A stretch of DNA of 64,000 bases from Prauserella halophila (GTDB taxonomy: Bacteria > Actinomycetota > Actinomycetes > Mycobacteriales > Pseudonocardiaceae). A model generated the notes under the pieces. That model was not told where the DNA came from. It saw only the letters and a program-made list of their open reading frames with translations, and did no database searches. Both the position numbers and the translations under genes were made by a program. Below, in pieces: positions 1-64,000 of this stretch; position 1 is the first letter of the stretch; each line of letters opens with the position of its first letter. The stretch lies in NCBI RefSeq assembly GCF_024171895.1, contig NZ_JAMTCQ010000008.1:744001-808000 (forward strand), given 5' to 3'.

Positions 1-602
1 TTGATGCCAAGCCTCTCGGCGACGCTGTGCTGATCAGCGTCTCCCGCGGCGACCACGACTTCAATCCTCCAACGAACGACGTGTGCGACCGGCGGATTCC
101 GGCCGCACTGCTTGCACGGTTGCGTCAAGCGAACACTGAGCGCGGCTCCGATGCAACCGTCCACACCGGATCCGGCACTTCGCCCGTGCCCAGCATCGCA
201 CGCCGGACCTGCCGCGGTCCTACCGGCGCCGGAGTTGACGCGCGCGCACGCGCGCGCGTAGAAGAGGCATGGAACCGACTCGACGCACGCCGCGACCGCG
301 GCGGGTCTAGGGTGGGCTCAGCAGTCCCCGACAGGGGGCTGACCGGGGCCGATGACCGGGAAACCGCCGCGTCAGCGTTACCACCGAGTAGCGATGACAC
401 GGCTCGTGGATGCGACGACCATGTCCCTCGAACGGCCCACACCGGGTGACCACACCGAATCCGTACCCGGCCCGCCGGATGAGCGCCGAACACCCGCGCG
501 CACCCGGTCGCGGCGGGCCCAGGAGGACGGCGGCCCCGGAGAACGCAGTGACAACAGTGACGAGAAGCTGGAAACAACAGCGACGACTGGCGAGGAGACC
601 CC
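1..602. other. Region upstream of aceE without a supported gene
   Basis: Open frames exist on both strands, but their translations are Arg/Ala/Pro-rich and look like shadow frames of GC-rich DNA. The first 60 to 80 bases could be the tail of a gene entering from the left, but I cannot confirm this. The stretch contains a promoter-like element near 235-264 and a good ribosome binding site just before aceE. I see no RNA gene in it. Confidence 0.5.
235..264 (+). promoter_or_regulatory. Candidate sigma-70-type promoter with alternating CG spacer
   Basis: A TTGACG hexamer at 235-240 is followed by 17 bases of almost pure alternating CG (with one CA step) and then GTAGAA/TAGAAG at 258-264. The spacing fits a housekeeping actinobacterial promoter reading toward aceE about 340 bases downstream. 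The -10 match is only moderate, so the call is tentative. Confidence 0.3.
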
Positions 603-3410
603 TTGGCCCCGCAGAACGACAAGGCCGGGCATAACAACGCCGGCCAGGGCAACCCGGCGCGCGTCCACGTGATCCGCAACGGCCTGGCGGCGCACCTGCC
701 CGACATCGACCCGGAGGAGACCGGCGAATGGCTCGACTCCTTCGACGCAGCGCTCGCCACCGGCGGTAAGCAGCGTGCCCGGTACCTGCTGCTGCGGGTG
801 CTGGAACGGGCACGGGAGCGCAACGTCGGCGTCGCCCCACTCACCGAGACCGACTACGTCAACTCCATCCCCACCGAGAACGAGCCGTGGTTCCCCGGCG
901 ACGAGGAACTCGAACGCCGCTACCGCGCCTACATCCGGTGGAACGCGGCGGTCATGGTGCACCGCGCCCAGCGCCCGGGCGTCGGGGTCGGCGGGCACAT
1001 CTCCACCTATGCCTCGTCGGCGGCGCTGTACGAGGTGGGCTTCAACCACTTCTTCCGGGGCAAGGACCACTCCGGCGGGGGCGATCACGTCTTCATCCAG
1101 GGTCACGCTTCCCCCGGCATCTACGCGCGCGCCTTCCTTGAGGGCAGGCTCTCGGCCGACCAGATGGACGGGTTCCGCCAGGAGTTCTCGCACGCGGGCG
1201 AGGGCGGCGGCCTGCCGTCGTACCCGCACCCGCGGCTGATGCCCGAGTTCTGGGAGTACCCGACCGTGTCGATGGGCCTCGGCCCGATGAACGCCGTCTA
1301 CCAGGCACGGTTCAACCGCTATCTGCACTCGCGGGGCCTCAAGGACACGAGCGACCAGCACGTGTGGGCGTTCCTCGGCGACGGCGAGATGGACGAACCG
1401 GAATCGCGCGGCCTCATCCACGTGGCCGCGGGCGAGGGCCTCGACAACCTGACGTTCGTCATCAACTGCAACCTGCAGCGCCTCGACGGACCGGTCCGCG
1501 GCAACGGCAAGATCATCCAGGAGCTGGAGGCCTACTTCCGCGGCGCGGGCTGGAACGTCATCAAGGTCGTCTGGGGCCGCGAATGGGACGCGCTGCTGCA
1601 CGGCGACCGTGACGGCGCACTGGTCAACCTCATGAACGTCACCCCGGACGGTGACTTCCAGACGTACAAGGCCAACGACGGCGCCTACGTCCGCGATCAC
1701 TTCTTCGGCCGCGACCCGCGGACGAAGGACCTCGTCAAGGACCTCTCCGACGCCGAGATCTGGAACCTCAAGCGCGGCGGGCACGACTACCGCAAGGTGT
1801 ACGCGGCCTACAAGGCGGCGATGGAGCACCACGGCCAGCCGACCGTGATCCTCGCCCACACCATCAAGGGCTACGGCCTGGGCCCGGCCTTCGAGGGCCG
1901 CAACGCCACGCACCAGATGAAGAAACTGACCCTCGACGACCTCAAGCAGTTCCGGGACGCCCAGCGCATCCCGATCAGCGACGAGGAACTCGAGCGCGAC
2001 CCGAAGCTGCCGCCGTACTATCACCCGGGTGAGAACTCGGCGGAGATCGAGTACATGCAGGGCCGCCGCAAGACCCTCGGCGGCTACGTGCCCGAGCGCC
2101 GCCCCGCCCGCGCCAAGCCGCTCGCGCTGCCCGGCGACAAGGTCTACGACACGATCCGGAAGGGCTCGGGCAAGCAAGAGGTCGCCACGACGATGGCGTT
2201 CGTCCGGCTCGTGCGCGAACTGGCCAAGGACGCCGAGCTCGGGAAGCGGATCGTGCCGATCATCCCGGACGAGGCACGCACGTTCGGCCTCGACTCGATG
2301 TTCCCGACGAACAAGATCTACAACCCGCACGGGCAGGGCTACACCTCGGTCGACGCCCAGCTGATGCTGGCCTACAAGGAGTCCGAGGAAGGCCAGCTCC
2401 TCCACGAGGGCATCAACGAGGCGGGGTCGACGGCCTCGTTCACGGCGGTCGGCACGTCGTACGCCACCCACGGCGAGCCGATGATCCCGATCTACATCTT
2501 CTACTCGATGTTCGGGTTCCAGCGCACCGGCGACGGCCTGTACGCGGCCGCCGACCAGATGGCACGGGGCTTCGTGCTGGGTGCCACCGCGGGCCGCACC
2601 ACCCTCACGGGTGAGGGCCTGCAGCACGCCGACGGCCACTCGATCCTGCTGTCGGCCACGAACCCGGCGGCCGTGACGTACGACCCCGCGTGGTCGTTCG
2701 AGATCGCCCACATCGTCAAGGACGGCCTGCGCCGCATGTACGGCGAGACCGGCCCCGACGGCAACGGCGAGAACGTCTTCTACTACCTCACCGTCTACAA
2801 CGACCCGTACCAGCAGCCCGCCGAGCCGGAAGACCTCGACGTCGACGGCCTGCTCAAGGGCCTGTACCGCTACGCCGAGGCACCGGCGGGTGACGGACCG
2901 GAGGCGCAGATCCTGGTCTCCGGCGTGACGATGCCCGACGCGCTACGGGCGCAGCAGATGCTGCTCGACGAGTGGGGGGTGCGCGCGGCGGTGTGGTCGG
3001 CCACGTCGTGGACGGAGCTGCGCCGTGAGGCCGTGGACGTGGACCGGGACAACTTCCTGAACCCGGACGACGCGCCGCGGGTGCCGTACGTGACCGAGGC
3101 GCTGCAGGGCGCGGACGGCCCGTACGTGGCGGTGTCCGACTGGATGAAGGCCGTGCCGGACCTGATCCGTCCGTGGGTGCCCGGCGACATGCTGACGCTC
3201 GGCACCGACGGCTTCGGCTTCTCCGACACCCGTCCGGCGGCGCGGCGCCACTTCCTGGTGGACGCCGAATCGATCACGGTCGGCGTGCTCACGGCACTGG
3301 CGAAACAGGGCACGGTCGACCGGGCCACGGTCTCGCGTGCTGCACAGCAGTACCGGATCGACGACGTCGGCGCGGCCGGACCGCAGACGTCCGACTCCGG
3401 AGTGGCCTGA
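603..3410 (+). CDS. aceE: Pyruvate dehydrogenase E1 component, homodimeric type
   Basis: This is the thiamine-diphosphate-dependent E1 subunit that decarboxylates pyruvate and passes the acetyl group to the E2 lipoyl domain. The 935-residue length is typical of the single-chain AceE family. The ThDP-binding stretch [10 protein letters not shown] is visible in the N-terminal third, and the transketolase-like middle and C-terminal domains follow (for example [20 protein letters not shown]). The TTG start at 603 is chosen because GAGGAG sits 7 to 8 bases upstream and the residues after it match AceE N-termini. The gene lies directly upstream of the FAS-II regulator and operon, as in M. tuberculosis (Rv2241-Rv2245), which links acetyl-CoA supply to fatty acid synthesis. 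Confidence 0.97.
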
Positions 3411-3576
3411 CCCCACGGAAATCCGGACGAACAGGACGACGGTCGCCACCGACCGTAAGAACGGTTCGCGATGGATTTCGCCGTTCGCGTGAGGTCGCTC
3501 CACGAACGAGTGAGGCCTCTGGCCAGCGACGATCCCGCCGGTCCATAGTGGAATCACCGGTGGGGACCGGGGAGAA

Positions 3577-3622
3577 CGAAACCGCCCGACGCAGCGATTC
3601 ATCGCCGCGTCGGGCGGTTTCG
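3577..3622 (+). terminator. Candidate terminator after aceE
   Basis: A perfect 16-bp inverted repeat (3577-3592 and 3607-3622) encloses a 14-base loop that itself contains a smaller hairpin (gcgat/atcgc). It lies about 165 bases past the aceE stop. There is no long T-run, which is common in high-GC actinobacteria. Confidence 0.6.
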
Positions 3623-3703
3623 CTCGGTCGGCCGGTTTCGCCGGTCGGCCGGATCCGCTCGGTCGGGCGGGTCGCCGTATCCGCCACGGCCCGATCACTG
3701 TCC

Positions 3704-3754
3704 GCCGTGCCCGTCCTTCCGCCGTGCCCGTCCTTCCGCCGTGCCCGTCCTTCC
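3704..3754. repeat. 17-bp tandem repeat, 3 copies
   Basis: The unit gccgtgcccgtccttcc is repeated three times without interruption between aceE and the fasR-like gene. A diverged fourth copy follows. The rest of the 3411-3841 gap holds the hairpin above and no supported gene. Confidence 0.85.
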
Positions 3755-3841
3755 ACCGTGTTCGCACCGCCGCCCCCACGCACCGTGGCGGCCTTTCCGC
3801 CGTGGCCGCCCGCCACCACGGCGACGTAGGATCGCAGGCAA

Positions 3842-5371
3842 ATGACCTCCGACAATCCCCGGCGCACGCGGTCGAACCCGGACGCCTCGACAGGGCAGGA
3901 CCCGAAGACCGAGAAGACCGCGCGCTCGACACCGCCGGCCTCGAAGTCCTCCTCGTCGAAACCCCCGAAACCGAAACCCCCGAAACCGAAGACCCCGAAA
4001 CCGAAACCCCCGAAACCGAAGACCCCGACACCGAAACGCGCGGAATCGGACACCCCGGCATCAGACATCCCGGCGTCGGAACCCCCGGCGTCGGAGACCA
4101 CGGAATCGGAGACCACGGAATCGGAGACCACGGAATCGGGAGCCCCTCCCTCGAGGAGTACGTCGGACGCGGCCTCGGGCACCGTACGCGGGCGGAACCG
4201 GTTGTCGGCGCGAACGCTGCGGGACCTGGAACGCTCCTCCGGCAGGATCGCCAAGGCCAGCGTCGCCGCGATGGAAGAGCGGCTGTCCTGGTTCAGCAGG
4301 TTGCCCGCCGACCAGCGCGCCAGCGTCCTGTTCATCACCCAGGCCGGCGCCACGGGGTTCGTCCGCTGGCTGCGGGATCCCGAGCACGCTCTGGAACTGA
4401 CGACCGAGGCGTTCCGCGGCGCCCCGCGCGACCTGTCGCGCTGGATCAGCCTGCGCCAGACGGTCGGCCTGGTGCGGCTGGCGATCGAGGTCTTCGAGCA
4501 GCAGTTGCCCGACTTCGCGGCCGACGAGACCGAAAGCGCCGCACTGGTCGAAGGCATCCTGCGCTACGGCCGCGAAGTGGCGTTCGCCGCCGCGAGTTCG
4601 TACGCCGCCGCGGCCGAGGCGCGCGGCGCGTGGGACGCGCGGCTCGAAGCACTGGTCGTCGACGGCATCGTCCGCGGGGACGCCGAGGAGTCCGTGCTGT
4701 CCCGGGCGGCCGCACTCGGCTGGGACCCCGCGGCCAGCGCGACGGTGATGGTCGGCACGTCACCGTCGGACGATCCGCCGACCGTGGTCTTCGAGGTGCG
4801 CAGCCGGGCCGCACGCGCCGGTTGTCCGGTACTGCTCGGGGTGCAGGGCACGCGGCTCGTCGTCGTGGCGGGCGGAGCGGACGACGAGCAGACTCGCGAC
4901 GGCGCGCTGCTGGACACCCTGGCTGCGGCGTTCGGAGACGGGCCGATCGTCGCCGGACCGACGGTCGGCAGCCTCGGCGAGGCGCACGCCAGCGCCGCCG
5001 AAGCCCTGTCGGCCATGCGCGCCGTCGTGGCGTGGCCGGGCGCGCCCCGTCCGGTGCGCTCGATCGACCTCCTGCCCGAACGCGCCCTCGCCGGCGATCC
5101 GTCCGCCGAGCGGCGGCTCGTCGACGAGATCGCCAGGCCACTGGAGGAGGCCGGTCCCGCACTGCTGGCCACGGTCGAGGGGTACCTCGAGACCGGCGGT
5201 GTCCTCGAGATGTGCGCCCGCCAGCTGTTCGTGCACCCGAACACGGTGCGCTACCGGCTGCGCAAGGCCGCCGAGCTGTCCGGCCGTAACGCAGCGGACC
5301 CGCGGGATGCGCTCGTGCTGCGCGTCGCGCTGGCCGCGAGCAGACTCGGCCGCAGCCGCGGTCAGTGGTGA
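3842..5371 (+). CDS. fasR: FasR-like PucR-family regulator of fatty acid synthesis
   Basis: The C-terminus carries a PucR-type helix-turn-helix (ARQLFVHPNTVRYRLRKAAE), and the middle region matches the PucR/CdaR-like regulators encoded upstream of fabD in Streptomyces (FasR) and mycobacteria (Rv2242). By that family it should activate the downstream fabD-fabH-acpP-fabF genes. The conserved part starts near residue 119 (RLSARTLRDLERSSG). The first 118 residues are low complexity: five KPPKP-type 15-bp repeats, then three ETTES repeats. The ATG at 3842 has no strong ribosome binding site, and a TTG just before the conserved part is an alternative start. The protein is presumed cytoplasmic and DNA-binding. 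Confidence 0.85.
   Translation: MTSDNPRRTRSNPDASTGQDPKTEKTARSTPPASKSSSSKPPKPKPPKPKTPKPKPPKPKTPTPKRAESDTPASDIPASEPPASETTESETTESETTESGAPPSRSTSDAASGTVRGRNRLSARTLRDLERSSGRIAKASVAAMEERLSWFSRLPADQRASVLFITQAGATGFVRWLRDPEHALELTTEAFRGAPRDLSRWISLRQTVGLVRLAIEVFEQQLPDFAADETESAALVEGILRYGREVAFAAASSYAAAAEARGAWDARLEALVVDGIVRGDAEESVLSRAAALGWDPAASATVMVGTSPSDDPPTVVFEVRSRAARAGCPVLLGVQGTRLVVVAGGADDEQTRDGALLDTLAAAFGDGPIVAGPTVGSLGEAHASAAEALSAMRAVVAWPGAPRPVRSIDLLPERALAGDPSAERRLVDEIARPLEEAGPALLATVEGYLETGGVLEMCARQLFVHPNTVRYRLRKAAELSGRNAADPRDALVLRVALAASRLGRSRGQW
3959..4138 (+). repeat. In-gene 15-bp repeats in the fasR N-terminal region
   Basis: Five 15-bp units (aaacccccgaaaccg and close variants) run from 3959 to 4033. 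A second array of three exact 15-bp units (gagaccacggaatcg) runs from 4094 to 4138. Both units are multiples of three, so copy-number change keeps the frame open. They encode Lys/Pro-rich and Glu/Thr/Ser-rich disordered segments. Confidence 0.85.
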
Positions 5372-5539
5372 CGGCACTGTCAGTGGTGACGGCGCGGCCA
5401 GTGGTGACGGCGCGGCCGTCGATCCGGCCGCCCACTCCCGCCGGACCGCGGTGAGACCGATCACGATCATGGCGCAGGACAGGCTCGAACTGCGCAGAAC
5501 CGACAAGGTGATCTCGCAGGACAGCCGCCCGAGCCGGCA

Positions 5540-5564
5540 CGCTTTTGTAGCTTCTCCACAAGCG
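5540..5564. promoter_or_regulatory. Candidate regulator site upstream of fabD
   Basis: An imperfect inverted repeat, CGCTT at 5540-5544 and AAGCG at 5560-5564, with TTGT and ACAA inside it, lies about 65 bases before the fabD start. The location suits a FasR-type activator, but no consensus was verified. Confidence 0.25.
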
Positions 5565-5629
5565 AGACGCCCGGAGTTCGTGAGGGCTCGGCATCCCCGC
5601 GAACCGCCTCGACCGTGTTTTCTGGTGCC

Positions 5630-6535
5630 GTGATCGCGCTTCTATGCCCTGGCCAGGGTGCGCAATCCCCTGGCATGCTCAACGACTGGCTCGAACTCGA
5701 CGGTGCACGCGAGCGGCTGCAGCAGTGGTCCGACAAGGCGGGCCTCGACCTGATCCGCCTCGGTACGGACGCCGACGCCGAGGAGATCCGCGACACCGCG
5801 ATCACCCAGCCGCTGACCGTCGCCACCTCGCTGCTGGCTGCCGAGTACCTGCCCGAGCAGCCGGCCGGCGCGCCGGTGGCCGGCCACTCGGTGGGCGAAC
5901 TCGCCGCCGCCGCGATCGCCGGCGTGTTCCCGGCGGAGGACGCGGTCGCCCTGGCGGCCGCCCGGGGCGCCGCGATGGCCAAGGCCTGTGCCCTCGAGCC
6001 CACCAGCATGGCGGCGATCATGCTGGGCGACCCGGAGGAGGTCGTCGCCTGGCTCGCCGAGCGGGGTCTCGAGGCAGCCAACCGCAACGGCGCAGGCCAG
6101 ATCGTCGCGTCCGGCTCGGCGGAGGCGATCGAGGCGATCGTCTCCGAGCCGATGGCGGGCACGAAGGTGCGCCCGCTGCCGGTCGCGGGCGCCTTCCACA
6201 CCCGGTACATGGCACCGGCCGAAGAGACGTTGCGCGAGCACATCGCCGGCATCTCCCCCGCCGACCCCGTCCGCCCGCTGCTGTCGAACGCCGACGGCGC
6301 CGTGGTCTCCGACGGTGCCGAATACCTGGACCGGCTCATCGCCCAGGTCACCAAGCCGGTGCGCTGGGACCTGACGATGCAGGGCCTCGTCGGCCTCGGC
6401 GCGACCACCACGGTCGAACTACCGCCCGCGGGGACGCTGAGCGGCCTGGTCCGCCGGGAGCTGAAGGGCACCGTCACCTCGACGGTCGCGCTCAAGAAGC
6501 CCGCTGATCTCGACGACGTGGACCCGAGCGCATGA
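5630..6535 (+). CDS. fabD: Malonyl-CoA:ACP S-malonyltransferase
   Basis: FabD transfers malonyl from CoA to acyl carrier protein, supplying the extender unit for FAS-II. The active-site serine is in GHSVGE (Ser87 from this start) and the catalytic histidine in AGAFHTRYM (His190). The oxyanion-loop motif GQGAQ is near the N-terminus. I prefer the GTG at 5630, giving VIALLCPGQGAQ; an in-frame GTG at 5615 would add five residues, and neither has a strong ribosome binding site. The stop overlaps the fabH start (ATGA), so the two are probably translationally coupled. Confidence 0.95.
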   Translation: MIALLCPGQGAQSPGMLNDWLELDGARERLQQWSDKAGLDLIRLGTDADAEEIRDTAITQPLTVATSLLAAEYLPEQPAGAPVAGHSVGELAAAAIAGVFPAEDAVALAAARGAAMAKACALEPTSMAAIMLGDPEEVVAWLAERGLEAANRNGAGQIVASGSAEAIEAIVSEPMAGTKVRPLPVAGAFHTRYMAPAEETLREHIAGISPADPVRPLLSNADGAVVSDGAEYLDRLIAQVTKPVRWDLTMQGLVGLGATTTVELPPAGTLSGLVRRELKGTVTSTVALKKPADLDDVDPSA

Positions 6536-7506
6536 GCGCGCTGACCCTCCGCCAGGGACCCTCCGCCACTCGAGTGCTGGGCATCGGCAGCACCCAGCCC
6601 GACCGGGTCGTCACCAACGACGAGCTGGCGCAGCACATGGACACCAACGACCAGTGGATCCGGGAGCGCGTCGGCATCATCGAGCGCCGGTTCGCGGGCG
6701 AGGACGAGCGTCTGGTCGACATGGCCGTCACCGCCGGCGCGAAAGCCCTCGCCGATGCGGGCGCCGACCCGTCCGAGGTCGACACCGTCATCCTGCCGAA
6801 CTGCACGATGCCCTCCCCCATCCCCAACGCCGCCGCGCAGGTCGCCGACCGGATCGGGATCACGGCCGCAGGCGCGTTCGACATCAACGCCGCGTGCGCC
6901 GGGTTCTGCTACGGGCTCGCGCTCGCCTCGGACCTGATCCGCGGCGGCTCGGCGAACAAGGTCCTCGTGATCGGTGCGGAGAAGCTCACCGACGTCGTCG
7001 ACCCCGCCGACCGTTCGACGGCGATCATCTTCGCCGACGGCGCGGGGGCGGCGCTGGTCGGCCCCGCGGACGAACCGGGCATCGGGCCGGTGTCGTGGGG
7101 CAGCGCGGGCGATCAGGTCGACATGATCTACATGCGCGACGAGAAGTACCTGTTCCAGGAGGGACAGTCGGTGTTCCGCTGGGCGACCACGAAGATCGCC
7201 CCGGTGGCGACCGTCGCCGTCGAGCGTGCGGGCCTCCGGCTCTCCGATGTGGACGTCCTGATTCCGCATCAGGCGAACCTGCGTATCGTCGAGGCGATCG
7301 CCAAACGTCTGCGGTCCCAGGGCGCACGCGAGGACCTGGTGGTGGCCGACGACATCCGGTACTCCGGCAACACCTCGTCGGCGTCGATCCCCATCGCACT
7401 CGACCACATGCGCGCGGCGGGCACCGTATCGTCGGGCGATGTCGTACTGGCCGTCGGCTTCGGCGCCGGTCTGTCGTATGCCGGGCAGGTCCTCATCTGC
7501 CCTTAA
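6532..7506 (+). CDS. fabH: Beta-ketoacyl-ACP synthase III
   Basis: FabH condenses an acyl-CoA starter with malonyl-ACP to begin fatty acid synthesis. The Cys-His-Asn triad is visible: Cys122 in NAACAGF, His246 in IPHQAN and Asn280 in YSGNTSSAS. The 324-residue length is normal for the family. The ATG overlaps the fabD stop by four bases. FabH next to FabD resembles Streptomyces more than mycobacteria, where fabH lies elsewhere. In actinomycetes these enzymes often prefer branched-chain starters, but specificity cannot be read from this sequence. Confidence 0.96.
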   Translation: MSALTLRQGPSATRVLGIGSTQPDRVVTNDELAQHMDTNDQWIRERVGIIERRFAGEDERLVDMAVTAGAKALADAGADPSEVDTVILPNCTMPSPIPNAAAQVADRIGITAAGAFDINAACAGFCYGLALASDLIRGGSANKVLVIGAEKLTDVVDPADRSTAIIFADGAGAALVGPADEPGIGPVSWGSAGDQVDMIYMRDEKYLFQEGQSVFRWATTKIAPVATVAVERAGLRLSDVDVLIPHQANLRIVEAIAKRLRSQGAREDLVVADDIRYSGNTSSASIPIALDHMRAAGTVSSGDVVLAVGFGAGLSYAGQVLICP

Positions 7507-7590
7507 CCGGAAACGAGGACGGCGGACCGACCCCGGTCCGTTAGTGTTCGCGGACGACCATCCATCCGATTCAACGAAAGGAACACCAAA

Positions 7591-7836
7591 GTGGCCGACA
7601 AGACGGAGCTGCTGACCGGACTCGCCGAGATCGTCGAGGAGGTCGCAGGTGTGGCCAAGGACGACGTGACGGCCGACAAGTCGTTCGTGGACGACCTCGA
7701 CATCGACTCGCTGTCCATGGTGGAGATCGCCGTGCAGGCCGAGGACCGGTTCGGCGTGAAGATCCCGGACGACGAACTCGCGAACCTGAAGACGGTCGGC
7801 GACGCCGTGGACTACGTCGCGGCCAACTCCAAGTAA
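7591..7836 (+). CDS. acpP: Acyl carrier protein
   Basis: This 81-residue acidic protein has the 4'-phosphopantetheine attachment motif LDIDSLSMVEI with the modified serine at residue 40. It carries growing acyl chains between the FAS-II enzymes encoded on either side. The GTG start at 7591 follows GAAAGGA with good spacing. It sits 84 bases after fabH and 35 bases before fabF, consistent with one operon. Confidence 0.97.
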   Translation: MADKTELLTGLAEIVEEVAGVAKDDVTADKSFVDDLDIDSLSMVEIAVQAEDRFGVKIPDDELANLKTVGDAVDYVAANSK

Positions 7837-7871
7837 ACGCCACGCGGCCGGCTACCTCGGGGAGACTCCAC

Positions 7872-9119
7872 ATGAGCAACACCGACGTCGTGATCACCGG
7901 TATCGGTGCGACCACGCCGCTCGGACCGGATGTGACGTCCACATGGGACGGTCTACTCGCCGGGCGCAGCGGCATTCGCGCCCTCGAGGCGGACTGGGCG
8001 GAGACCTACGACCTCCCGGTCCGCATCGGCGCCAGCCTCGCCGAGGAGCCGACCGAAAAGATCCCGCGCGTCCGGGCCCGGCGACTCGACCGCTGCGAAC
8101 AGGTCGCGCTCATCGCGGCGTGGCAGGCCTGGGAGGACGCGGGGTTCGCCCTGCCGTCCGACGACGGCGAGGACGTTGAGCCGGAACGGCTCGGCGTGTC
8201 CATCGGCACCGGTATCGGCGGTCCGGTGACGCTGCTCGAGCAGGACGACAACCTCGAGCAGCACGGCATCCGGAAGGTGTCACCGCTGACCGTGCCGATG
8301 CTCATGCCGAACGGGCCCGCCGCCCACGTCGGCATCGAGCTACGGGCCCGCGCCGGGGTGCACTCGCCCGCGTCGGCGTGCGCATCGGGCGCCGAGGGCA
8401 TCGCCAAGGCCTTCGACATGATCCGTTCCGGCAAGGCGGACGTGGTCGTGGCAGGCGGTGCCGAGGCGTGCATCCACCCGATCACGATCGCCGGGTTCGC
8501 GCAGGCGCGCACCGTCTCGACCCGTAACGACGACCCGGAGCACGCCTCCCGGCCGTTCGACGTCGACCGCGACGGGTTCGTCCTCGGTGAAGGGGCAGGC
8601 GTCGTGGTGCTGGAGAGCGCCGCCCACGCCGAGGCGCGCGGAGCGCGGGTGTACGGCAAGGTCGCCGGCACCGGCATCACCTCCGACGCGTACCACATCA
8701 CGGGCAACCACCCGGACGGCATCGGTCAAGTCGCGGCGATGCGCGAGGCGATCGAGCAGGCCGGGATCACCGCACCGGACGTGGGCCACGTCAACGCGCA
8801 CGCCACGTCGACCGTCGTCGGCGACGTGGGCGAGGCCGCGGCCATCCGCAAGGCACTCGGTGACCATCCGGTGGTGACCGCGCCGAAGGGCGCGCTCGGC
8901 CACCTCGTCGGCGGTGCCGGCGCGGTCGAGGGCATCGCCACGCTGCTGTCGCTCTATCACGGCGTCGTGCCCATGACGCTCAACCTCGGTGAGCTCGACC
9001 CGAACGTCGAACTCGACGTCGTCGCAGGTGAACCGCGCAAGATGGAACTGTCGGCGGCGATCAGCAACTCGTTCGGCTTCGGCGGGCACAACACGGCCCT
9101 GCTGTTCACCACGGCCTGA
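7872..9119 (+). CDS. fabF: Beta-ketoacyl-ACP synthase II
   Basis: FabF elongates acyl-ACP by Claisen condensation with malonyl-ACP. The Cys-His-His triad is Cys170 (SACASG), His310 (NAHATST) and His344 (GALGHLVGG), and the C-terminal glycine-rich loop NSFGFGGHN is present. The 415-residue length is typical. A GGGGAG ribosome binding site precedes the ATG. In mycobacteria the homologous slot holds kasA and kasB, whereas here there is a single copy. It is the last gene of the FAS-II run and is followed by a strong hairpin. Confidence 0.96.
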   Translation: MSNTDVVITGIGATTPLGPDVTSTWDGLLAGRSGIRALEADWAETYDLPVRIGASLAEEPTEKIPRVRARRLDRCEQVALIAAWQAWEDAGFALPSDDGEDVEPERLGVSIGTGIGGPVTLLEQDDNLEQHGIRKVSPLTVPMLMPNGPAAHVGIELRARAGVHSPASACASGAEGIAKAFDMIRSGKADVVVAGGAEACIHPITIAGFAQARTVSTRNDDPEHASRPFDVDRDGFVLGEGAGVVVLESAAHAEARGARVYGKVAGTGITSDAYHITGNHPDGIGQVAAMREAIEQAGITAPDVGHVNAHATSTVVGDVGEAAAIRKALGDHPVVTAPKGALGHLVGGAGAVEGIATLLSLYHGVVPMTLNLGELDPNVELDVVAGEPRKMELSAAISNSFGFGGHNTALLFTTA

Positions 9120-9143
9120 ACCACTGACGGCCTGAACCACTGA

Positions 9144-9184
9144 CGGCTCGGGCCTGTGGTCCGGAGGATCACAGGCCCGAGCCG
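9144..9184. terminator. Bidirectional terminator between fabF and the 9216 gene
   Basis: A perfect 15-bp inverted repeat (9144-9158 and 9170-9184, arm cggctcgggcctgtg) with an 11-base loop lies between two convergent genes. A direct duplication of about 16 bp (acggcctgaaccactg) immediately precedes it. Confidence 0.7.
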
Positions 9185-9215
9185 ACGGCAGGCCCGAGCC
9201 GGCAGCAGGTCCGGG

Positions 9216-9809
9216 TCAGCAGCGGGACTGTTCGGGCACCGTGCCCGGTGGGACGGTGCCGATCCGCCAGTCCCCTTCGGCCGCGGTGAACGGAAACGCC
9301 AGACGCCAACGGATGCAGTCCGACTGCAGGTCGTCGGGCGCGTCCACGGTGTCCTGGACGCTCGTGAAGCCGAGTAGCACCGTCAGCCCGCCGTCGGGTG
9401 CGGCTTCGATCCGGTAGACGCGAATGCTGCCGTCCCGCGTGCTGCGGTAGTTCGCCCGCCACTCCTGCTCCCTCTGCAGGGCTGCGCGTTCGGCGACCAC
9501 CGTCGTGACCCACAGGTCGTAGTCACGCCGGTTGATGGCGTCGAAGTAGTCCTGCAGCACGGCACGCACGTCCTGGGCATTCGGATGGGCGGCCGCATCG
9601 CCCGTGAGGCGAACCCGCGCAGGGCCGGGCTGCTCGTCCGGCTCGGCCGAGCTCGACGGAGCGGAGGTCTGCGGGGCCGCGGGCCGCGACGTCCGGGACG
9701 GTGGCTGATAGACCTCGCGTGCCACGAGACCGCCCCCGACCGTGAGCGCCACGATCGCGACGAGCACCGGCAGCAGCCAGCGTCGGTGCTGAAGAGACGT
9801 GGTCGGCAC
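9216..9809 (-). CDS. Membrane-anchored NTF2-like protein of unknown function
   Basis: One N-terminal transmembrane helix (about residues 9-30, RWLLPVLVAIVALTVGGGL) is followed by a Pro/Ser/Ala-rich linker. A C-terminal domain of about 120 residues (VRAVLQDYFDAINRRDYDLW) looks like an NTF2-like fold of the kind found in many actinobacterial exported proteins. It ends in a cysteine. The domain should face outside the membrane. I do not recognise a specific family, and no catalytic motif is evident. Confidence 0.75.
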   Translation of the reverse strand: MPTTSLQHRRWLLPVLVAIVALTVGGGLVAREVYQPPSRTSRPAAPQTSAPSSSAEPDEQPGPARVRLTGDAAAHPNAQDVRAVLQDYFDAINRRDYDLWVTTVVAERAALQREQEWRANYRSTRDGSIRVYRIEAAPDGGLTVLLGFTSVQDTVDAPDDLQSDCIRWRLAFPFTAAEGDWRIGTVPPGTVPEQSRC

Positions 9810-9876
9810 CGGTCCAGACTACTGCGCACCCGGTCGCCGTACTCGCAGAACCGCCGACCACGGCGACGCCGCCGGT

Positions 9877-10368
9877 TCAGCCGACCTGGTGCAACCACGT
9901 CACGGGCGCGCCGTCACCGGCGTGCCGGAACGGTTCGAGCGCCTCGTCCCAGCCTGCACCGAGCAGCTCGTCGATCTTGTGGGCGAGCTGCTCCGAGGCG
10001 CGACTCTTGGCGACGAGGGTGCGCAGCTGGTCCTCGGGCACGACGATGTCGCCGTTGGCGCTGGTGCGCGCGTGCCACAGCCCCAGGCCGGGGACGTGAC
10101 AGAAACGCTGGCCGTCGACGCCGGAACTGGGTTCCTCGGTGATCTCGAAGCGGACCATCGGCCACGCCTTGAGCGCACCGGACAGCTTGCCTGCGGTGCC
10201 CGCCGGACCGCGCCACTCACATTCGGCGCGCAGCTGACCGGGCGCCGCCGGCTGCGCAGTCCAGCGCAGCTCGGCACGCGTGCCGAGCGTGCCTGAAATC
10301 GCCCACTCGACGTGCGGACACACCGCAGACGGCGACGAGTGGACGTACACAACGCCACGTGTGCTCAC
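9877..10368 (-). CDS. DUF3145 family protein
   Basis: The 163-residue sequence matches the actinobacterial DUF3145 family, with the start TRGVVYVHSSPSAVCPHVEW and a C-terminal half predicted to be helical. No signal peptide or membrane segment is visible, and no function is established for the family. It lies 68 bases upstream of, and on the same strand as, the NTF2-like gene at 9216-9809, so the two may be cotranscribed. Confidence 0.9.
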   Translation of the reverse strand: MSTRGVVYVHSSPSAVCPHVEWAISGTLGTRAELRWTAQPAAPGQLRAECEWRGPAGTAGKLSGALKAWPMVRFEITEEPSSGVDGQRFCHVPGLGLWHARTSANGDIVVPEDQLRTLVAKSRASEQLAHKIDELLGAGWDEALEPFRHAGDGAPVTWLHQVG

Positions 10369-10603
10369 TGCTGACCTCCGCTTGTTCGACGAGGGGCGTC
10401 TTCCCCTACGACCTCGCGAACCACGCCGAGCTCAGTGCGTGAGCACCGCTTGAATTTCTCTTCGCACATTTTGCACCGCAGGGGCCTGTTACGCCACATG
10501 GACCCCAGAGATCACACCGCGACCTGGGCCAGGTGGACCCGCGACGACCTCCGAACCGGTAGATTCCCGATGCCAGTTCACCAGTCGCAGGGAGGCTCGA
10601 GGG

Positions 10604-12430
10604 GTGCGACTCGTCCGGTTCTCGGCCCGTCCCGCGCACATCTCGCCGGACATTCGCGCGGCACTGACCTCCCTCGGGCGCGATGGCGACACCATCGGCG
10701 GGGTGGGCCTGGTGGGGGTGCAGCCCCCGGGGATGGATGCGCCGGTCGACGCGGTGGCCGTCACGACTCACGGCGTCGTGGTCGTCATCGGCGTGGACCT
10801 GCCCGATCCCGCCATCCGGCTCGAAGCGCCGTTGCACGGTGTGTGGAAGGCCGACGGCTGGCCACTCGTGCGCGGCGAGGACGATTCCGGCACGAACGCG
10901 GGGAATCCGTCCGGCGAAGCACTCACCGTGTCGGACCAGGTCGCGGAGCGGATCCGCACGGCATCCGGCTCGCCCGGGGCCGCCGTCGGGACGGTCGTCG
11001 CGGTCGGTCCGTTCGCCGAGCACGTCGAACAGCCCGCAGGCGAACTCTCCGGTCCGGTACGCATCGTGTATCCGACGTCGACGAGCCTGCTGGCCTCGGT
11101 CGTCTCGCTCGCCTCGGCTCCGCGGCCGTTCACGGTCGACCAGGCCCGCGCCGTCATCACCGCACTGTCCCCGGACACCGAACTTGAGGACGAGGCGCTC
11201 GCGGGAGAAGGCTTCGCCACCACCGACGCCGCAGCGGCTGCCACCGGCGCCGGCCCCTCCCCCGAGCCCGATCCGGACGGCGCGTCCGCTTCCGGGCCCG
11301 CTCCGGAGCACCCGGGCGGCCCCCTGGCCGACCCGCAGGCCGACGATCCGCTGACCGACGACGCGGACACCGAAACGCTCGACCGCACCGCGCCGCCGGG
11401 GCCGGAGGGCGCAGCCGCGTCCGGCTCGGCGGCGTCCGCCGCAGCAGCTACGCCGGCACCCGTTGCACCGTCGCTTCCCGCAGCGTCATCTCCCGCAGCG
11501 TCATCTCCCGCAGCGTCACCGACACCGCCTGCCGGATCCGCACCGGTGACGCCGCCCCCGCCCACCCGTGCGCAGCCCGCGGACATGCAGCCGAGTGCAT
11601 CGACCGATACGAACGTTGCCGCGGGTTCCGCTCCGGCCGGGCCCGCGACGACAGCACCGCAGCACGCTCCACGACCGAGTACACCGGCATCCCGACCCGG
11701 GCACGCCGAACAGCCCGGCGCTCCGCAGTCCGGTACTCCGCAGTCCGGTACTCCGCGGCCCGGTGCTCCGCAGTCGCCGCGGACGCCGCCAGCCTCCGCC
11801 GCGTCGGGACAGGCACCGGCGGTGCCGTCCCGCCCGGGCGGCGCGGCACCGCAGCCGCGCCGGCGGCGATCGCCGGCGCAGACGTGGCGATGGATCGCGG
11901 CCGGTGCGGTGTTCGCCGTGGCACTCGTCGTGATCATCACCTTCACGGCCATGAGCGGCGGGGACGACGGCGATCAACCGGTGCGCATGCGTGCCGGCGG
12001 GCTGGAATTCACCCAGCGGGCGGCGCAGCTGACGGAGGAGTGCGCCGCCCATGCGGTGGGCGACCTGAGTGTGGCGCTGACCGACGGTGGATGCACCGAG
12101 CTGCGCCGTGGCAGCTTCGACACCACGGCGGGCGGCACGGACGTGGCCGTCTCGGTGGCTGCGCTCACCTTCACCGACGAGCAGGCGGCGCAGCGCTTTC
12201 TCGAGGTCGCCGACACCCCGGGCACCGGCACGATCCGTGACCTCGCCACGACCTCGGACCGATGGGCACCGCCCGCGCCGGACTGGTCGGGCGCCGCCTA
12301 CGTCAACGACCTCGAGGGAACCACGGTGCGACTCGTACAGGCCTCGCCGCGGGACCGCGCGTCGGTCGAATCGCCCGAGGTCGCCGACGCCGCCGAGGCC
12401 GCACTCGGACTGGTGAAGCTGAACGACTGA
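10604..12430 (+). CDS. Proline/alanine-rich single-pass membrane protein
   Basis: The protein has three parts. An N-terminal cytoplasmic domain (residues 1-190) contains the hydrophobic core VDAVAVTTHGVVVVIGVDLP. A disordered Pro/Ala/Ser/Thr-rich region (about 205-425) includes short in-frame repeats near 11490 and 11730. One transmembrane helix (about 430-452, WIAAGAVFAVALVVIITFTA) precedes an extracellular domain of about 150 residues with two cysteines. The GTG at 10604 has GGGAGG nine bases upstream. The N-terminal core faintly resembles nuclease-like NERD sequences, but I do not see catalytic residues. Function is unknown; a surface or envelope sensor role is a guess from topology. Confidence 0.75.
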   Translation: MRLVRFSARPAHISPDIRAALTSLGRDGDTIGGVGLVGVQPPGMDAPVDAVAVTTHGVVVVIGVDLPDPAIRLEAPLHGVWKADGWPLVRGEDDSGTNAGNPSGEALTVSDQVAERIRTASGSPGAAVGTVVAVGPFAEHVEQPAGELSGPVRIVYPTSTSLLASVVSLASAPRPFTVDQARAVITALSPDTELEDEALAGEGFATTDAAAAATGAGPSPEPDPDGASASGPAPEHPGGPLADPQADDPLTDDADTETLDRTAPPGPEGAAASGSAASAAAATPAPVAPSLPAASSPAASSPAASPTPPAGSAPVTPPPPTRAQPADMQPSASTDTNVAAGSAPAGPATTAPQHAPRPSTPASRPGHAEQPGAPQSGTPQSGTPRPGAPQSPRTPPASAASGQAPAVPSRPGGAAPQPRRRRSPAQTWRWIAAGAVFAVALVVIITFTAMSGGDDGDQPVRMRAGGLEFTQRAAQLTEECAAHAVGDLSVALTDGGCTELRRGSFDTTAGGTDVAVSVAALTFTDEQAAQRFLEVADTPGTGTIRDLATTSDRWAPPAPDWSGAAYVNDLEGTTVRLVQASPRDRASVESPEVADAAEAALGLVKLND

Positions 12431-12525
12431 AAGTCACTCCGCGTCACTGACGCTGTCGGCGGCACGGCCCCGTCGGCACTCGTCATCGGCGGCACGGTCC
12501 CGCCGGCACAGGCATGCCGCAGGGG

Positions 12526-13932
12526 TCACAGCCCGTACTCCTCCAACAAGCGGAGCCAGACTTCGCTGATGGTCGGAAACGCGGGAACGGCGTGCCACAA
12601 CCGGTGCAGCGGAACCTCGCCGACGATAGCGATCGTGGCGCTGTGCAACAGTTCGGCGGTGTCGGGCCCGACCAGGGTCACGCCGAGCAGCACGTCCCGC
12701 CGCGTGTCGACGATCGCGCGCAGGCGCCCGGCATACCCGTCCGCGTGGAGCGCGGACCCGGCGACGGCGATGTCGAGTTCCACCGCCCGCTGACCCGGCC
12801 CGGCGGACTCCCGCAGGCCGACCGACGCCACCTCGGGGTCGGTGAACACCACCTGCGGCACGGCGTGATGGTCGGCGGTCGCGGTGTGGGCGCTCCACGG
12901 CGAACTGTTCACGCTGTCACCACGGGCCGTCGCGGCGACCACGTCACCGACGATCCGCGCCGCATACTTGCCCTGGTGCGTCAGCGGCGCACGGCCGGTC
13001 ACGTCACCGGCGGCACAGAGCCAACCGCCGTCCACTCCGGACACCCGTCCGCTGTCGTCGACCGGCAACGGCGCACCGGGGGTGAGCCCGACGACGTCGA
13101 GTCCGAGCTCCGCCGTCGCCGGCCTGCGCCCGGTGGCGATCAACAGCCGATCGGCATCGACCTCCCGGCCGCCGTGCGCGAGCCGTACCGCTCTCGCCCC
13201 GGACTCGTCCACTTCGGACACCCGCTCGACGGCGGTGTCCGGATACAGCCGCACTCCGTCCCCGCGTAGCCCGTCGGCAACCGCGTCCCCGGCGAACGCC
13301 GGGTAGGCGGGCAACGGCCTCGACCCGGTCATGAACAGGTGCACCTCGGCACCCAGCCGCGCCCACGCCTGCGCCATCTCGGTGCCGACGACACCTCCGC
13401 CCAGCACCGCCAGGCGCGCAGGCACCGTCGACTCCGACGTCGCTTCCCGTGACGTCCACACCAGCTCGCCCGGCAACTCCGCAAGCCCGGCGACCGGCGG
13501 GCGTTTCACCACACTGCCCGTACACACGATCACCGCCTGCCGCGCGCGCAGCACGGCGCCGTCGACGGTCACCTCGCGCTCCCCGGTGATGCGTGCATGT
13601 CCGCGGACCGGCGCGATACCCGCGCTGCGCGCCCACTCGACCTGGGCGCTGTCGTCCCCGCCGTGCGTGAAGGCATCCCTGCGGGCGAACACCGCAGCCG
13701 GATCCAGCCGGCCGTCGTGATCGATCCCCGGCATGCGCCGCAGCGCGGCGAGCAGATTCCCGGGTCGTAGCAACGCCTTACTGGGCACGCATGCCCAGTA
13801 GGAACACTCGCCGCCGAACCGTTCGTGGTCGACGAGCGCCGCGGTCAGACCGCCTCCGACGGCGCGGGCGGCCGCGTTCTCCCCCACCGGCCCGGCTCCG
13901 ATCACCACGACGTCGTACGCGCGCTCTGCCAT
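12526..13932 (-). CDS. FAD-dependent pyridine nucleotide-disulfide oxidoreductase
   Basis: This is a class I disulfide oxidoreductase of the dihydrolipoyl dehydrogenase/mercuric reductase type. The FAD Rossmann motif VVIGAGPVGENAA opens the protein. The redox-active pair is in GGECSYWACVPSK (C-x4-C). A second GxGxxG for NAD(P)H (LAVLGGGVVGTEMA) follows, and the dimerisation domain ends in HAVPAFPTISE with the His-x-x-x-x-x-x-x-x-x-Glu type pair. The ATG at 13932 gives 468 residues; longer readings would run into the lsr2-like gene. There are no lipoamide partner genes nearby, so the substrate is unknown. Confidence 0.9.
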   Translation of the reverse strand: MAERAYDVVVIGAGPVGENAAARAVGGGLTAALVDHERFGGECSYWACVPSKALLRPGNLLAALRRMPGIDHDGRLDPAAVFARRDAFTHGGDDSAQVEWARSAGIAPVRGHARITGEREVTVDGAVLRARQAVIVCTGSVVKRPPVAGLAELPGELVWTSREATSESTVPARLAVLGGGVVGTEMAQAWARLGAEVHLFMTGSRPLPAYPAFAGDAVADGLRGDGVRLYPDTAVERVSEVDESGARAVRLAHGGREVDADRLLIATGRRPATAELGLDVVGLTPGAPLPVDDSGRVSGVDGGWLCAAGDVTGRAPLTHQGKYAARIVGDVVAATARGDSVNSSPWSAHTATADHHAVPQVVFTDPEVASVGLRESAGPGQRAVELDIAVAGSALHADGYAGRLRAIVDTRRDVLLGVTLVGPDTAELLHSATIAIVGEVPLHRLWHAVPAFPTISEVWLRLLEEYGL

Positions 13933-14065
13933 ACCGACAAGCGCACACCACCGCGCGCCGACCCGCAACCCGGCAACTACCCTGGTCGGGGAGCAGGTGG
14001 CACGTGGCCGTGGCCCACGGTCGGGGAGAACGCCTGCGTCGACTCGAAACATGCGGAGGACGTTG

Positions 14066-14968
14066 GTGGCACGCAATACGGCGGTCGAGGTACTCGACGA
14101 CATCAGCGGTGAACCGGCTGCGGAGGTGGTGCGGTTCTCGCTCGATGGCGTCCACTACGAAATCGATCTGGCGACGGCCAACGCCGAGGTCCTGCGCACG
14201 GCGCTCACGCGCTACGCCGACAACGCACGCCGCACCGGCGGACGCAAGCGTCAACGGCGGCTGCTCACCCCCGGTACACCCGGCGCAGCCAAGGGCACCG
14301 CGAAGACCCCGGCGAAGGGGACCGCGAAGAAGACCGCGGCAACGAAGAAGGCAGCCACGGCGGCCAAGAGCTCGACGGCGAAGGCAGCCAAGGGCACGGC
14401 GGCACAGGGCACGGCGGCGAAGAAAACGGCAACGGCCGCCAAGAAAACGGCAACGGCTGCGAAAACGGCGTCCGCCGCGAAGAAGACCCCCGCGGCGAAG
14501 ACGGGCGCGGCCGGGAAGACCACGCGGGCCGGAAACACCACCACCGCGAAGAACACCGCCGCAGCCACGACTCCGGACAAGAAGACCCCGGCGAAGAGCA
14601 CCCCGGCGAAGAGCACTGCCGCGAAATCCGGCACCGCGAAAACCGGAACGAGGAAGGCCGCCGCGAAGCCCGCGGCCACGACGTCGACGACCCGGAACGC
14701 CGCGGGCGGGGCCTCCACGCGGGCGGCCACCCCGGCCGCAGCTCCCAAGAAGGCGTCCGCCAAGTCCCCGGCTGCCAAGCCCCCGGCTGCCAAGCCCTCG
14801 ACAGCCAAGGCCTCGGCTCCGAAGAAGACCTCGGCTCCGAAGAAGGGCTCGACAACGAAGAAGGGCTCCGCCGCGAAACCCGCCACCGGGCCGGAGAAGC
14901 CCACCGACACCGCGGCGGAAAACGGCGCCAAGTCCGCCCCTCAGGTCACGTTCTCGGCCGCCCGCTGA
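14066..14968 (+). CDS. Lsr2-like nucleoid protein with H1-like lysine-rich tail
   Basis: The first 60 residues match the Lsr2 dimerisation domain (AVEVLDDISGEPAAEVVRFS, then LDGVHYEIDLATANAEVLR). Canonical Lsr2 (about 110 residues) continues into a small DNA-binding domain with an RGR AT-hook. Here that domain is replaced by roughly 220 residues of KTAATKKAATAAK-type sequence like the tails of histone H1 and mycobacterial HupB. The GTG at 14066 has GGAGGA five bases upstream; an ATG at 14051 is possible. The likely role is DNA binding, compaction or silencing. The combined domain layout is the odd feature. Confidence 0.85.
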   Translation: MARNTAVEVLDDISGEPAAEVVRFSLDGVHYEIDLATANAEVLRTALTRYADNARRTGGRKRQRRLLTPGTPGAAKGTAKTPAKGTAKKTAATKKAATAAKSSTAKAAKGTAAQGTAAKKTATAAKKTATAAKTASAAKKTPAAKTGAAGKTTRAGNTTTAKNTAAATTPDKKTPAKSTPAKSTAAKSGTAKTGTRKAAAKPAATTSTTRNAAGGASTRAATPAAAPKKASAKSPAAKPPAAKPSTAKASAPKKTSAPKKGSTTKKGSAAKPATGPEKPTDTAAENGAKSAPQVTFSAAR

Positions 14969-15004
14969 CGTACGGCGGCCCGTTCCCCGCCGAACCCCGC
15001 GCGA

Positions 15005-16396
15005 TCACAACGTTTTCAGCTCCTCGACGATGCCGCCGACGGATTCCTTGGCATCGCCGAAGAGCATGGCCGTTCTCGGGTCGGTGAACAGGGCGTTGTC
15101 GATGCCGGCGAACCCCGACCCCATGGAGCGTTTCAGCACGATCACCGACCGGCTCGACGTGACGTGCAGAATCGGCATGCCGTAGATCGGGGAATCCGGG
15201 TCGGACTGGGCGGCCGGGTTCGTCACGTCGTTCGCGCCGATCACCAGCGACACGTCGACCTGCGGGAACGCCGAGTTGCTCTCGTCCATCTCCTTGAGCG
15301 ACTCGTACGGCACGTCGGCTTCGGCCAGCAGCACGTTCATGTGTCCCGGCATCCGCCCGGCGACGGGGTGCACGGCGTAGGCGACGTCGATGCCCTTGGC
15401 CTCCAGCAGGTCGGCCATCTCGCGGACGGCGTGCTGCGCCTGGGCGACCGCCAGTCCGTATCCGGGTACGACCATGACGCGGCCGGCGTAGGCGAGCTGG
15501 ATCGCCGCGTCGGCCGCACTGGTACTGCGCACGGGACGGTCCGCGCCGCCGCTCCCACCAGCCGTCGCGCCGGCAGCACCTCCACCGAAGCCGCCCGCGA
15601 GGATCGCCGGGATGGACCGGTTCATCGCCTGCGCCATGAGGTTCGTCAGGATCGAACCGGACGCACCGACGATCATGCCCGCCACGATCAGCGCCGTGTT
15701 GTCCAGCGCGAGACCCATCGCCGCGGCCGACAATCCGGTGAACGCGTTGAGCAGCGAAATCACGACCGGCATGTCGGCACCGCCGATCGGCAGCACGACC
15801 ATGACACCGATGAGTCCCGCGGCGACCAGTACCCCGGCGATCAGCCACTCGGATCGGCCGCCCGCGACGGTGATCACGGCGCACACCAGCGCCACGACCA
15901 GCAGCACGATGTTCAGCGGCTGCTGCAGCCGCCCGAGCGTCACCGGCTTTCCGGGCAGGATCTCCTGCAGTTTCGCGAACGCGACGCCCGAACCCCAGAA
16001 CGACACGGACCCGACGAGCGCTGCGAACAGCGACGCGATCGCCACGTACAGCGCTTCGCCCTCGTAGCCGGCGGTCACCCGGAATTCCACCCACGCAATG
16101 AGCGCCACCGCGCCACCGCCGACGCCGTTGAACAACGCCACCATCTGCGGCATCGCCGTCATCTTCACGCGCCGGGCCGCGGGGACGCCGATCACCGCAC
16201 CGATGCCGAGACCGAGCGCGATGAGCAGCCAGTTCCCCATGCCGGGCAGCAACAGTGTCGCGACGACGGCGACCGCCATCCCGGCTGCGGCGATCCAGTT
16301 TCCCCGGACGGCGGTACGCGGACCCGTCATCCCCATGAGGCCGTAGATGAACAGGACGAACGCGACGATGTAGCCCGCGGAGACGAGCGTGGTCAC
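15005..16396 (-). CDS. pntB: NAD(P) transhydrogenase subunit beta
   Basis: PntB forms the membrane domain II and the NADP(H)-binding domain III of proton-translocating transhydrogenase. Several helices are visible in the first 270 residues. The C-terminal domain has the NADP motif VMVVPGYGLAVAQAQHAVRE and the late stretch VIVLKRSMGSGFAGIDN. The 463-residue length is standard. It overlaps the stop of pntAB by four bases and is the last gene of the operon. Confidence 0.97.
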   Translation of the reverse strand: MTTLVSAGYIVAFVLFIYGLMGMTGPRTAVRGNWIAAAGMAVAVVATLLLPGMGNWLLIALGLGIGAVIGVPAARRVKMTAMPQMVALFNGVGGGAVALIAWVEFRVTAGYEGEALYVAIASLFAALVGSVSFWGSGVAFAKLQEILPGKPVTLGRLQQPLNIVLLVVALVCAVITVAGGRSEWLIAGVLVAAGLIGVMVVLPIGGADMPVVISLLNAFTGLSAAAMGLALDNTALIVAGMIVGASGSILTNLMAQAMNRSIPAILAGGFGGGAAGATAGGSGGADRPVRSTSAADAAIQLAYAGRVMVVPGYGLAVAQAQHAVREMADLLEAKGIDVAYAVHPVAGRMPGHMNVLLAEADVPYESLKEMDESNSAFPQVDVSLVIGANDVTNPAAQSDPDSPIYGMPILHVTSSRSVIVLKRSMGSGFAGIDNALFTDPRTAMLFGDAKESVGGIVEELKTL

Positions 16397-16740
16397 TGCT
16401 CGCCCCCCTCACGCACCTCTGCTGCGCGCCCGCCGGGCCGCTCTCGACCGGGGCCCTGCCCGCTGGGACGTTGTTTGAACATCCCGAGCATGCGGTCGGT
16501 GACGAGGAATCCGCCGACGACGTTGATCGTGCCGAAGGCGATGGCCACGACGAGCAGGATCTTGTTCAGCACCCCGTCGACGCCGTGGCCGAGCACGATG
16601 AGCCCGCCGAGCAGCACGATGCCGTGGATGGCGTTCGTACCGGACATGAGCGGGGTGTGCAGCGTGTTGGGCACCTTGGAGATCACGGTGTAGCCCACGA
16701 ATCCCGCGAGCACCAGGATCGCGATGCTTTCGATCGGCAC
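16393..16740 (-). CDS. pntAB: NAD(P) transhydrogenase subunit alpha part 2
   Basis: This 115-residue membrane subunit supplies transmembrane helices to domain II (VLAGFVGYTVISKVPNTLHT, then MSGTNAIHGIVLLGGLIVLG). Splitting the alpha subunit into PntAA and PntAB is usual in actinobacteria. A GTG start directly abuts the pntAA stop, and the gene overlaps pntB, so the three genes form one tight operon. Confidence 0.95.
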   Translation of the reverse strand: MPIESIAILVLAGFVGYTVISKVPNTLHTPLMSGTNAIHGIVLLGGLIVLGHGVDGVLNKILLVVAIAFGTINVVGGFLVTDRMLGMFKQRPSGQGPGRERPGGRAAEVREGGEQ

Positions 16741-17865
16741 CTACGCCACCTCCTCCGGCAGGCCGGCGACACAGGCGCCGGCAACGATCTCGTCGGCCGG
16801 GTCGATCGCGAACCGGCCTTCGGAATCCACGAGCAGTTCGATCAGTTCGACGAGATTCCGCGCGTACAGCTCACTGGCGTGCAGCGGCATTCCGGCGGGC
16901 AGGTTGAGCGGCGAGCTGATCGTCACGCCGCCGACGTCGACGTTCTCACCCGGTTCGGTCAGCTCGCAGTTGCCGCCGGTCGCACCGGCCAGGTCGACGA
17001 CGACGCTGGCGGGCCGCATCCCCCGTACGGCCTCGGCGGTGACGAGCGTAGGCGCCGTGCGGCCCGGAACGAGAGCCGTGGTGATCACGACGTCGAACCC
17101 GGCGATGGCCTCGGTGAGCCTGCGTTGCTGCTGCGCGCGCTCGTCGTCGGTGAGTTCGCGGGCGTACCCGCCGTCGCCGATCGCCTCGATGCCCAGGTCC
17201 AGCCACTGAGCGCCCACGGATCGCACCTGTTCGGCGACCTCGGGGCGCACGTCGTAGCCGGTCGCCCGCGCGCCGAGCCGTTTCGCCGTGGCGAGTGCCT
17301 GCAATCCCGCGACGCCCGCACCGAGCACGAGCACGGTCGCGGGCGGAACGGTGCCCGCAGCAGTGGTGAGCATGGGAAAGAACCGCGGCGAGAGCTGGGC
17401 CGCCAGCAGCGCGGCACGGTACCCCGACACGTTCGCCTGCGACGACAGCGCGTCCATCGCCTGCGCCCGCGAGACCCGCGGGATCGATTCGACCGCCAGC
17501 GCGGTGATCCCGGCCCGTTCGAGGGCCTCGACCCGGGCGGGGTCGCCGAGCGGGTCGAGGAATCCGATGAGGACGGTGCCGGCCGGGAGCCGCGCGATGT
17601 CCTCCTCGGACGGTGGCGTCACGGTGAGCACGATGTCGCTGCGGCGGGAATCGGCCGCGTCACCGCAGGAGGACTCGGCTCCGAGCTCGGCGCCGACGGC
17701 CGTGAACAGCTCGTCGGGCAGGCCCGCCTTCCTGCCTGCGCCCGGTTCGACCACAACCCGCAGCCCCCGGCCGATCAGCCGCGCGGCGAGTTTCGGTACC
17801 AGCGCGACCCGTCGTTCCCCCGGCGCCGTCTCGGCGACGACACCGACCGTCAGCGGTCCTGCCAC
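16741..17865 (-). CDS. pntAA: NAD(P) transhydrogenase subunit alpha part 1
   Basis: This soluble NAD(H)-binding domain I subunit resembles alanine dehydrogenase. Visible motifs are the N-terminal ETAPGERRVALVPKLA and the nucleotide-binding VLVLGAGVAGLQALATAKRL. With PntAB and PntB it couples hydride transfer between NADH and NADP+ to proton movement, supplying NADPH. The GTG at 17865 has GAGGAC upstream. The promoter area just before it contains a direct repeat (accatcatgg/accatcatgt) near 17899-17920. Confidence 0.96.
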   Translation of the reverse strand: MAGPLTVGVVAETAPGERRVALVPKLAARLIGRGLRVVVEPGAGRKAGLPDELFTAVGAELGAESSCGDAADSRRSDIVLTVTPPSEEDIARLPAGTVLIGFLDPLGDPARVEALERAGITALAVESIPRVSRAQAMDALSSQANVSGYRAALLAAQLSPRFFPMLTTAAGTVPPATVLVLGAGVAGLQALATAKRLGARATGYDVRPEVAEQVRSVGAQWLDLGIEAIGDGGYARELTDDERAQQQRRLTEAIAGFDVVITTALVPGRTAPTLVTAEAVRGMRPASVVVDLAGATGGNCELTEPGENVDVGGVTISSPLNLPAGMPLHASELYARNLVELIELLVDSEGRFAIDPADEIVAGACVAGLPEEVA

Positions 17866-18087
17866 CTTGCACGTCCTCCTCGTCGGGGCACCTCTCGATC
17901 ACCATCATGGACCATCATGTAACGAAGATCACGTCTTGTGTGCCGCGTGGCGATGGCGTAGAGAATTCGGCCGGACGTGATCACCCCCGCAGGCCTGCGC
18001 GCACCCCGAGTGCCGGTACATCCAGCCATGCCGTGCATGCCGATGGCAGCCGTGCCGTGCATGCCGCTGACTCAGTACCGTGGGGGC

Positions 18088-18504
18088 ATGCACTCCACCG
18101 AGCTCGAGATCCGCACCGGCGGCAGTGCGGTGGTGACCGACCTGACGCGGGAGGCGGGACGGTTCCTCGCCGGCACGCCGGGTGGAGCCGAGGACGGCCT
18201 GCTGCACGTGTGGGTGCCGCACGCGACCTCCGGGCTGGCGATCCTCGAAACCGGAGCGGGCAGCGACGACGATCTGCTCGCCGCGCTCGACGATCTACTC
18301 CCCCGCGACGACCGGTGGCGGCACCGCCACGGCAGCCACGGCCACGGCCGCGACCACGTGCTGCCCGCCTTCCTCCCGCCGTACGCGACCGTTCCGGTGT
18401 TCGGTGGCGCGCTCGCCCTGGGCACGTGGCAGTCGATCTGTCTCGTCGACACCAACGTCGACAACCCCGTCCGCCGCGTCCGGTTCAGCTTCCTCGCCGG
18501 CTGA
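18088..18504 (+). CDS. yjbQ: YjbQ/UPF0047 family protein
   Basis: The 138-residue protein matches the YjbQ family (secondary thiamine-phosphate synthase/UPF0047), with HVWVPHATSGLAILE and the C-terminal GTWQSICLVDTNVDNPVRRV. Members have been reported to complement ThiE deficiency, but the physiological role is unclear. The ATG at 18088 fits the family start. An upstream in-frame extension would encode a repetitive MPCMPMAAVPCMPL stretch from a duplicated gccgtgcatgccg element and is rejected. Confidence 0.9.
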   Translation: MHSTELEIRTGGSAVVTDLTREAGRFLAGTPGGAEDGLLHVWVPHATSGLAILETGAGSDDDLLAALDDLLPRDDRWRHRHGSHGHGRDHVLPAFLPPYATVPVFGGALALGTWQSICLVDTNVDNPVRRVRFSFLAG

Positions 18505-18846
18505 CCGCCGCCACCGGCCGAGCGTCCACGACGGTCGGCGCGGACAGTGCGAACCGGTCGTCGTAGCCGGCGCCGAGCTCCCGGCCGTGCACGGGTCGTG
18601 GGCGGCCGGGTCGTAGGCGGCTGGATTGTGAACGGCTGGGTCGTGGGCAGCGGCGTCGTGGGCGGCGGGGTCGTGGGCAGCGGCGTCGTGGGCGGCTGGG
18701 TCCGGCATCGGGGCCGGCGACGACTGCGGCCCGTACGCGTCACCCGGGTCGGCGGGCTCGTAGCCGCCGACACCGTTCAGCGCGGCCTCGTCCTCGTAGC
18801 CGTGGCGCGCCGCCGTCTCGTCCCGCCCCTTCCGGCCGAAGATCAC
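18295..18846 (-). CDS. Disordered hypothetical protein, frame probably shifted
   Basis: A GTG at 18846 with GGGGGAG upstream opens the sequence VIFGRKGRDETAARHGYEDE, followed by six or seven copies of a PAAHD-type pentapeptide. The open frame then runs on antisense to yjbQ down to 18295, with an arginine-rich sequence that looks non-coding. Another frame just after the repeats reads HGRELGAGYDDRFALSAP and stops at 18485-18487, next to the yjbQ stop. I infer one disordered protein of about 120 residues whose frame changed within the repeats. It lies directly downstream of proS on the same strand. Function is unknown. Confidence 0.35.
   Translation of the reverse strand: MIFGRKGRDETAARHGYEDEAALNGVGGYEPADPGDAYGPQSSPAPMPDPAAHDAAAHDPAAHDAAAHDPAVHNPAAYDPAAHDPCTAGSSAPATTTGSHCPRRPSWTLGRWRRSAGEEAEPDAADGVVDVGVDETDRLPRAQGERATEHRNGRVRREEGGQHVVAAVAVAAVAVPPPVVAGE
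18595..18699. repeat. 15-bp tandem repeat, 7 copies
   Basis: Seven units related to gtcgtgggcggcngg run without gaps. Copies 4 and 6 share an identical variant (gtcgtgggcagcggc), which suggests duplication of a 30-bp double unit. On the minus strand the array encodes PAAHD-type repeats. Confidence 0.85.
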
Positions 18847-18874
18847 CGGTAGCCACTCCCCCGGTCGGCGCGGG

Positions 18875-20623
18875 CTACTCGCGCACGAGACCGGCGACGT
18901 GGTCGACGATCGCGTCGGCGTCGATCTCGGTGCGCTCGCCGGTGGCGCGATCCTTCACCTCGACCACGCCCTTGGCCAGCCCCTTGCCCACGACGACGAT
19001 CGTCGGCACACCGACGAGCTCCGCGTCGGCGAACTTCACGCCGGGCGAGACGGTGCGGTCGTCGAACAGCACCGACACCCCGCGGTCCGACAACTCGGCC
19101 GCGATGCGCTCGCCGCCCTCGAACACGCTCTCGTCCTTGCCCGCGACGACGAGGTGCACGTCGGCCGGCGACACCGCACGCGGCCACACCATGCCGAGTT
19201 CGTCGTGGTGCTGCTCGGCGATCGCCGCGACCAGCCGGGAGACGCCGATGCCGTACGAACCCATCGTGATCCGCACGGGCTTCGAATCCGGGCCGAGCGC
19301 GTCGAGCTCGAACGCGTCGGCGTACTTGCGGCCGAGCTGGAAGATGTGGCCGATCTCGATGCCGCGCGCCGCGACGAGCGTGCCCCGGCCGTCGGGCGAA
19401 GCGTCACCCTCGCGGACGTCAGCGGCCTCGACGGTGCCGTCCGGGGTGAAGTCGCGGCCGCACACGAGGTCGACGACGTGATGGTCGGCCTTGTCCGCGC
19501 CCGTGACCCACGCGGTGCCCGTGACGATGCGCGGGTCGACGAGGAAGCGGATCCCGTTGGCCTGCAGCGCACCCGGCCCGATGTAGCCCTTGACCAGGAA
19601 CGGGTTCGCCGTGAAGTCGGACTCCTCGACGAGGGCGACCTCGGCGGGTTCGAGCGCGGCCTCGAGGCGCTTCATGTCGACCTCGCGGTCGCCGGGGACG
19701 CCGATACCGAGGAGCGTCCACTCCTTCGTACCGGGAATGCGCGTCTTGACCAGCACGTTCTTGAGCGTGTCCGCGGCGGTGAACTCGCGGCCGAGGCCCG
19801 CGCCGTTGAGGAAGTCGACGAGCGTCTCGATCGTCGGTGTGTCGGGCGTGTGGTGCACCTGCGCCTCGGGCAGCCCCTCGAGCGACCGCGCGGGCGGCGC
19901 GGGCGTCACGACGGCCTCGACGTTGGCCGCGTAGCCGGAGTCGGTGCTGCGGACGTAGGTGTCCTCACCGGACTCGGCGGTCGCCAGGAACTCCTCCGAC
20001 GCCGAACCGCCCATCGCACCCGACGTGGCCGCGACGATCACGTAGTCGAGCCCGAGCCGGTCGAACATCTTGATGTAGGCGGCGCGGTGCTTCTGGTACG
20101 ACACCTCGAGACCCTCGTCGTCGAGGTCGAACGAGTACGAGTCCTTCATGACGAACTCGCGCCCGCGCAGCACGCCCGCGCGGGGCCGCGCCTCGTCCCG
20201 GTACTTCGTCTGCACCTGGTACAGCATCACCGGGTAGTCCTTGTACGAGCTGTACTCGCCCTTCACGGTGAGCGTGAACAGCTCCTCGTGCGTCGGCCCG
20301 AGCAGGTAGTCGGCGCCTTTGCGATCCTTGATGCGGAACAGCGTGTCGCCGTACTCGCTCCACCGGCCGGTCGCCTCGTAGGGCTCCTTCGGCAGCAGCG
20401 CGGGGAACTGGATCTCCTGCGCGCCGATGGCGTCCATCTCCTCACGCACGACCCGCTCGATGTTGCGCAGCACGCGCAGGCCGAGCGGCAGCCAGGAGTA
20501 GCCACCCGGAGCGGCACGGCGGACGTACCCGGCGCGCACCAGCAGACGGTGGCTGGGCACCTCGGCGTCCGCCGGGTCCTCACGCAGTGTGCGCAGGAAC
20601 AACGACGACATCCTGGTGATCAC
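18875..20623 (-). CDS. proS: Prolyl-tRNA synthetase
   Basis: This class II aminoacyl-tRNA synthetase charges tRNA-Pro. Motif 2 ([20 protein letters not shown]) and motif 3 ([20 protein letters not shown]) are clear. The 582-residue length with a roughly 180-residue insertion between motifs 2 and 3 fits the bacterial type with an editing domain. The GTG at 20623 gives the conserved [16 protein letters not shown] start and has TAGGAGC upstream. Confidence 0.97.
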
Positions 20624-20736
20624 GGTGTGCTCCTAGGGAGACGGAAAGCGGTGATGGACGAAGGGTAGTCGGCGGGTCGCGAGCCTGGACAACCGGTTAT
20701 CGGCCGGGAGGAGGGGCGGCACTACCCTCGGGCGGC

Positions 20737-21477
20737 GTGCTCGTTCTGTTGCCCCCTTCCGAGACCAAGGCCGCAGGCGGTGACGGCGCACCGCTCGACC
20801 TCGACGCGCTGTCGCTGCCCGAACTGACCCCGGTGCGCCGCAAGCTGGCCGACGCGCTCGTCGAGTTGGCCGCCGATGTGCCCGCGAGCCTGGCCGCGCT
20901 CGGGCTCTCCGAACGACAGACCGGCGAGGTGGAACGGAACGCGGCGCTGTGGACGTCGCCGACGATGCCGGCGCTGCGGCGCTACACCGGCGTGCTCTAC
21001 GACGCGCTGGACGCCCCGGGATTCACCGCCGCGGAGGCGGGCCGGGCGAACGGGCGCCTCGCCGTGGCGTCGGCGCTGTTCGGCGTCGTCCGGGCCGGCG
21101 ATCCGATCCCGGCGTACCGGCTCTCGGGCGGCAGTTCGCTGCCCGGTCTCGGAGCGCTGCGTTCGCTGTGGCGCCCGGCGCTGGAGCCGGTGCTGCGGTC
21201 CGACGAACTGGTCGTCGATCTGCGTTCCGGGACCTACGCGGCGCTCGCGCGGATTCCCGGCGCCGTCACCGTGCGGGTGGTCACCGAGGACGCCTCCGGC
21301 AACCGCAAGACCGTCAGTCACCACAACAAGGCCTACAAGGGCAGGCTCGCCGCCGCACTGGCCACGAGCCGCGCCGAACCGTCCACTGTGGACAAGATCG
21401 TGGCCGTCGCGGAGAAGGCCGGGATGACCGTGGAACGCGCAGGCGAGACCGACCTCGTCCTCGTCACCGATCACTGA
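20737..21477 (+). CDS. yaaA: YaaA family peroxide stress protein
   Basis: The N-terminal LVLLPPSETKAAGG and the later VRVVTEDASGNRKTVSHHNK are characteristic of the YaaA/DUF328 family. In E. coli YaaA limits free iron during peroxide stress and has a DNA-binding fold. The 246-residue length is normal. The GTG at 20737 starts the conserved sequence, divergent from proS with about 110 bases between them. Confidence 0.9.
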   Translation: MLVLLPPSETKAAGGDGAPLDLDALSLPELTPVRRKLADALVELAADVPASLAALGLSERQTGEVERNAALWTSPTMPALRRYTGVLYDALDAPGFTAAEAGRANGRLAVASALFGVVRAGDPIPAYRLSGGSSLPGLGALRSLWRPALEPVLRSDELVVDLRSGTYAALARIPGAVTVRVVTEDASGNRKTVSHHNKAYKGRLAAALATSRAEPSTVDKIVAVAEKAGMTVERAGETDLVLVTDH

Positions 21478-21535
21478 CCACGGCGCTGATCGCTGACCGT
21501 GGCACGGACCGCAGGGCACCGTGGCCGACGGGTGT

Positions 21536-22669
21536 TCACCGGCAGGCGTCGAAGCGCTCCGGACGGAACAGCTCCGGGATGTCCGGGCGCTCCCCGAGCG
21601 CGGCGGCCGCCGCCAGGTTCGCCGCATGCGGCCCGATCGTCAGTCCGCCCGCGCCGAATCCGGTGAGCACGGTGACCTCGGGGTGCGCGTCGAGCGCACC
21701 GATGACCGGCCTGCCGTCGGGCGTGACGGGACGGAAGCCGACGCGCGTCTCGAGCAGCGTCGCGCCGGCGAGACCGGGCGCGACGGCCAGCGCCTCCGTC
21801 AGCACCTCACGCTGCCCGTCGGCCGTCACGCGGTGGTCGAAACCCGTCCCGGTCTCGCGTGTCGCTCCCGCCACGACCCGGGAATCGGGGAACGCGAGCA
21901 GGTAGTGGCCGGATCCGGCCGGTGACACGACAGGCCACGACGCGGTGCCGGGATCGTCACCGCCGGGGGCGCCGACCCCGAAGTGGCTGATCTGGCCGCG
22001 CTGCGGTTCCACCGGGAGGGACACGTCCAGGGACGCGGCCAGCGGAGCGGTCCACGCGCCCGCGGCGAGCACCACACCGTCGGCCTCGACCACCTCACCG
22101 GCCACCCGCACACCCGCGACGCGACCGGAACGGACCTCCAGCTCGGCCACGCCGTCCACGAGCCGCGCTCCCCGCGCGGTCGCCGCCGCGAGGAAGGTCT
22201 CACGGAGCCTGCGCCCGTCGACGCGCCCGCCACCGGCGATGTGCACCGCGCCGAGGTCGGGGGCCAGCAACGGCATGCGCTCGGCGGCGCCTGCCGGATC
22301 CAGCAGCGTCACCGCCCCCGCGTCGGGCCAGCGTCGCGCCCGCTCGGCGGCACGTCCGTGGAACTCGCGCAGCCACGTCTCGTCCGGTGACACGACCAGT
22401 CCGCCGACGATCGCGAACGACGTCTCCCCCGCGCCTGCTGCCGCCAGTTCCTCGACGAGCGTCCGGTAGTACGCGGCGCCCTCCGCGTGGAAGGCGAGCT
22501 CCTCACCGTCCAGCGTCCGCGAGTTCCACGGCGAGACGATCCCGGCACCCGCGGCCGTCGCCCGGCCCGCGAGGTCGGCGTCGACCACGGCGACGTCGGC
22601 GCCGCGCCGCGCCAGCTGCCAGGCCGCGCCCGCGCCGGCGATACCTGCTCCGACGATCACGATGCGCAT
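21536..22669 (-). CDS. FAD-dependent amine/D-amino-acid oxidase family protein
   Basis: A DAO-type flavoprotein: RIVIVGAGIAGAGAAWQLAR binds FAD at the N-terminus, followed by VVDADLAGRATAAGAGIVSP. The C-terminal RVGFRPVTPDGRPVIGALDA and GFGAGGLTIGPHAANLAA complete the FAD site. Members include glycine oxidase, sarcosine oxidase and D-amino acid dehydrogenase, and the substrate here is not predictable. The ATG at 22669 is chosen because it begins the Rossmann motif. The protein is presumed cytoplasmic, 377 residues. Confidence 0.9.
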   Translation of the reverse strand: MRIVIVGAGIAGAGAAWQLARRGADVAVVDADLAGRATAAGAGIVSPWNSRTLDGEELAFHAEGAAYYRTLVEELAAAGAGETSFAIVGGLVVSPDETWLREFHGRAAERARRWPDAGAVTLLDPAGAAERMPLLAPDLGAVHIAGGGRVDGRRLRETFLAAATARGARLVDGVAELEVRSGRVAGVRVAGEVVEADGVVLAAGAWTAPLAASLDVSLPVEPQRGQISHFGVGAPGGDDPGTASWPVVSPAGSGHYLLAFPDSRVVAGATRETGTGFDHRVTADGQREVLTEALAVAPGLAGATLLETRVGFRPVTPDGRPVIGALDAHPEVTVLTGFGAGGLTIGPHAANLAAAAALGERPDIPELFRPERFDACR

Positions 22670-22951
22670 CCGGCCACTATGCCCCGTGCCGGCCGCCGCG
22701 GGGCCGCCGGTGCGGTACCTCACTCGCCCTTGGCTGACGCGCCGCCCCGTCTGCGGTAGAGTTCCTGGAGCGCCGTGAGCCGAAGAGCTTCGTCATACGG
22801 CGATCCGATTTCCCATCCATGGGCGCGCCACCTCGGCCGGTGACGGCACGAGACTTCGACGCGCCGGGTTCGTCCTTGTGAACGCCCATCACACCGCCGA
22901 CGTGCGGTTCTCCCGGGCCTCCCTGCGACGTGCCACGTCCGAGAGGCCTGT

Positions 22952-24421
22952 GTGAGCACCAACCTGTCCACGTCCGCATCCACTTCCACGTCGCCGGATT
23001 CCGCGGTGCCCGCGTCCGTACCGTTCGCCGACCTGAGCCTGCCGCGCCCGCTGGTGCGCGCACTCGAGGCCGACGGTATGACCGACGCGTTCGCCATCCA
23101 GGCGGCCACGCTGCCCGACGCCCTCGCCGGCCACGACGTTCTCGGCCGGGCGCAGACGGGCTCGGGCAAGACCCTCGCCTTCGGCCTCGCCCTGCTGGCG
23201 CGGCTCGAGGGCGGCAAGGCCCGTCCGAAGCAGCCCCGTGCGCTCGTGCTCGTCCCCACGCGCGAACTGGCGATGCAGGTCGCCGAAGTACTGATCCCCC
23301 TGGCCAAGTCCCTCGGCCTGTGGTGCCGCACCGCGGTCGGAGGCATGGCCTTCAACCGGCAGGCGGACGCACTGTCCCGCGGCGTCGACCTGCTCATCGC
23401 CACGCCCGGCCGGCTGTCCGACCACGTCCGCCAGGGCACGTGCGCACTCGACGAGATCGGCTACGTCGCGCTCGACGAGGCCGACCAGATGGCCGACATG
23501 GGCTTCCTGCCGCAGGTGCGCGAGATCCTCGACCTCACCCCCGGCGACGGGCAGCGGCTGCTGTTCTCCGCCACGCTCGACGGCGACGTGTCCAAGCTCG
23601 TCCAGCGCTACCTGCACAACCCGGTGACGCACTCCGTCGCACCCGTGACGGCGTCGGTGACGAACATGGACCACTTCCTGCTGCAGCTCGCGCAGCCGGA
23701 CAAGATGCCCGTGATCACCGAGATCGGCGCCCGTGAGGGCCGCACGATCATGTTCGTGCGCACCAAGCACCATGTCGACCGCCTCACCACGAAGCTGCGG
23801 TCGCAGGGTGTGGCCGCGGGTGCGCTGCACGGCGGCAAGACCCAGGGGCAGCGCAACCGCGTACTCGCCGACTTCAAGGACGATCGCGCCACGGTGCTGG
23901 TCGCCACGGACGTCGCCGCGCGCGGCATCCACGTCGACGACGTCAGCCTCGTGCTGCACGTCGACCCGCCCGCCGACCAGAAGGACTACCTGCACCGCGC
24001 AGGGCGCACCGCGCGGGCGGGCGCTTCCGGCACGGTCGTCACGCTGATCACTCGGGACCAGCGCAGGCAGACGCTGCGGCTCACCGACAAGGCGGGCGTC
24101 AAGCCGAAGTCGCTGCTCGTCACTCCGGGCGACGCCGAGCTGGCGCGCATCACCGGTGCCCGCACCCCCAGCGGCGTCGCGCTGGTCGACAAGCAGCCGC
24201 AGCAGGAACAGCGCCGCTCCGGGCAGGCCCCGCGCGGCGGCGGTGGTCGCGGCGGCGGCAGGAACGGCGGCGGACGGCCGGGCGATCGCGGCGGCCAGGA
24301 TCGCGGCGGTCAAGGCCGCGGTGGCGGTCAGGGCCGTGGTGGCGGTCAGGGTCGTGGCGGTGGCCAGGGCGGCCGTGGCGGCCCGAATCAGCGCAAACCG
24401 CGCCGCCGCGTCGACGCCTGA
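22952..24421 (+). CDS. DEAD-box RNA helicase with RGG-like tail
   Basis: All main DEAD-box motifs are visible: AQTGSGKT (I), PTRELAMQV (Ia), TPGRLSDHV (Ib), DEAD (II), FSATLDG (III) and HRAGRTARAG (VI). It should unwind RNA duplexes in ribosome assembly, RNA decay or cold adaptation. The C-terminal 80 residues are a Gly/Arg/Gln-rich low-complexity tail with repeated GRGGGQ, a likely RNA-binding and condensation-prone segment. The GTG start at 22952 follows a leader of about 280 bases after the divergent oxidase gene, which could hold regulation of the kind known for other helicase mRNAs; no structure was identified. Confidence 0.93.
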   Translation: MSTNLSTSASTSTSPDSAVPASVPFADLSLPRPLVRALEADGMTDAFAIQAATLPDALAGHDVLGRAQTGSGKTLAFGLALLARLEGGKARPKQPRALVLVPTRELAMQVAEVLIPLAKSLGLWCRTAVGGMAFNRQADALSRGVDLLIATPGRLSDHVRQGTCALDEIGYVALDEADQMADMGFLPQVREILDLTPGDGQRLLFSATLDGDVSKLVQRYLHNPVTHSVAPVTASVTNMDHFLLQLAQPDKMPVITEIGAREGRTIMFVRTKHHVDRLTTKLRSQGVAAGALHGGKTQGQRNRVLADFKDDRATVLVATDVAARGIHVDDVSLVLHVDPPADQKDYLHRAGRTARAGASGTVVTLITRDQRRQTLRLTDKAGVKPKSLLVTPGDAELARITGARTPSGVALVDKQPQQEQRRSGQAPRGGGGRGGGRNGGGRPGDRGGQDRGGQGRGGGQGRGGGQGRGGGQGGRGGPNQRKPRRRVDA

Positions 24422-24432
24422 CCGGCTGCCGG

Positions 24433-25167
24433 CTACATCGGGAACAGTTCGAATTCGCACGCCAGCACGCCGCCGAAGCGAGTACCCGCTTCGGCGGCGG
24501 CGTCGCGGAGAAAACTCGGATCGGCCATCGACTCGTCGCCCAGCCCTTCCAGGTAGGCGCGGTGCTCGCGCAGCGAGTCCACCGCCAGGTCGAGCGTGTC
24601 GGTGATGTCGATGGCGTGCGTGGCGTGCGGTGACGCGGCCGCCGCGACCCACCGCACCCCGTCCCACGGTTCGAGCCCGTCGTCGACCTGGTCGCGAAAG
24701 ACCCAGCGGTTCGCCGCGTCGCGCACCGCATCCAGTGTCGCGAGCCCGACGTGGCGATGGTCGGCCATGTTCAGCCAGGGCCCGCCCGGCCACGTGTCCC
24801 GGTGGTTCGTCATGAGCACCAGCTCGGGCCGGTGCCTGCGGATCGCCGCGGCGATGTCCCTGCGCAGGGGCAGGCCGTATTCGATGACACCGTCGGCGTG
24901 GCCGAGGAACTCCACCGTGTCGACACCGACCACGTGCGCGGCGGCGATCTGCTCGCGCTCGCGCACGACGGCGGCCTCCTCGGGCCGCATGCCGTCGATA
25001 CCCGCCTCGCCGCGCGTGACGAGGGTGTAGACCACCGACTTTCCGTCACGGGTCCACCGCGCGACCGCACCGGACCCGCCGTACTCCAGATCGTCCGGAT
25101 GTGCCACGACGGCCAGTGCCCGGCTCCAGTCACCGGGCATGACCTCGAGTTCCGGCGTATCGGCCAC
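24433..25167 (-). CDS. PIG-L family deacetylase
   Basis: The zinc-binding motif AVVAHPDDLEYGGSGA is near the N-terminus, with the later MADHRHVGLATLDAVRDAAN supplying the third ligand. The family includes MshB and Mca, which act on N-acetylglucosaminyl groups in mycothiol metabolism, and other LmbE-like enzymes. The 244-residue version here is shorter than MshB and its substrate is not clear. The GTG at 25167 has GGGGAGCGAGGG upstream; an ATG nine codons later is an alternative start. It is divergent from the BioF-like gene, with only 45 bases between starts. Confidence 0.88.
   Translation of the reverse strand: MADTPELEVMPGDWSRALAVVAHPDDLEYGGSGAVARWTRDGKSVVYTLVTRGEAGIDGMRPEEAAVVREREQIAAAHVVGVDTVEFLGHADGVIEYGLPLRRDIAAAIRRHRPELVLMTNHRDTWPGGPWLNMADHRHVGLATLDAVRDAANRWVFRDQVDDGLEPWDGVRWVAAAASPHATHAIDITDTLDLAVDSLREHRAYLEGLGDESMADPSFLRDAAAEAGTRFGGVLACEFELFPM
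24468..24499 (+). terminator. Terminator-like hairpin for the helicase, inside the PIG-L 3' end
   Basis: A perfect 13-bp inverted repeat (24468-24480 and 24487-24499, arm cgccgccgaagcg) with a 6-base loop begins 47 bases past the helicase stop. It lies within the last codons of the convergent deacetylase gene, so it can serve the plus strand without an intergenic gap. Confidence 0.5.
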
Positions 25168-25212
25168 CCCTCGCTCCCCTTTCCCCGTCTGCCCGGTGCG
25201 ACACTGCCACCC

Positions 25213-26388
25213 GTGAACGCACCCGGTCCAGCCCTTCCACCCGACGAGGTTTTCGACTGGCTCGACGCCGACGCGGCCACGCGGACCGAGGCCGGTCTCA
25301 CGCACCGGCCGCGCCCCCGCGGCTCCGCGCCTGCGCCCGGGGAGATCGACCTCACGGGGGACGATTACCTCGGGTTGGCGCGGGACAAGCGCGTCGCAGG
25401 AGCCACCGCCGCAGCGTCGTTGAAGTGGGGAGCGGGCGCGGCCGGGACGCGGCTGCTCGGCGGTTCGCTCGAACTGCACGCGGAGCTGGAACACGAACTC
25501 GCACGGTTCCTGGGCGCACCGGCAGCAGCGGTGTTCCCGTCGGCGTACACGGCGAATCTGGCGGCCGTCACCGCGTTGTCGGGTGCCGAATCGGCGATCG
25601 TCAGCGACAAGTACGTCAACCCCGCGCTCGTCGACGGTTGTCGCCTCGCGCGCGGCGACGTCGCTGCCGTCGCCCACCTCGATCCCGACGCCGTCGCACA
25701 CGCCCTGTCCACCCGGCGCAAGTCCCGCGCACTCGTCGTGAGCGAGTCGGTGTTCGCGGTCGACGGGGACGCGGCCGAGCTCGGCGGGCTCGTGGACACC
25801 TGCCGCAGCCACGGTGCGGCACTGCTGGTCGACGATGCACACGGGTTCGGTGTCCTCGGGGACGGTGGCCGCGGCGCGGTGCACGACGCAGGACTGTCCT
25901 CGGCGCCCGATGTCGTGACGACGCTGACGCTCGCGGGAGCCCTCGGCGTGCAGGGCGGCGCCGTCCTCGGGCCGCGACGGGCGATCCGGCAGATCACCGA
26001 CGTCGCACGGACGTACGGCCACGACGCCGCACCAGCACCCGGCACGGCCTCGGCCGCACTCGCCGCGCTCACCGCACTGCGGGAGGAACCGGACCTGCCG
26101 GGAACAGCCGTCGAGCGTGCGATGTCGCTGGCCACGGGCCTGCGTACGGCCGGGTTGCGGACGAGCCTGCCCGCCGCGGCGATCGTGTCGCTGCCCGCAC
26201 CGAGCGCGCCGGCCGCGGCCTCGTGGGTGGACGCCTGCGCCGAGCACGGGGTGCACGTGAGCCGCGTCACGCCGCCGGTCGCCCCCGACGGCGTGACACG
26301 GCTCCGGCTCACCGCCCGCGCCGGCCTGTCGGAGTCCGATGTGGACACCGCGGTCAAGGTCATCGCCGAGACGGCCCCGCGTTCCTGA
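25213..26388 (+). CDS. BioF-like fold-type I aminotransferase homolog lacking the PLP lysine
   Basis: The 391-residue protein aligns with 8-amino-7-oxononanoate synthase and related alpha-oxoamine synthases: LTGDDYLGLARDKRV, GTRLLGGSLELHAELE, VVSESVFAVDGDAAEL and VDDAHGFGVLGDGGRG (Asp207-His210 region). Where the family has the Schiff-base lysine (T-x-x-K-A-L-G), this protein reads TLAGALGVQGG, with Gly at 242. The histidine that normally stacks on PLP (NHAS) is replaced in the stretch DKYVNPALVDG by Asn136. No other biotin gene is nearby. It may be a non-catalytic homolog or a changed active site; annotation as BioF would be unsafe. Confidence 0.85.
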   Translation: MNAPGPALPPDEVFDWLDADAATRTEAGLTHRPRPRGSAPAPGEIDLTGDDYLGLARDKRVAGATAAASLKWGAGAAGTRLLGGSLELHAELEHELARFLGAPAAAVFPSAYTANLAAVTALSGAESAIVSDKYVNPALVDGCRLARGDVAAVAHLDPDAVAHALSTRRKSRALVVSESVFAVDGDAAELGGLVDTCRSHGAALLVDDAHGFGVLGDGGRGAVHDAGLSSAPDVVTTLTLAGALGVQGGAVLGPRRAIRQITDVARTYGHDAAPAPGTASAALAALTALREEPDLPGTAVERAMSLATGLRTAGLRTSLPAAAIVSLPAPSAPAAASWVDACAEHGVHVSRVTPPVAPDGVTRLRLTARAGLSESDVDTAVKVIAETAPRS

Positions 26389-26579
26389 CCGCACGCCGCA
26401 CGAGACCCCGCACGAGACCCCGCACGAGCGCGAACCTCGGTGCGGCGCGTGCACGTCCCGGCGGGGCGGCGGAGCGGCGGGCGACGGCGACGTACGGACT
26501 TTTCGGGGTGACTCGGAGCACCTAGGGTGGGAATCCTCTCGTCAGTGCCGACCAGAGCCGCCTACACCCGGGAGTCCCC

Positions 26580-28445
26580 ATGGCAGCACCGTCCGCGGAT
26601 CAGCCCGACACCGCAGCAGCCGCACAGTTCGTCGACCCGGATCCGGACACCGACACGATCCCCGGCCTGCTGCAGCGCAACGCCGTCGAATTCGGCGACC
26701 TGCCCGCGCTGACGTCGCTCGACGTCGACGGCGCGCCGACCCTGACCTGGTCCGATCTGCGCGACGAGGTCGCCGCGGTCGCACGCGGGCTGGCGAGTCT
26801 CGGGCTGCGCTCGGGGCAGCGGATGCTGATCATGGCGCCGAGCAGGCCGGAGCACATCGTCGTCGACCTCGCCGCGACCTGCCTGGGTGCGATCCCGTGC
26901 ACGACGTACTCGACGCTGAGCAGTGAGCAGATCGCCTACGTCGCCGAACACAGCGCCGCACCGCTGGCCGTCCTCGCCGGATCCGACGAACTCGCCCGCT
27001 GGCAACCGGTACTGGACTCGCTGCCGGCCCTCGACCGTGTCGTCGTGATGGACGACGACGCCGTGCCCTCCGGAGACGACCGATTTCTCGCGTTCGACGA
27101 GCTCCACGCACAGGGCGCCGCCACGCACGCCGCGGATCCGGACACGTTCGACCGCGCCGTCGCCGACGTCCGGCCGGACGACTCGCTGTCGATGATCTAC
27201 ACCTCGGGCACGACCGGCATGCCGAAGGGCGTCGTGCTCTCGCACCGCAACGCGATCCACGAGGCCGTCGCGCTACGCGAGTTGCACGGCCATCCGCCGC
27301 ACCTGACGAACATCGCCTATCTGCCGCTGGCACACATCGCCGAGCGCGTACTGTCGATCTACCTGCCGACGGCCAACGCGGGCCACGTGCACACGCTGGC
27401 CGACCCCGGCAACGTCGTCACCGCGCTCGGACAGGTGCACCCGCAACAGTTCTTCGGCGTGCCGCGCGTGTGGGAGAAGATGGTCGCCGGGCTGAAGAAC
27501 ATGCTCGCCGGGCTGCCCGAGGAGAAGCAGACCGCCCTGACGCAGGCCAACGAGCTGTTGCAGCAGGGCTACAAACTCCGCAGCGCGGGCGAACCCGTAC
27601 CCGCCGACCTGGCCGAACGCATCGCCGAGACCGACGAGACGGTACTCGCACCGGTTCGCCAGATGCTCGGCCTGGACCGGCTGTTCCTCGCCTCGAGCGG
27701 TGCCGCCGCGCTGCCCGTGGAGGTGCTGTACTTCATCGCCGGGCTGGGCGTCGAGATCCAGGAGGTCTGGGGCCTGTCCGAAACGACGGGCGCCATCACC
27801 GCCAACACGGCGGAGGCGTTCCGCGCCGGTACGGTCGGCAAGCCCCTGAACGGGGTCGAGGTGCGCCTGGCCGACGACGGCGAGCTGCTCGTCCGCGGCC
27901 CGATCGTGTTCCGCGGCTATCTGCAAGCCGACGGCACCATCGCCGGCGCCACCGACGAGGACGGCTGGTTCGCGACCGGCGACATCGGCACGATCGACGA
28001 CGACGGCTACGTCACGATCACCGATCGCAAGAAGGAACTCATCATCACCGCGGGCGGCAAGAACATCGCCCCGTCCAGGATCGAGGGCCTGCTCAAGGAG
28101 CATCCCCTGATCGGACAGGCGGTCGCGATCGGCGACGACCGACCCTACATCAGCGCGCTGATCGTGCTCGACGACGAGATCGCGCCGGCGTGGGCTGCCG
28201 CACGCGGCATCGAGGCGACCGACCCGGCGACGCTGGCGGGCGATCCGCGCGTCACCGACGAGATCGAACAGGCCGTGCGCACCGCGAACGAGCGGCTCGC
28301 CCGGGTGGAACAGGTCAAGCATTACCGGGTGCTGTCGCGGTCGTGGACCCCGGAGAGCGGCGAACTGACGCCGACCCTGAAACTCAAGCGCCGCGTGATC
28401 AACGAGCGTTACCACGACGACATCGAGGCGCTGTACGGGACGTGA
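26580..28445 (+). CDS. fadD15: Long-chain fatty acid-CoA ligase, FadD15-like
   Basis: An AMP-forming acyl-CoA synthetase of 621 residues. The ATP-binding loop YTSGTTGMPKGVVLSH, the motif EVWGLSETTG, and the C-terminal hinge and lysine region TGDIGTIDDDGYVTITDRKK then ELIITAGGKNIAPSRIE are all present. The overall layout matches the FadD15/long-chain group of actinobacteria. It activates fatty acids for degradation or lipid synthesis. The ATG at 26580 fits the conserved start. It is convergent with the SDR gene with only 12 bases between the stops. Confidence 0.92.
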   Translation: MAAPSADQPDTAAAAQFVDPDPDTDTIPGLLQRNAVEFGDLPALTSLDVDGAPTLTWSDLRDEVAAVARGLASLGLRSGQRMLIMAPSRPEHIVVDLAATCLGAIPCTTYSTLSSEQIAYVAEHSAAPLAVLAGSDELARWQPVLDSLPALDRVVVMDDDAVPSGDDRFLAFDELHAQGAATHAADPDTFDRAVADVRPDDSLSMIYTSGTTGMPKGVVLSHRNAIHEAVALRELHGHPPHLTNIAYLPLAHIAERVLSIYLPTANAGHVHTLADPGNVVTALGQVHPQQFFGVPRVWEKMVAGLKNMLAGLPEEKQTALTQANELLQQGYKLRSAGEPVPADLAERIAETDETVLAPVRQMLGLDRLFLASSGAAALPVEVLYFIAGLGVEIQEVWGLSETTGAITANTAEAFRAGTVGKPLNGVEVRLADDGELLVRGPIVFRGYLQADGTIAGATDEDGWFATGDIGTIDDDGYVTITDRKKELIITAGGKNIAPSRIEGLLKEHPLIGQAVAIGDDRPYISALIVLDDEIAPAWAAARGIEATDPATLAGDPRVTDEIEQAVRTANERLARVEQVKHYRVLSRSWTPESGELTPTLKLKRRVINERYHDDIEALYGT

Positions 28446-28457
28446 CGCCCACGCAGG

Positions 28458-29348
28458 TCAGGCGCTGGTGACGCGGAGCCACTTGCGCAGCCGAGGTGGC
28501 ACCCGCTTCTCCATGCCGTAGGGCTCGAGGTGCGCGCCGAAGACCTCGTCGAACGCGTGCTGCACCCCTTCGGTGTCCCACGCGTCGCGCTCGAGGATCG
28601 GCGCCTTGAGGTACGGCTGGCCGACGATATGCAGCTGCGGCCCGTTGCAGCGCACGAGCTGTCCGGTGATACCCGTCGACCCGTCCCCGAGCAGGTAGAG
28701 CACCACCGGTGCGATGCGGTTCGGGGTGCGGTCCGGCGGGCAGCCGCGCAGCGCGCGCTCGGATGTCCACACCATGCGGGTGTGCGCGAGCGGGCACACG
28801 GCGTTGACGCGGATGCCCTCGTCCTCCATGTCGAGGGCCCACGAGTAGGTCAGCGACGCGACGGCGCCCTTGCTCGCGGCGTACGCCCCCAGCTTGCGCT
28901 GCCCGAGGGACGCGCCGGAGCTGATGTTGACGATCGACCCGCCGCGTCCCGCGTCGACCATGGCGCGGGACGCGGCCATACCGGTGAACGTCACCCCGAG
29001 CACGTTGGTCTCGACCAGCGCGCGCACCCGGGCCGGATCGTCGTCCCACGGCAGCGCCTCGTGATTCAGCGCGGCATTGTTGACCAGGCCGTCGAGGGCG
29101 CCGAACTCGCCGACACACGTCTCCACGACCGCTGCGGCCTGGTCGGCGTCGGACACGTCGTGTGCGCTCGCGACCGCGTGACCGCCGTGGTCACGGATGT
29201 TCGCCGCGACGGCCCCGGCGGCCTCGGCATCGACGTCGTTGACGACGACGTCCGCACCGGCGCGCGCGGCATGCACGGCGAACGCCTCCCCGAGTCCTCG
29301 CCCCGCGCCGGTGACGACGACGGCCTTTCCGCCGAGCAACCCGTCCAT
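28458..29348 (-). CDS. SDR family NAD(P)-dependent oxidoreductase
   Basis: A classical short-chain dehydrogenase: the cofactor motif VVVTGAGRGLGEAFAVHAAR, the NNA motif (GLVNNAALNHE), the catalytic serine in NISSGAS and YAASK with Tyr and Lys. The 296-residue length exceeds the usual 250 because of a C-terminal extension of about 50 residues (AFDEVFGAHLEPYGMEKRVP). The ATG at 29348 has GGGAGGT upstream. The substrate is unknown; fatty acid, steroid and alcohol substrates are all possible. Confidence 0.9.
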   Translation of the reverse strand: MDGLLGGKAVVVTGAGRGLGEAFAVHAARAGADVVVNDVDAEAAGAVAANIRDHGGHAVASAHDVSDADQAAAVVETCVGEFGALDGLVNNAALNHEALPWDDDPARVRALVETNVLGVTFTGMAASRAMVDAGRGGSIVNISSGASLGQRKLGAYAASKGAVASLTYSWALDMEDEGIRVNAVCPLAHTRMVWTSERALRGCPPDRTPNRIAPVVLYLLGDGSTGITGQLVRCNGPQLHIVGQPYLKAPILERDAWDTEGVQHAFDEVFGAHLEPYGMEKRVPPRLRKWLRVTSA

Positions 29349-29533
29349 CTCGACCTCCCGCAGTCCGCTCCCGGTCCGACCGCGCTGGGCTCCACACAGA
29401 CGTGGCTCTACCCGCAGCAGCGGTCGCTCCCAGTCTTTCCCTCCGATGGCGCAGCACATGCCGGCCATTCGGCCGACGGGCGGCCAGCTGCGCCGAGCGC
29501 GTGGCCCCCGATCGGCGCCGAGGAACAGCGCGA

Positions 29534-29562
29534 CCGGTCAGACCGGCGGCCGGTCTGACCGG
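29534..29562. repeat. Perfect 13-bp inverted repeat
   Basis: The arms ccggtcagaccgg (29534-29546) and ccggtctgaccgg (29550-29562) are separated by three bases. It lies about 185 bases upstream of the SDR start and has no T-run, so it could be an operator or a stable hairpin rather than a terminator. Confidence 0.7.
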
Positions 29563-29740
29563 CGACCGCGCGACGGACCGCGGCAACCACAGCCACCGAC
29601 AAGACGGCGTCCTTCGAGGCAGCATCCCTACCAAAGGGCGTCCTTCGAGAGGGCGTCCTTCGAAAGCAGTCACTCGAAAGCACTCGTACGGGACGCGGCG
29701 CGCACCCGGACGGCAAGGGCGGCTCACGCGGTCTACTTCG

Positions 29741-29781
29741 GGTCGGAAGTCCCAGAGTCGGAAATCCCAGAGTCAGAAGTC
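29741..29781. repeat. 15-bp tandem repeat, about 3 copies
   Basis: The units gtcggaagtcccaga, gtcggaaatcccaga and gtcagaagtc follow one another without gaps. No gene is associated with them. Confidence 0.7.
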
Positions 29782-30217
29782 ACGGTCGCGCATCGCGGAA
29801 CCTCCCCCCACCTCCCCGGCTGCCAGCTGGACGATCGGTACGCGGTCCGGCACACCGACGCCCGTCAGCCTAGTCCGCGGCCCACCCGGCCACCAAGGGA
29901 TTCCGCCGCGACGGCCCGGTCGGCGCAGCAGGCGCGGCGTCCCCGTATCGGTGATCTCTCGCCCACGGCGGCGCCGCATCCCGGCAGCGCCGTCGGCCAC
30001 ATGATCCCCTGTCACGGAGACGACAACGACGAACACTCAACGTGGTGGCACAGGCATGCGGCCACAGGCCCGGCTGCGGGTATCCGCAACCACCCGGCCC
30101 CATGCGCGCTCCGCCGGCCGACGGAAACGGCCGGGCAGGAACGGCGCAGGAACGGTGCCGGAACGGCATCGGTCACGAGGACGACACAGGGCCACGAGGA
30201 CGACCAGGGAGGTCACC

Positions 30218-31600
30218 ATGCGGCGCGAGCGGCATGACCGGCTTCCCGCACAGCCTGCCGACGGACCCGGTGCCGCCACCTCGCGGGATCCCTCCCGCGG
30301 CCGGCCCCGGCCGGACGGGCACAGGAACCGGCACGCACCCGGCCCGCGCGGCCCTGCGGGGTGGGCACTGTGGCAGCGCCCACCGTCGTTCATCGGGTTC
30401 GTCGTGATCGCCGAGCTCGTGGCGCTGGCCGGAGTCGCGCTCGGCGCGGCCTCGTCCGATACGCCGGAGACGACGGACTGGCTCCGTCTCGCGCTCCTCT
30501 TCGCGGGGGCGACCGTCCACATCCAGCTGACGCGGCGGCAGGAGGAACGCCGTCGCAGCCGGATGCGGTCGGTGCTGATCGACCTCAACGCGGTGTGGGT
30601 GTTCCCGGCCGTGCTGGTACTGCCCGTGACCCTGACGGTGGCACTGATCGTCGCCGTCCGTGCCCAGCGCTGGCTCATCGCGCGCCGTCCCGCGCACAAC
30701 TTCGTGTTCTCGACGGTGGCGCACTGTTTCGCCGCGGTCCTGGCCGGAGCGCTCTACCGCGTCCTCGGCCCGGCGGAGTGGGATGCGCTCACCCCGGTCG
30801 CGTCACTGCGCGAGTTCGCCCTGATCCTGCTCGCCGCAGCGGTCTACGAAGGCGTGCAGCTGATCTACGTGGGCGGTGCCATCGCGCTGAGCGGACCGGC
30901 GCCGACCCTGCGCGGGGTGTTCGGCAGCACGGCCGACAACCTGCTCGAGGCGATCGCCACCGGGCTGGGCGCCGTCACCGCGGTCCTGCTGGTCGCACTG
31001 CCGCCTGCGGTGCTGATCGTGACCGCGGTGGCCGTGGTCTTCAACCGGCTTGCCGAAATCGAACAACTGCAGGCCGACGCCGCGAGCGACCCGAAAACCG
31101 GACTGCGGAACATGCGCGGCTGGTCGGAGGCCGCAGGCCGCGCGCTCGGCAGGGTCCGCCGAGCCGACGGCACCCTCGCGGTGCTGATGATCGACCTCGA
31201 CCACTTCAAGGACGTCAACGACACCTACGGCCACCCCGCGGGCGACGACGTCCTCGTCCGGGTGGCCGGGGTGCTGCGCGAGGCCACGCGGCCCGCGGAC
31301 ATCGTCGGCCGCTTCGGCGGCGAGGAGTTCCTCCTCCTGCTGCCGGACACCGACGCCGACGCGGCGCGCCACGCCGCCGAGCGGATCCGGGCGACCATCG
31401 CCGACCTGCACATCGGCACGACCGACAAGCGCGGTTCGCCCGTCACGATCGCCGGGCCGACGGCGTCGGTCGGCATCGCGGTGTATCCCCGGCACGCGAC
31501 CACGCTCGACGGACTCACCCAGGCCGCCGACGCGGCGGTGTACGCCGCGAAGGAAACCGGCCGTGACGCCGTGCGTCTCGCGCCGCCGACAAGCAGCTGA
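30218..31600 (+). CDS. Membrane-bound diguanylate cyclase (GGDEF)
   Basis: A charged, Pro/Arg-rich N-terminus of about 50 residues is followed by roughly six transmembrane helices (residues about 55-285) and a GGDEF domain (about 290-455). The signature is GGEEF at residues 367-371, with the inhibitory I-site RPAD exactly five residues before it, so product feedback by c-di-GMP is expected. The substrate-binding segment DLDHFKDVNDTYGHPAGDDV is intact. The ATG at 30218 has AGGGAGGT upstream. No EAL domain is present. The membrane part is not a sensor family I can name. Confidence 0.92.
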   Translation: MRRERHDRLPAQPADGPGAATSRDPSRGRPRPDGHRNRHAPGPRGPAGWALWQRPPSFIGFVVIAELVALAGVALGAASSDTPETTDWLRLALLFAGATVHIQLTRRQEERRRSRMRSVLIDLNAVWVFPAVLVLPVTLTVALIVAVRAQRWLIARRPAHNFVFSTVAHCFAAVLAGALYRVLGPAEWDALTPVASLREFALILLAAAVYEGVQLIYVGGAIALSGPAPTLRGVFGSTADNLLEAIATGLGAVTAVLLVALPPAVLIVTAVAVVFNRLAEIEQLQADAASDPKTGLRNMRGWSEAAGRALGRVRRADGTLAVLMIDLDHFKDVNDTYGHPAGDDVLVRVAGVLREATRPADIVGRFGGEEFLLLLPDTDADAARHAAERIRATIADLHIGTTDKRGSPVTIAGPTASVGIAVYPRHATTLDGLTQAADAAVYAAKETGRDAVRLAPPTSS

Positions 31601-31743
31601 CCGGCCGCAACACCACCGCCCCGTCCCGCTGCGAACCCCGTGGCGACACAGCCGCCGCAGCTCACTCCCCGTCATAAAGCCGTCGCACTTTCGGGGGTTT
31701 CCCCGATATCGGCTTCACTCGGCCGCTGTCACCCTGGAAGCCG

Positions 31744-34011
31744 ATGACCCACCCGGCCACCACCGAGCCTTCCGAGGCGTCCACCTCGCCCGCGTCGCCG
31801 GTGCCCGTCGCGCCACGTCCGCGCGGGCGCCGGCGACGCGGCTTCGGACGTGGGCTGGGCACCACCGGCCGTGCGCTGCTGCTGCTCGTCGTGGTCGTCG
31901 GATTCGGATTCCTCGCCTCACGGTCGGCACCGCCACCCGAGCAGGGACCGCCCCAGGGCGACGTCGCCCTGGCACAGCAGGCCGCCCATTCCCTGCTCGA
32001 CCCGCGGACGGCAGGCCGGGCGCACGGACTGCTTCCCGCGGACTTCGGCGCCGTCACGGGAGTCGCCGCGGGCGAGGAGACCGTGCGGGACGGCACCGTG
32101 CGGTCGGTGCACATCGACGGCGGATGCTCGGCGCCGTGGGGCGACGACGGCACCCGCTGGGACTTCGGCCCGGCATGCCGGGCTCACGACCTCGGTTACG
32201 ACCTGCTGCGCTACGCCGACGCCAAGGGCCACCCGCTCGACCCCGGCCTGCGCGACGCGCTCGACCAGCGGTTGGCCGACGACATGCACGCCACCTGCGA
32301 AGCCAACCCGCGTGACTCCGGACAGGCCTGTCACGCCGTCGCGTCGCTGTACACGGCGGGTATGGACGTCAATTCGTGGCACCAGCGCTGGGGGCCGCCG
32401 ACCGGCGAGCCGCTCGGGCCACTGCTCGCGGGCGTCGCGGCGATCGGCCTGCTGCTGGCCTTCCGCCTGCGCACCTGGCAACGGACCCGGCAGGCCCTCC
32501 CCCGGGTCGTGGCCGCGACCGCCCGGCCCGCGACGACCCCGAACCGGTGGACCCTGCTCGGGGTCGTCGCGATCGGCGCGATCGTGCTCGGCGAGTCCGC
32601 CGTCGCGCTCGCAGGCTGGGCAGGCGCGGACGAGGCGTGGCTGTGGCCGGCGACCTGGCTCACCCAGTTCGCGTTCGTGTTCTTCTTCGCAGGCGGGCAC
32701 GCGAACCTCACCGCATGGCTCGACGTACGCAGCGAGGGCGGCGGCTACCGCGAGTACCTGGCACATCGCACGAGCTGGCTGCTGCGCATGGCACTGGTGT
32801 TCGTGCTCGTCGCGTTCGCGGTACCGACGGCGCTCGAGCTGATGGCGGTGCCGACGGCGACCGTCGAGGTCGCCGTGCGTATCGCGCTCCACCCGCTGTG
32901 GCTGCTGGGCGTCTACGTGCTGACGGCCGTGGCGACGCCGCTGATGCACAGGCTGCATCACCGGGCGGGCACGGCGACCGGGCTCGCCCTCGGCACCGCC
33001 CTCGGTGGTCTGCTGCTGGCCGCCGAGCGCACGGACATCCCGCTGCTGGCCGGCCTCGCTGCGCTGGTCCTGGCGCTCATCGCGCAGCAACTGGCGCTCG
33101 TGACCGCGGCGGGACGACTCCGGTCGCCACGGCTTGCCGCGGTCACCGCCGCCGTGGGGACGGCGATGCTGATCGCAGGCGCCTGGCAGGGTCTCGTACC
33201 CGCGACGGTCCTCGGCACCCCCGACGGTCCGCCGCCGTTGGCGGGTCCGGTCCTGCCGGTACTGCTCCTCGGCCTGGTGCAGCTGAGCGTGCTGCGCCTG
33301 GCACACACCCCGCTGGCAGCGCCGGCGCGGTGGCCTCGGCTGCGACTGGCCGCCGGACGGGCCGCACGGGCACCCATGAGCCTGTACCTGCTGTTCCTCG
33401 CCGGTATGGTCCTGCTGGTCGCAGCCGTGTACCTGCCGGACCTGCTGCCGTCGGGAAGCCTCCGGGTGGGACTCGCCGTGGCCATGCTGGCCGTGCCCGC
33501 GCTCGCGGTGTTCTGGTGGTTCGAACGCCACGCCGCGCACCGGCCGTCCACCGCGCCGGCACAGCTGCCCGCGGCACGCCTCGAGCGGCTGCTCGCCCAC
33601 ATTGCAACGGCTGCCGGAGTCGGCTACGCCACGATCGGTGTCTTCGGGTTCGCGCTCTCCAGTTTCCGCCTCTTCGGTGACACACCGTTGCTGCCGCAGC
33701 TGCCGCTGGACCCGATCCAGAGCCTCGTCCATCTGCTGCTGGGGATGTCCCTGCTCCACACCGTCCGCACCGGTGACAGCCATTCCCCCCGTACCTGGCT
33801 GCTCACGGCGCTGGCCTGCGTCCCGCCGCTGCTGTCGGCCACCGCAGGCCCGGGCACGTTCACCGCCGGCGTGATCGTCCACACCGGCACCGGGCTGCTG
33901 GCCGTCGCCGCGGTCCTGGCCACGGTGTGGGCCGCCAGGCGGACGTCCCGGCCTGCGCGGTCGTCACGGCATGTTCCGTCCGCCAGTGCCGCTGAGGTCG
34001 AGAGCCCGTGA
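31744..34011 (+). CDS. Fusion of a phospholipase A2 domain to an acyltransferase-like polytopic membrane domain
   Basis: After a positively charged start and one transmembrane helix (about residues 42-60), residues 70-220 match prokaryotic phospholipase A2: GGCSAPWGDDGTRWDFG, then C145-x-x-H148-D149 in ACRAHDLGYD, with further cysteines for disulfides. Residues about 225-590 are a polytopic membrane region containing FFFAGGHANLTAWLD, reminiscent of acyltransferase-3 family proteins of actinobacteria. The last 150 residues (LDPIQSLVHLLLGMSLLHTV) resemble DUF4383-type helices. The PLA2 domain should face outside, the membrane part remaining embedded. This suggests deacylation and reacylation of a lipid in one protein, which is inference. 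Confidence 0.8.
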   Translation: MTHPATTEPSEASTSPASPVPVAPRPRGRRRRGFGRGLGTTGRALLLLVVVVGFGFLASRSAPPPEQGPPQGDVALAQQAAHSLLDPRTAGRAHGLLPADFGAVTGVAAGEETVRDGTVRSVHIDGGCSAPWGDDGTRWDFGPACRAHDLGYDLLRYADAKGHPLDPGLRDALDQRLADDMHATCEANPRDSGQACHAVASLYTAGMDVNSWHQRWGPPTGEPLGPLLAGVAAIGLLLAFRLRTWQRTRQALPRVVAATARPATTPNRWTLLGVVAIGAIVLGESAVALAGWAGADEAWLWPATWLTQFAFVFFFAGGHANLTAWLDVRSEGGGYREYLAHRTSWLLRMALVFVLVAFAVPTALELMAVPTATVEVAVRIALHPLWLLGVYVLTAVATPLMHRLHHRAGTATGLALGTALGGLLLAAERTDIPLLAGLAALVLALIAQQLALVTAAGRLRSPRLAAVTAAVGTAMLIAGAWQGLVPATVLGTPDGPPPLAGPVLPVLLLGLVQLSVLRLAHTPLAAPARWPRLRLAAGRAARAPMSLYLLFLAGMVLLVAAVYLPDLLPSGSLRVGLAVAMLAVPALAVFWWFERHAAHRPSTAPAQLPAARLERLLAHIATAAGVGYATIGVFGFALSSFRLFGDTPLLPQLPLDPIQSLVHLLLGMSLLHTVRTGDSHSPRTWLLTALACVPPLLSATAGPGTFTAGVIVHTGTGLLAVAAVLATVWAARRTSRPARSSRHVPSASAAEVESP

Positions 34012-34265
34012 CCACCCCGTGGCCACCCGGGTCCGACCCGGGCACCGGCCGCAATCCGGGCACCTCCCCGACGGCCTGCCGTGTCCTGAACCACATCGGG
34101 GCCCCGATGTGCCAGGCTACGGACAACCTCCGGTCGCACTGCCGCGTCTCACGGGAAGGGCGGTGTCCGGCCGTCGTCCGGCCGCCTCACGAGTAGCCGG
34201 TACCGGAACTCCGGCAACCGCACCCGCAGCACGCCCCGCACGAGCCGAGAAAGGGAGCCGCCGGC

Positions 34266-36182
34266 GTGAACGAACCACCGCGGAACCCCTCCCAGGGGCG
34301 TGGCCCGCAGCGGCCATGGCAGCGGAACTCCGACGGCACGCCCGCCGGTCCGCAGGGAACGTCCGGCCAGCCCGGCCCCGGCCAATCGGGCCCTCGCGGA
34401 CCGCAAGGACCGGGAAACCCGCCTCGGCCACCGCAGGGACGGCCACCGCAGGGACAGCCGCCACGGGAACGGCCGCCACAGGGCGACGATCGCCGACCGG
34501 AGCCCCCGCGCAGGCCCGGTCCACCCCCACCGCCGCAGTCCGGGAACCGCGACGGCGGTCCCGGCGGCGGTCCTCCACGTCGCACTCCCCCTCCGGACCG
34601 GGAGCCCCCTCCGGAGCCGTCGGCAGGCACGGGCACCCGCACGCCGCCTCCGGGGCGGGCCGACGGCCCGCGCAGCGGCCGGCCCGCCCCGCCACCGAAA
34701 CGACGCAGGTCGCTCGTCGCACCCAAGGTCGCGCTGACGATCGTGTCGCTGCTGGTCATGTCGCTCACCGGCTACGCATGGGCTGCCATGCAGGGCCTCG
34801 TCAGCGGCCTGACGATGGCCGACGTCATCGACGACGGGGCGAAACCCGCCGACGGTGCCCGCGACATCCTGCTGGTCGGCATGGACAGCCGCACCGACGC
34901 GCAGGGCAACCCGTTGCCGGAGAAGATGCTGGCCAAACTCGACGCCGGTGTCGCCGACGGCGAACTGAACACCGACACGCTCATCTTCGTCCGGATCCCG
35001 AACGACGGCAGCAAGGCGACGGCGATCTCGCTGCCGCGGGACTCGTACGTCGACGTCCCCGGCTACGGCCGGCACAAGATCAACTCCGCATACGCGCGAG
35101 CGAAGGTGGACGCGCGGCAGCGGTTGGAGGCCGAAGGCGTCACCGACGAGTCCGACCTCGAGGTCCGCAGCAACCAGGCGGGCGCCAAGAAGCTCATCGA
35201 AACCGTCGAAGGCGTCACCGGAGCCTCGATCGACAACTACGCCTCGATCAACCTGCTGGGCTTCCACGACATCACCAAGTCCATCGGCGGCGTCGAAGTG
35301 TGTCTCAACCAGGCGGTCGACGACCCCTACTCGGGTGCGAAGTTCGACGCCGGCAGGCAGACGATCTCCGGGCACCAGGCGCTGGCGTTCGTCCGGCAGC
35401 GACACGGCCTGCTGCGCGGCGACCTCGACCGCGTCGTCCGGCAGCAGGTGTTCATGGCGGGACTGGCCAGGAAGGTCGTGTCCGCGGGCACGCTCGCCGA
35501 CCCGGCGAAGCTGAACAGCCTCATCGATTCCGTCCAGAAATCGGTCGTCGTCAACAAGGGCTGGGATCTGCTCGGGTTCGCCCAGCAACTTCAGGGCCTG
35601 TCCGCCGGCAACATCGAGTTCACCACGATCCCGGTCGTCGACCCCGAGTACGACACCCCGTCCGACGGCCTGGCCGTCCAGGTCGACCCGGCGCAGGTGC
35701 AGTCGTACATCCGCGACCTGGCGGGCGGGCAACAGCCGGAGGAGTCGTCGAAACCGGCACCCGCACCGTCGGAGATCACCGTCGACGTACTCAACGGCAC
35801 CGGCATCACCGGCCTGGCAGGCAACGTGTCGGAGACCCTGACCACCGCAGGCTTCGGGCAGGGCGAGGTCGGCAACACCGATCCGCGCACCACGACGGTC
35901 GTGCAGGCGGCCGAGGGCGAACGGGCGACGGGCGAGAAGGTCGCCGAGGCGCTCGGCGACGTGTCGGTGGAGACGAACGCCTCGGTGGCGCCGGGCCAGG
36001 TGCAGGTGCTGCTCGGGCCGGACTACGAGGCCCCTGCCGAGTCCGGCGGTGGCGCGGCACCGGGTGGCGCATCGGACGGCGTGCGCGCGCAGGCCCCGCA
36101 GCAACAACCGGCACCACGGCAACAGCCGGAACCGTCCGGCGACGAGCCGATCAGCGCCGACGGCGTCACCTGCGTCAACTGA
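34266..36182 (+). CDS. LytR-CpsA-Psr family protein with LytR C-terminal domain
   Basis: A Pro/Gly/Arg-rich cytoplasmic N-terminus of about 145 residues precedes one transmembrane helix (VALTIVSLLVMSLTGYAWAA). The LCP domain follows, with GMDSRTD, ISLPRDSYVDVPGYGRHKIN and LAFVRQRHGLLRGDLDRVVR. A LytR_C domain (ITVDVLNGTGITGLAGNVSE) and a disordered Gln/Pro tail end the protein. LCP enzymes attach undecaprenyl-linked polymers, such as arabinogalactan in these bacteria, to peptidoglycan outside the membrane. The GTG at 34266 has AAAGGGAG upstream. The 34012-34265 gap holds no supported gene. Confidence 0.93.
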   Translation: MNEPPRNPSQGRGPQRPWQRNSDGTPAGPQGTSGQPGPGQSGPRGPQGPGNPPRPPQGRPPQGQPPRERPPQGDDRRPEPPRRPGPPPPPQSGNRDGGPGGGPPRRTPPPDREPPPEPSAGTGTRTPPPGRADGPRSGRPAPPPKRRRSLVAPKVALTIVSLLVMSLTGYAWAAMQGLVSGLTMADVIDDGAKPADGARDILLVGMDSRTDAQGNPLPEKMLAKLDAGVADGELNTDTLIFVRIPNDGSKATAISLPRDSYVDVPGYGRHKINSAYARAKVDARQRLEAEGVTDESDLEVRSNQAGAKKLIETVEGVTGASIDNYASINLLGFHDITKSIGGVEVCLNQAVDDPYSGAKFDAGRQTISGHQALAFVRQRHGLLRGDLDRVVRQQVFMAGLARKVVSAGTLADPAKLNSLIDSVQKSVVVNKGWDLLGFAQQLQGLSAGNIEFTTIPVVDPEYDTPSDGLAVQVDPAQVQSYIRDLAGGQQPEESSKPAPAPSEITVDVLNGTGITGLAGNVSETLTTAGFGQGEVGNTDPRTTTVVQAAEGERATGEKVAEALGDVSVETNASVAPGQVQVLLGPDYEAPAESGGGAAPGGASDGVRAQAPQQQPAPRQQPEPSGDEPISADGVTCVN

Positions 36183-36320
36183 CATCCCGCCGAACGCGCA
36201 CCTGACGGCACAGGTGACATCTTTCCATGCAGGGTGAGCCCGTCCGGGTCAATCAGGTAACCCACATGGAGTAGTTTGAGCTCGTCGAGCGAAACTTCTT
36301 CGCACAACGGCGTCAGCACC

Positions 36321-36905
36321 ATGCCCCATCGGACTTTCATTCGGGTGAAGGACGCAGAGCCGGCCGGACCGGCACATGATGCGGGCAGGGGACGAGGAGT
36401 GCTGATCGACGCGGACGCCTTCCAGCGCGTCCTGGGGGAAGAACTGCGCAAGCTGAGGAAGCAACGCGGTTGGACGAGGAAAGAACTGAACGAACGACTG
36501 CAGAGCGACATCTCCCTGCAGACGCTCGCGACCTACGAACTGGGAACCCGGCACTGTTCGGTGGTGCGCCTGGTGGAGCTGTGCCTGGCACTGGGGGAAC
36601 CGCCGCAGGACCTGCTCGCGCGGGTACACCGGCGCGTGTTCGGCGACGACCCCGAGCAGATCCGGGTGAACCTGGCAGGCGTCGTCGCCGATAACAGCCC
36701 CGGCCTGTCGCCGCTGCGGCGCTGGGCCGAGGACCGGCTGAAGCAGTCGAACTCGCCGGAGATCCAGCTCGACCGCTCGGCACTGGAGCACATGGCCGAA
36801 CTGTGCCGCATGCCGACGGCGCAGCTGCTGACGAAACTCGCCGAGCTGTCGTCGAGTTCGGGAACGTCGATCGGCGAACCACCGGACCACGGCCGGCACG
36901 ACTGA
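36321..36905 (+). CDS. XRE-type helix-turn-helix regulator
   Basis: A helix-turn-helix lies in RKLRKQRGWTRKELNERLQS with DISLQTLATYELGTRHCSVV after it. The C-terminal half (WAEDRLKQSNSPEIQLDRSA) is a conserved helical domain found in similar actinobacterial regulators. The start is uncertain: ATG at 36321 is used, with a TTG at 36276 and a GTG at 36399 also possible. The gene is alone between the LCP gene and a convergent monooxygenase, so its target cannot be read from context. Confidence 0.85.
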   Translation: MPHRTFIRVKDAEPAGPAHDAGRGRGVLIDADAFQRVLGEELRKLRKQRGWTRKELNERLQSDISLQTLATYELGTRHCSVVRLVELCLALGEPPQDLLARVHRRVFGDDPEQIRVNLAGVVADNSPGLSPLRRWAEDRLKQSNSPEIQLDRSALEHMAELCRMPTAQLLTKLAELSSSSGTSIGEPPDHGRHD

Positions 36906-36942
36906 GGCGCCCCGCGCCCGGGCACACCTCGGCACGCGCGAC

Positions 36943-37000
36943 GACCGGCCCCGTCGAACGTGACTCCCTCGGCGGGGAGCCACGTTCGGCGGGGCCGGTC
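36943..37000. terminator. Long bidirectional hairpin between XRE regulator and monooxygenase
   Basis: Two 26-base arms (36943-36968 and 36975-37000) pair with only two mismatches, one of which is a G-U wobble in RNA, around the loop tcggcg. The flanking genes are convergent. Confidence 0.75.
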
Positions 37001-37020
37001 AGCTCGTCAGGCCCTGCGCG

Positions 37021-37071
37021 TCGTCGGGGCCGTCACTTCGTCGGGGCCGTCACGTCGTCGGGGCCGTCACT
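37021..37071. repeat. 17-bp tandem repeat, 3 copies
   Basis: Three units of tcgtcggggccgtcact, the second with one change, run up to and slightly into the stop of the monooxygenase gene. Confidence 0.85.
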
Positions 37072-38536
37072 TCGTCAGGGTGTAGTCGCTCGGCTCGAGC
37101 TTGCGGGTCTGCATCCAGTACCGCCAGGTGAAGCCCGGCCAGACCGTCCGGTTGACGCCCTGGGCGTCGAGGTACCAGCTGGTGCAGCCGCCGCGGCTCC
37201 AGATTCCGCCTTCGAGTTTGCGCTGGATGTCGGTGTTGAACTTGTCCTGCACCTCGGGGCGGACCTCGATGGCCTCGGCCTGTTTCTCGTCGACGTAGTC
37301 GATCGCCTCCGCGACGTACCGGATCTGCTGCTCGATCATGAACACGACCGAGTTGTGCCCCAGACCGGTGTTCGGGCCGAGCAGGAAGAACAGGTTCGGG
37401 AAGCCTGCAACGGTGATGCCCTTGTGGGTCTGCATCCCCTCGGTCGCCCAGAGCTTGCCGAGGTCCTGTCCCCCGACTCCGACGACGCCCAGGTCGTCGT
37501 ACGCGTCGGTGACGTGAAAGCCGGTGCCGTAAATGATCACGTCGGCCTCGTGTTCCACACCGGCCGAGTCGATGACACTGCTGTCGGTCACCTCGGAAAC
37601 CCCGTCGGTGACCACGTCGACGTTGTCGCGTTCCAGCGCCGGGTAGTAGTCGTTGGAGATGAGCACGCGCTTGCAGCCCATCACGTAGTCGGGCGTGACC
37701 TTGGCGCGCAGCTCGGGGTCACGCACCTGCTTGTTGATGTGCCGCTCGGCCACCTTCTGGGCGAACTTCATGATCCGCGGGTCGCCGTTGAATCCGACCG
37801 CCCGCATCTCGAGCATCCAGTAGATGGCGCTGCGGTAGAGCCGCTGGGCCCCCGGCACCCGCGCGAAGAGCTTGCGGACCCAGCCCGGCATCTTGCGGTC
37901 GGGCTTCGGCATGATCCACGGCGGTGTGCGCTGGAACAGGGTCAGCCGGTCGACCTCCTTCGCGATCTGCGGGACGAACTGCACCGCACTGGCGCCGGTG
38001 CCGACGACCGCGACCTTCTTGCCGCGCAGGTCGACGTCGTGGTCCCACTGCGCGGAGTGGAACGCGGGCCCCTGGAACTTTTCCGCGCCGCGCAGTTCGG
38101 GGATCTGCGGGATGTGCAGCGCACCGACACCGGCGACCAGATACCTGCCGACGAACTCGTCACCGCGCGCGGTGGTCACGTGCCAGCGGTTGGTCTCCTC
38201 GTCCCACCGGGCACCGGTCAACTCCTGGCCGAAGTGGATCGAACGGTAGAGGTCGTATTTCCTGGCGATCGAGCGCAGGTATTCGTGGATCTCCGGCTGC
38301 CCGGAGAAGGCCCGGGACCAGTCGGGGTTCTGCTCGAACGAGTACGAGTACATGTGCGACTGGATGTCGCAGGCACAGCCGGGATAGGTGTTGTCGCGCC
38401 AGGTGCCGCCCACCTCGTCGGCCTTCTCGAGGACCACGAAGTCGTCGCGTTCCTCCTGACGGAGCTTGATCGCCATACCCATGCCGGAGAACCCGGTCCC
38501 GACGATGATGACGCCCGCCTCGATGCGGTTGCCCAT
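37067..38536 (-). CDS. Flavin-containing Baeyer-Villiger-type monooxygenase
   Basis: The FAD motif VIIVGTGFSGMGMA opens the protein, the NADP motif VAVVGTGASAVQ is central, and the Baeyer-Villiger fingerprint F-x-G-x-x-x-H-x-x-x-W is seen as FQGPAFHSAQWD. The 489-residue length suits the family. It probably oxygenates ketones or other hydrophobic substrates with NADPH and O2. It is divergent from a TetR regulator with an inverted repeat in the 90-bp gap, the usual layout for TetR control of a detoxifying or catabolic enzyme. Confidence 0.93.
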   Translation of the reverse strand: MGNRIEAGVIIVGTGFSGMGMAIKLRQEERDDFVVLEKADEVGGTWRDNTYPGCACDIQSHMYSYSFEQNPDWSRAFSGQPEIHEYLRSIARKYDLYRSIHFGQELTGARWDEETNRWHVTTARGDEFVGRYLVAGVGALHIPQIPELRGAEKFQGPAFHSAQWDHDVDLRGKKVAVVGTGASAVQFVPQIAKEVDRLTLFQRTPPWIMPKPDRKMPGWVRKLFARVPGAQRLYRSAIYWMLEMRAVGFNGDPRIMKFAQKVAERHINKQVRDPELRAKVTPDYVMGCKRVLISNDYYPALERDNVDVVTDGVSEVTDSSVIDSAGVEHEADVIIYGTGFHVTDAYDDLGVVGVGGQDLGKLWATEGMQTHKGITVAGFPNLFFLLGPNTGLGHNSVVFMIEQQIRYVAEAIDYVDEKQAEAIEVRPEVQDKFNTDIQRKLEGGIWSRGGCTSWYLDAQGVNRTVWPGFTWRYWMQTRKLEPSDYTLTK

Positions 38537-38600
38537 ACGTGCCTCCAGCCGCTCTAGTTCGTCTCCGGTCCCTGTTACCGCGAGTCCACCTTACTCGAAG

Positions 38601-38621
38601 TAGGTTACTTCCGGTAGCCTA
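38601..38621. promoter_or_regulatory. Candidate TetR operator between monooxygenase and tetR
   Basis: The inverted repeat taggttac (38601-38608) and gtagccta (38614-38621), one mismatch, has a 5-base spacer. It lies just before the tetR start and in the shared divergent promoter region. Confidence 0.45.
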
Positions 38622-38626
38622 GGGTC

Positions 38627-39295
38627 GTGAGTTCTACGGCGAAAGCCCCCGACACCACCGCGGACAAGACGGGGTCGGGACAGGCCACCCCCCGCAAACG
38701 CATGCCTCGTGCGCAGCGTGAGCAACAGATGATCCAGGTCGCCGTAGTCGTGTTCTCCAAACACGGCTACACCGCGGCATCGATGGACGAGATCGCCGAG
38801 CACGTCGGCGTGTCGAAGCCGATGCTCTACGAGTACTTCAAGTCGAAAGAGGGCCTGCTCCTCGCGTGCATCCGCGAAGCGCGCGCCGAACTGCGACGCG
38901 TCACCGAACAGGCCGTCGCGGCGTCCTCCACCGGCGAGGAGGCGCTACGGCAGGGGTTGCTCGCGTTCTTCAGCTTCATCCGCGACCACAGGCAGTCGTG
39001 GTCACTGATACGCCACGAAGCGAACCTGGTCGGCAAGCCCGCAGAAGAACTCGAGACCACGCGACAGCAACAGACGGACCTGATCGCAACCCTCATGGGT
39101 GATTTCACAGACCCCGAGACGGCACGGATCGCTGAAGAGTCGGGGCTGCTGCAGGCGGCTGCGGAATTCGTCGTCGGCGGATGTGAACGGCTGGCGATCT
39201 GGTCGGAGGAGCGTGAGGACCTCACACCGGAGATCGTGGCCGAATACGCCGTCAACCTGCTGTGGGGCGGACTCGCGCAAATCGCCGGCCGTTGA
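38627..39295 (+). CDS. TetR/AcrR family regulator
   Basis: The N-terminal helix-turn-helix is typical: VVVFSKHGYTAASMDEIAEH and VGVSKPMLYEYFKSKEGLLL. The ligand domain of about 150 residues follows. The GTG at 38627 gives a short disordered lead (about 25 residues); ATG at 38702 is an alternative start close to the conserved domain. It likely represses the divergent monooxygenase and itself through the site at 38601-38621. Confidence 0.92.
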   Translation: MSSTAKAPDTTADKTGSGQATPRKRMPRAQREQQMIQVAVVVFSKHGYTAASMDEIAEHVGVSKPMLYEYFKSKEGLLLACIREARAELRRVTEQAVAASSTGEEALRQGLLAFFSFIRDHRQSWSLIRHEANLVGKPAEELETTRQQQTDLIATLMGDFTDPETARIAEESGLLQAAAEFVVGGCERLAIWSEEREDLTPEIVAEYAVNLLWGGLAQIAGR

Positions 39296-39539
39296 TGGAA
39301 ATTCACTGGCGCCGATCGAATGGTGGCGCCCCGTAACCGTCGCGGCGCCGACACTGAGACCGTTCTCACCCTGCGTAATTCCCGACACCAACTCGTGTTG
39401 CCGGAGGCACCTGTTCGTAACACAATTCAGACTGGCGCAAGGTTGCCACTCGATCGTGTGGTCAACGAATTGGCGTCATAGGACGACGGCGGGGGCGTCC
39501 TGCACAGTGAGACCTGCCGTTGGGAGAGGGGTGAGGACA

Positions 39540-40277
39540 GTGACGCAGCCGATCACTGCGGTGTACGTGCGTGAAGAGGGGGACTACACGGTCACGGTGA
39601 CCGGCGACGGCCAGGAGTTCGCCGACCGGGCTCCGGGCATCATCGCCGCGCGCGATCGCGCGGACCAGCTCATCGAGAAGATCGCACCCAAGACCGGGGA
39701 CGACGAGGACCCGACCGTGGTGCACTTGCTCGACGGCAGTGCGCTCGAGTTCACGTCGGCGTACATGACGGCGCGGCTCTCGCGTGCCGAGACCGCGGAA
39801 CAGGACGAATCCGGCGACACCGCCGGAGCCGAGGACGTCGGCGAGGCGGATGCGGCTGCCGGGACCGGCGCCGCCGACACCGCAGCCACCGACGTCTCGA
39901 CCGCCGAGGCCGGCACTGCCGACGTCGCCGAGGCCGACGTCGCCGAGGCCGGCACTGCTGACGTCGAGACCGCCGACGTCGAAGCTTCCGGAGCCGAGGA
40001 CGATTCCACCGAATCCGACACAGCGGAAGCCGACGCCGAGATCGCGACCGACGACACGTCCGCCGACTCGGACACCGAAGACGCGGCGCAGGCGGCGTCC
40101 GAGTCGGTGGACTCGACGAACGAGGACGACGGTGCAGCCGCACAGACCGCACCGGGCAGCGGGGTTCCGCGCAAGGAGCTCACCAAGAGCCCGGACGCGG
40201 CGGAGACCACCGCCGGCGACGACGAGTCGGGCGACAAGCCCTACGCCGCGGCCACCAACACGGCCGCCGCCAGCTGA
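39540..40277 (+). CDS. Hypothetical protein with acidic low-complexity tail
   Basis: The first 80 residues (ITAVYVREEGDYTVTVTGDG, then EFADRAPGIIAARDRADQLI) look like a small folded domain. The remaining 165 residues are rich in Ala, Glu, Asp and Thr with imperfect repeats such as AEADVAEAGTADV, and are strongly acidic. There is no signal peptide or transmembrane helix. The GTG at 39540 has GAGAGGGG upstream. I do not recognise a family. A basic-protein-binding or mimicry role is only a guess. The 39296-39539 gap holds no supported gene. Confidence 0.7.
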   Translation: MTQPITAVYVREEGDYTVTVTGDGQEFADRAPGIIAARDRADQLIEKIAPKTGDDEDPTVVHLLDGSALEFTSAYMTARLSRAETAEQDESGDTAGAEDVGEADAAAGTGAADTAATDVSTAEAGTADVAEADVAEAGTADVETADVEASGAEDDSTESDTAEADAEIATDDTSADSDTEDAAQAASESVDSTNEDDGAAAQTAPGSGVPRKELTKSPDAAETTAGDDESGDKPYAAATNTAAAS

Positions 40278-40309
40278 CAGCGCGCGAGCTCACCCTCCGC
40301 TCGAGAAGC

Positions 40310-40355
40310 ACCACGCCGACGACCACGCGAGACGACGCGCGGGCGTCGGCGTGGT
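40310..40355. terminator. Bidirectional hairpin between 39540 gene and DUF3618 gene
   Basis: Arms accacgccgacg (40310-40321) and cgtcggcgtggt (40344-40355) are perfectly complementary over 12 bp, with a 22-base loop, between convergent genes. Confidence 0.5.
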
Positions 40356-40360
40356 CTGTG

Positions 40361-40582
40361 TCAGCGGACCAGCTTGCGTACCAGCAGCGCCGCGACCAGC
40401 GCACCGGCGCCGATCAGCGGGAACTTCACCTTGGGCTCCTCGAGCTTGGCCTGGACGCTCGTCTTGGCGTTGTCGGCAAGCCGCTGCGGGTTGGCCTTCA
40501 CCGCGAGCTGGTCGATCGTGCCGGCCAGGGCAGTCCGAGACCGCTCGATCTCGCGTTCGATGGCGTCCGGGTTGCGAGCCAC
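40361..40582 (-). CDS. DUF3618 family small membrane protein
   Basis: The 73-residue protein begins ARNPDAIEREIERSRTALAG, typical of DUF3618, and ends with one transmembrane helix (FPLIGAGALVAALLVRKLVR). The first part is a charged amphipathic helix. The ATG at 40582 has GAGGA upstream. Function is unknown for the family. Confidence 0.88.
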   Translation of the reverse strand: MARNPDAIEREIERSRTALAGTIDQLAVKANPQRLADNAKTSVQAKLEEPKVKFPLIGAGALVAALLVRKLVR

Positions 40583-40706
40583 GTGTCCTCCTCGCTGAAT
40601 GCATGCATTGCGCGCAGGGTGTCACGGTAGAGCACAACGCCCCCGGAAGGCGCACAGGCCACGCCGAACGCGGCCCGAACCGTCACCGCTAGGCTTGTCC
40701 CCCGTC

Positions 40707-40780
40707 GGGCCCGTAGCCCAATAGGCAGAGGCACTAGGTTTAGGTCCTAGCCAGTGTGGGTTCGAGTCCCACCGGGCCCA
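40707..40780 (+). tRNA. tRNA with UAG anticodon (nominal tRNA-Leu, CUA codon), short variable loop
   Basis: A full cloverleaf of 74 bases: acceptor gggcccg/cgggccc with discriminator A, anticodon stem ctagg/cctag with loop tttaggt (anticodon tag at 40741-40743), variable loop ccagt, and T arm gtggg-ttcgagt-cccac. The D stem (gccc/aggc) has one mismatch. Bacterial leucine tRNAs are class II with a long variable arm, but this one has a five-base variable loop (class I). The anticodon says Leu; the architecture does not. CCA is not encoded. The neighbouring island suggests the locus is an integration hot spot, though I found no attachment repeat. Confidence 0.9.
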
Positions 40781-40820
40781 CCGCTGAAGTGACTGGCCGT
40801 CCCCTGTGCGCGGTCGCGTC

Positions 40821-41627
40821 TCACACCGTCTTGAGCAGCCCCATGCGGGAGGCGATGCCACGTGCTTCGCGGGCGACGGCCTCGCGGCGGGCCCGGCCGA
40901 TCATGGTCGAGATGATCTCGCGGACGAACATGTTGCCCCGCGTGCGCACCGGCCCGAGCCGTTCGGCGCGGGTGAGGAGGTCGATCACCTGCTCGTCCGG
41001 CTTACGCAGCCCGTACCGGGCCCGCGCGTACTCGATCAGGTAGGTGGTGCGCCGCGAGTCGATCTCCAGCTCGGCCGGGTCGATCGTCTCGGCCAGGGCT
41101 GCGGCGGTTGCGTGGTCGCCTTCCTCGAGGGCGGCGGTCATGCGCCACAGCACCACGTTCGCCGGGGAGAACAGCAGGTGGTGCCGGTTCCCATGCTCGA
41201 CGTGCTCGGCGATGCCGGCAGCCTCATCGAGCGCAGCCTCCGGCGCGCCACCGGTCACCGACTCGGTGAACCCGGCGGTGAGGGTCAACGCGCCGCGGAC
41301 GTCGTGCGCGTCGTCCGGCACTATCTCGAGGCCACGGCGGGCGAGCGTGCCCGCCCGCTTGTGGGCGCCGAGCCCGGACAACGCTTGCGTGCGGGCGAAC
41401 TCGGCGAGCGCGATCCAGTGCGCCTCACCGAGCCGCTCGGCCGCGGCGCGACCGCGGTCGGCCGCGATCCACGCCAGGTCCGGCGCCCCGAGCCCCTTCA
41501 CCAGTAGTGACGTCGTGTGGGTGGCGGTAACCAACGAGCGGAGCCCGTCCGCCTCGCGGGCGTGGGTGTGGAGCGCGACGAGCAGGTCCGGGATGCGCTG
41601 CCCGACCTCCAGCTCGGGCGCGATCAA
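40821..41627 (-). pseudogene. 5'-truncated XRE/TPR transcriptional regulator
   Basis: The 268 residues match the TPR-like C-terminal two thirds of actinobacterial XRE regulators such as the intact one at 43493-44680. Examples are LVTATHTTSLLVKGLGAPDL and RRGLEIVPDDAHDVRGALTL. There is no helix-turn-helix and no proper start: the frame opens at a TTG where GC-poor foreign sequence begins (41624-41630). The missing N-terminus of about 130 residues was probably lost when the neighbouring DNA arrived or was deleted. It might still be expressed but could not bind DNA in the usual way. Confidence 0.7.
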
Positions 41628-43152
41628 ATGTACAAGACATCACCGTCGGCCAAGATTGACGGCGGAAAGAATTCAGTCAGTATGTCCTCGGAAAGAAACA
41701 CCCCGAAGTCACCCGAGTCTTGAGCAAATCCGAATTCGTGGAGCAGGTATTCACGGCGAACGAGCTGCAACCCAGGGCGAGCCTCATGCTCGAAACGGAT
41801 GTCCAGGACGGGGTCCGCTTCCCAGTCGCTTACCCGCACGGAAGGGTTCGACACAGCCGGGGAATCAAGGTCGCCAGATTGGAGAACTCCGACAACGCCG
41901 TTCACGGCAACATCGCGCGGCGATGGCGCAAAGGGAGATTCCCCGCGACAGTGAGACGTGATGTCGAATTCCTGGGCACCTACCACAGTGGAGACATCCC
42001 CGTTGGTCTCCACTCGCAACACCTCTGCGGGCGGGCGAGAACTCCACGGACGTTTGGCCGCCCGCCGCATAGTTGCGAAGAGATTTCTATTCAGAACGAC
42101 GGCATCCTGAAAGGCGCCGAATCCGGCGGGCACCTCGAACTCTTTCGTTGCCGACTCGCCAACATGGCGAGCGATAGTTGAATCCCAGGCGGTCCCATTG
42201 TCCTTCAAGGACGAAGAGAGATCCCACGAGCCGTATTCGTCCGACCTCAGTAGTCGTGATCTCCAGATCGATCTGCGAACGCGCACGATCTCCGAGTCTT
42301 CAGGAATACTTTCGGTGCGTGTGACCGTGAACTCCGTGTCATCCACACTGTCGATTCGGATAACGTCCGCGCCAGCCCGGTCGTCCACCCATACGCTGTT
42401 CTCGCAGTAAGCCACGGTTCGCGGCGGCCACAGCGCGGCAGTCGGACCAGCGGCCCACTCCCAAGTGACCATCTGTACAAAGCGTCCCGAGCGGTTCAGC
42501 ATGATGGCGACGGGCTGCATCTCGTCGATAACGACGAGATGCAGCCCGATTGGGACCAGGCAGGTAGGCCTGAAGTACCGTGACCGGCGACTCATGGTCC
42601 GTATGGTTGCACCGGGGCATCTCGGCCGCAACTGTCCAGCCGTAGGCGCACTCTCGCCAGTTGTCGGACTGACTATTCCCGTTGGACCACATCGTATATG
42701 CGCCCCCGTTGTTGGCATTATAGATCACGCTTGCGCCGCCGTAACGTAGTTGCCAGCGTCCACGACCTCGGTCGACGTGAACGCCGTCGAACACGATCCG
42801 CGTGAAGCAGTCATGTGCTGCATCTACTTGGCTGGCATGTATCGGGGGCACTGTTCCTGAGTAATCCGGATGCGCGATATGGATCATCGCCCCGGTTTTC
42901 CATTCCGCAATGCACGTTGAGGTCGCTCGTGCCGCTCAGTGGAACACCCTCTCCAGAGCTGCGAATCGCTGACCACACAAGCTCGTTGGGCCACACCTCG
43001 TCGAAGTATCCCTCTAGATAATTGTCCCACTCATCAGTGCAATCGACTGGCATTACATTCGCTGGGGAAATATCGCCTAGTATCCCGCATCGGGAGTGTT
43101 GTGACCGTTTCAATCTATCGGATAGCACGGCGACCGCTGACGGCATGGGCAT
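41624..43152 (-). pseudogene. Frameshifted orphan gene of lower GC content
   Basis: Three consecutive minus-strand frames each contain natural-looking protein and fit end to end. Frame one (to about 42890) includes DISPANVMPVDCTDEWDNYL and EGYFDEVWPNELVWSAIRSS. Frame two (about 42925-42560) includes MIHIAHPDYSGTVPPIHASQ and GGASVIYNANNGGAYTMWSN. Frame three (about 42570-41624) includes VVIDEMQPVAIMLNRSGRFV and ends with a stop. Together they give roughly 490 residues, so two frameshifts (or assembly errors) break one gene; two adjacent genes are the alternative. Base composition is visibly more AT-rich than the neighbours, which suggests acquisition. I do not recognise the family. Confidence 0.55.
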
Positions 43153-43465
43153 ACACCACGCTCGTGTGGCTGCTGACGATCGGCCATGCCGACGCCAAGC
43201 ACGACCGCGTGCGGCAACTACTGTCCGCCTTTCCGTTCCTCGTCCTCCTGGACGTCTGGGCAGGGCGGAAGTGTTCCCCGCTCGGAGTGGGGGCGATCGC
43301 CGTGGTGGCGTATTCGGCTCGTGGCTCAGCGCATACGCGCTGGTCGCACAGCCGCACTCGATTGATCCTTGCTACTGTCCCGGCTCGCCGGGCTACTCTG
43401 AGCGCGTACCTCATCTGCGGAGGGCACGGCCCCCGGTTTGGCCACCGGGGGCATTCCGCAGGTGA
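43101..43465 (+). pseudogene. Remnant of a membrane glycosyltransferase C-terminus
   Basis: From a GTG at 43101 (GGGAG upstream) one frame reads RPLTAWAYTTLVWLLTIGHA and RQLLSAFPFLVLLDVWAGRK. Near 43308 the sense continues in the next frame as FGSWLSAYALVAQPHSIDPC. Joined, this resembles the last two or three helices of GT39/mannosyltransferase-like actinobacterial membrane proteins, which end with a lysine/arginine motif before PAFPLLLP-type helices. It has no N-terminal body and contains a frameshift, so I treat it as debris within the island. Confidence 0.35.
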
Positions 43466-43492
43466 TCACTCCGCAGCCGTGAGAGGTATGCG

Positions 43493-44680
43493 ATGCAGTC
43501 CATCGGCGAGCGCATCCGGCAGCTACGCGGCAAGGCCCTCACCCAGCGGCAGCTCGCGGACACGGCGGGCGTGTCCATCGACATCGTGCGCAAGCTCGAG
43601 CAGGGCGCCCGGCTTACCGCGTCCAGCGGCACCCTGACCAGGCTGGCGCGTGCGTTGGACGTGTCGGTGCCGGAGCTGCTCGGCACGCGCATGGCTGTTC
43701 CCTCCGGCGACCCGAACACCGGCGTGGTCGCGATCCGCCGCGCACTGTCCCCGGTCGACGACCTGCTCGACACCCCCGCCGACGACGGCCAGGCGGCCAC
43801 CCTCGCCGAGGCGCGCCGCACCGTCGACTACGCCTGGGGCACCTACTGGGACGGCCGCTACGACGAGCTGTCCGGGCTGCTGCCGACCGCACTGCCCCAG
43901 CTGCGCGCCACGCTGCACGCCGCCGGACCCGACGAGCGTGTCGAGGCGGCCGAGCTACTCGCCCGTGCCTACTGGGTCACCGGCTGCACGCTGGTGCACC
44001 TCGGCCAGACCGACCCGGCGTGGCAGGCCATCCGGCTCGCCCACGAGCACGCCGAGCAGGGCGGCGACGAGCTGCTCGCCGCGACCGTACGTGGGTCGAT
44101 CTCGTGGCAGCTGCTCGTGCAGGGCCGCTACGACGAGTCGCACCGTGTCGCGGCGCGCACCGCGGAGGGGCTCGAGCCGCGCGGCGACGCGTCGCTGTCG
44201 CACCTGTCGGCGTACGGGTCGCTGATCATCACCGCGGCGACCGCGTCCGGTCGAGACCTCCGTACCGGCGAGGCTCGGCACCTGGTCGGCCAGGCGCGTG
44301 ACGTCGCCGCCCGCATGGGCACCGACCGGCACGACTACGAGACCTATTTCGGCCCATCGCAGGTCGTGATGCAGACCGTCGACGTCGGCGTGGTCACCGA
44401 GGACTACACTGCCGCACTCGACGCGGCGCGGGAGATGCCACGTAACGGTGCCGCGCTGCCGCTCGCTTCCCGCTGTCGGCATCTGGCCGATCAGGCGATG
44501 GCGCACGCCCGCCTCGGCCACCGGCAGAAAGCACTCGACTCATTGCTCGCCGCGGAGACGATGGGGCCGGACTGGATCCGGCACCAGACACTGCCGCGGC
44601 GCATCGTCGGCGACCTGCTCGAACGGGACCGGCAGTCCCGACTGCGCGGCCTCGCACAGCGACTCGGCGTATCGGGGTAG
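43493..44680 (+). CDS. XRE-family regulator with TPR-like C-terminal domain
   Basis: The N-terminal helix-turn-helix (LTQRQLADTAGVSIDIVRKL then EQGARLTASSGTLTRLARAL) is followed by about 300 residues of helical repeats (AAELLARAYWVTGCTLVHLG) typical of large actinobacterial XRE regulators. These usually respond to peptides or small ligands. The ATG at 43493 has GAGAGG upstream. It heads a tightly packed run of genes ending in the deaminase and its immunity protein, so it may control them. The truncated gene at 40821-41627 is its paralog. Confidence 0.9.
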   Translation: MQSIGERIRQLRGKALTQRQLADTAGVSIDIVRKLEQGARLTASSGTLTRLARALDVSVPELLGTRMAVPSGDPNTGVVAIRRALSPVDDLLDTPADDGQAATLAEARRTVDYAWGTYWDGRYDELSGLLPTALPQLRATLHAAGPDERVEAAELLARAYWVTGCTLVHLGQTDPAWQAIRLAHEHAEQGGDELLAATVRGSISWQLLVQGRYDESHRVAARTAEGLEPRGDASLSHLSAYGSLIITAATASGRDLRTGEARHLVGQARDVAARMGTDRHDYETYFGPSQVVMQTVDVGVVTEDYTAALDAAREMPRNGAALPLASRCRHLADQAMAHARLGHRQKALDSLLAAETMGPDWIRHQTLPRRIVGDLLERDRQSRLRGLAQRLGVSG

Positions 44681-44692
44681 TCCACCCGTGTA

Positions 44693-44875
44693 GTGGGACA
44701 TGACGTCCTACCCGCTACCCACGGCGTCGCCGCTCATAACGTCCGGGTCATGTTCCAGCGACACCTGATGCGCGGCGTGTCCCGGCCGAACTGGGGCCAG
44801 GTCGTCGTTACCGACGACCCGCCCGAGCCCACCACCGGGGCCACCACGGCCGACGGCGACGAGGACGACGAGTGA
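44693..44875 (+). CDS. Small hypothetical protein
   Basis: The 60-residue frame starts at GTG 44693; an ATG at 44750 would give 41 residues. The C-terminus is acidic (TTGATTADGDEDDE). Its stop overlaps the next start (GTGA), suggesting coupled translation with the gene at 44872. No family is recognised. Position between regulator and small coiled-coil gene supports its being real. Confidence 0.45.
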   Translation: MGHDVLPATHGVAAHNVRVMFQRHLMRGVSRPNWGQVVVTDDPPEPTTGATTADGDEDDE

Positions 44876-45099
44876 TCGCCCGCGACCGCGAGCTGCTCGC
44901 CCGGCTCGGGCAGGTCAACACCAGTCTCGGCCGCGCCGTCGTTGCGTTGATGTCGGCGCAGGCCGACGGTGAGCTGCCTGTCGACGGGGTGCGCGATCTG
45001 GCCGAGCTGCTCGGTAGCATGTCGGCCGAGTTGTACCGGCGGGCCGCCGAGCTCGAGGGCGGCCAGGCACCGGAGCGGGTCGTGATCGACGCGCACTGA
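44872..45099 (+). CDS. Small helical hypothetical protein
   Basis: Seventy-five residues, mostly predicted helix (RDRELLARLGQVNTSLGRAV, then VRDLAELLGSMSAELYRRAA). It overlaps the preceding small gene by four bases and lies 108 bases before the deaminase gene. No membrane segment, signal or known motif. It could be an accessory protein or chaperone of the deaminase module, by position only. Confidence 0.65.
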   Translation: MIARDRELLARLGQVNTSLGRAVVALMSAQADGELPVDGVRDLAELLGSMSAELYRRAAELEGGQAPERVVIDAH

Positions 45100-45206
45100 T
45101 CTCGCCTGCCCAGCCGGTGACACCCCGCACTCCCGGCCGGGCAGGCGCACCAGGACTGTCGGGGTGATGTGCCAGGCTGCGCGCCGCACACGCTGGGGGT
45201 GGTGAC

Positions 45207-45926
45207 ATGTCGCTCGATCGGCTGGCCGAGACCATCGGCCGTGTCCTCGACCAGCTCGCCGCCGCACGGTCAGCACTCGCCCACGCGTCGCAGGCCACCG
45301 TCGAGGTGCGCGACATGTACGCCCAGGCCCTCGAGGGGGCCCACGACGCGGACGCCGCGCAGGTGCCCGGCGTGGCCACGGAGGCCGTCGAGCAGGTCGA
45401 CCAGCAGCACGGCCGCCTTGCCCAGATCGAGCCGCTGCTGCGCGGCTATCTGGACCGGCTCGGCGCGACCACTGCGCCCGCGTCGCGGCAGCAACCGGCG
45501 CCCGTCGCGCCCAGCGCCCCGGCCGGCGATCCGGCACCACCACCGGCACCGGCTGGGGTGTCGGCGCCGGACGGTTCGCGGTACCCGCACGCCGCGGCGT
45601 GGGCGGCCGACATGCTGCCGTCGCGAGTGGTGCCACGCACACAGCAGCGCACGGTCGGTCTCATCGACGGCGTGCCCGGCCAGTTCACCTCCGGCGTGGA
45701 CGACACCTGGTCGGGCGCAGTGCAGCAGCGGCTGCGCGACCTCGGCCTGCGGCCGCAGTCGGCGCGATTCATGCAGGCACACGTCGAACTCAAGGTCGCC
45801 GAGTACATGCTGACCACCAGGCAGCGCCACACCGAGCTCGTGATCAACAACGAGCCGTGCCGCGCGCGCGACGCGCTGCGACCGGGATGCCGCGAGCTGC
45901 TACCGCGGTACCTTCCACGTGGGTAG
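45207..45926 (+). CDS. SCP1.201/DddA-like cytidine deaminase toxin, truncated by in-frame amber codon
   Basis: Residues 1-90 form a coiled-coil-like helical domain, followed by a Pro/Ala-rich linker and a C-terminal deaminase domain from about residue 120. The zinc motif is H192-V-E194 (AHVELKVAEYM) with C218 and C228 (INNEPCRARDALRPGC), then ELLPRYLP, as in SCP1.201-like deaminases that include the double-stranded DNA deaminase DddA. A TAG at 45924-45926 ends the protein just before 22 in-frame codons (TLTVHGTTEHGEPYSETFEG...) that look like the family C-terminus and end in a TGA overlapping the next gene. The product is therefore either truncated or made by read-through. No signal peptide is visible. 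Confidence 0.85.
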   Translation: MSLDRLAETIGRVLDQLAAARSALAHASQATVEVRDMYAQALEGAHDADAAQVPGVATEAVEQVDQQHGRLAQIEPLLRGYLDRLGATTAPASRQQPAPVAPSAPAGDPAPPPAPAGVSAPDGSRYPHAAAWAADMLPSRVVPRTQQRTVGLIDGVPGQFTSGVDDTWSGAVQQRLRDLGLRPQSARFMQAHVELKVAEYMLTTRQRHTELVINNEPCRARDALRPGCRELLPRYLPRG

Positions 45927-45991
45927 ACACTGACAGTGCACGGCACCACCGAGCACGGCGAACCGTACAGCGAAACGTTCGAGGGGACGGC

Positions 45992-46396
45992 ATGACCACA
46001 GCCATCGAGGAACAGCCGGTCTACGACGTGAGCACCATCGACGACCCCGACGCGCTCGTGCTCATGATGCGCCGACTGAACGACGAGCTGACCCCGGACC
46101 GTGCGGGCGGGGTGGTGTGGAATCTGCTACCCGGCGCCGAGTCGGCTGCCGGTCTGGTCGCTGGCGTGAACGGCGCCGTGGGGTGCCTGACGTGGGAGGC
46201 CGATGACGGCACCGAGTTTGTGCCGGCGAACGGGTCGAACGGTGGCGAGGTCGACTACTTCACTTGGGACGGCCACCACTTCGTGCAGCCACCCCGCGCC
46301 GAGGTGCCGACCGACACGGTGTTCGACGCGGTCCGCGAGTTCGTCACCACCGGCCGGCGGCCGACCTGCGTGCCGTGGACGGAGACGCAGCTGTGA
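45992..46396 (+). CDS. Imm1 family immunity protein
   Basis: The 134-residue protein ends with VFDAVREFVTTGRRPTCVPW, the typical end of the Imm1 family, after YFTWDGHHFVQPPRAEVPTD. Imm1 proteins accompany deaminase and other toxin domains and neutralise them by binding. The ATG at 45992 overlaps the original TGA of the deaminase frame (ATGA). The gene itself looks intact, which would be expected if the toxin is or was recently active. Confidence 0.88.
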   Translation: MTTAIEEQPVYDVSTIDDPDALVLMMRRLNDELTPDRAGGVVWNLLPGAESAAGLVAGVNGAVGCLTWEADDGTEFVPANGSNGGEVDYFTWDGHHFVQPPRAEVPTDTVFDAVREFVTTGRRPTCVPWTETQL

Positions 46397-46546
46397 CCAA
46401 CGTCGGTAAGTGCAGCTGCCGACCCGGCCCGCGACACGGGCCACTCGGATGGGGACGTAGTCACTCGAATTAGGCATGACGAACCCGCATGACCAGGCCG
46501 AACGGCGTACGATGAAGGCAGGCCCATCACCGAGAGGGGGCCGATC

Positions 46547-46930
46547 ATGACCGATACGCCGGCCACCGGGCCCGTACAGTCCACCCCTTCGCCGGACCCT
46601 CCGCCCACGAACTCGGCTCCACCGGTCGGCCCGAGCGCCGCCACCGAGCCACCGGCGGCCCCGGCCGCACCCGACCCGCGGCGCCGGACACGCACCAGCG
46701 CGCTGTGGATCGGTGTCATCGTCTTCGCCGCCGTGCTCGTGCTCCTGCTGATCTTCATCCTGCAGAACACGCAAGCCGTGGAGATCTCCTACTTCACCGT
46801 CAGCGGCAGCGTCTCGCTCGCCGTGGCCATGCTGCTCTCCACCGTCGCCGGGGTGCTGCTCACCGCGATTGCCGGGTCCCTGCGCATCCGGCAGCTACGC
46901 CGGCGCATACCGCGCTCGCCCCGCCACTGA
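46547..46930 (+). CDS. LapA domain (DUF1049) membrane protein
   Basis: A disordered Pro/Thr/Ala-rich N-terminus of about 45 residues precedes two transmembrane helices (ALWIGVIVFAAVLVLLLIFI and VSLAVAMLLSTVAGVLLTAI). Between them is the LapA signature LQNTQAVEISYFTVSGS. The C-terminus is basic. The ATG at 46547 has GAGAGGGG upstream and a TACGAT -10-like element about 40 bases before. LapA proteins act in envelope assembly in other bacteria; the role here is unknown. Confidence 0.88.
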   Translation: MTDTPATGPVQSTPSPDPPPTNSAPPVGPSAATEPPAAPAAPDPRRRTRTSALWIGVIVFAAVLVLLLIFILQNTQAVEISYFTVSGSVSLAVAMLLSTVAGVLLTAIAGSLRIRQLRRRIPRSPRH

Positions 46931-47275
46931 CCGCGCGCCACACAGCCACGCTCCGACCTCGGAAGCGTGGCTACCCGCGCGACCGGTGCTCGGTCGGCTC
47001 CACCAGATGAACCCGGCGGTCGTCGGGGTCACGGCTGTTCGAGCCCACCCTCCCCTCGACCACCGCCCTCCCCGACCACCGCCGGTGCCGCTGAACCCGA
47101 CCGGGTCGCAGCTCGGGGGATTTCCCCATGGAACCGGTGCTCGCCGGAATGCGTCGGTACCATCAACGCCGTCTCGTTGCGGAGACCGTGCGCCTATGGG
47201 TACGAACCCGTCGGCCCGCGCGGCGGAACACAGGCGTCGGCACGGCGCGGACGTCATCATGGGGAGGGATCACGC
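46931..47275. other. 345-bp gap upstream of the type VII secretion-type locus
   Basis: No gene is supported. A near-palindrome gggggatttcccc at about 47115-47127 precedes the locus by 150 bases, and a clear ribosome binding site (ggggaggg) precedes the next start. Confidence 0.5.
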
Positions 47276-47590
47276 ATGAGCCGCCAATTCGATCCGGAGC
47301 AGATCGCCGAACTGGCCACGAAGGTCGGTCAGCTCAAGGACAGTTTCACCAAGACGGGCACGGACCTGGGCGACGGCGACCCCGGCAGCGCGTACGGCTC
47401 GCTGAGCAACGCGGCCAGCGCCGGTGAGACGATGCGGCACTTCTACAGCGGTATGAACTCCGAATTGAAAGCCGCCGCGAACCTCGTCGACGCCGCGTCC
47501 CGGGCGCTGGCCGACGCTGCCGAGCGCATGCAGGGCGACGAGGACGCGGGCGTGCACACTTTCGGGGGCGTCGACCCCGAGCGGGCTTGA
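47276..47590 (+). CDS. EspC-like type VII secretion-associated small protein
   Basis: The 104-residue, wholly helical protein (FDPEQIAELATKVGQLKDSF then NSELKAAANLVDAASRALAD) resembles EspC/DUF2580-type proteins of the ESX secretion system, with a helical hairpin and no signal peptide. GGGGAGGG lies eight bases before the ATG. It is directly followed by a WXG-type effector, and the two probably form a heterodimer that is exported together. No ESX core genes lie within the window. Confidence 0.75.
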   Translation: MSRQFDPEQIAELATKVGQLKDSFTKTGTDLGDGDPGSAYGSLSNAASAGETMRHFYSGMNSELKAAANLVDAASRALADAAERMQGDEDAGVHTFGGVDPERA

Positions 47591-47623
47591 TCGGATCGAG
47601 GACCGGAACCAGGGGAGTTGCCG

Positions 47624-48832
47624 ATGACCACCGCAGGACAGCAGTCGGAGACGCTCGACGACCCGTCGTACGACCGTCCGAAGTCGATGGACGACATCGA
47701 CAAGCACTCCCAGCAGGCCCAGAAGCTCGACGCGTCGGCGCTCAACGACCAGGCCCAGAAGGTCAGCGGAGCCGCGACCAGCTCCAGCGAACTCGGAGAC
47801 AATCTCAAAAACTTCCGCGACGACCTGGAACGCAACTGGGAGGGCAGGGACGCCGACGCGGCCGCCGACCATCTCAACGAGCTGAGCAGGGCCAGCTACC
47901 AGGTCAGCGACAAGGCCGCGAAGGCCAAGAGCGTCTTACAGGGCGTGTCCTCGATTCTGGAGAGCACCAAGAAGCAGGTCGCACAACTCGCCGGTGAGGC
48001 CACCGAGAACGACGCGGCGAACCGCAAGCTGATCGGTGCCGCTCGGCAGCGGAAGAACAGCGCCGACGACGAGAACGAGATCCAGGCCGCAGCGTCCGAG
48101 ATCGAACGGCTGCGGCAGCTCAACGAGAAGAGCGCCAACGGCAAGAAGGCCGAGATCGAGGAGATACTCGACCACGCCGAGAAGCAGATCGACGAGCTCC
48201 TCGAACCCCTGGGCATCGCCATCGATGCCGGCTTTGCGTCCCGGCTACCGGCCGGCAACAGCGACACCACGACGGCCAGCGCGAGCCCCGGCCCCATCGA
48301 CACCAGTGGTGGCCAGGCGCCCGCTGTCGGCGGCGGTGCCGCAGGCGGTGGTGGGGACTCCGGCGGCGGTGGCGCCGTCGCCGCGGTCCAGGGCGACGGG
48401 AGGCCTGCCAAGCCGATCGATGCCCGGGGTGACAACCCGGCCAAGATCGCCGAACAGTTCCTCGGCCGCAACGCGGGCGACCTCAAGAACAGCGGTGAGC
48501 TGCCCGCGATGGAGTCGTGGGTACCCAACGACGTCAACTGCGCGAACTTCGTTTCCGGCACCCTCGAGGCGGCAGGCCTGATCGATCAGAATCAGGCCAG
48601 CGCCTCGGTCGACCAGCTCTCGGCCAACCTCAAGGCGGACGGCTGGGAGTCGGTACCGCTCTCCGAGGCGAAACCCGGCGACGTGGTGGTCTCCAACGGT
48701 GGCGGACACGTCGTGCTGTATGCGGGCGACGGTCAGTTCATCGGCTCGAACAACATCAATCCCGACGGTTCGCAGCAGATCAGCATGGGCGGCGGCAGCG
48801 GCCTGGTCGAGGTGCTCACCCCTCCGACCTGA
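47624..48832 (+). CDS. Type VII secretion effector with NlpC/P60-CHAP-like hydrolase domain
   Basis: Residues 1-200 form a long helical domain with the WXG motif (LERNWEGRDADAAADHL, Trp72) and coiled coils. A Gly/Ser/Ala-rich linker (about 205-270) leads to a C-terminal cysteine hydrolase domain: Cys306 in VNCANFVSGTLEAAG and His362 in GGGHVVLYAG, followed by IGSNNINPDGSQQISMGGGS. This arrangement fits peptidoglycan endopeptidases or amidases. The protein could be secreted through an ESX system as an antibacterial toxin or as a cell-wall remodelling enzyme. The ATG at 47624 has GGGGAG upstream; a TTG two codons earlier is possible. Confidence 0.82.
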   Translation: MTTAGQQSETLDDPSYDRPKSMDDIDKHSQQAQKLDASALNDQAQKVSGAATSSSELGDNLKNFRDDLERNWEGRDADAAADHLNELSRASYQVSDKAAKAKSVLQGVSSILESTKKQVAQLAGEATENDAANRKLIGAARQRKNSADDENEIQAAASEIERLRQLNEKSANGKKAEIEEILDHAEKQIDELLEPLGIAIDAGFASRLPAGNSDTTTASASPGPIDTSGGQAPAVGGGAAGGGGDSGGGGAVAAVQGDGRPAKPIDARGDNPAKIAEQFLGRNAGDLKNSGELPAMESWVPNDVNCANFVSGTLEAAGLIDQNQASASVDQLSANLKADGWESVPLSEAKPGDVVVSNGGGHVVLYAGDGQFIGSNNINPDGSQQISMGGGSGLVEVLTPPT

Positions 48833-48999
48833 TCGGCGAACGGCACCGCCACCCGGCAGGTCGACGTCCCCTGCCGCACTCACCCGACGCTGTACCATCA
48901 CCGGGCCGGGCCGGCCGCCCCGCAGATTCCGACGTCGGCGCCGGGACGCGGTCGTGATCATCGGCCGAACCGCTGCCCTGCTATCTGGGAGGTAGCTCG

Positions 49000-49410
49000 A
49001 TGCACACCCCGCCCGCGCAACCCGCACCGCACTCGCTGAACCCCGGCGATCCGGCCAGGGAAGCGGTACTCCAGGCCGCCACCGCACCGCTTCGCAACGC
49101 CGTCGGCGACCGGCTCGACGTGGCGGTGGAACGTCTCACCCGCATCGGCTCGTGGGTGTTCCTGCAGGGGACGATGCGCGGCGCCGACGGTGGACCGCCG
49201 AACTACACCGACACGGTCTTCGAGACGCGCCGTGCCGACGGTGTGATGTCCGATGTCTACATGGCGCTGCTGGACAAGGCCGATCCCGCGATCACCGACA
49301 ACGACCCGCGGGGGTGGCGCGTGACCGAATGCGCCATCGGCCCGACCGACATCGCGTGGCTGCCGTGGTCGGACCGGCACGGCGCACCGCGCGCACTGTT
49401 CGGAGCCTGA
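49000..49410 (+). CDS. Hypothetical protein, possible partner/inhibitor of the upstream hydrolase
   Basis: The 136-residue protein has the pattern LDVAVERLTRIGSWVFLQGT ... ECAIGPTDIAWLPWSDRHGA, which I recall from small proteins in other bacteria encoded near envelope enzymes. No signal peptide or membrane helix is visible in this form. GGGAGGT precedes the ATG with good spacing. Its place right behind the hydrolase effector suggests an immunity or inhibitor role, but this is positional inference. Confidence 0.65.
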   Translation: MHTPPAQPAPHSLNPGDPAREAVLQAATAPLRNAVGDRLDVAVERLTRIGSWVFLQGTMRGADGGPPNYTDTVFETRRADGVMSDVYMALLDKADPAITDNDPRGWRVTECAIGPTDIAWLPWSDRHGAPRALFGA

Positions 49411-49466
49411 CACTCACACTCGGTGACCGGCCCCGGACCGGGCACCCCGGCGCGACCATCCGTAAT

Positions 49467-49534
49467 GGTCAAGTTTCCTTGACACATCAATGTCAAGCAC
49501 GCTTTACTTCCAGGCATGGAAAGCTCACTTGACA
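49467..49534. promoter_or_regulatory. Promoter and multi-half-site operator of the membrane protein/XRE pair
   Basis: A perfect inverted repeat CTTGACA (49478-49484) - catcaa - TGTCAAG (49491-49497) overlaps a TTGACA -35 box. A further half-site TCAAG at 49469-49473 faces it, and another CTTGACA occurs inside the start of the gene at 49528-49534. A weak -10 (TTTACT) lies about 18 bases after the TTGACA. This fits autoregulation by the XRE protein encoded second in the operon. Confidence 0.6.
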
Positions 49535-49953
49535 CCACCCGGCCGAAAGCGCCCGCACGGGCCTACGTGCTGATGGTCGTGACGGGACTCGCGCTCGCGG
49601 CCGCGGTCGGCCTTCTCGCCGCCACGCTCCGATCCGACGACTGGTGGCCGACCTTCGCCGTCTTCGCGGCCACGACCGCAGGCCCGTTGCTGTCGTTGAC
49701 CTGGCTCGTGTTCGTCGCCCGGTACACGGTCCGCCCGGACTCCCACCGGGACGACAACGCCGAGAGCCGGTGGCTCACCGAGGCGACCAGCAGCGCGTTC
49801 CACGACCTCGTCATCATGTGCGGAATCGCCCTGTTCCTGCTGTCGATCAGTGGCATCGAGGTCGGTGCCGCGGCGGCGCTGAGCGGCGTCCTCGTCGTCG
49901 CCGCCGTCGACACGGTCGTGCGTTATCAGCTCCTCAAGCGCCGGGCCGCGTGA
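49516..49953 (+). CDS. Four-helix membrane protein paired with XRE regulator
   Basis: Four hydrophobic helices are visible in 145 residues (AYVLMVVTGLALAAAVGLLA; TFAVFAATTAGPLLSLTWLV; FHDLVIMCGIALFLLSISGI; VGAAAALSGVLVVAAVDTVV). Small integral membrane proteins of this sort are often encoded just before a YgzD-like XRE regulator. The ATG at 49516 is very close to the promoter, so the mRNA may be leaderless. Function is unknown. Confidence 0.8.
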   Translation: MESSLDTTRPKAPARAYVLMVVTGLALAAAVGLLAATLRSDDWWPTFAVFAATTAGPLLSLTWLVFVARYTVRPDSHRDDNAESRWLTEATSSAFHDLVIMCGIALFLLSISGIEVGAAAALSGVLVVAAVDTVVRYQLLKRRAA

Positions 49954-50168
49954 TGGACAACGTCGTCGCCGCCCTGCGCGCCGAACAGGAGTGGTCCCAG
50001 GCGCATCTCGCCGACCTGCTGGGCGTGTCCCGGCAGACGGTGGTCTCGATCGAGAAGGGCCGATTCGACCCGAGCCTGCCACTGGCGTTCCGTATCGCGC
50101 GCACGTTCGCGCGCCCCGTCGAAGACATCTTCACCCCCGACGAGTCCACCCCCGGCAGCGCGACGTGA
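49953..50168 (+). CDS. Small XRE-family regulator, YgzD type
   Basis: The 71 residues are almost only a helix-turn-helix: LRAEQEWSQAHLADLLGVSR then QTVVSIEKGRFDPSLPLAFR and ARTFARPVEDIFTP, typical of the compact XRE group. The ATG overlaps the stop of the membrane protein gene (TGATG), so expression is coupled. It likely represses its own operon through the CTTGACA sites at 49467-49534. Confidence 0.9.
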   Translation: MDNVVAALRAEQEWSQAHLADLLGVSRQTVVSIEKGRFDPSLPLAFRIARTFARPVEDIFTPDESTPGSAT

Positions 50169-50213
50169 GACCTCCGCACTGCCCCTACCGGCGGCAGGAG
50201 GGGTTCACGCGCG

Positions 50214-51233
50214 TCAATCCCGCACTCGTCTGACTGGACCGTCCACGGCCGGCGATGCGCACGCCGTGCGGCTGCGCGTCACCGGCGGGGACGTCGTCCT
50301 CGCCACGGCGGCGACGGCCGCGACGACCAGTCCGCAGCCGAGCAGTTGCAGCAGCGACGGCGTCTCCCCCAGGAACACGACACCGAGCGCGATCGCTGCC
50401 ACCGGCTGGATCAGCAGGATCGTGGCGCCGAGCGCGCCGGGCAGTCTGCGGATCGCCGACCCGACCAGCAACCAGCCGAGGATCTGCCCCGTCACGGCCA
50501 GCACGGCGATCCAGCCGAACGACGACACCGACGGGGCGAGGTCGAGGGTGCCCGTCCCGAGCCCGGCGGCCAGTGCCACGGCGGCGCCGGCAAGGTTGAC
50601 GGTCGTCAGCATCGTGACCTGCGAGCCGGGCTGGTCGGTGCGGCGCAGCACCAGCAGGTAGCCGGCGTAGGCGACGCCCGCGAGCAGGCCGGTCACGGCG
50701 CCGTAGACCGGCGCGTCACCGAACGCGTGCGCATCACCGATGCCGGCGGCCAGCGCCACCCCGCCGAGCGCCAGCGGCACCGTCGCCCAGAACGCCGTGC
50801 GCACGCGCTCCCGGAACAACACCAGGCACGCCAGCGGAACCAGTACGACCTGGATGTTGACCATGACGGTCGCGACTCCCGCGCCCACCGCTTGGATCGA
50901 CTCCGACCACAGCACCATGTCCAGGCCGAGGAACAGTCCGGCGAGCACGTGCCGCCGATGGAACCGCCACCGGACGCCCGCGCGCAGGCCCAGCAACAGC
51001 AACAGCGGCACGGCCAGCAGGCAGCGGAAGAACGTCACCGTGGCACTGGAGGCACCGGCCAGTGCGACGAACAGCGGCGTCGTGCCGATCGTCAGCGCCC
51101 CGGCGACGGCGACGAGCCGCGCGTCAAGGCGGTCGAGCAAGCCCGGCGGCGTTGCCGTGCCGGGCGCGGCGGGCGTGTCGGGAGTGGACGGTCGGACGGC
51201 GGCGGGCGTGGCGGTGTCGGTCACGACATCCAT
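50214..51233 (-). CDS. DMT superfamily (EamA) transporter
   Basis: Ten hydrophobic helices arranged as two EamA repeats are seen in 339 residues, for example LFVALAGASSATVTFFRCLL and WLLVGSAIRRLPGALGATIL, and the end helix LLQLLGCGLVVAAVAAVA. Such permeases export amino acids or other metabolites. It is divergent from a LysR regulator, which probably controls it. The N-terminus has a short Pro/Thr/Ala-rich tail. Confidence 0.9.
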   Translation of the reverse strand: MDVVTDTATPAAVRPSTPDTPAAPGTATPPGLLDRLDARLVAVAGALTIGTTPLFVALAGASSATVTFFRCLLAVPLLLLLGLRAGVRWRFHRRHVLAGLFLGLDMVLWSESIQAVGAGVATVMVNIQVVLVPLACLVLFRERVRTAFWATVPLALGGVALAAGIGDAHAFGDAPVYGAVTGLLAGVAYAGYLLVLRRTDQPGSQVTMLTTVNLAGAAVALAAGLGTGTLDLAPSVSSFGWIAVLAVTGQILGWLLVGSAIRRLPGALGATILLIQPVAAIALGVVFLGETPSLLQLLGCGLVVAAVAAVARTTSPPVTRSRTACASPAVDGPVRRVRD

Positions 51234-51351
51234 CAGACCTGCGCACCGGCACGAACACCAGCGATGAAAACTGACGAATACCCATCACGAATCGTCATGA
51301 GCCGATCACGTCATCCCGCACCCGGCACCGCGAGCCCGTATCGTTGTTTAT

Positions 51352-52266
51352 GTGTTCCGCATCGAACGCCTCCAGGCGCTGCACGCGGTCGACCGGCACG
51401 GTTCGCTCGCCGCCGCGGCCGAGACGCTGCACCTGACGCCGTCCGCGGTCTCGCAGCAACTGTCCAAACTGGAACGCGACGCGGGCGTCCGACTGCTGGT
51501 GCCGCACGGCCGCACGGTCAAGCTCACCCCGGCCGGAAAGGTGCTCGCCGAATCCGCGGAGACCGCCCTCGACGAGCTGACACGAGCGCGCACACGGATC
51601 GACGCGCTGTCCGGCAGCATCACCGGACCGGTGCGGGTCGGCACCGTGCCGACGGGCGTCTACGTGTTCGTCACCGAGGCGCTCACCGCACTCGTGGCCG
51701 ACCATCCCGCCATCGAACCCGCCGTGGTGGAGGTCGAGCCGGAGGCGAGCCTGCCCATGCTCATCAACGGCCAGCTCGACATCGCGGTCGTCGAGAGCTG
51801 GGACAACATGCCGCTCACCCGCCCACCGCACACCACGTGGCGGGCGCTGCGCGACGACACCGCGCGCGTCATGCTGCCCGCCGACGATCCGCGCGCCACT
51901 GCGGACGTGATCGGCGCACGCGACGTGGCCAGGGACAGCTGGGTGTCGTGGACGGCGGGCTCCCGCGCGCACGCATGGCTGTGCCACACGCTGCGCGAAC
52001 GCGGTGTCGAACCGGACGTGCGCCACTACGTCACCGGGTACGCCACCCAGTTCTCGCTCGTCGCCCGGCTCGGGGCCACCGCGCTCATGCCGGCGATGTC
52101 GCTGGCCGTGGCCTCCGGACACGACATCCGCGCACTGAGGCTCGACGACCCGTCACCGCGCCGCACGCTGTACGCCGTCACGGCCGAACCCCAACCGCGA
52201 CCCGCCGTCGGAGCCTGCCTCGATGCGCTCGCCGACGCGGCCCAGCTCGACCACGCCACACCGTGA
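51352..52266 (+). CDS. LysR family transcriptional regulator
   Basis: The N-terminal winged helix is clear (FRIERLQALHAVDRHGSLAA then AAETLHLTPSAVSQQLSKLE) and is followed by a substrate-binding domain of about 210 residues. The GTG at 51352 begins the conserved region. The 118-bp gap to the divergent DMT transporter gene is where its binding site should lie. The effector is unknown. A nucleoside deaminase gene follows after 43 bases on the same strand. Confidence 0.92.
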   Translation: MFRIERLQALHAVDRHGSLAAAAETLHLTPSAVSQQLSKLERDAGVRLLVPHGRTVKLTPAGKVLAESAETALDELTRARTRIDALSGSITGPVRVGTVPTGVYVFVTEALTALVADHPAIEPAVVEVEPEASLPMLINGQLDIAVVESWDNMPLTRPPHTTWRALRDDTARVMLPADDPRATADVIGARDVARDSWVSWTAGSRAHAWLCHTLRERGVEPDVRHYVTGYATQFSLVARLGATALMPAMSLAVASGHDIRALRLDDPSPRRTLYAVTAEPQPRPAVGACLDALADAAQLDHATP

Positions 52267-52309
52267 TCCGGCCTGGCGGGCGGACGGCGAGTGCGCGAAA
52301 CTGCCCGCC

Positions 52310-52789
52310 ATGGTGGACGAAACCGACCTGAAGCATCTGCGGCGGTGCGTCGAGCTCGCAGAAGCGGCGCTCGACTCGGGGGACGATCCGTTCGGTTCCG
52401 TGCTCGTCACGGCGGACGGCACGAGGGCGTTCGAGGACCACAACCATGTCTCGGGCGGCGATCACACCCGGCATCCGGAGTTCGCGATCGCACGCTGGGC
52501 CGCCGAGCACCTGACCTCCGAGCAGCGCGCGGCGGCGACGGTCTACACGTCCGGCGAGCACTGCCCGATGTGCGCCGCGGCGCACGGCTGGGTCGGCCTG
52601 GGACGCATCGTGTACGCGTCCTCGTCGCAGCAGCTGACCTCCTGGCTCACCGAGCTGGACACGCCGCCACCGCGCGTGCGCCCACTGCCGATCGGCGAGA
52701 TCGTTCCGGATGCCCTGCTCGACGGCCCCGTCCCGGAGCTCGCCGGGCAGGTCCGGGCTCTGCACGCCCGCAGGCACCGCGGCTCGTGA
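52310..52789 (+). CDS. Nucleoside deaminase, CDA/TadA-GuaD superfamily
   Basis: The zinc motifs H-x-E (HPEFAIARWAAE) and C-x-x-C (SGEHCPMCAAAHGWVGLG) are intact. The 159-residue length and the ending resemble guanine deaminase-like and tRNA adenosine deaminase-like proteins. The tRNA-specific TadA features are not obvious, so a free base or nucleoside is the likelier substrate. The ATG at 52310 is preferred. It may be cotranscribed with the LysR gene. Confidence 0.88.
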   Translation: MVDETDLKHLRRCVELAEAALDSGDDPFGSVLVTADGTRAFEDHNHVSGGDHTRHPEFAIARWAAEHLTSEQRAAATVYTSGEHCPMCAAAHGWVGLGRIVYASSSQQLTSWLTELDTPPPRVRPLPIGEIVPDALLDGPVPELAGQVRALHARRHRGS

Positions 52790-52980
52790 ACCGGCGGCCC
52801 GCGGGCCTGCTGGGGCCTGCGCACCCACCCGGCCCGCCGGCCGAACGCGATCGCGTGTCCGCACGAACGAGTGCCGGAGGGCCGGACGGGTCCGGATGGA
52901 TGCAGTACCGTCACAACCCCACCCGCGACCGCGCTGCCCGCGACCGCGCTGCCCCCGACCACGCCGGAGGTGACCTTCCC

Positions 52981-53157
52981 GTGCAGAACCCGCTGCGCTG
53001 GCCGGGACGTCTCGCCGACTGGTTCGAACTGCGCGGCGTGTACGTACCCGGCGAGGACAACCGCGTCGTCGACCCGTGGCGCGACTGGGGCTGGCTGATC
53101 GTCGCGTGGCTGGTGACGTTCGCCGTGTTCATCCTCCTGTTCGCGTTCGCGCTCTGA
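52981..53157 (+). CDS. Small single-pass membrane protein
   Basis: GTG 52981 has GGAGGTGA upstream at good distance. The 58 residues (NPLRWPGRLADWFELRGVYV then GEDNRVVDPWRDWGWLIVAW) end in one transmembrane helix (LIVAWLVTFAVFILLFAFAL). A 15-bp direct repeat (ccgcgaccgcgctgc) lies just upstream. No family is recognised. Confidence 0.65.
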   Translation: MQNPLRWPGRLADWFELRGVYVPGEDNRVVDPWRDWGWLIVAWLVTFAVFILLFAFAL

Positions 53158-53579
53158 CAGGCTCGTCTCCCTGCCCGTGGCGGAGCACCCGCTCCCGCGT
53201 CACCACGTCGCTGTATCCCACGTCCCGTGCCACCGTGTCCCACGTCCCGTGTCGCCGTGTCCCCCACGTCAGCACGTCCCCGCGCGGTGACACCGGTGCC
53301 GACCCGGCACCGATCCGTACTGCACCATTCGGCGGTACCGGATCGTGTGACACAGGACATTCGCGGGTCACGAGCAGGACACATCCCAGAACCAGGAACG
53401 CCTCAACACCGCCGTGCGGGTGGCACTACTCCGTTCGCGCAAGCACAGTGGTCCGGGGCGTCACCCGGCGCCCGATGCGAGGTACCGCGCAGGCCGAAGA
53501 CGCCGCGTGCGCATTCCCCGCATCGACGACGAGCCGGCGGTGCGGTGTGCACCCAGCGGGCGGAACAGGAGTGACAGCG
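53158..53579. other. 420-bp gap without a supported gene
   Basis: The gap contains several imperfect copies of a cacgtcccgtg-type motif between 53215 and 53285 and no plausible coding frame. It should carry the promoter of the lipoprotein gene. Confidence 0.45.
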
Positions 53580-54131
53580 GTGCGAAAGGGCAGGCCGGGG
53601 CTGGCCGTCTGCGCGCTCCTGGCACTCACCGCCTGCGGTGCCGAGTCCGCCACACCCACCGGCGGGGCGGCCGTCCCCCCTGGCACCACCAGCCGGGCTC
53701 CGGTCTCCGACACACCCGCCCGCGAGACGCCCGCACAACCGGCCGTGCTGTTCGGCGCGGACCACCGGTTCGGCTCCGGACTGGTCGTCAACGTGTCCGA
53801 GCCGAAGACGTTCACGCCCAGCGATTCGGCGTTCCCGGACGCGGACCGTGCCGCGGCATTCACCCTCACCGTGTACAACGAGACGGACAAGCCGTACCGG
53901 ATCTCGCAGCTGTCCGTGCGCGCCGCCTCCGGCGGCGAACGCGCCCCGCAGGTCGTCGACCCCACGCAGGGATACACCGGCATCGTCGAGGCCGACAGCG
54001 ATCTGCCCGCAGGCGAGCGCGTCGAACTGTCGTACGCCTTCGCCGTCCCGCCCCGGCACGAGATGCTCAAGCTCACCGTGTGCCCGGACATGTCCCGTGA
54101 GTCCCGAGCGATCTACCACGGCACGGTCTGA
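53580..54131 (+). CDS. Putative lipoprotein with DUF4352-like domain
   Basis: A lipoprotein signal peptide is present: VRKGRPGLAVCALLALTACG with the lipobox LTAC. A Pro/Thr linker follows, then a beta-rich domain (FTLTVYNETDKPYRISQLSV) like DUF4352-type immunoglobulin-like lipoprotein domains. It should be anchored on the outer face of the membrane. GTG 53580 has AGGAG nine bases upstream; GTG 53571 is an alternative. Function is unknown. Confidence 0.8.
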   Translation: MRKGRPGLAVCALLALTACGAESATPTGGAAVPPGTTSRAPVSDTPARETPAQPAVLFGADHRFGSGLVVNVSEPKTFTPSDSAFPDADRAAAFTLTVYNETDKPYRISQLSVRAASGGERAPQVVDPTQGYTGIVEADSDLPAGERVELSYAFAVPPRHEMLKLTVCPDMSRESRAIYHGTV

Positions 54132-54172
54132 CGCCCCGGTCTCCGCAGGACGGCGCCGGATACGCTTCGGGC

Positions 54173-54652
54173 ATGACCGAGCAGACGCGACTGGAACCCG
54201 GCGACACGGCCCCCGACTTCACCCTGCCCGACAGCGAGGGAAACGACGTCTCCCTCGCCGATTTCCGTGGCAGCGACGTCGTCGTGTACTTCTACCCGCG
54301 CGCGAGCACGCCGGGCTGCACCACGCAGGCGTGCGACTTCCGCGACAACCTGGCCCTGCTCGGCGACTCCGGCTACCGGGTGCTGGGCATCTCGCCGGAC
54401 AAGCCGGACAAGCTCGCCACCTTCGCCGGGAACGAGGGGCTGTCGTTCCCGCTGCTTTCGGACCCCGACAAGACCGTGCTCACCGCATACGGCGCGTTCG
54501 GGGAGAAGAAGAACTACGGCAGGATCGTGCAGGGCGTGATCCGCTCGACCTTCGTCCTCGACGGGGACGGCGTGATCGTGAAGGCGATGTACAACGTCCG
54601 CGCCACGGGCCACGTCGCGCGGCTGCTCAAGGAACTCGAGCTGGGCGGCTGA
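54173..54652 (+). CDS. bcp: Thioredoxin-dependent thiol peroxidase
   Basis: An atypical 2-Cys peroxiredoxin of the Bcp/PrxQ group. The peroxidatic and resolving cysteines lie in STPGCTTQACDFRDN, five residues apart, as is typical of the group. Length is 159 residues. It reduces hydrogen and organic peroxides in the cytoplasm with thioredoxin. The lipoprotein gene ends 41 bases upstream. A strong hairpin follows. Confidence 0.95.
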   Translation: MTEQTRLEPGDTAPDFTLPDSEGNDVSLADFRGSDVVVYFYPRASTPGCTTQACDFRDNLALLGDSGYRVLGISPDKPDKLATFAGNEGLSFPLLSDPDKTVLTAYGAFGEKKNYGRIVQGVIRSTFVLDGDGVIVKAMYNVRATGHVARLLKELELGG

Positions 54653-54711
54653 TTCCCTCGCGACGACCGGAGCCCGGGAACACGGGGTCGGCGCCGGTGC
54701 GGGTCTTTCGC

Positions 54712-54751
54712 CGTCCCGGCGCCCCGCGGAAGCACGCGGGGCGCCGGGACG
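54712..54751. terminator. Bidirectional terminator between bcp and rdgB
   Basis: A perfect 17-bp inverted repeat (54712-54728 and 54735-54751, arm cgtcccggcgccccgcg) with loop gaagca separates two convergent genes and ends five bases before the rdgB stop. Confidence 0.8.
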
Positions 54752-54755
54752 CGGC

Positions 54756-55370
54756 TCAGCCGGCTTCGGCGTACTCCTGCAGGTGCGGCAGCAACGAGCG
54801 CAGCGCCTTGCCCCGGTGCGACGCGGCGTCCTTGGCGGCGGGGTCGAGCTCGGCCGAGGTCCGCGTCTCGCCCTCGGGCACGAAGATCGGGTCGTAGCCG
54901 AATCCGTTGCTGCCGCGCGGCTCGCGGATGATCGTGCCGCGCCATTCACCGCGGACGACGATCTCCTTGCCATCCGGTACGACGAACGCGGCCGCGGACA
55001 CGAATCCGCCGCCCCTGCGCTCGTCCGGCACGTCCTGCAGCTGGCCGAGCACGAGCCGCAGGTTCGCCTCGTCATCGCCGTGCCGCCCTGCCCAGCGGGC
55101 CGACAGCACGCCGGGCATGCCGCCCAGCGCATCGATGCTCAGTCCGGAATCGTCGGCGATCGCAGGCAATCCGGTCGCCTTCGCGGCGTCGTACGCCTTG
55201 GCGACCGCGTTCTCCTCGAACGTCGCACCGGTCTCCGGAGCCTCCGCGAACTCCTCCACATCGGACAGTCCGAGCACCCGGACGTCGCTCAGTCCGCGCT
55301 TGACCACGATGCGCCGCAGCTCGTCGAGCTTGCCCGGGTTCCGGGTGGCGAGCAGGATCCGCGTGGTCAC
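54756..55370 (-). CDS. rdgB: XTP/dITP diphosphatase
   Basis: A Ham1/RdgB house-cleaning pyrophosphatase that removes inosine and xanthosine triphosphates. Motifs: [16 protein letters not shown] at the start, [20 protein letters not shown] in the middle, and [15 protein letters not shown] near the end. Length 204. Its GTG overlaps the rph stop by four bases, so it is translationally coupled to rph, as in mycobacteria. Confidence 0.96.
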
Positions 55371-56149
55371 TTGGAGCCCTTCGACTTCTTGTCCGTGCGT
55401 GCCCGCTCGGGCAGCGTGCCGGGGTACGGCTCGGCGAGCGCCTCGGACTGCATGCGCGCGAGTTCGGCACAGCCCGCCTGCGCGAGGTCCAGCATTTTGT
55501 CCAATGTGGACCTCGTGAACGTGGCACCCTCACCGGTTCCCTGCACCTCGATGAGCGTTCCCGCGTCCGTGGCCACAACGTTCGTGTCGACCTCGGCGCG
55601 CGAGTCCTCCTCGTAGGGCAGGTCGAGACGCACCCGCCCGTCGACCACGCCGACGCTGATCGCCGACACCGTCGCCGACAGCGGTTTCGGGTCGGCGAGC
55701 TTGCCTGCGGCCTCGAGCCACGTGATGGCGTCGGCCAGGGCGACGTAGCCGCCGGTGATCGCGGCCGTGCGCGTGCCGCCGTCGGCCTGGATCACGTCGC
55801 AGTCGAGCTGAATCGTGTTCTCACCGAGCGCAGCCAGGTCGATGCACGAGCGCAGCGACCGGCCGATGAGCCTGCTGATCTCGTGGGTACGGCCGCCGAT
55901 CCGGCCCTTCACGGACTCCCGGCTGCTCCGCTCGTGCGTCGCGGACGGCAGCATCGCGTACTCGGCCGTGACCCAGCCGAGCCCGGATCCCGCCCGCCAG
56001 CGCGGCACGCCCTCGCTCACACTCGCTGCGCACAGCACCTTCGTGTCGCCGAACTCGATCAGTACCGATCCCGCGGGCCACTGCTGGAAGCCCCGGGTGA
56101 TCCGTACCTCGCGAAGCTGGTCGTCGTTCCTGCCGTCTTTTCGCACCAC
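55367..56149 (-). CDS. rph: Ribonuclease PH
   Basis: A phosphorolytic 3'-5' exoribonuclease that trims tRNA 3' ends. The start [20 protein letters not shown], the [20 protein letters not shown] stretch and [20 protein letters not shown] are all typical. Length 260, slightly above the usual 240 because of a charged C-terminal tail. It precedes rdgB in an operon with the MBL and murI genes upstream. Confidence 0.96.
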
Positions 56150-56188
56150 GGCGCCCGACCCTACAACCCGAGCGGCCCGGCGCGATCG

Positions 56189-56959
56189 CTAGACCTCGTA
56201 CACGTCGCCCTGGGTCACCACATCGATGTCGCCGCCGAACACCGCCCGCGCCTCGGCCAGCACCTCCGCGGCGTCGGTCCACGGCGCGATGTGCGTGAGC
56301 AGCAGCCTCCCGACGCCGGCACGCGCTGCCAGCCTGCCGGCCTGGGTGCCGGACAGATGCACCCCGGGCGGGCGGTCGGGGCTGTCGGTCCACGACGCTT
56401 CGGCCAGCAGCACGTCGGCTCCGCCCGCCAGTTCGTCGAGCTCGTCGCACGGCCCCGTGTCGCCGGTGTAGGCGAGCGTGCGCCCACCGTGCGACAGCCG
56501 GACGCCGAACGCGGGCGTCGGATGGTTCATCGGCACGGTCACGACGTCGAACGGGCCGAGCCGCCACGTGCCCTGCGACAGCGCATGGAAGTCGTAGACG
56601 TCGGACAGGTCCGCATCGCTGCGCTCGACCTCGTCGGCGGCGAACGCGTTGGCCAGCCGCACCGGAGCGTCCTCGGGCGCGTGCACCGGCAGCCGGCGCC
56701 GCGCCGGGTCGTACGGCGGCGCAGGGTGGTACCGGCGCAGCACGGTCAGCGCGGTCATGTCGGCACAGTGATCGGGGTGCAGGTGCGACAGCACGAGGGC
56801 GTCCACGTCGAACGGATCCCGCACGCCCTGCAGCTGCGCCAGCGTTCCGTTGCCCAGCTCGAGGCCGAGCACGAAACCGTCGGCCTCGACGACGTAGCCG
56901 GATGCCGCGCTGTTCGGCCCGGGAATGCTGCCCGAGCAACCGAGGATCGAGAGTCGCAC
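56189..56959 (-). CDS. MBL-fold metallohydrolase, Rv1339-like
   Basis: The metal motif HLHPDHCADMTAL (H-x-H-x-D-H) is present, with further ligands in YTGDTGPCDEL and LLTHIAPWTDA. In mycobacteria the protein at this syntenic position (Rv1339) has been described as an atypical cAMP phosphodiesterase. The same activity here is an inference from position and sequence pattern. The protein has 256 residues and no signal peptide. The GTG at 56959 starts the conserved RLSILGCSGSIPGPNSAASG. Confidence 0.9.
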   Translation of the reverse strand: MRLSILGCSGSIPGPNSAASGYVVEADGFVLGLELGNGTLAQLQGVRDPFDVDALVLSHLHPDHCADMTALTVLRRYHPAPPYDPARRRLPVHAPEDAPVRLANAFAADEVERSDADLSDVYDFHALSQGTWRLGPFDVVTVPMNHPTPAFGVRLSHGGRTLAYTGDTGPCDELDELAGGADVLLAEASWTDSPDRPPGVHLSGTQAGRLAARAGVGRLLLTHIAPWTDAAEVLAEARAVFGGDIDVVTQGDVYEV

Positions 56960-57029
56960 GACTCGTACCTTGCCACAGTCCGATCGGCCGATGCCCGCAC
57001 TACGTGGCGGCGAGCACGCCGAGCATGAC

Positions 57030-57092
57030 GATCACTACCGCGGCGCCGGTGATCACTGCCACGGCGCCGACGATCACTGCCGCGGCGCCGAC
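57030..57092. repeat. 21-bp tandem repeat, 3 copies
   Basis: Three 21-bp units beginning gatcactgccgcggcgccg lie between the murI stop and the start of the MBL gene. Units two and three differ by a single base. Confidence 0.85.
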
Positions 57093-57098
57093 GGTGGA

Positions 57099-57881
57099 TC
57101 AGGCGAGCGTCAGGGCCGGGCCGAACCCCATGAACCGGCCCGCGAGCCGGGCGAACCGCTCCTGGTCACCGGTGGCGTGGAAGACGTGCCGCGGCTCCTG
57201 TTCCGGCTCGGCCAGCAGGTCGTGCTCGGTGAGCAGGCGCACGACGTCCTTGGCGGTTTCCTCGGCGCTGGACACGAGCGTGACCTCCGGGCCCATCGCC
57301 AGCTGCAGCACGCCGGTGAGCAGCGGGTAGTGCGTGCAGCCGAGGATCAGCGTGTCGACGCCGTCGCGCGCGAGCGGTTCGAGATACCCCTGCGCCAGCC
57401 CGAGCACCTGCCGTCCCGACGTGATGCCGCGTTCGACGAAGTCGACGAACCGCGGGCAGGCCACGCTGGTGAGCTGCGCGTCGTGGGCGGCGGCGAACGC
57501 GTCGTCGTAGGCGCGCGAGCGGACGGTGCCCTCCGTGCCGATCATGCCGACGCGGCCGTTGCGGGTCGTGGCCACGGCGCGGCGCACCGCCGGCAGTACG
57601 ACCTCGACGACCGGGATGTCGTAGCGCTCGCGGGCGTCCCGCAGACAGGCCGACGAGGCCGTGTTACAGGCGATGACCAGCGCCTTCACCCCGTCGTCGA
57701 CGAGCCCGTCGAGGGCCTGCAGCGCCAGTTCACGGGCGCGCGCGATGGGCAGCGGGCCGTACGGGGCGTGCGCGGTGTCCCCGACGTAGCGCAGGCTCTC
57801 GGCGGGCAGCTGGTCGGCGACGGCGCGGGCGACGGTCAGTCCGCCGACGCCGGAGTCGAAGATTCCGATCGGGGCGCTCAC
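57099..57881 (-). CDS. murI: Glutamate racemase
   Basis: MurI makes D-glutamate for peptidoglycan. The two catalytic cysteines are in IACNTASSA and LGCTHYPLL, and the N-terminal [17 protein letters not shown] is typical. Length 260. The GTG start lies 36 bases after the stop of the rhomboid gene, in the same order as Rv1337-Rv1338. Confidence 0.96.
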
Positions 57882-57917
57882 GTACTGCAGGCTATCCCGT
57901 AGCGGGTGTACCGCGGC

Positions 57918-58589
57918 CTATCCCGTGGCGGAACCGGCGCCGCCCGCCGTCTTCCGGTTCGCCGCCCGGTCGGCCTTCGCCGCCAGCCAGGCGGCCAGCA
58001 CACCGCCGAGCGCACCGAACAGGTGTCCCTGCCAGGAGATTCCGGCCTGGCCGGGCAGCACGCCCCACAGCATGCCGCCCCAGATCGCCAGCAGCACCGC
58101 CGCGACGGCGAGCTGCGCGAGGCTCCGGTTGAACACGCCCCGCACCAGCAGGAACGCCAGCCAGCCGAACGCGAGGCCGGACGCGCCGACGGTGATGTCA
58201 CCGGGAGCCGCGGTCAGCCACACGCCGAGGCCGCCGACCAGCCAGATCGTCGCCGTCACCATTACCCACTGGCCGATGCCGCCCGCCATCGCGAGGAACG
58301 CGAAGACCAGCACCGGGACGGTGTTGGCCAGCAAGTGCGCCCAGCCGTGGTGCAGCAGCGGCGCCCACGCGATGCCGTCGAGCCCGCCGAGCGACCGCGC
58401 GACGATGCCGCCGTCGTCGAGCCGCGCAGGCAGGATGACGTCGATCAGCTCGATCACGTACAGCACGACGATGAACGCCAGCGCGACGATGCCCGCGGCG
58501 AGCGGTTTCGGCGGCAGGATCCGCTTGGCGAGCGGACGCGCCTGCTGTGCGTCACCGGCGCCGGGCGTGGGAACGGGCTGCATACTCAC
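57918..58589 (-). CDS. Rhomboid family intramembrane serine protease
   Basis: Six transmembrane helices are visible. The catalytic serine is in VGASGLAFGWLAFLL and the histidine in WQGHLFGALGGVLAAW; the HHGWAHLLANTVPVLVF stretch is typical of helix 2. It cleaves membrane proteins within the bilayer; the substrates are unknown. GTG at 58589 or ATG at 58583 may be the start. It is the first gene of the rhomboid-murI-MBL-rph-rdgB run. Confidence 0.93.
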   Translation of the reverse strand: MSMQPVPTPGAGDAQQARPLAKRILPPKPLAAGIVALAFIVVLYVIELIDVILPARLDDGGIVARSLGGLDGIAWAPLLHHGWAHLLANTVPVLVFAFLAMAGGIGQWVMVTATIWLVGGLGVWLTAAPGDITVGASGLAFGWLAFLLVRGVFNRSLAQLAVAAVLLAIWGGMLWGVLPGQAGISWQGHLFGALGGVLAAWLAAKADRAANRKTAGGAGSATG

Positions 58590-58719
58590 AGGTCCAGATT
58601 ACGTCTCGGAACCCCGGCCCGGCCTCGGTGACGACCCTGAAATCCGCCCGCCCGTCGCCCGTCCCTCGACAATGCGCTGCCGCGCACTGCACCTTCGCGT
58701 GTCCTGCACTCAGCACCGC

Positions 58720-58908
58720 GTGTTGCGCCTTCCAGGGCCCGTGTTGCGGGTTCCAGGGCCCGTGTTGCGGGTTCCAGGGCCCGTGTTGCGGGTTCCAGGG
58801 CCCGTGTTGCGGGTTCCAGGGCCCGTGTTGCGGGTTCCGGGGCCCGTGTTGCGGGTTCCGGGGCCCGTGTTGCGGGTTCCGGGGCCCGTGTTGCGGGTTC
58901 CGGGGACC
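58720..58908. repeat. 21-bp minisatellite, 9 copies
   Basis: Eight near-identical 21-bp units beginning gtgttgcgggttcc run from 58741 to 58908, preceded by one diverged unit at 58720-58740. Units one to four carry ttccaggg and later ones ttccgggg. The last unit ends in a changed base. The 58590-59084 gap otherwise holds no supported gene. The array is open in several frames because its length is a multiple of three. Confidence 0.95.
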
Positions 58909-59084
58909 GGGTCGGGCGGGTTCTGGTCCTCGCAACACCTTGCGGGTTCCGTGTCGGCACGAGCGCCCGCCGGCTGCCGCGGGGCCTACTCGCCGACCGT
59001 GAGCCCGGTGCCACGTGGCCGCCGCCGCGGAACCTGCGGACGTGACGACTCCTCCCGGCGCCGCCGGTCCGTAGGATCGCCGGC

Positions 59085-59711
59085 GTGCGTTTCCGGCCCG
59101 TCTCGTTCGACCGTCTCGTGACCGAACTCGCCGAACGGATCGGAGCCTCACCCACCGACCGGCACCCGGTCGTGGCGTTCGACGGCGCGGCGGGCGCCGC
59201 CGACCCGGCCGGACTCGCGGACGCCCTCGTCGACCCGCTGCGAGTCACGGGGCGCGAGGTACTGCGCGTGTCGACGTGGGACTTCCTGCGGCCCGCCTCG
59301 CTGCGGTTCGAACGCGGCCGCCACGACCCCGACACGCGATACGAGGACTGGCTCGACGTCGGAGCGCTGCGCCGCGAGGTGCTCGACCCGCTGCGGCCGG
59401 GCGGCACGGGCGAGGTGCTGCCGGCGCTGTGGGACGCCGACGCGGACCGGGCCTACCGGCGGCCGCGTACGGCGCTGCCCGGCGGCACGGTCGTGCTCGT
59501 CGACGGGGAACTGCTGCTCGGCCGCGGACTGGACTTCGACCTCACGGTCCACCTGTGGCTGTCACCCGCGGCGCTGACCCGCAAGCTGCCGACCGGCGAC
59601 CACTGGGCGCTGCCGGCGTACGAACGGTACGAGCGCGAGGTCTCCCCCACCGACACCGCGGACGTCCTCGTGCGCGTGGACCACCCGCGGAACCCGGCGG
59701 TCAAGGACTGA
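59085..59711 (+). CDS. Uridine kinase-like protein with degenerate P-loop
   Basis: The layout follows actinobacterial uridine-kinase-like proteins: HPVVAFDGAAGAADPAGLAD where the Walker A motif should be, then GRHDPDTRYEDWLDVGALRR and VVLVDGELLLGRGLDFDLTV. The Walker A glycines and lysine (G-x-x-x-x-G-K-S/T) are missing, so ATP binding in the usual way is doubtful. The GTG at 59085 begins the conserved sequence. It sits between the rhomboid and cysM blocks, which are adjacent in mycobacteria, so it looks like an insertion into conserved synteny. Confidence 0.8.
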   Translation: MRFRPVSFDRLVTELAERIGASPTDRHPVVAFDGAAGAADPAGLADALVDPLRVTGREVLRVSTWDFLRPASLRFERGRHDPDTRYEDWLDVGALRREVLDPLRPGGTGEVLPALWDADADRAYRRPRTALPGGTVVLVDGELLLGRGLDFDLTVHLWLSPAALTRKLPTGDHWALPAYERYEREVSPTDTADVLVRVDHPRNPAVKD

Positions 59712-59757
59712 ACACGACTGCGGTCCCGCCGGAAACCCGGCGGGACCGCAGTCGTGT
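59712..59757. terminator. Bidirectional terminator between kinase-like gene and cysM
   Basis: A perfect 21-bp inverted repeat (59712-59732 and 59737-59757) with loop aaac starts right at the stop of the plus-strand gene and ends 26 bases before the convergent cysM stop. Confidence 0.85.
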
Positions 59758-59783
59758 CGAAGCAGGATCGTGCGAGACCGTCG

Positions 59784-61629
<1,846 letters not shown>

Positions 61630-61721
61630 CTTACTGACTGAATGAAGTGCGTTCACAGTGTGAGACGACGGCTGTGGCCCATCCCTCCCGCAGGCGGCCA
61701 CTACCCGCCTGACCGGGGACG

Positions 61722-62753
61722 TCAGTCGCCGAAGGCCTCGGGCCAGAGATCACGGTAGGCCTGCAGGCCGCCCGCGGAGGTGGCGGCCACCATCCCGTGG
61801 ACCATCGCCCGCGTGAACACGTCAGCAGCCGCCGAGCACAGCCGGTCCAGCGCCGCGGCCCGCCGAGCCTCGTGCTGCCCGCCGAGCCTGCCCTCCTGTT
61901 CCGTCAGTTCCCGCGCACCCGTGGCCAGCGCGAACACGGTGTCCCCGTCGTACATCGTGTGCGAGGGCCGCACCGCGCGAGCCAGGCCGTCCTGCGCGGC
62001 GACGGCCAGCCTGCGCGCCTCGGCCTTCGACAGTTCCGCGTCGGTGGCGACCACGCCGATCGTCGTGTTCAGGTCGCCCCGCTCCACCCCGGCGCCGAGG
62101 TCGACAGCGCGGTGTGGCCACCGCACGAGGCCGAACTCGCCCGGTTGCCCGTGATCGGCGGCACGCGGCTCGCCCGTGCCGGCGCGCACCGCCTCTCCCG
62201 CAGCGTTGACCACGACCAGCACGCCGATCGTGAACTCGCCCACCCGCTCGCTCGCCGTGCCGACGCCGCCCTTCAGCGACCCGACCTGTGCGCCCGTGCC
62301 GGCACCCACCGTGCCCTGGGCGACCGGACCCGCGGTGGCCGCCTCACACGCGGCGTAACCGAAGGCCGCATCCGGACGGTTGCCCCAGTCGCCGCGGGGA
62401 AGGTCGAACACGACAGCGGCGGGCACGATCGGCACCACCTCGAACGGGCGGGTTCCCACGGGAAAGCCACGCCCCCGCTCACCGAGCCAGCGGACGACGC
62501 CGTCGGCGGCAGCCAGTCCGTAGGCACTGCCGCCGGACAGACAGATCGCGTCGACCCGCTGCACCAGATTCTCGGGCGCCAGCAGATCGGTCTCGCGCGT
62601 ACCCGGAGCTCCGCCACGCTGGTCGACCGCGGCGACGGCCTGCCCGGGCACGAGCACCGTGGTCGCGCCCGTGGCCCAGCCGCGACCGAGCCGCTGGTGA
62701 TGGCCGACGAGCACACCGGGCACGTCCGTGATCGCGTTGAACTCCCCCGGCAT
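61722..62753 (-). CDS. P1 family (DmpA/S58-like) peptidase
   Basis: A self-processing N-terminal nucleophile hydrolase related to aminopeptidase DmpA and nylon hydrolase NylC. The start NAITDVPGVLVGHHQ, the ICLSGGSAYGLAAADGVVRW stretch and the likely cleavage and nucleophile site in DLNTTIGVVATDAELSK are seen. Length 343. The same gene lies between DUF2017 and mec in mycobacteria (Rv1333). The physiological substrate is unknown. Confidence 0.93.
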   Translation of the reverse strand: MPGEFNAITDVPGVLVGHHQRLGRGWATGATTVLVPGQAVAAVDQRGGAPGTRETDLLAPENLVQRVDAICLSGGSAYGLAAADGVVRWLGERGRGFPVGTRPFEVVPIVPAAVVFDLPRGDWGNRPDAAFGYAACEAATAGPVAQGTVGAGTGAQVGSLKGGVGTASERVGEFTIGVLVVVNAAGEAVRAGTGEPRAADHGQPGEFGLVRWPHRAVDLGAGVERGDLNTTIGVVATDAELSKAEARRLAVAAQDGLARAVRPSHTMYDGDTVFALATGARELTEQEGRLGGQHEARRAAALDRLCSAAADVFTRAMVHGMVAATSAGGLQAYRDLWPEAFGD

Positions 62754-62777
62754 GACGGCCCTCCGCTCCTCGTCGCG

Positions 62778-63335
62778 CTATTCGGTGAGGGTCTGCACCA
62801 GGCTTTCCTGTACCCAGGTCACCCAGTGGTAGATACCCAGATGTGACGCACGGGGATCGTCCTCCGGCAGTTCCTCGGGCATCTCGTCGCCGACGTCCAG
62901 CGCTGTACCCAGGGCCAGGCGGACGTCGTTGAGCGCCGACACCCAGGCATCGGCCTGCTCGTAGGTGAGCTTGATGCTTCCGCCCTCGGGCGGAAGCGTG
63001 GTCAGCAGTTCCGCAGCGACGCCGAGCTTGGCCTCGAGCACCTCCGGCTCGTGCAGCGAACGCAGCGCGGCGGCCGAGTCGACGTCCTCCTGCGACGGCT
63101 GGTCGGGGTCGAGCCGGTGGAAGTCCGGAAGCAGCCTGCCCATCACCGGGTCGTCCGGGCCCTCCGACGGGCCGGTCTTGATGCCGGTGAGCTCCGCCAG
63201 CTCGTCCTGCGGCGCTTCCTCGACGCGGGCGCGGAGCATGTCGTCGATCTGGCCGACCAGGCCCCGCAACACGGCGGCCTCCTGCTGCTCGAACCCGCCG
63301 AGCACGCGCCCGCCCTTGCGCCGCCAGCTCTTCAC
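62778..63335 (-). CDS. DUF2017 family protein
   Basis: A mostly helical protein ([40 protein letters not shown]) of the DUF2017 family, always near clpS in actinobacteria. The GTG at 63335 overlaps the clpS stop (GTGA), so translation is coupled; an ATG at 63356 would overlap clpS more. 185 residues. Function is unknown; an adaptor role linked to ClpS is inference from context. Confidence 0.9.
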
Positions 63336-63616
63336 GTCTGCTCCATCGTCGCCCACAGGCCCGCCGCGTGCAGTTTCGCGACGTCGCCTTCGACCTTCTC
63401 CTTGCTGCCCGAGGTGACGATCGCCCGACCCTTGTGGTGGACGTCGAGCATCAACTTCGTGGCGTGGTCACGGCTGTACCCGAACAGCTTCTGGAAGACG
63501 TACGTCACGTACGACATCAGGTTGACCGGGTCGTTCCACACGATCGTCTGCCACGGCTGGTCCCCGGCGCTGGTGCCCTCGCCGAGTGTCTGTTCGGCCT
63601 CGACCGGCGTCGTCAT
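63332..63616 (-). CDS. clpS: ATP-dependent Clp protease adaptor ClpS
   Basis: The conserved core [20 protein letters not shown] and [18 protein letters not shown] recognises N-end-rule substrates and delivers them to ClpAP/ClpCP. Ninety-four residues from the ATG at 63616; an ATG three codons earlier (63625) is possible. It is the first gene of the clpS-DUF2017-P1 peptidase-mec-cysO-cysM run. Confidence 0.95.
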
Positions 63617-63685
63617 GCCCTCCATGTTGGCACGCCCGCCGTAACGCCCCACCCGGAACCCCGCAAGTCCCGCGTCACCCGTGTC

Positions 63686-63716
63686 CGACGCCCCGAAGGG
63701 CACCTTCGGGGCGTCG
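63686..63716. repeat. Perfect 14-bp inverted repeat between clpS and pncB
   Basis: The arms cgacgccccgaagg (63686-63699) and ccttcggggcgtcg (63703-63716) flank the loop gca. A second, smaller hairpin of the same sequence family (tgcccttcggggca) follows at about 63731-63744. The flanking genes are divergent, so a terminator function is not obvious. Confidence 0.75.
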
Positions 63717-63885
63717 AGTGCCACGACGGTGCCCTTCGGGGCATCACCTCCCCCACCCGTCGGCCTACCCACCACCCCTCATCGACACGCCGGCGCGGGA
63801 CCGACACGCCGGCGCGGGATGCGCGCACCCCGGTGTCGGCACCCACGACGGTGGTGCCCACCCGCTCGCGGATAGGTTCTGCGGC

Positions 63886-64000
63886 ATGGAACAGATCGGC
63901 CCCAGCACGGCACTGCTGACCGACCACTACGAACTGACCATGCTCGGCAGCGCGCTCGCCGACGGGTCGGCCGACCGTGACTGCGTGTTCGAGGTTTTCG
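63886..64000 (+). CDS. pncB: Nicotinate phosphoribosyltransferase, 5' part
   Basis: Only 38 codons lie in the window: EQIGPSTALLTDHYELTMLG and ADRDCVFEVF match the N-terminus of PncB, which converts nicotinate to nicotinate mononucleotide in NAD salvage. It is divergent from clpS, as in mycobacteria. The gene continues past the right edge. Confidence 0.93.
   Translation, partial: MEQIGPSTALLTDHYELTMLGSALADGSADRDCVFEVF

What the first reader, a model, noticed from the sequence alone, without database searches (positions are those of the whole stretch)
45924..45995. In-frame amber codon just before the original deaminase C-terminus
After TAG at 45924-45926 the same frame continues for 22 codons (TLTVHGTTEHGEPYSETFEG...) and stops at a TGA that overlaps the Imm1 start as ATGA. 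The continuation fits the family C-terminus, and the TAG is one base from a TCG serine codon at the expected place. This is either a fresh inactivating mutation that leaves immunity intact, or controlled read-through that yields a little full-length toxin.
Basis: partly seen in the sequence, partly recalled or inferred. Interest (0 to 1): 0.75.

Follow-up and report, generated by a model that had tools for sequence, protein, structure and literature searches.

The report
Disarmed bacterial toxin, immunity gene kept
A bacterium carries a DNA-deaminase weapon gene that a premature stop cuts off just before the end of its active domain while the matching immunity gene beside it stays whole, which looks like ordinary decay of one toxin rather than a hidden read-through switch.

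Summary
TAG at 45924-45926 ends a 239-codon DddA-like (PF14428) deaminase toxin gene. The same frame runs on for 22 codons, resembles the family C-terminus, and ends at a TGA overlapping the Imm1 start (ATGA, 45992-45995). In 29 of 29 other relatives read, this codon is a sense codon and 21-35 more codons follow, so the gene is truncated relative to its family. A low-confidence model of an intact relative puts two strands in the missing part.

Nothing supports read-through. No CUA-anticodon tRNA appears among 48 tRNA hits, release factor 1 is present, TAG is used as a stop elsewhere in the window, and the RNA downstream folds no better than shuffles.

The same genome holds two other lost deaminase toxins with intact Imm1: one with a frameshift plus TAG, one reduced to a deletion scar. 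In Prauserella aidingensis the same locus has another toxin tip and keeps our Imm1 as an orphan (94.5% DNA identity).

Best reading: a recent nonsense lesion disarmed the toxin while immunity was kept, an early step towards an orphan immunity gene. It is a new example of a known process. Sequencing error is not excluded.

The parts
45207..45500 (+). N-terminal domain shared with other deaminase toxins of the genus; no Pfam or NCBIfam name found
   Evidence: 4 places in the own genome (this one included), 100-44% identity; no Pfam hit at E up to 0.01; no NCBIfam hit for the whole 239-aa product
45675..45923 (+). Deaminase tip as encoded, up to the stop; HVE at residues 192-194, PC at 217-218, GC at 227-228 (catalytic and zinc roles recalled)
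   Evidence: PF14428 E 1.2e-11, profile 43-115 of 137; motif positions
45924..45926 (+). In-frame TAG that ends the toxin gene early
   Evidence: sense codon here in 29 of 29 other relatives read
45927..45992 (+). 22-codon continuation that resembles the family C-terminus; not translated unless the stop is read through
   Evidence: no Pfam hit alone
45992..46396 (+). Imm1 immunity gene (134 aa), intact; its start overlaps the TGA at 45993-45995
   Evidence: PF14430 E 6.6e-14; 94.5% DNA identity over 45980-46396 to the orphan copy in P. aidingensis
45981..45991 (+). Purine-rich stretch just ahead of the Imm1 ATG, possible ribosome-binding site (judged by eye)
   Evidence: sequence printed beside that of P. 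aidingensis

Best explanation
The locus is one of several polymorphic deaminase toxin-immunity modules in an actinobacterium of the genus of Prauserella aidingensis. A nonsense change, probably recent, put a TAG before the last part of the deaminase tip. The cell would make a 239-residue protein with the N-domain and the HVE, PC and GC residues but without the final part of the domain, most likely an inactive or unstable toxin. Imm1 is intact and can keep protecting the cell against kin that carry a working relative of this tip. Shown: the stop, the truncation relative to the family, intact Imm1, and two other toxin losses with intact Imm1 in the same genome. Inferred: loss of deaminase activity, continued Imm1 expression although the toxin now stops 66 bases before the old junction, recency, and benefit of the kept immunity.
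For: 29 of 29 other relatives read have a sense codon here and 21-35 further codons. The continuation keeps the family motif and the ATGA junction, and no other lesion was seen in the frame. Imm1 is intact. A second copy in the genome (L006) has a frameshift plus TAG and an intact Imm1. A third (L095) is a deletion scar followed by an intact Imm1 reading frame. P. aidingensis keeps our Imm1 as an orphan behind another tip, with dN 0.031 and dS 0.131 against ours. In a low-confidence model of the intact P. aidingensis tip, the part after the stop column holds two strands.
Against: Activity of the 239-aa product was not tested, and the model is weak (mean pLDDT 52.9). No tip ortholog at the same locus and no second strain of the species was available to show that the stop is recent. 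Immunity genes also decay: one Imm1 match carries a TAG (G133:C7) and the G005 copy is shortened, so keeping Imm1 is not universal. The low dS of Imm1 against its neighbours (Fisher p 1e-7) may reflect recent exchange rather than selection to keep it.
Confidence: 0.84

Rival explanations
1. Controlled or tolerated read-through of the amber codon makes a small amount of longer toxin.
For: The continuation is still open and family-like, and a second TAG near the C-terminus exists in the same genome.
Against: No CUA anticodon among the 48 tRNA hits. RF1 is present over its cut-off. The RNA after the stop folds like shuffles (z -0.13). 0 of 29 relatives have a stop here. The second TAG copy is also frameshifted. 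UAG is reported as less leaky than UGA (PMC5289835, passages).
Confidence: 0.04
2. The TAG is a sequencing or assembly error and the gene is whole.
For: One draft genome of 16 contigs; no reads and no second strain could be examined; no other lesion was seen in this copy.
Against: The assembly is reported 99.95% complete with 0 contamination. Two other deaminase toxins of the same genome are lost in ways that one wrong base cannot explain.
Confidence: 0.07
3. The short 239-aa form is itself functional, for example as a decoy or a binder of Imm1.
For: The N-domain and the HVE, PC and GC residues are intact, and two copies in one genome are cut near the same place.
Against: 0 of 29 other relatives read have the short form. 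The second copy is frameshifted as well. No second genome with the short form was found.
Confidence: 0.05

Closest known systems
DddA-like (SCP1.201-type) deaminase toxins paired with Imm1 (PF14428, PF14430)
   Same: Same tip family and same immunity family, toxin gene before immunity gene; the pairing is listed in PMC3482391 (passages)
   Different: This copy ends before the last part of the domain
Orphan immunity genes left behind by toxin-tip replacement (polymorphic toxin loci, PMC3482391, passages)
   Same: Immunity gene intact while its toxin is lost; in P. aidingensis our Imm1 stands behind another toxin-immunity pair
   Different: In the window the old toxin is still in place and cut by one stop, not replaced
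Split DddA halves used in base editors (PMC9276701, passages)
   Same: A deaminase tip lacking its C-terminal part; the halves are described as inactive alone
   Different: Engineered, with both halves supplied; here no separate C-terminal piece is known to be made, and the exact correspondence of positions was not established by a call
Stop-codon read-through genes
   Same: In-frame stop followed by a family-like open continuation
   Different: No suppressor tRNA found, no notable downstream fold, no conservation of the stop

Membership tests
DddA-like deaminase toxin (PF14428) | Profile match over the curated cut-off | tested here: met
   45.1 bits against 25 for the 239-aa piece
DddA-like deaminase toxin (PF14428) | HxE and paired-cysteine residues (roles recalled) | tested here: met
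   HVE, PC and GC present
DddA-like deaminase toxin (PF14428) | Complete C-terminal part of the domain | tested here: not met
   Match ends at profile 115 of 137; 29 of 29 other relatives read continue
DddA-like deaminase toxin (PF14428) | Deaminase activity | not testable with these tools
   needs an assay
Polymorphic toxin-immunity locus | Constant N-domain joined to different tips | tested here: met
   Same locus in P. aidingensis has a related N-domain and another tip; N-domain at 4 places in the own genome
Polymorphic toxin-immunity locus | Adjacent immunity gene | tested here: met
   Imm1 at 45992-46396
Polymorphic toxin-immunity locus | Delivery to other cells | not testable with these tools
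   A gene with weak WXG100 and NlpC/P60 matches lies nearby, but the route is unknown
Orphan immunity gene | Intact immunity gene without a working cognate toxin | tested here: inconclusive
   Toxin truncated and Imm1 intact, but loss of activity not shown
Programmed stop-codon read-through | Dedicated suppressor tRNA for UAG | tested here: not met
   No CUA anticodon among 48 tRNA hits
Programmed stop-codon read-through | In-frame stop conserved in relatives | tested here: not met
   0 of 29
Programmed stop-codon read-through | Stimulating structure after the stop | tested here: not met
   z -0.13 against 200 shuffles for 84 bases; pseudoknots not tested
Programmed stop-codon read-through | Extended product detected | not testable with these tools
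   needs mass spectrometry or a reporter

The most novel reading that the evidence does not exclude
One genome has two deaminase toxin genes cut by TAG within 22 codons of the end. The boldest reading not excluded is that termination there keeps the toxin dormant, completed only rarely by leaky termination or in two pieces through a restart at the in-frame GTG 45936-45938, with Imm1 kept as a guard.
Probability: 0.03. Interest if true: 0.75.

Novelty: new member of a known kind. Interest (0 to 1): 0.3.

Why it matters
It catches a polymorphic toxin locus at what looks like an early stage of disarmament: toxin cut by one stop, immunity gene whole. The same genome shows two further stages (frameshift plus stop, and a deletion scar), and a sister species shows the orphan end state at the same locus. 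That is a small natural series for asking how orphan immunity genes arise and whether they are kept by selection. It gives no evidence for read-through or a changed genetic code.

Tried and rejected
Read-through: tested through tRNA anticodons, RF1, stop usage, downstream folding and conservation; none supports it.

A C-terminal amber as a family feature: stop-flagged rows were six in the truncated listing and three in the truncated listing. In 4 of these 9 (L047, L048, L049, L052) the stop lies in or before the upstream part of the match. In 5 of 9 (L050, L051, L163 = L180, L178, L179) it lies further inside the domain. 0 of 9 lie at our position. So there is no clustering across the family; the unlisted matches were not seen. 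The idea that late stops are favoured because they spare expression of the immunity gene was considered and has no support in this small sample.

Self-deamination as the origin of the stop was considered and left: the column varies in relatives and gives no signature.

Structure: the one model obtained (intact P. aidingensis tip with the window piece as second row) has mean pLDDT 52.9 and was used only for strand order near the C-terminus. A fold search could not be started. The search of solved structures gave one distinct sequence, 8w20_A, E 0.00042; DddA itself did not appear at E up to 0.01.

Ortholog of this tip at the same locus: none found; P. aidingensis has another tip there. The protein scan of genome contigs gave one relative. 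Other strains of the species could not be examined.

Rows dropped: of the 29 other relatives, 23 went into alignment A1. L153, L161, L169, L171 and L172 were left out as close kin of rows kept (judged by eye), and L163 because it has its own stop. One search found matches in 104 of 390 genomes; only its 30 fetched loci were read.

Full report
Observation. The window is G000:C1:744001-808000 of a 5.05 Mb genome in 16 contigs. ORF 45207-45926 encodes 239 aa and ends in TAG at 45924-45926. The frame goes on for 22 codons to TGA 45993-45995, which overlaps the Imm1 start ATG 45992-45994 as ATGA. The 239-aa piece alone matches PF14428 DddA-like with 45.1 bits, ending at profile position 115 of 137; the 22-aa tail alone matches no Pfam family. 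The next gene matches PF14430 Imm1.

Is it truncated? A search of 390 family genomes with the tip as encoded gave matches in 104 genomes. Its 30 fetched loci, own copy included, were read. In 29 of 29 others the next codon is a sense codon, and 21 to 35 codons follow before the stop. That stop is TGA in 27, TAA in 1 and TAG in 1. The base before the stop plus the stop reads ATGA in 20 and GTGA in 4. For one of them (L160) the aligned stretch ends two residues before the stop column. One of them (L163) has its own in-frame TAG further upstream. The window copy keeps the tail pattern and the ATGA junction. In the alignment of 23 of these relatives with the P. aidingensis tip and the window piece, the column at the stop is variable, so one particular expected residue cannot be claimed.

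What is lost? A profile of that alignment finds one solved sequence, 8w20_A (E 0.00042), and the match runs through the stretch after our stop column. A model of the intact P. aidingensis tip has low overall confidence (mean pLDDT 52.9; block means 73, 65 and 74 over residues 121-150) and shows strands at residues 130-136 and 142-148. The stop column corresponds to residue 129. So the product would lack two predicted strands while keeping the HVE, PC and GC residues (their roles are recalled). In DddA, Lys1402 and Lys1420 contact the DNA backbone and Asn1415 and Asn1417 help hold a metal ion (PMC10442228, passages); these lie late in the chain, but no call maps them to our stop. [quoted passage not shown] Loss of activity is therefore likely, but inferred.

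The same locus in a sister species. P. aidingensis DSM 45266 (L053) is the strain behind G001, since an 1,800-base stretch is identical. There the N-domain side (44856-45470) is 82% identical in DNA. The tip is of another type with its own Imm1 (L053 3759-4172). Behind it stands a second Imm1 (4227-4631), which lies in a 417-base block 94.5% identical to ours, and the flank from 47095 on is 80-82% identical. The two Imm1 genes differ by 12 synonymous and 9 non-synonymous changes (dS 0.131, dN 0.031), while four neighbouring segments have dS 0.49-0.75 (Fisher p 1e-7). So this Imm1 segment was probably exchanged after the species split. This fits the described picture of tip replacement that leaves older immunity genes behind (PMC3482391, passages). 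In another genus member (G005) only a shortened Imm1 is left, 80% identical over residues 21-106.

Other losses in the same genome. Of 8 PF14428 places, 2 hold a TAG; in the 7 genomes of the genus, 2 of 19 places, both in this genome. The second, L006, has its N-domain and tip in different frames and a TAG 17 codons before the next in-frame stop, followed by an intact Imm1. At L095 a toxin gene has shrunk to its leader, a short N-domain stretch and about its last seven codons, followed by an open Imm1 reading frame that is 44% identical to ours in the aligned part. An intact relative of our tip with its own Imm1 lies elsewhere in the genome (L007/L094). In other genomes, three nonsense-bearing deaminase genes (L050, L051, L180) are followed by an Imm1 over the cut-off; for the remaining flagged rows this was not examined. 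Against the pattern, one Imm1 match carries a TAG itself (G133:C7) and the G005 copy is shortened, so immunity genes decay too.

Read-through. The 48 RF00005 hits of the genome (30 as loci, the rest in 17 stretches) include no CUA anticodon (the Leu tRNA with anticodon 'tag' reads CUA codons). RF1 is present. Of 42 crude gene calls in the window, 33 end in TGA, 7 in TAG (this gene included) and 2 in TAA. The RNA after the stop folds like its shuffles (z -0.13). PMC5289835 (passages) ranks read-through as UGA above UAG above UAA. Nothing supports a special mechanism.

Reading. The best account is a nonsense change, probably recent, in one deaminase toxin of a polymorphic toxin system, with immunity kept. 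The toxin now ends 66 bases before the old overlap, so translational coupling to Imm1, if it existed, is broken. A purine-rich stretch stands just ahead of Imm1 here and ahead of the orphan copy (printed, judged by eye), so Imm1 could be translated on its own. What stays unexplained is that both TAG copies stop within 22 codons of the end. For one random stop in 262 codons the chance of that is about 8%. The second copy is also decayed in another way, and the first was picked because of its place.

Literature. A search for 'orphan immunity', 'polymorphic toxin' and 'nonsense mutation' together gave one paper, seen only in the listing. A search for Prauserella with 'deaminase toxin' gave none. 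Searches with stop-related and orphan-related words gave papers seen only in listings. No claim is made that this stage has never been described.

Noticed in passing
45207-45500: A conserved N-terminal domain of about 95 residues, shared by several deaminase toxins of the genus, has no Pfam match at E up to 0.01 and may be an undescribed delivery domain.
   Followed up: partly
48883-49411: This stretch matches P. aidingensis in inverted orientation at 80% identity, a local rearrangement near the toxin locus.
   Followed up: no
46397-47094: A stretch with a LapA-domain gene (46547-46930) found no match in the P. aidingensis locus, where the flanking matches lie about 120 bases apart.
   Followed up: no
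47618-48832: A gene with weak WXG100 and NlpC/P60 matches lies near the toxin locus and may hint at type VII-like secretion.
   Followed up: no
L093:1564-2600: Regularly repeated short palindromic units that look like a CRISPR array (seen in the translations; not tested with a repeat finder) lie close to two of the deaminase genes (L006, L008).
   Followed up: no
L180:350-1491: Another deaminase toxin gene, in a different genus of the family, has a single in-frame TAG inside the domain and an Imm1 gene behind it.
   Followed up: partly
L095:2250-2762: Deletion scar of a deaminase toxin with an open Imm1 frame directly behind it, in the same genome as the window.
   Followed up: partly
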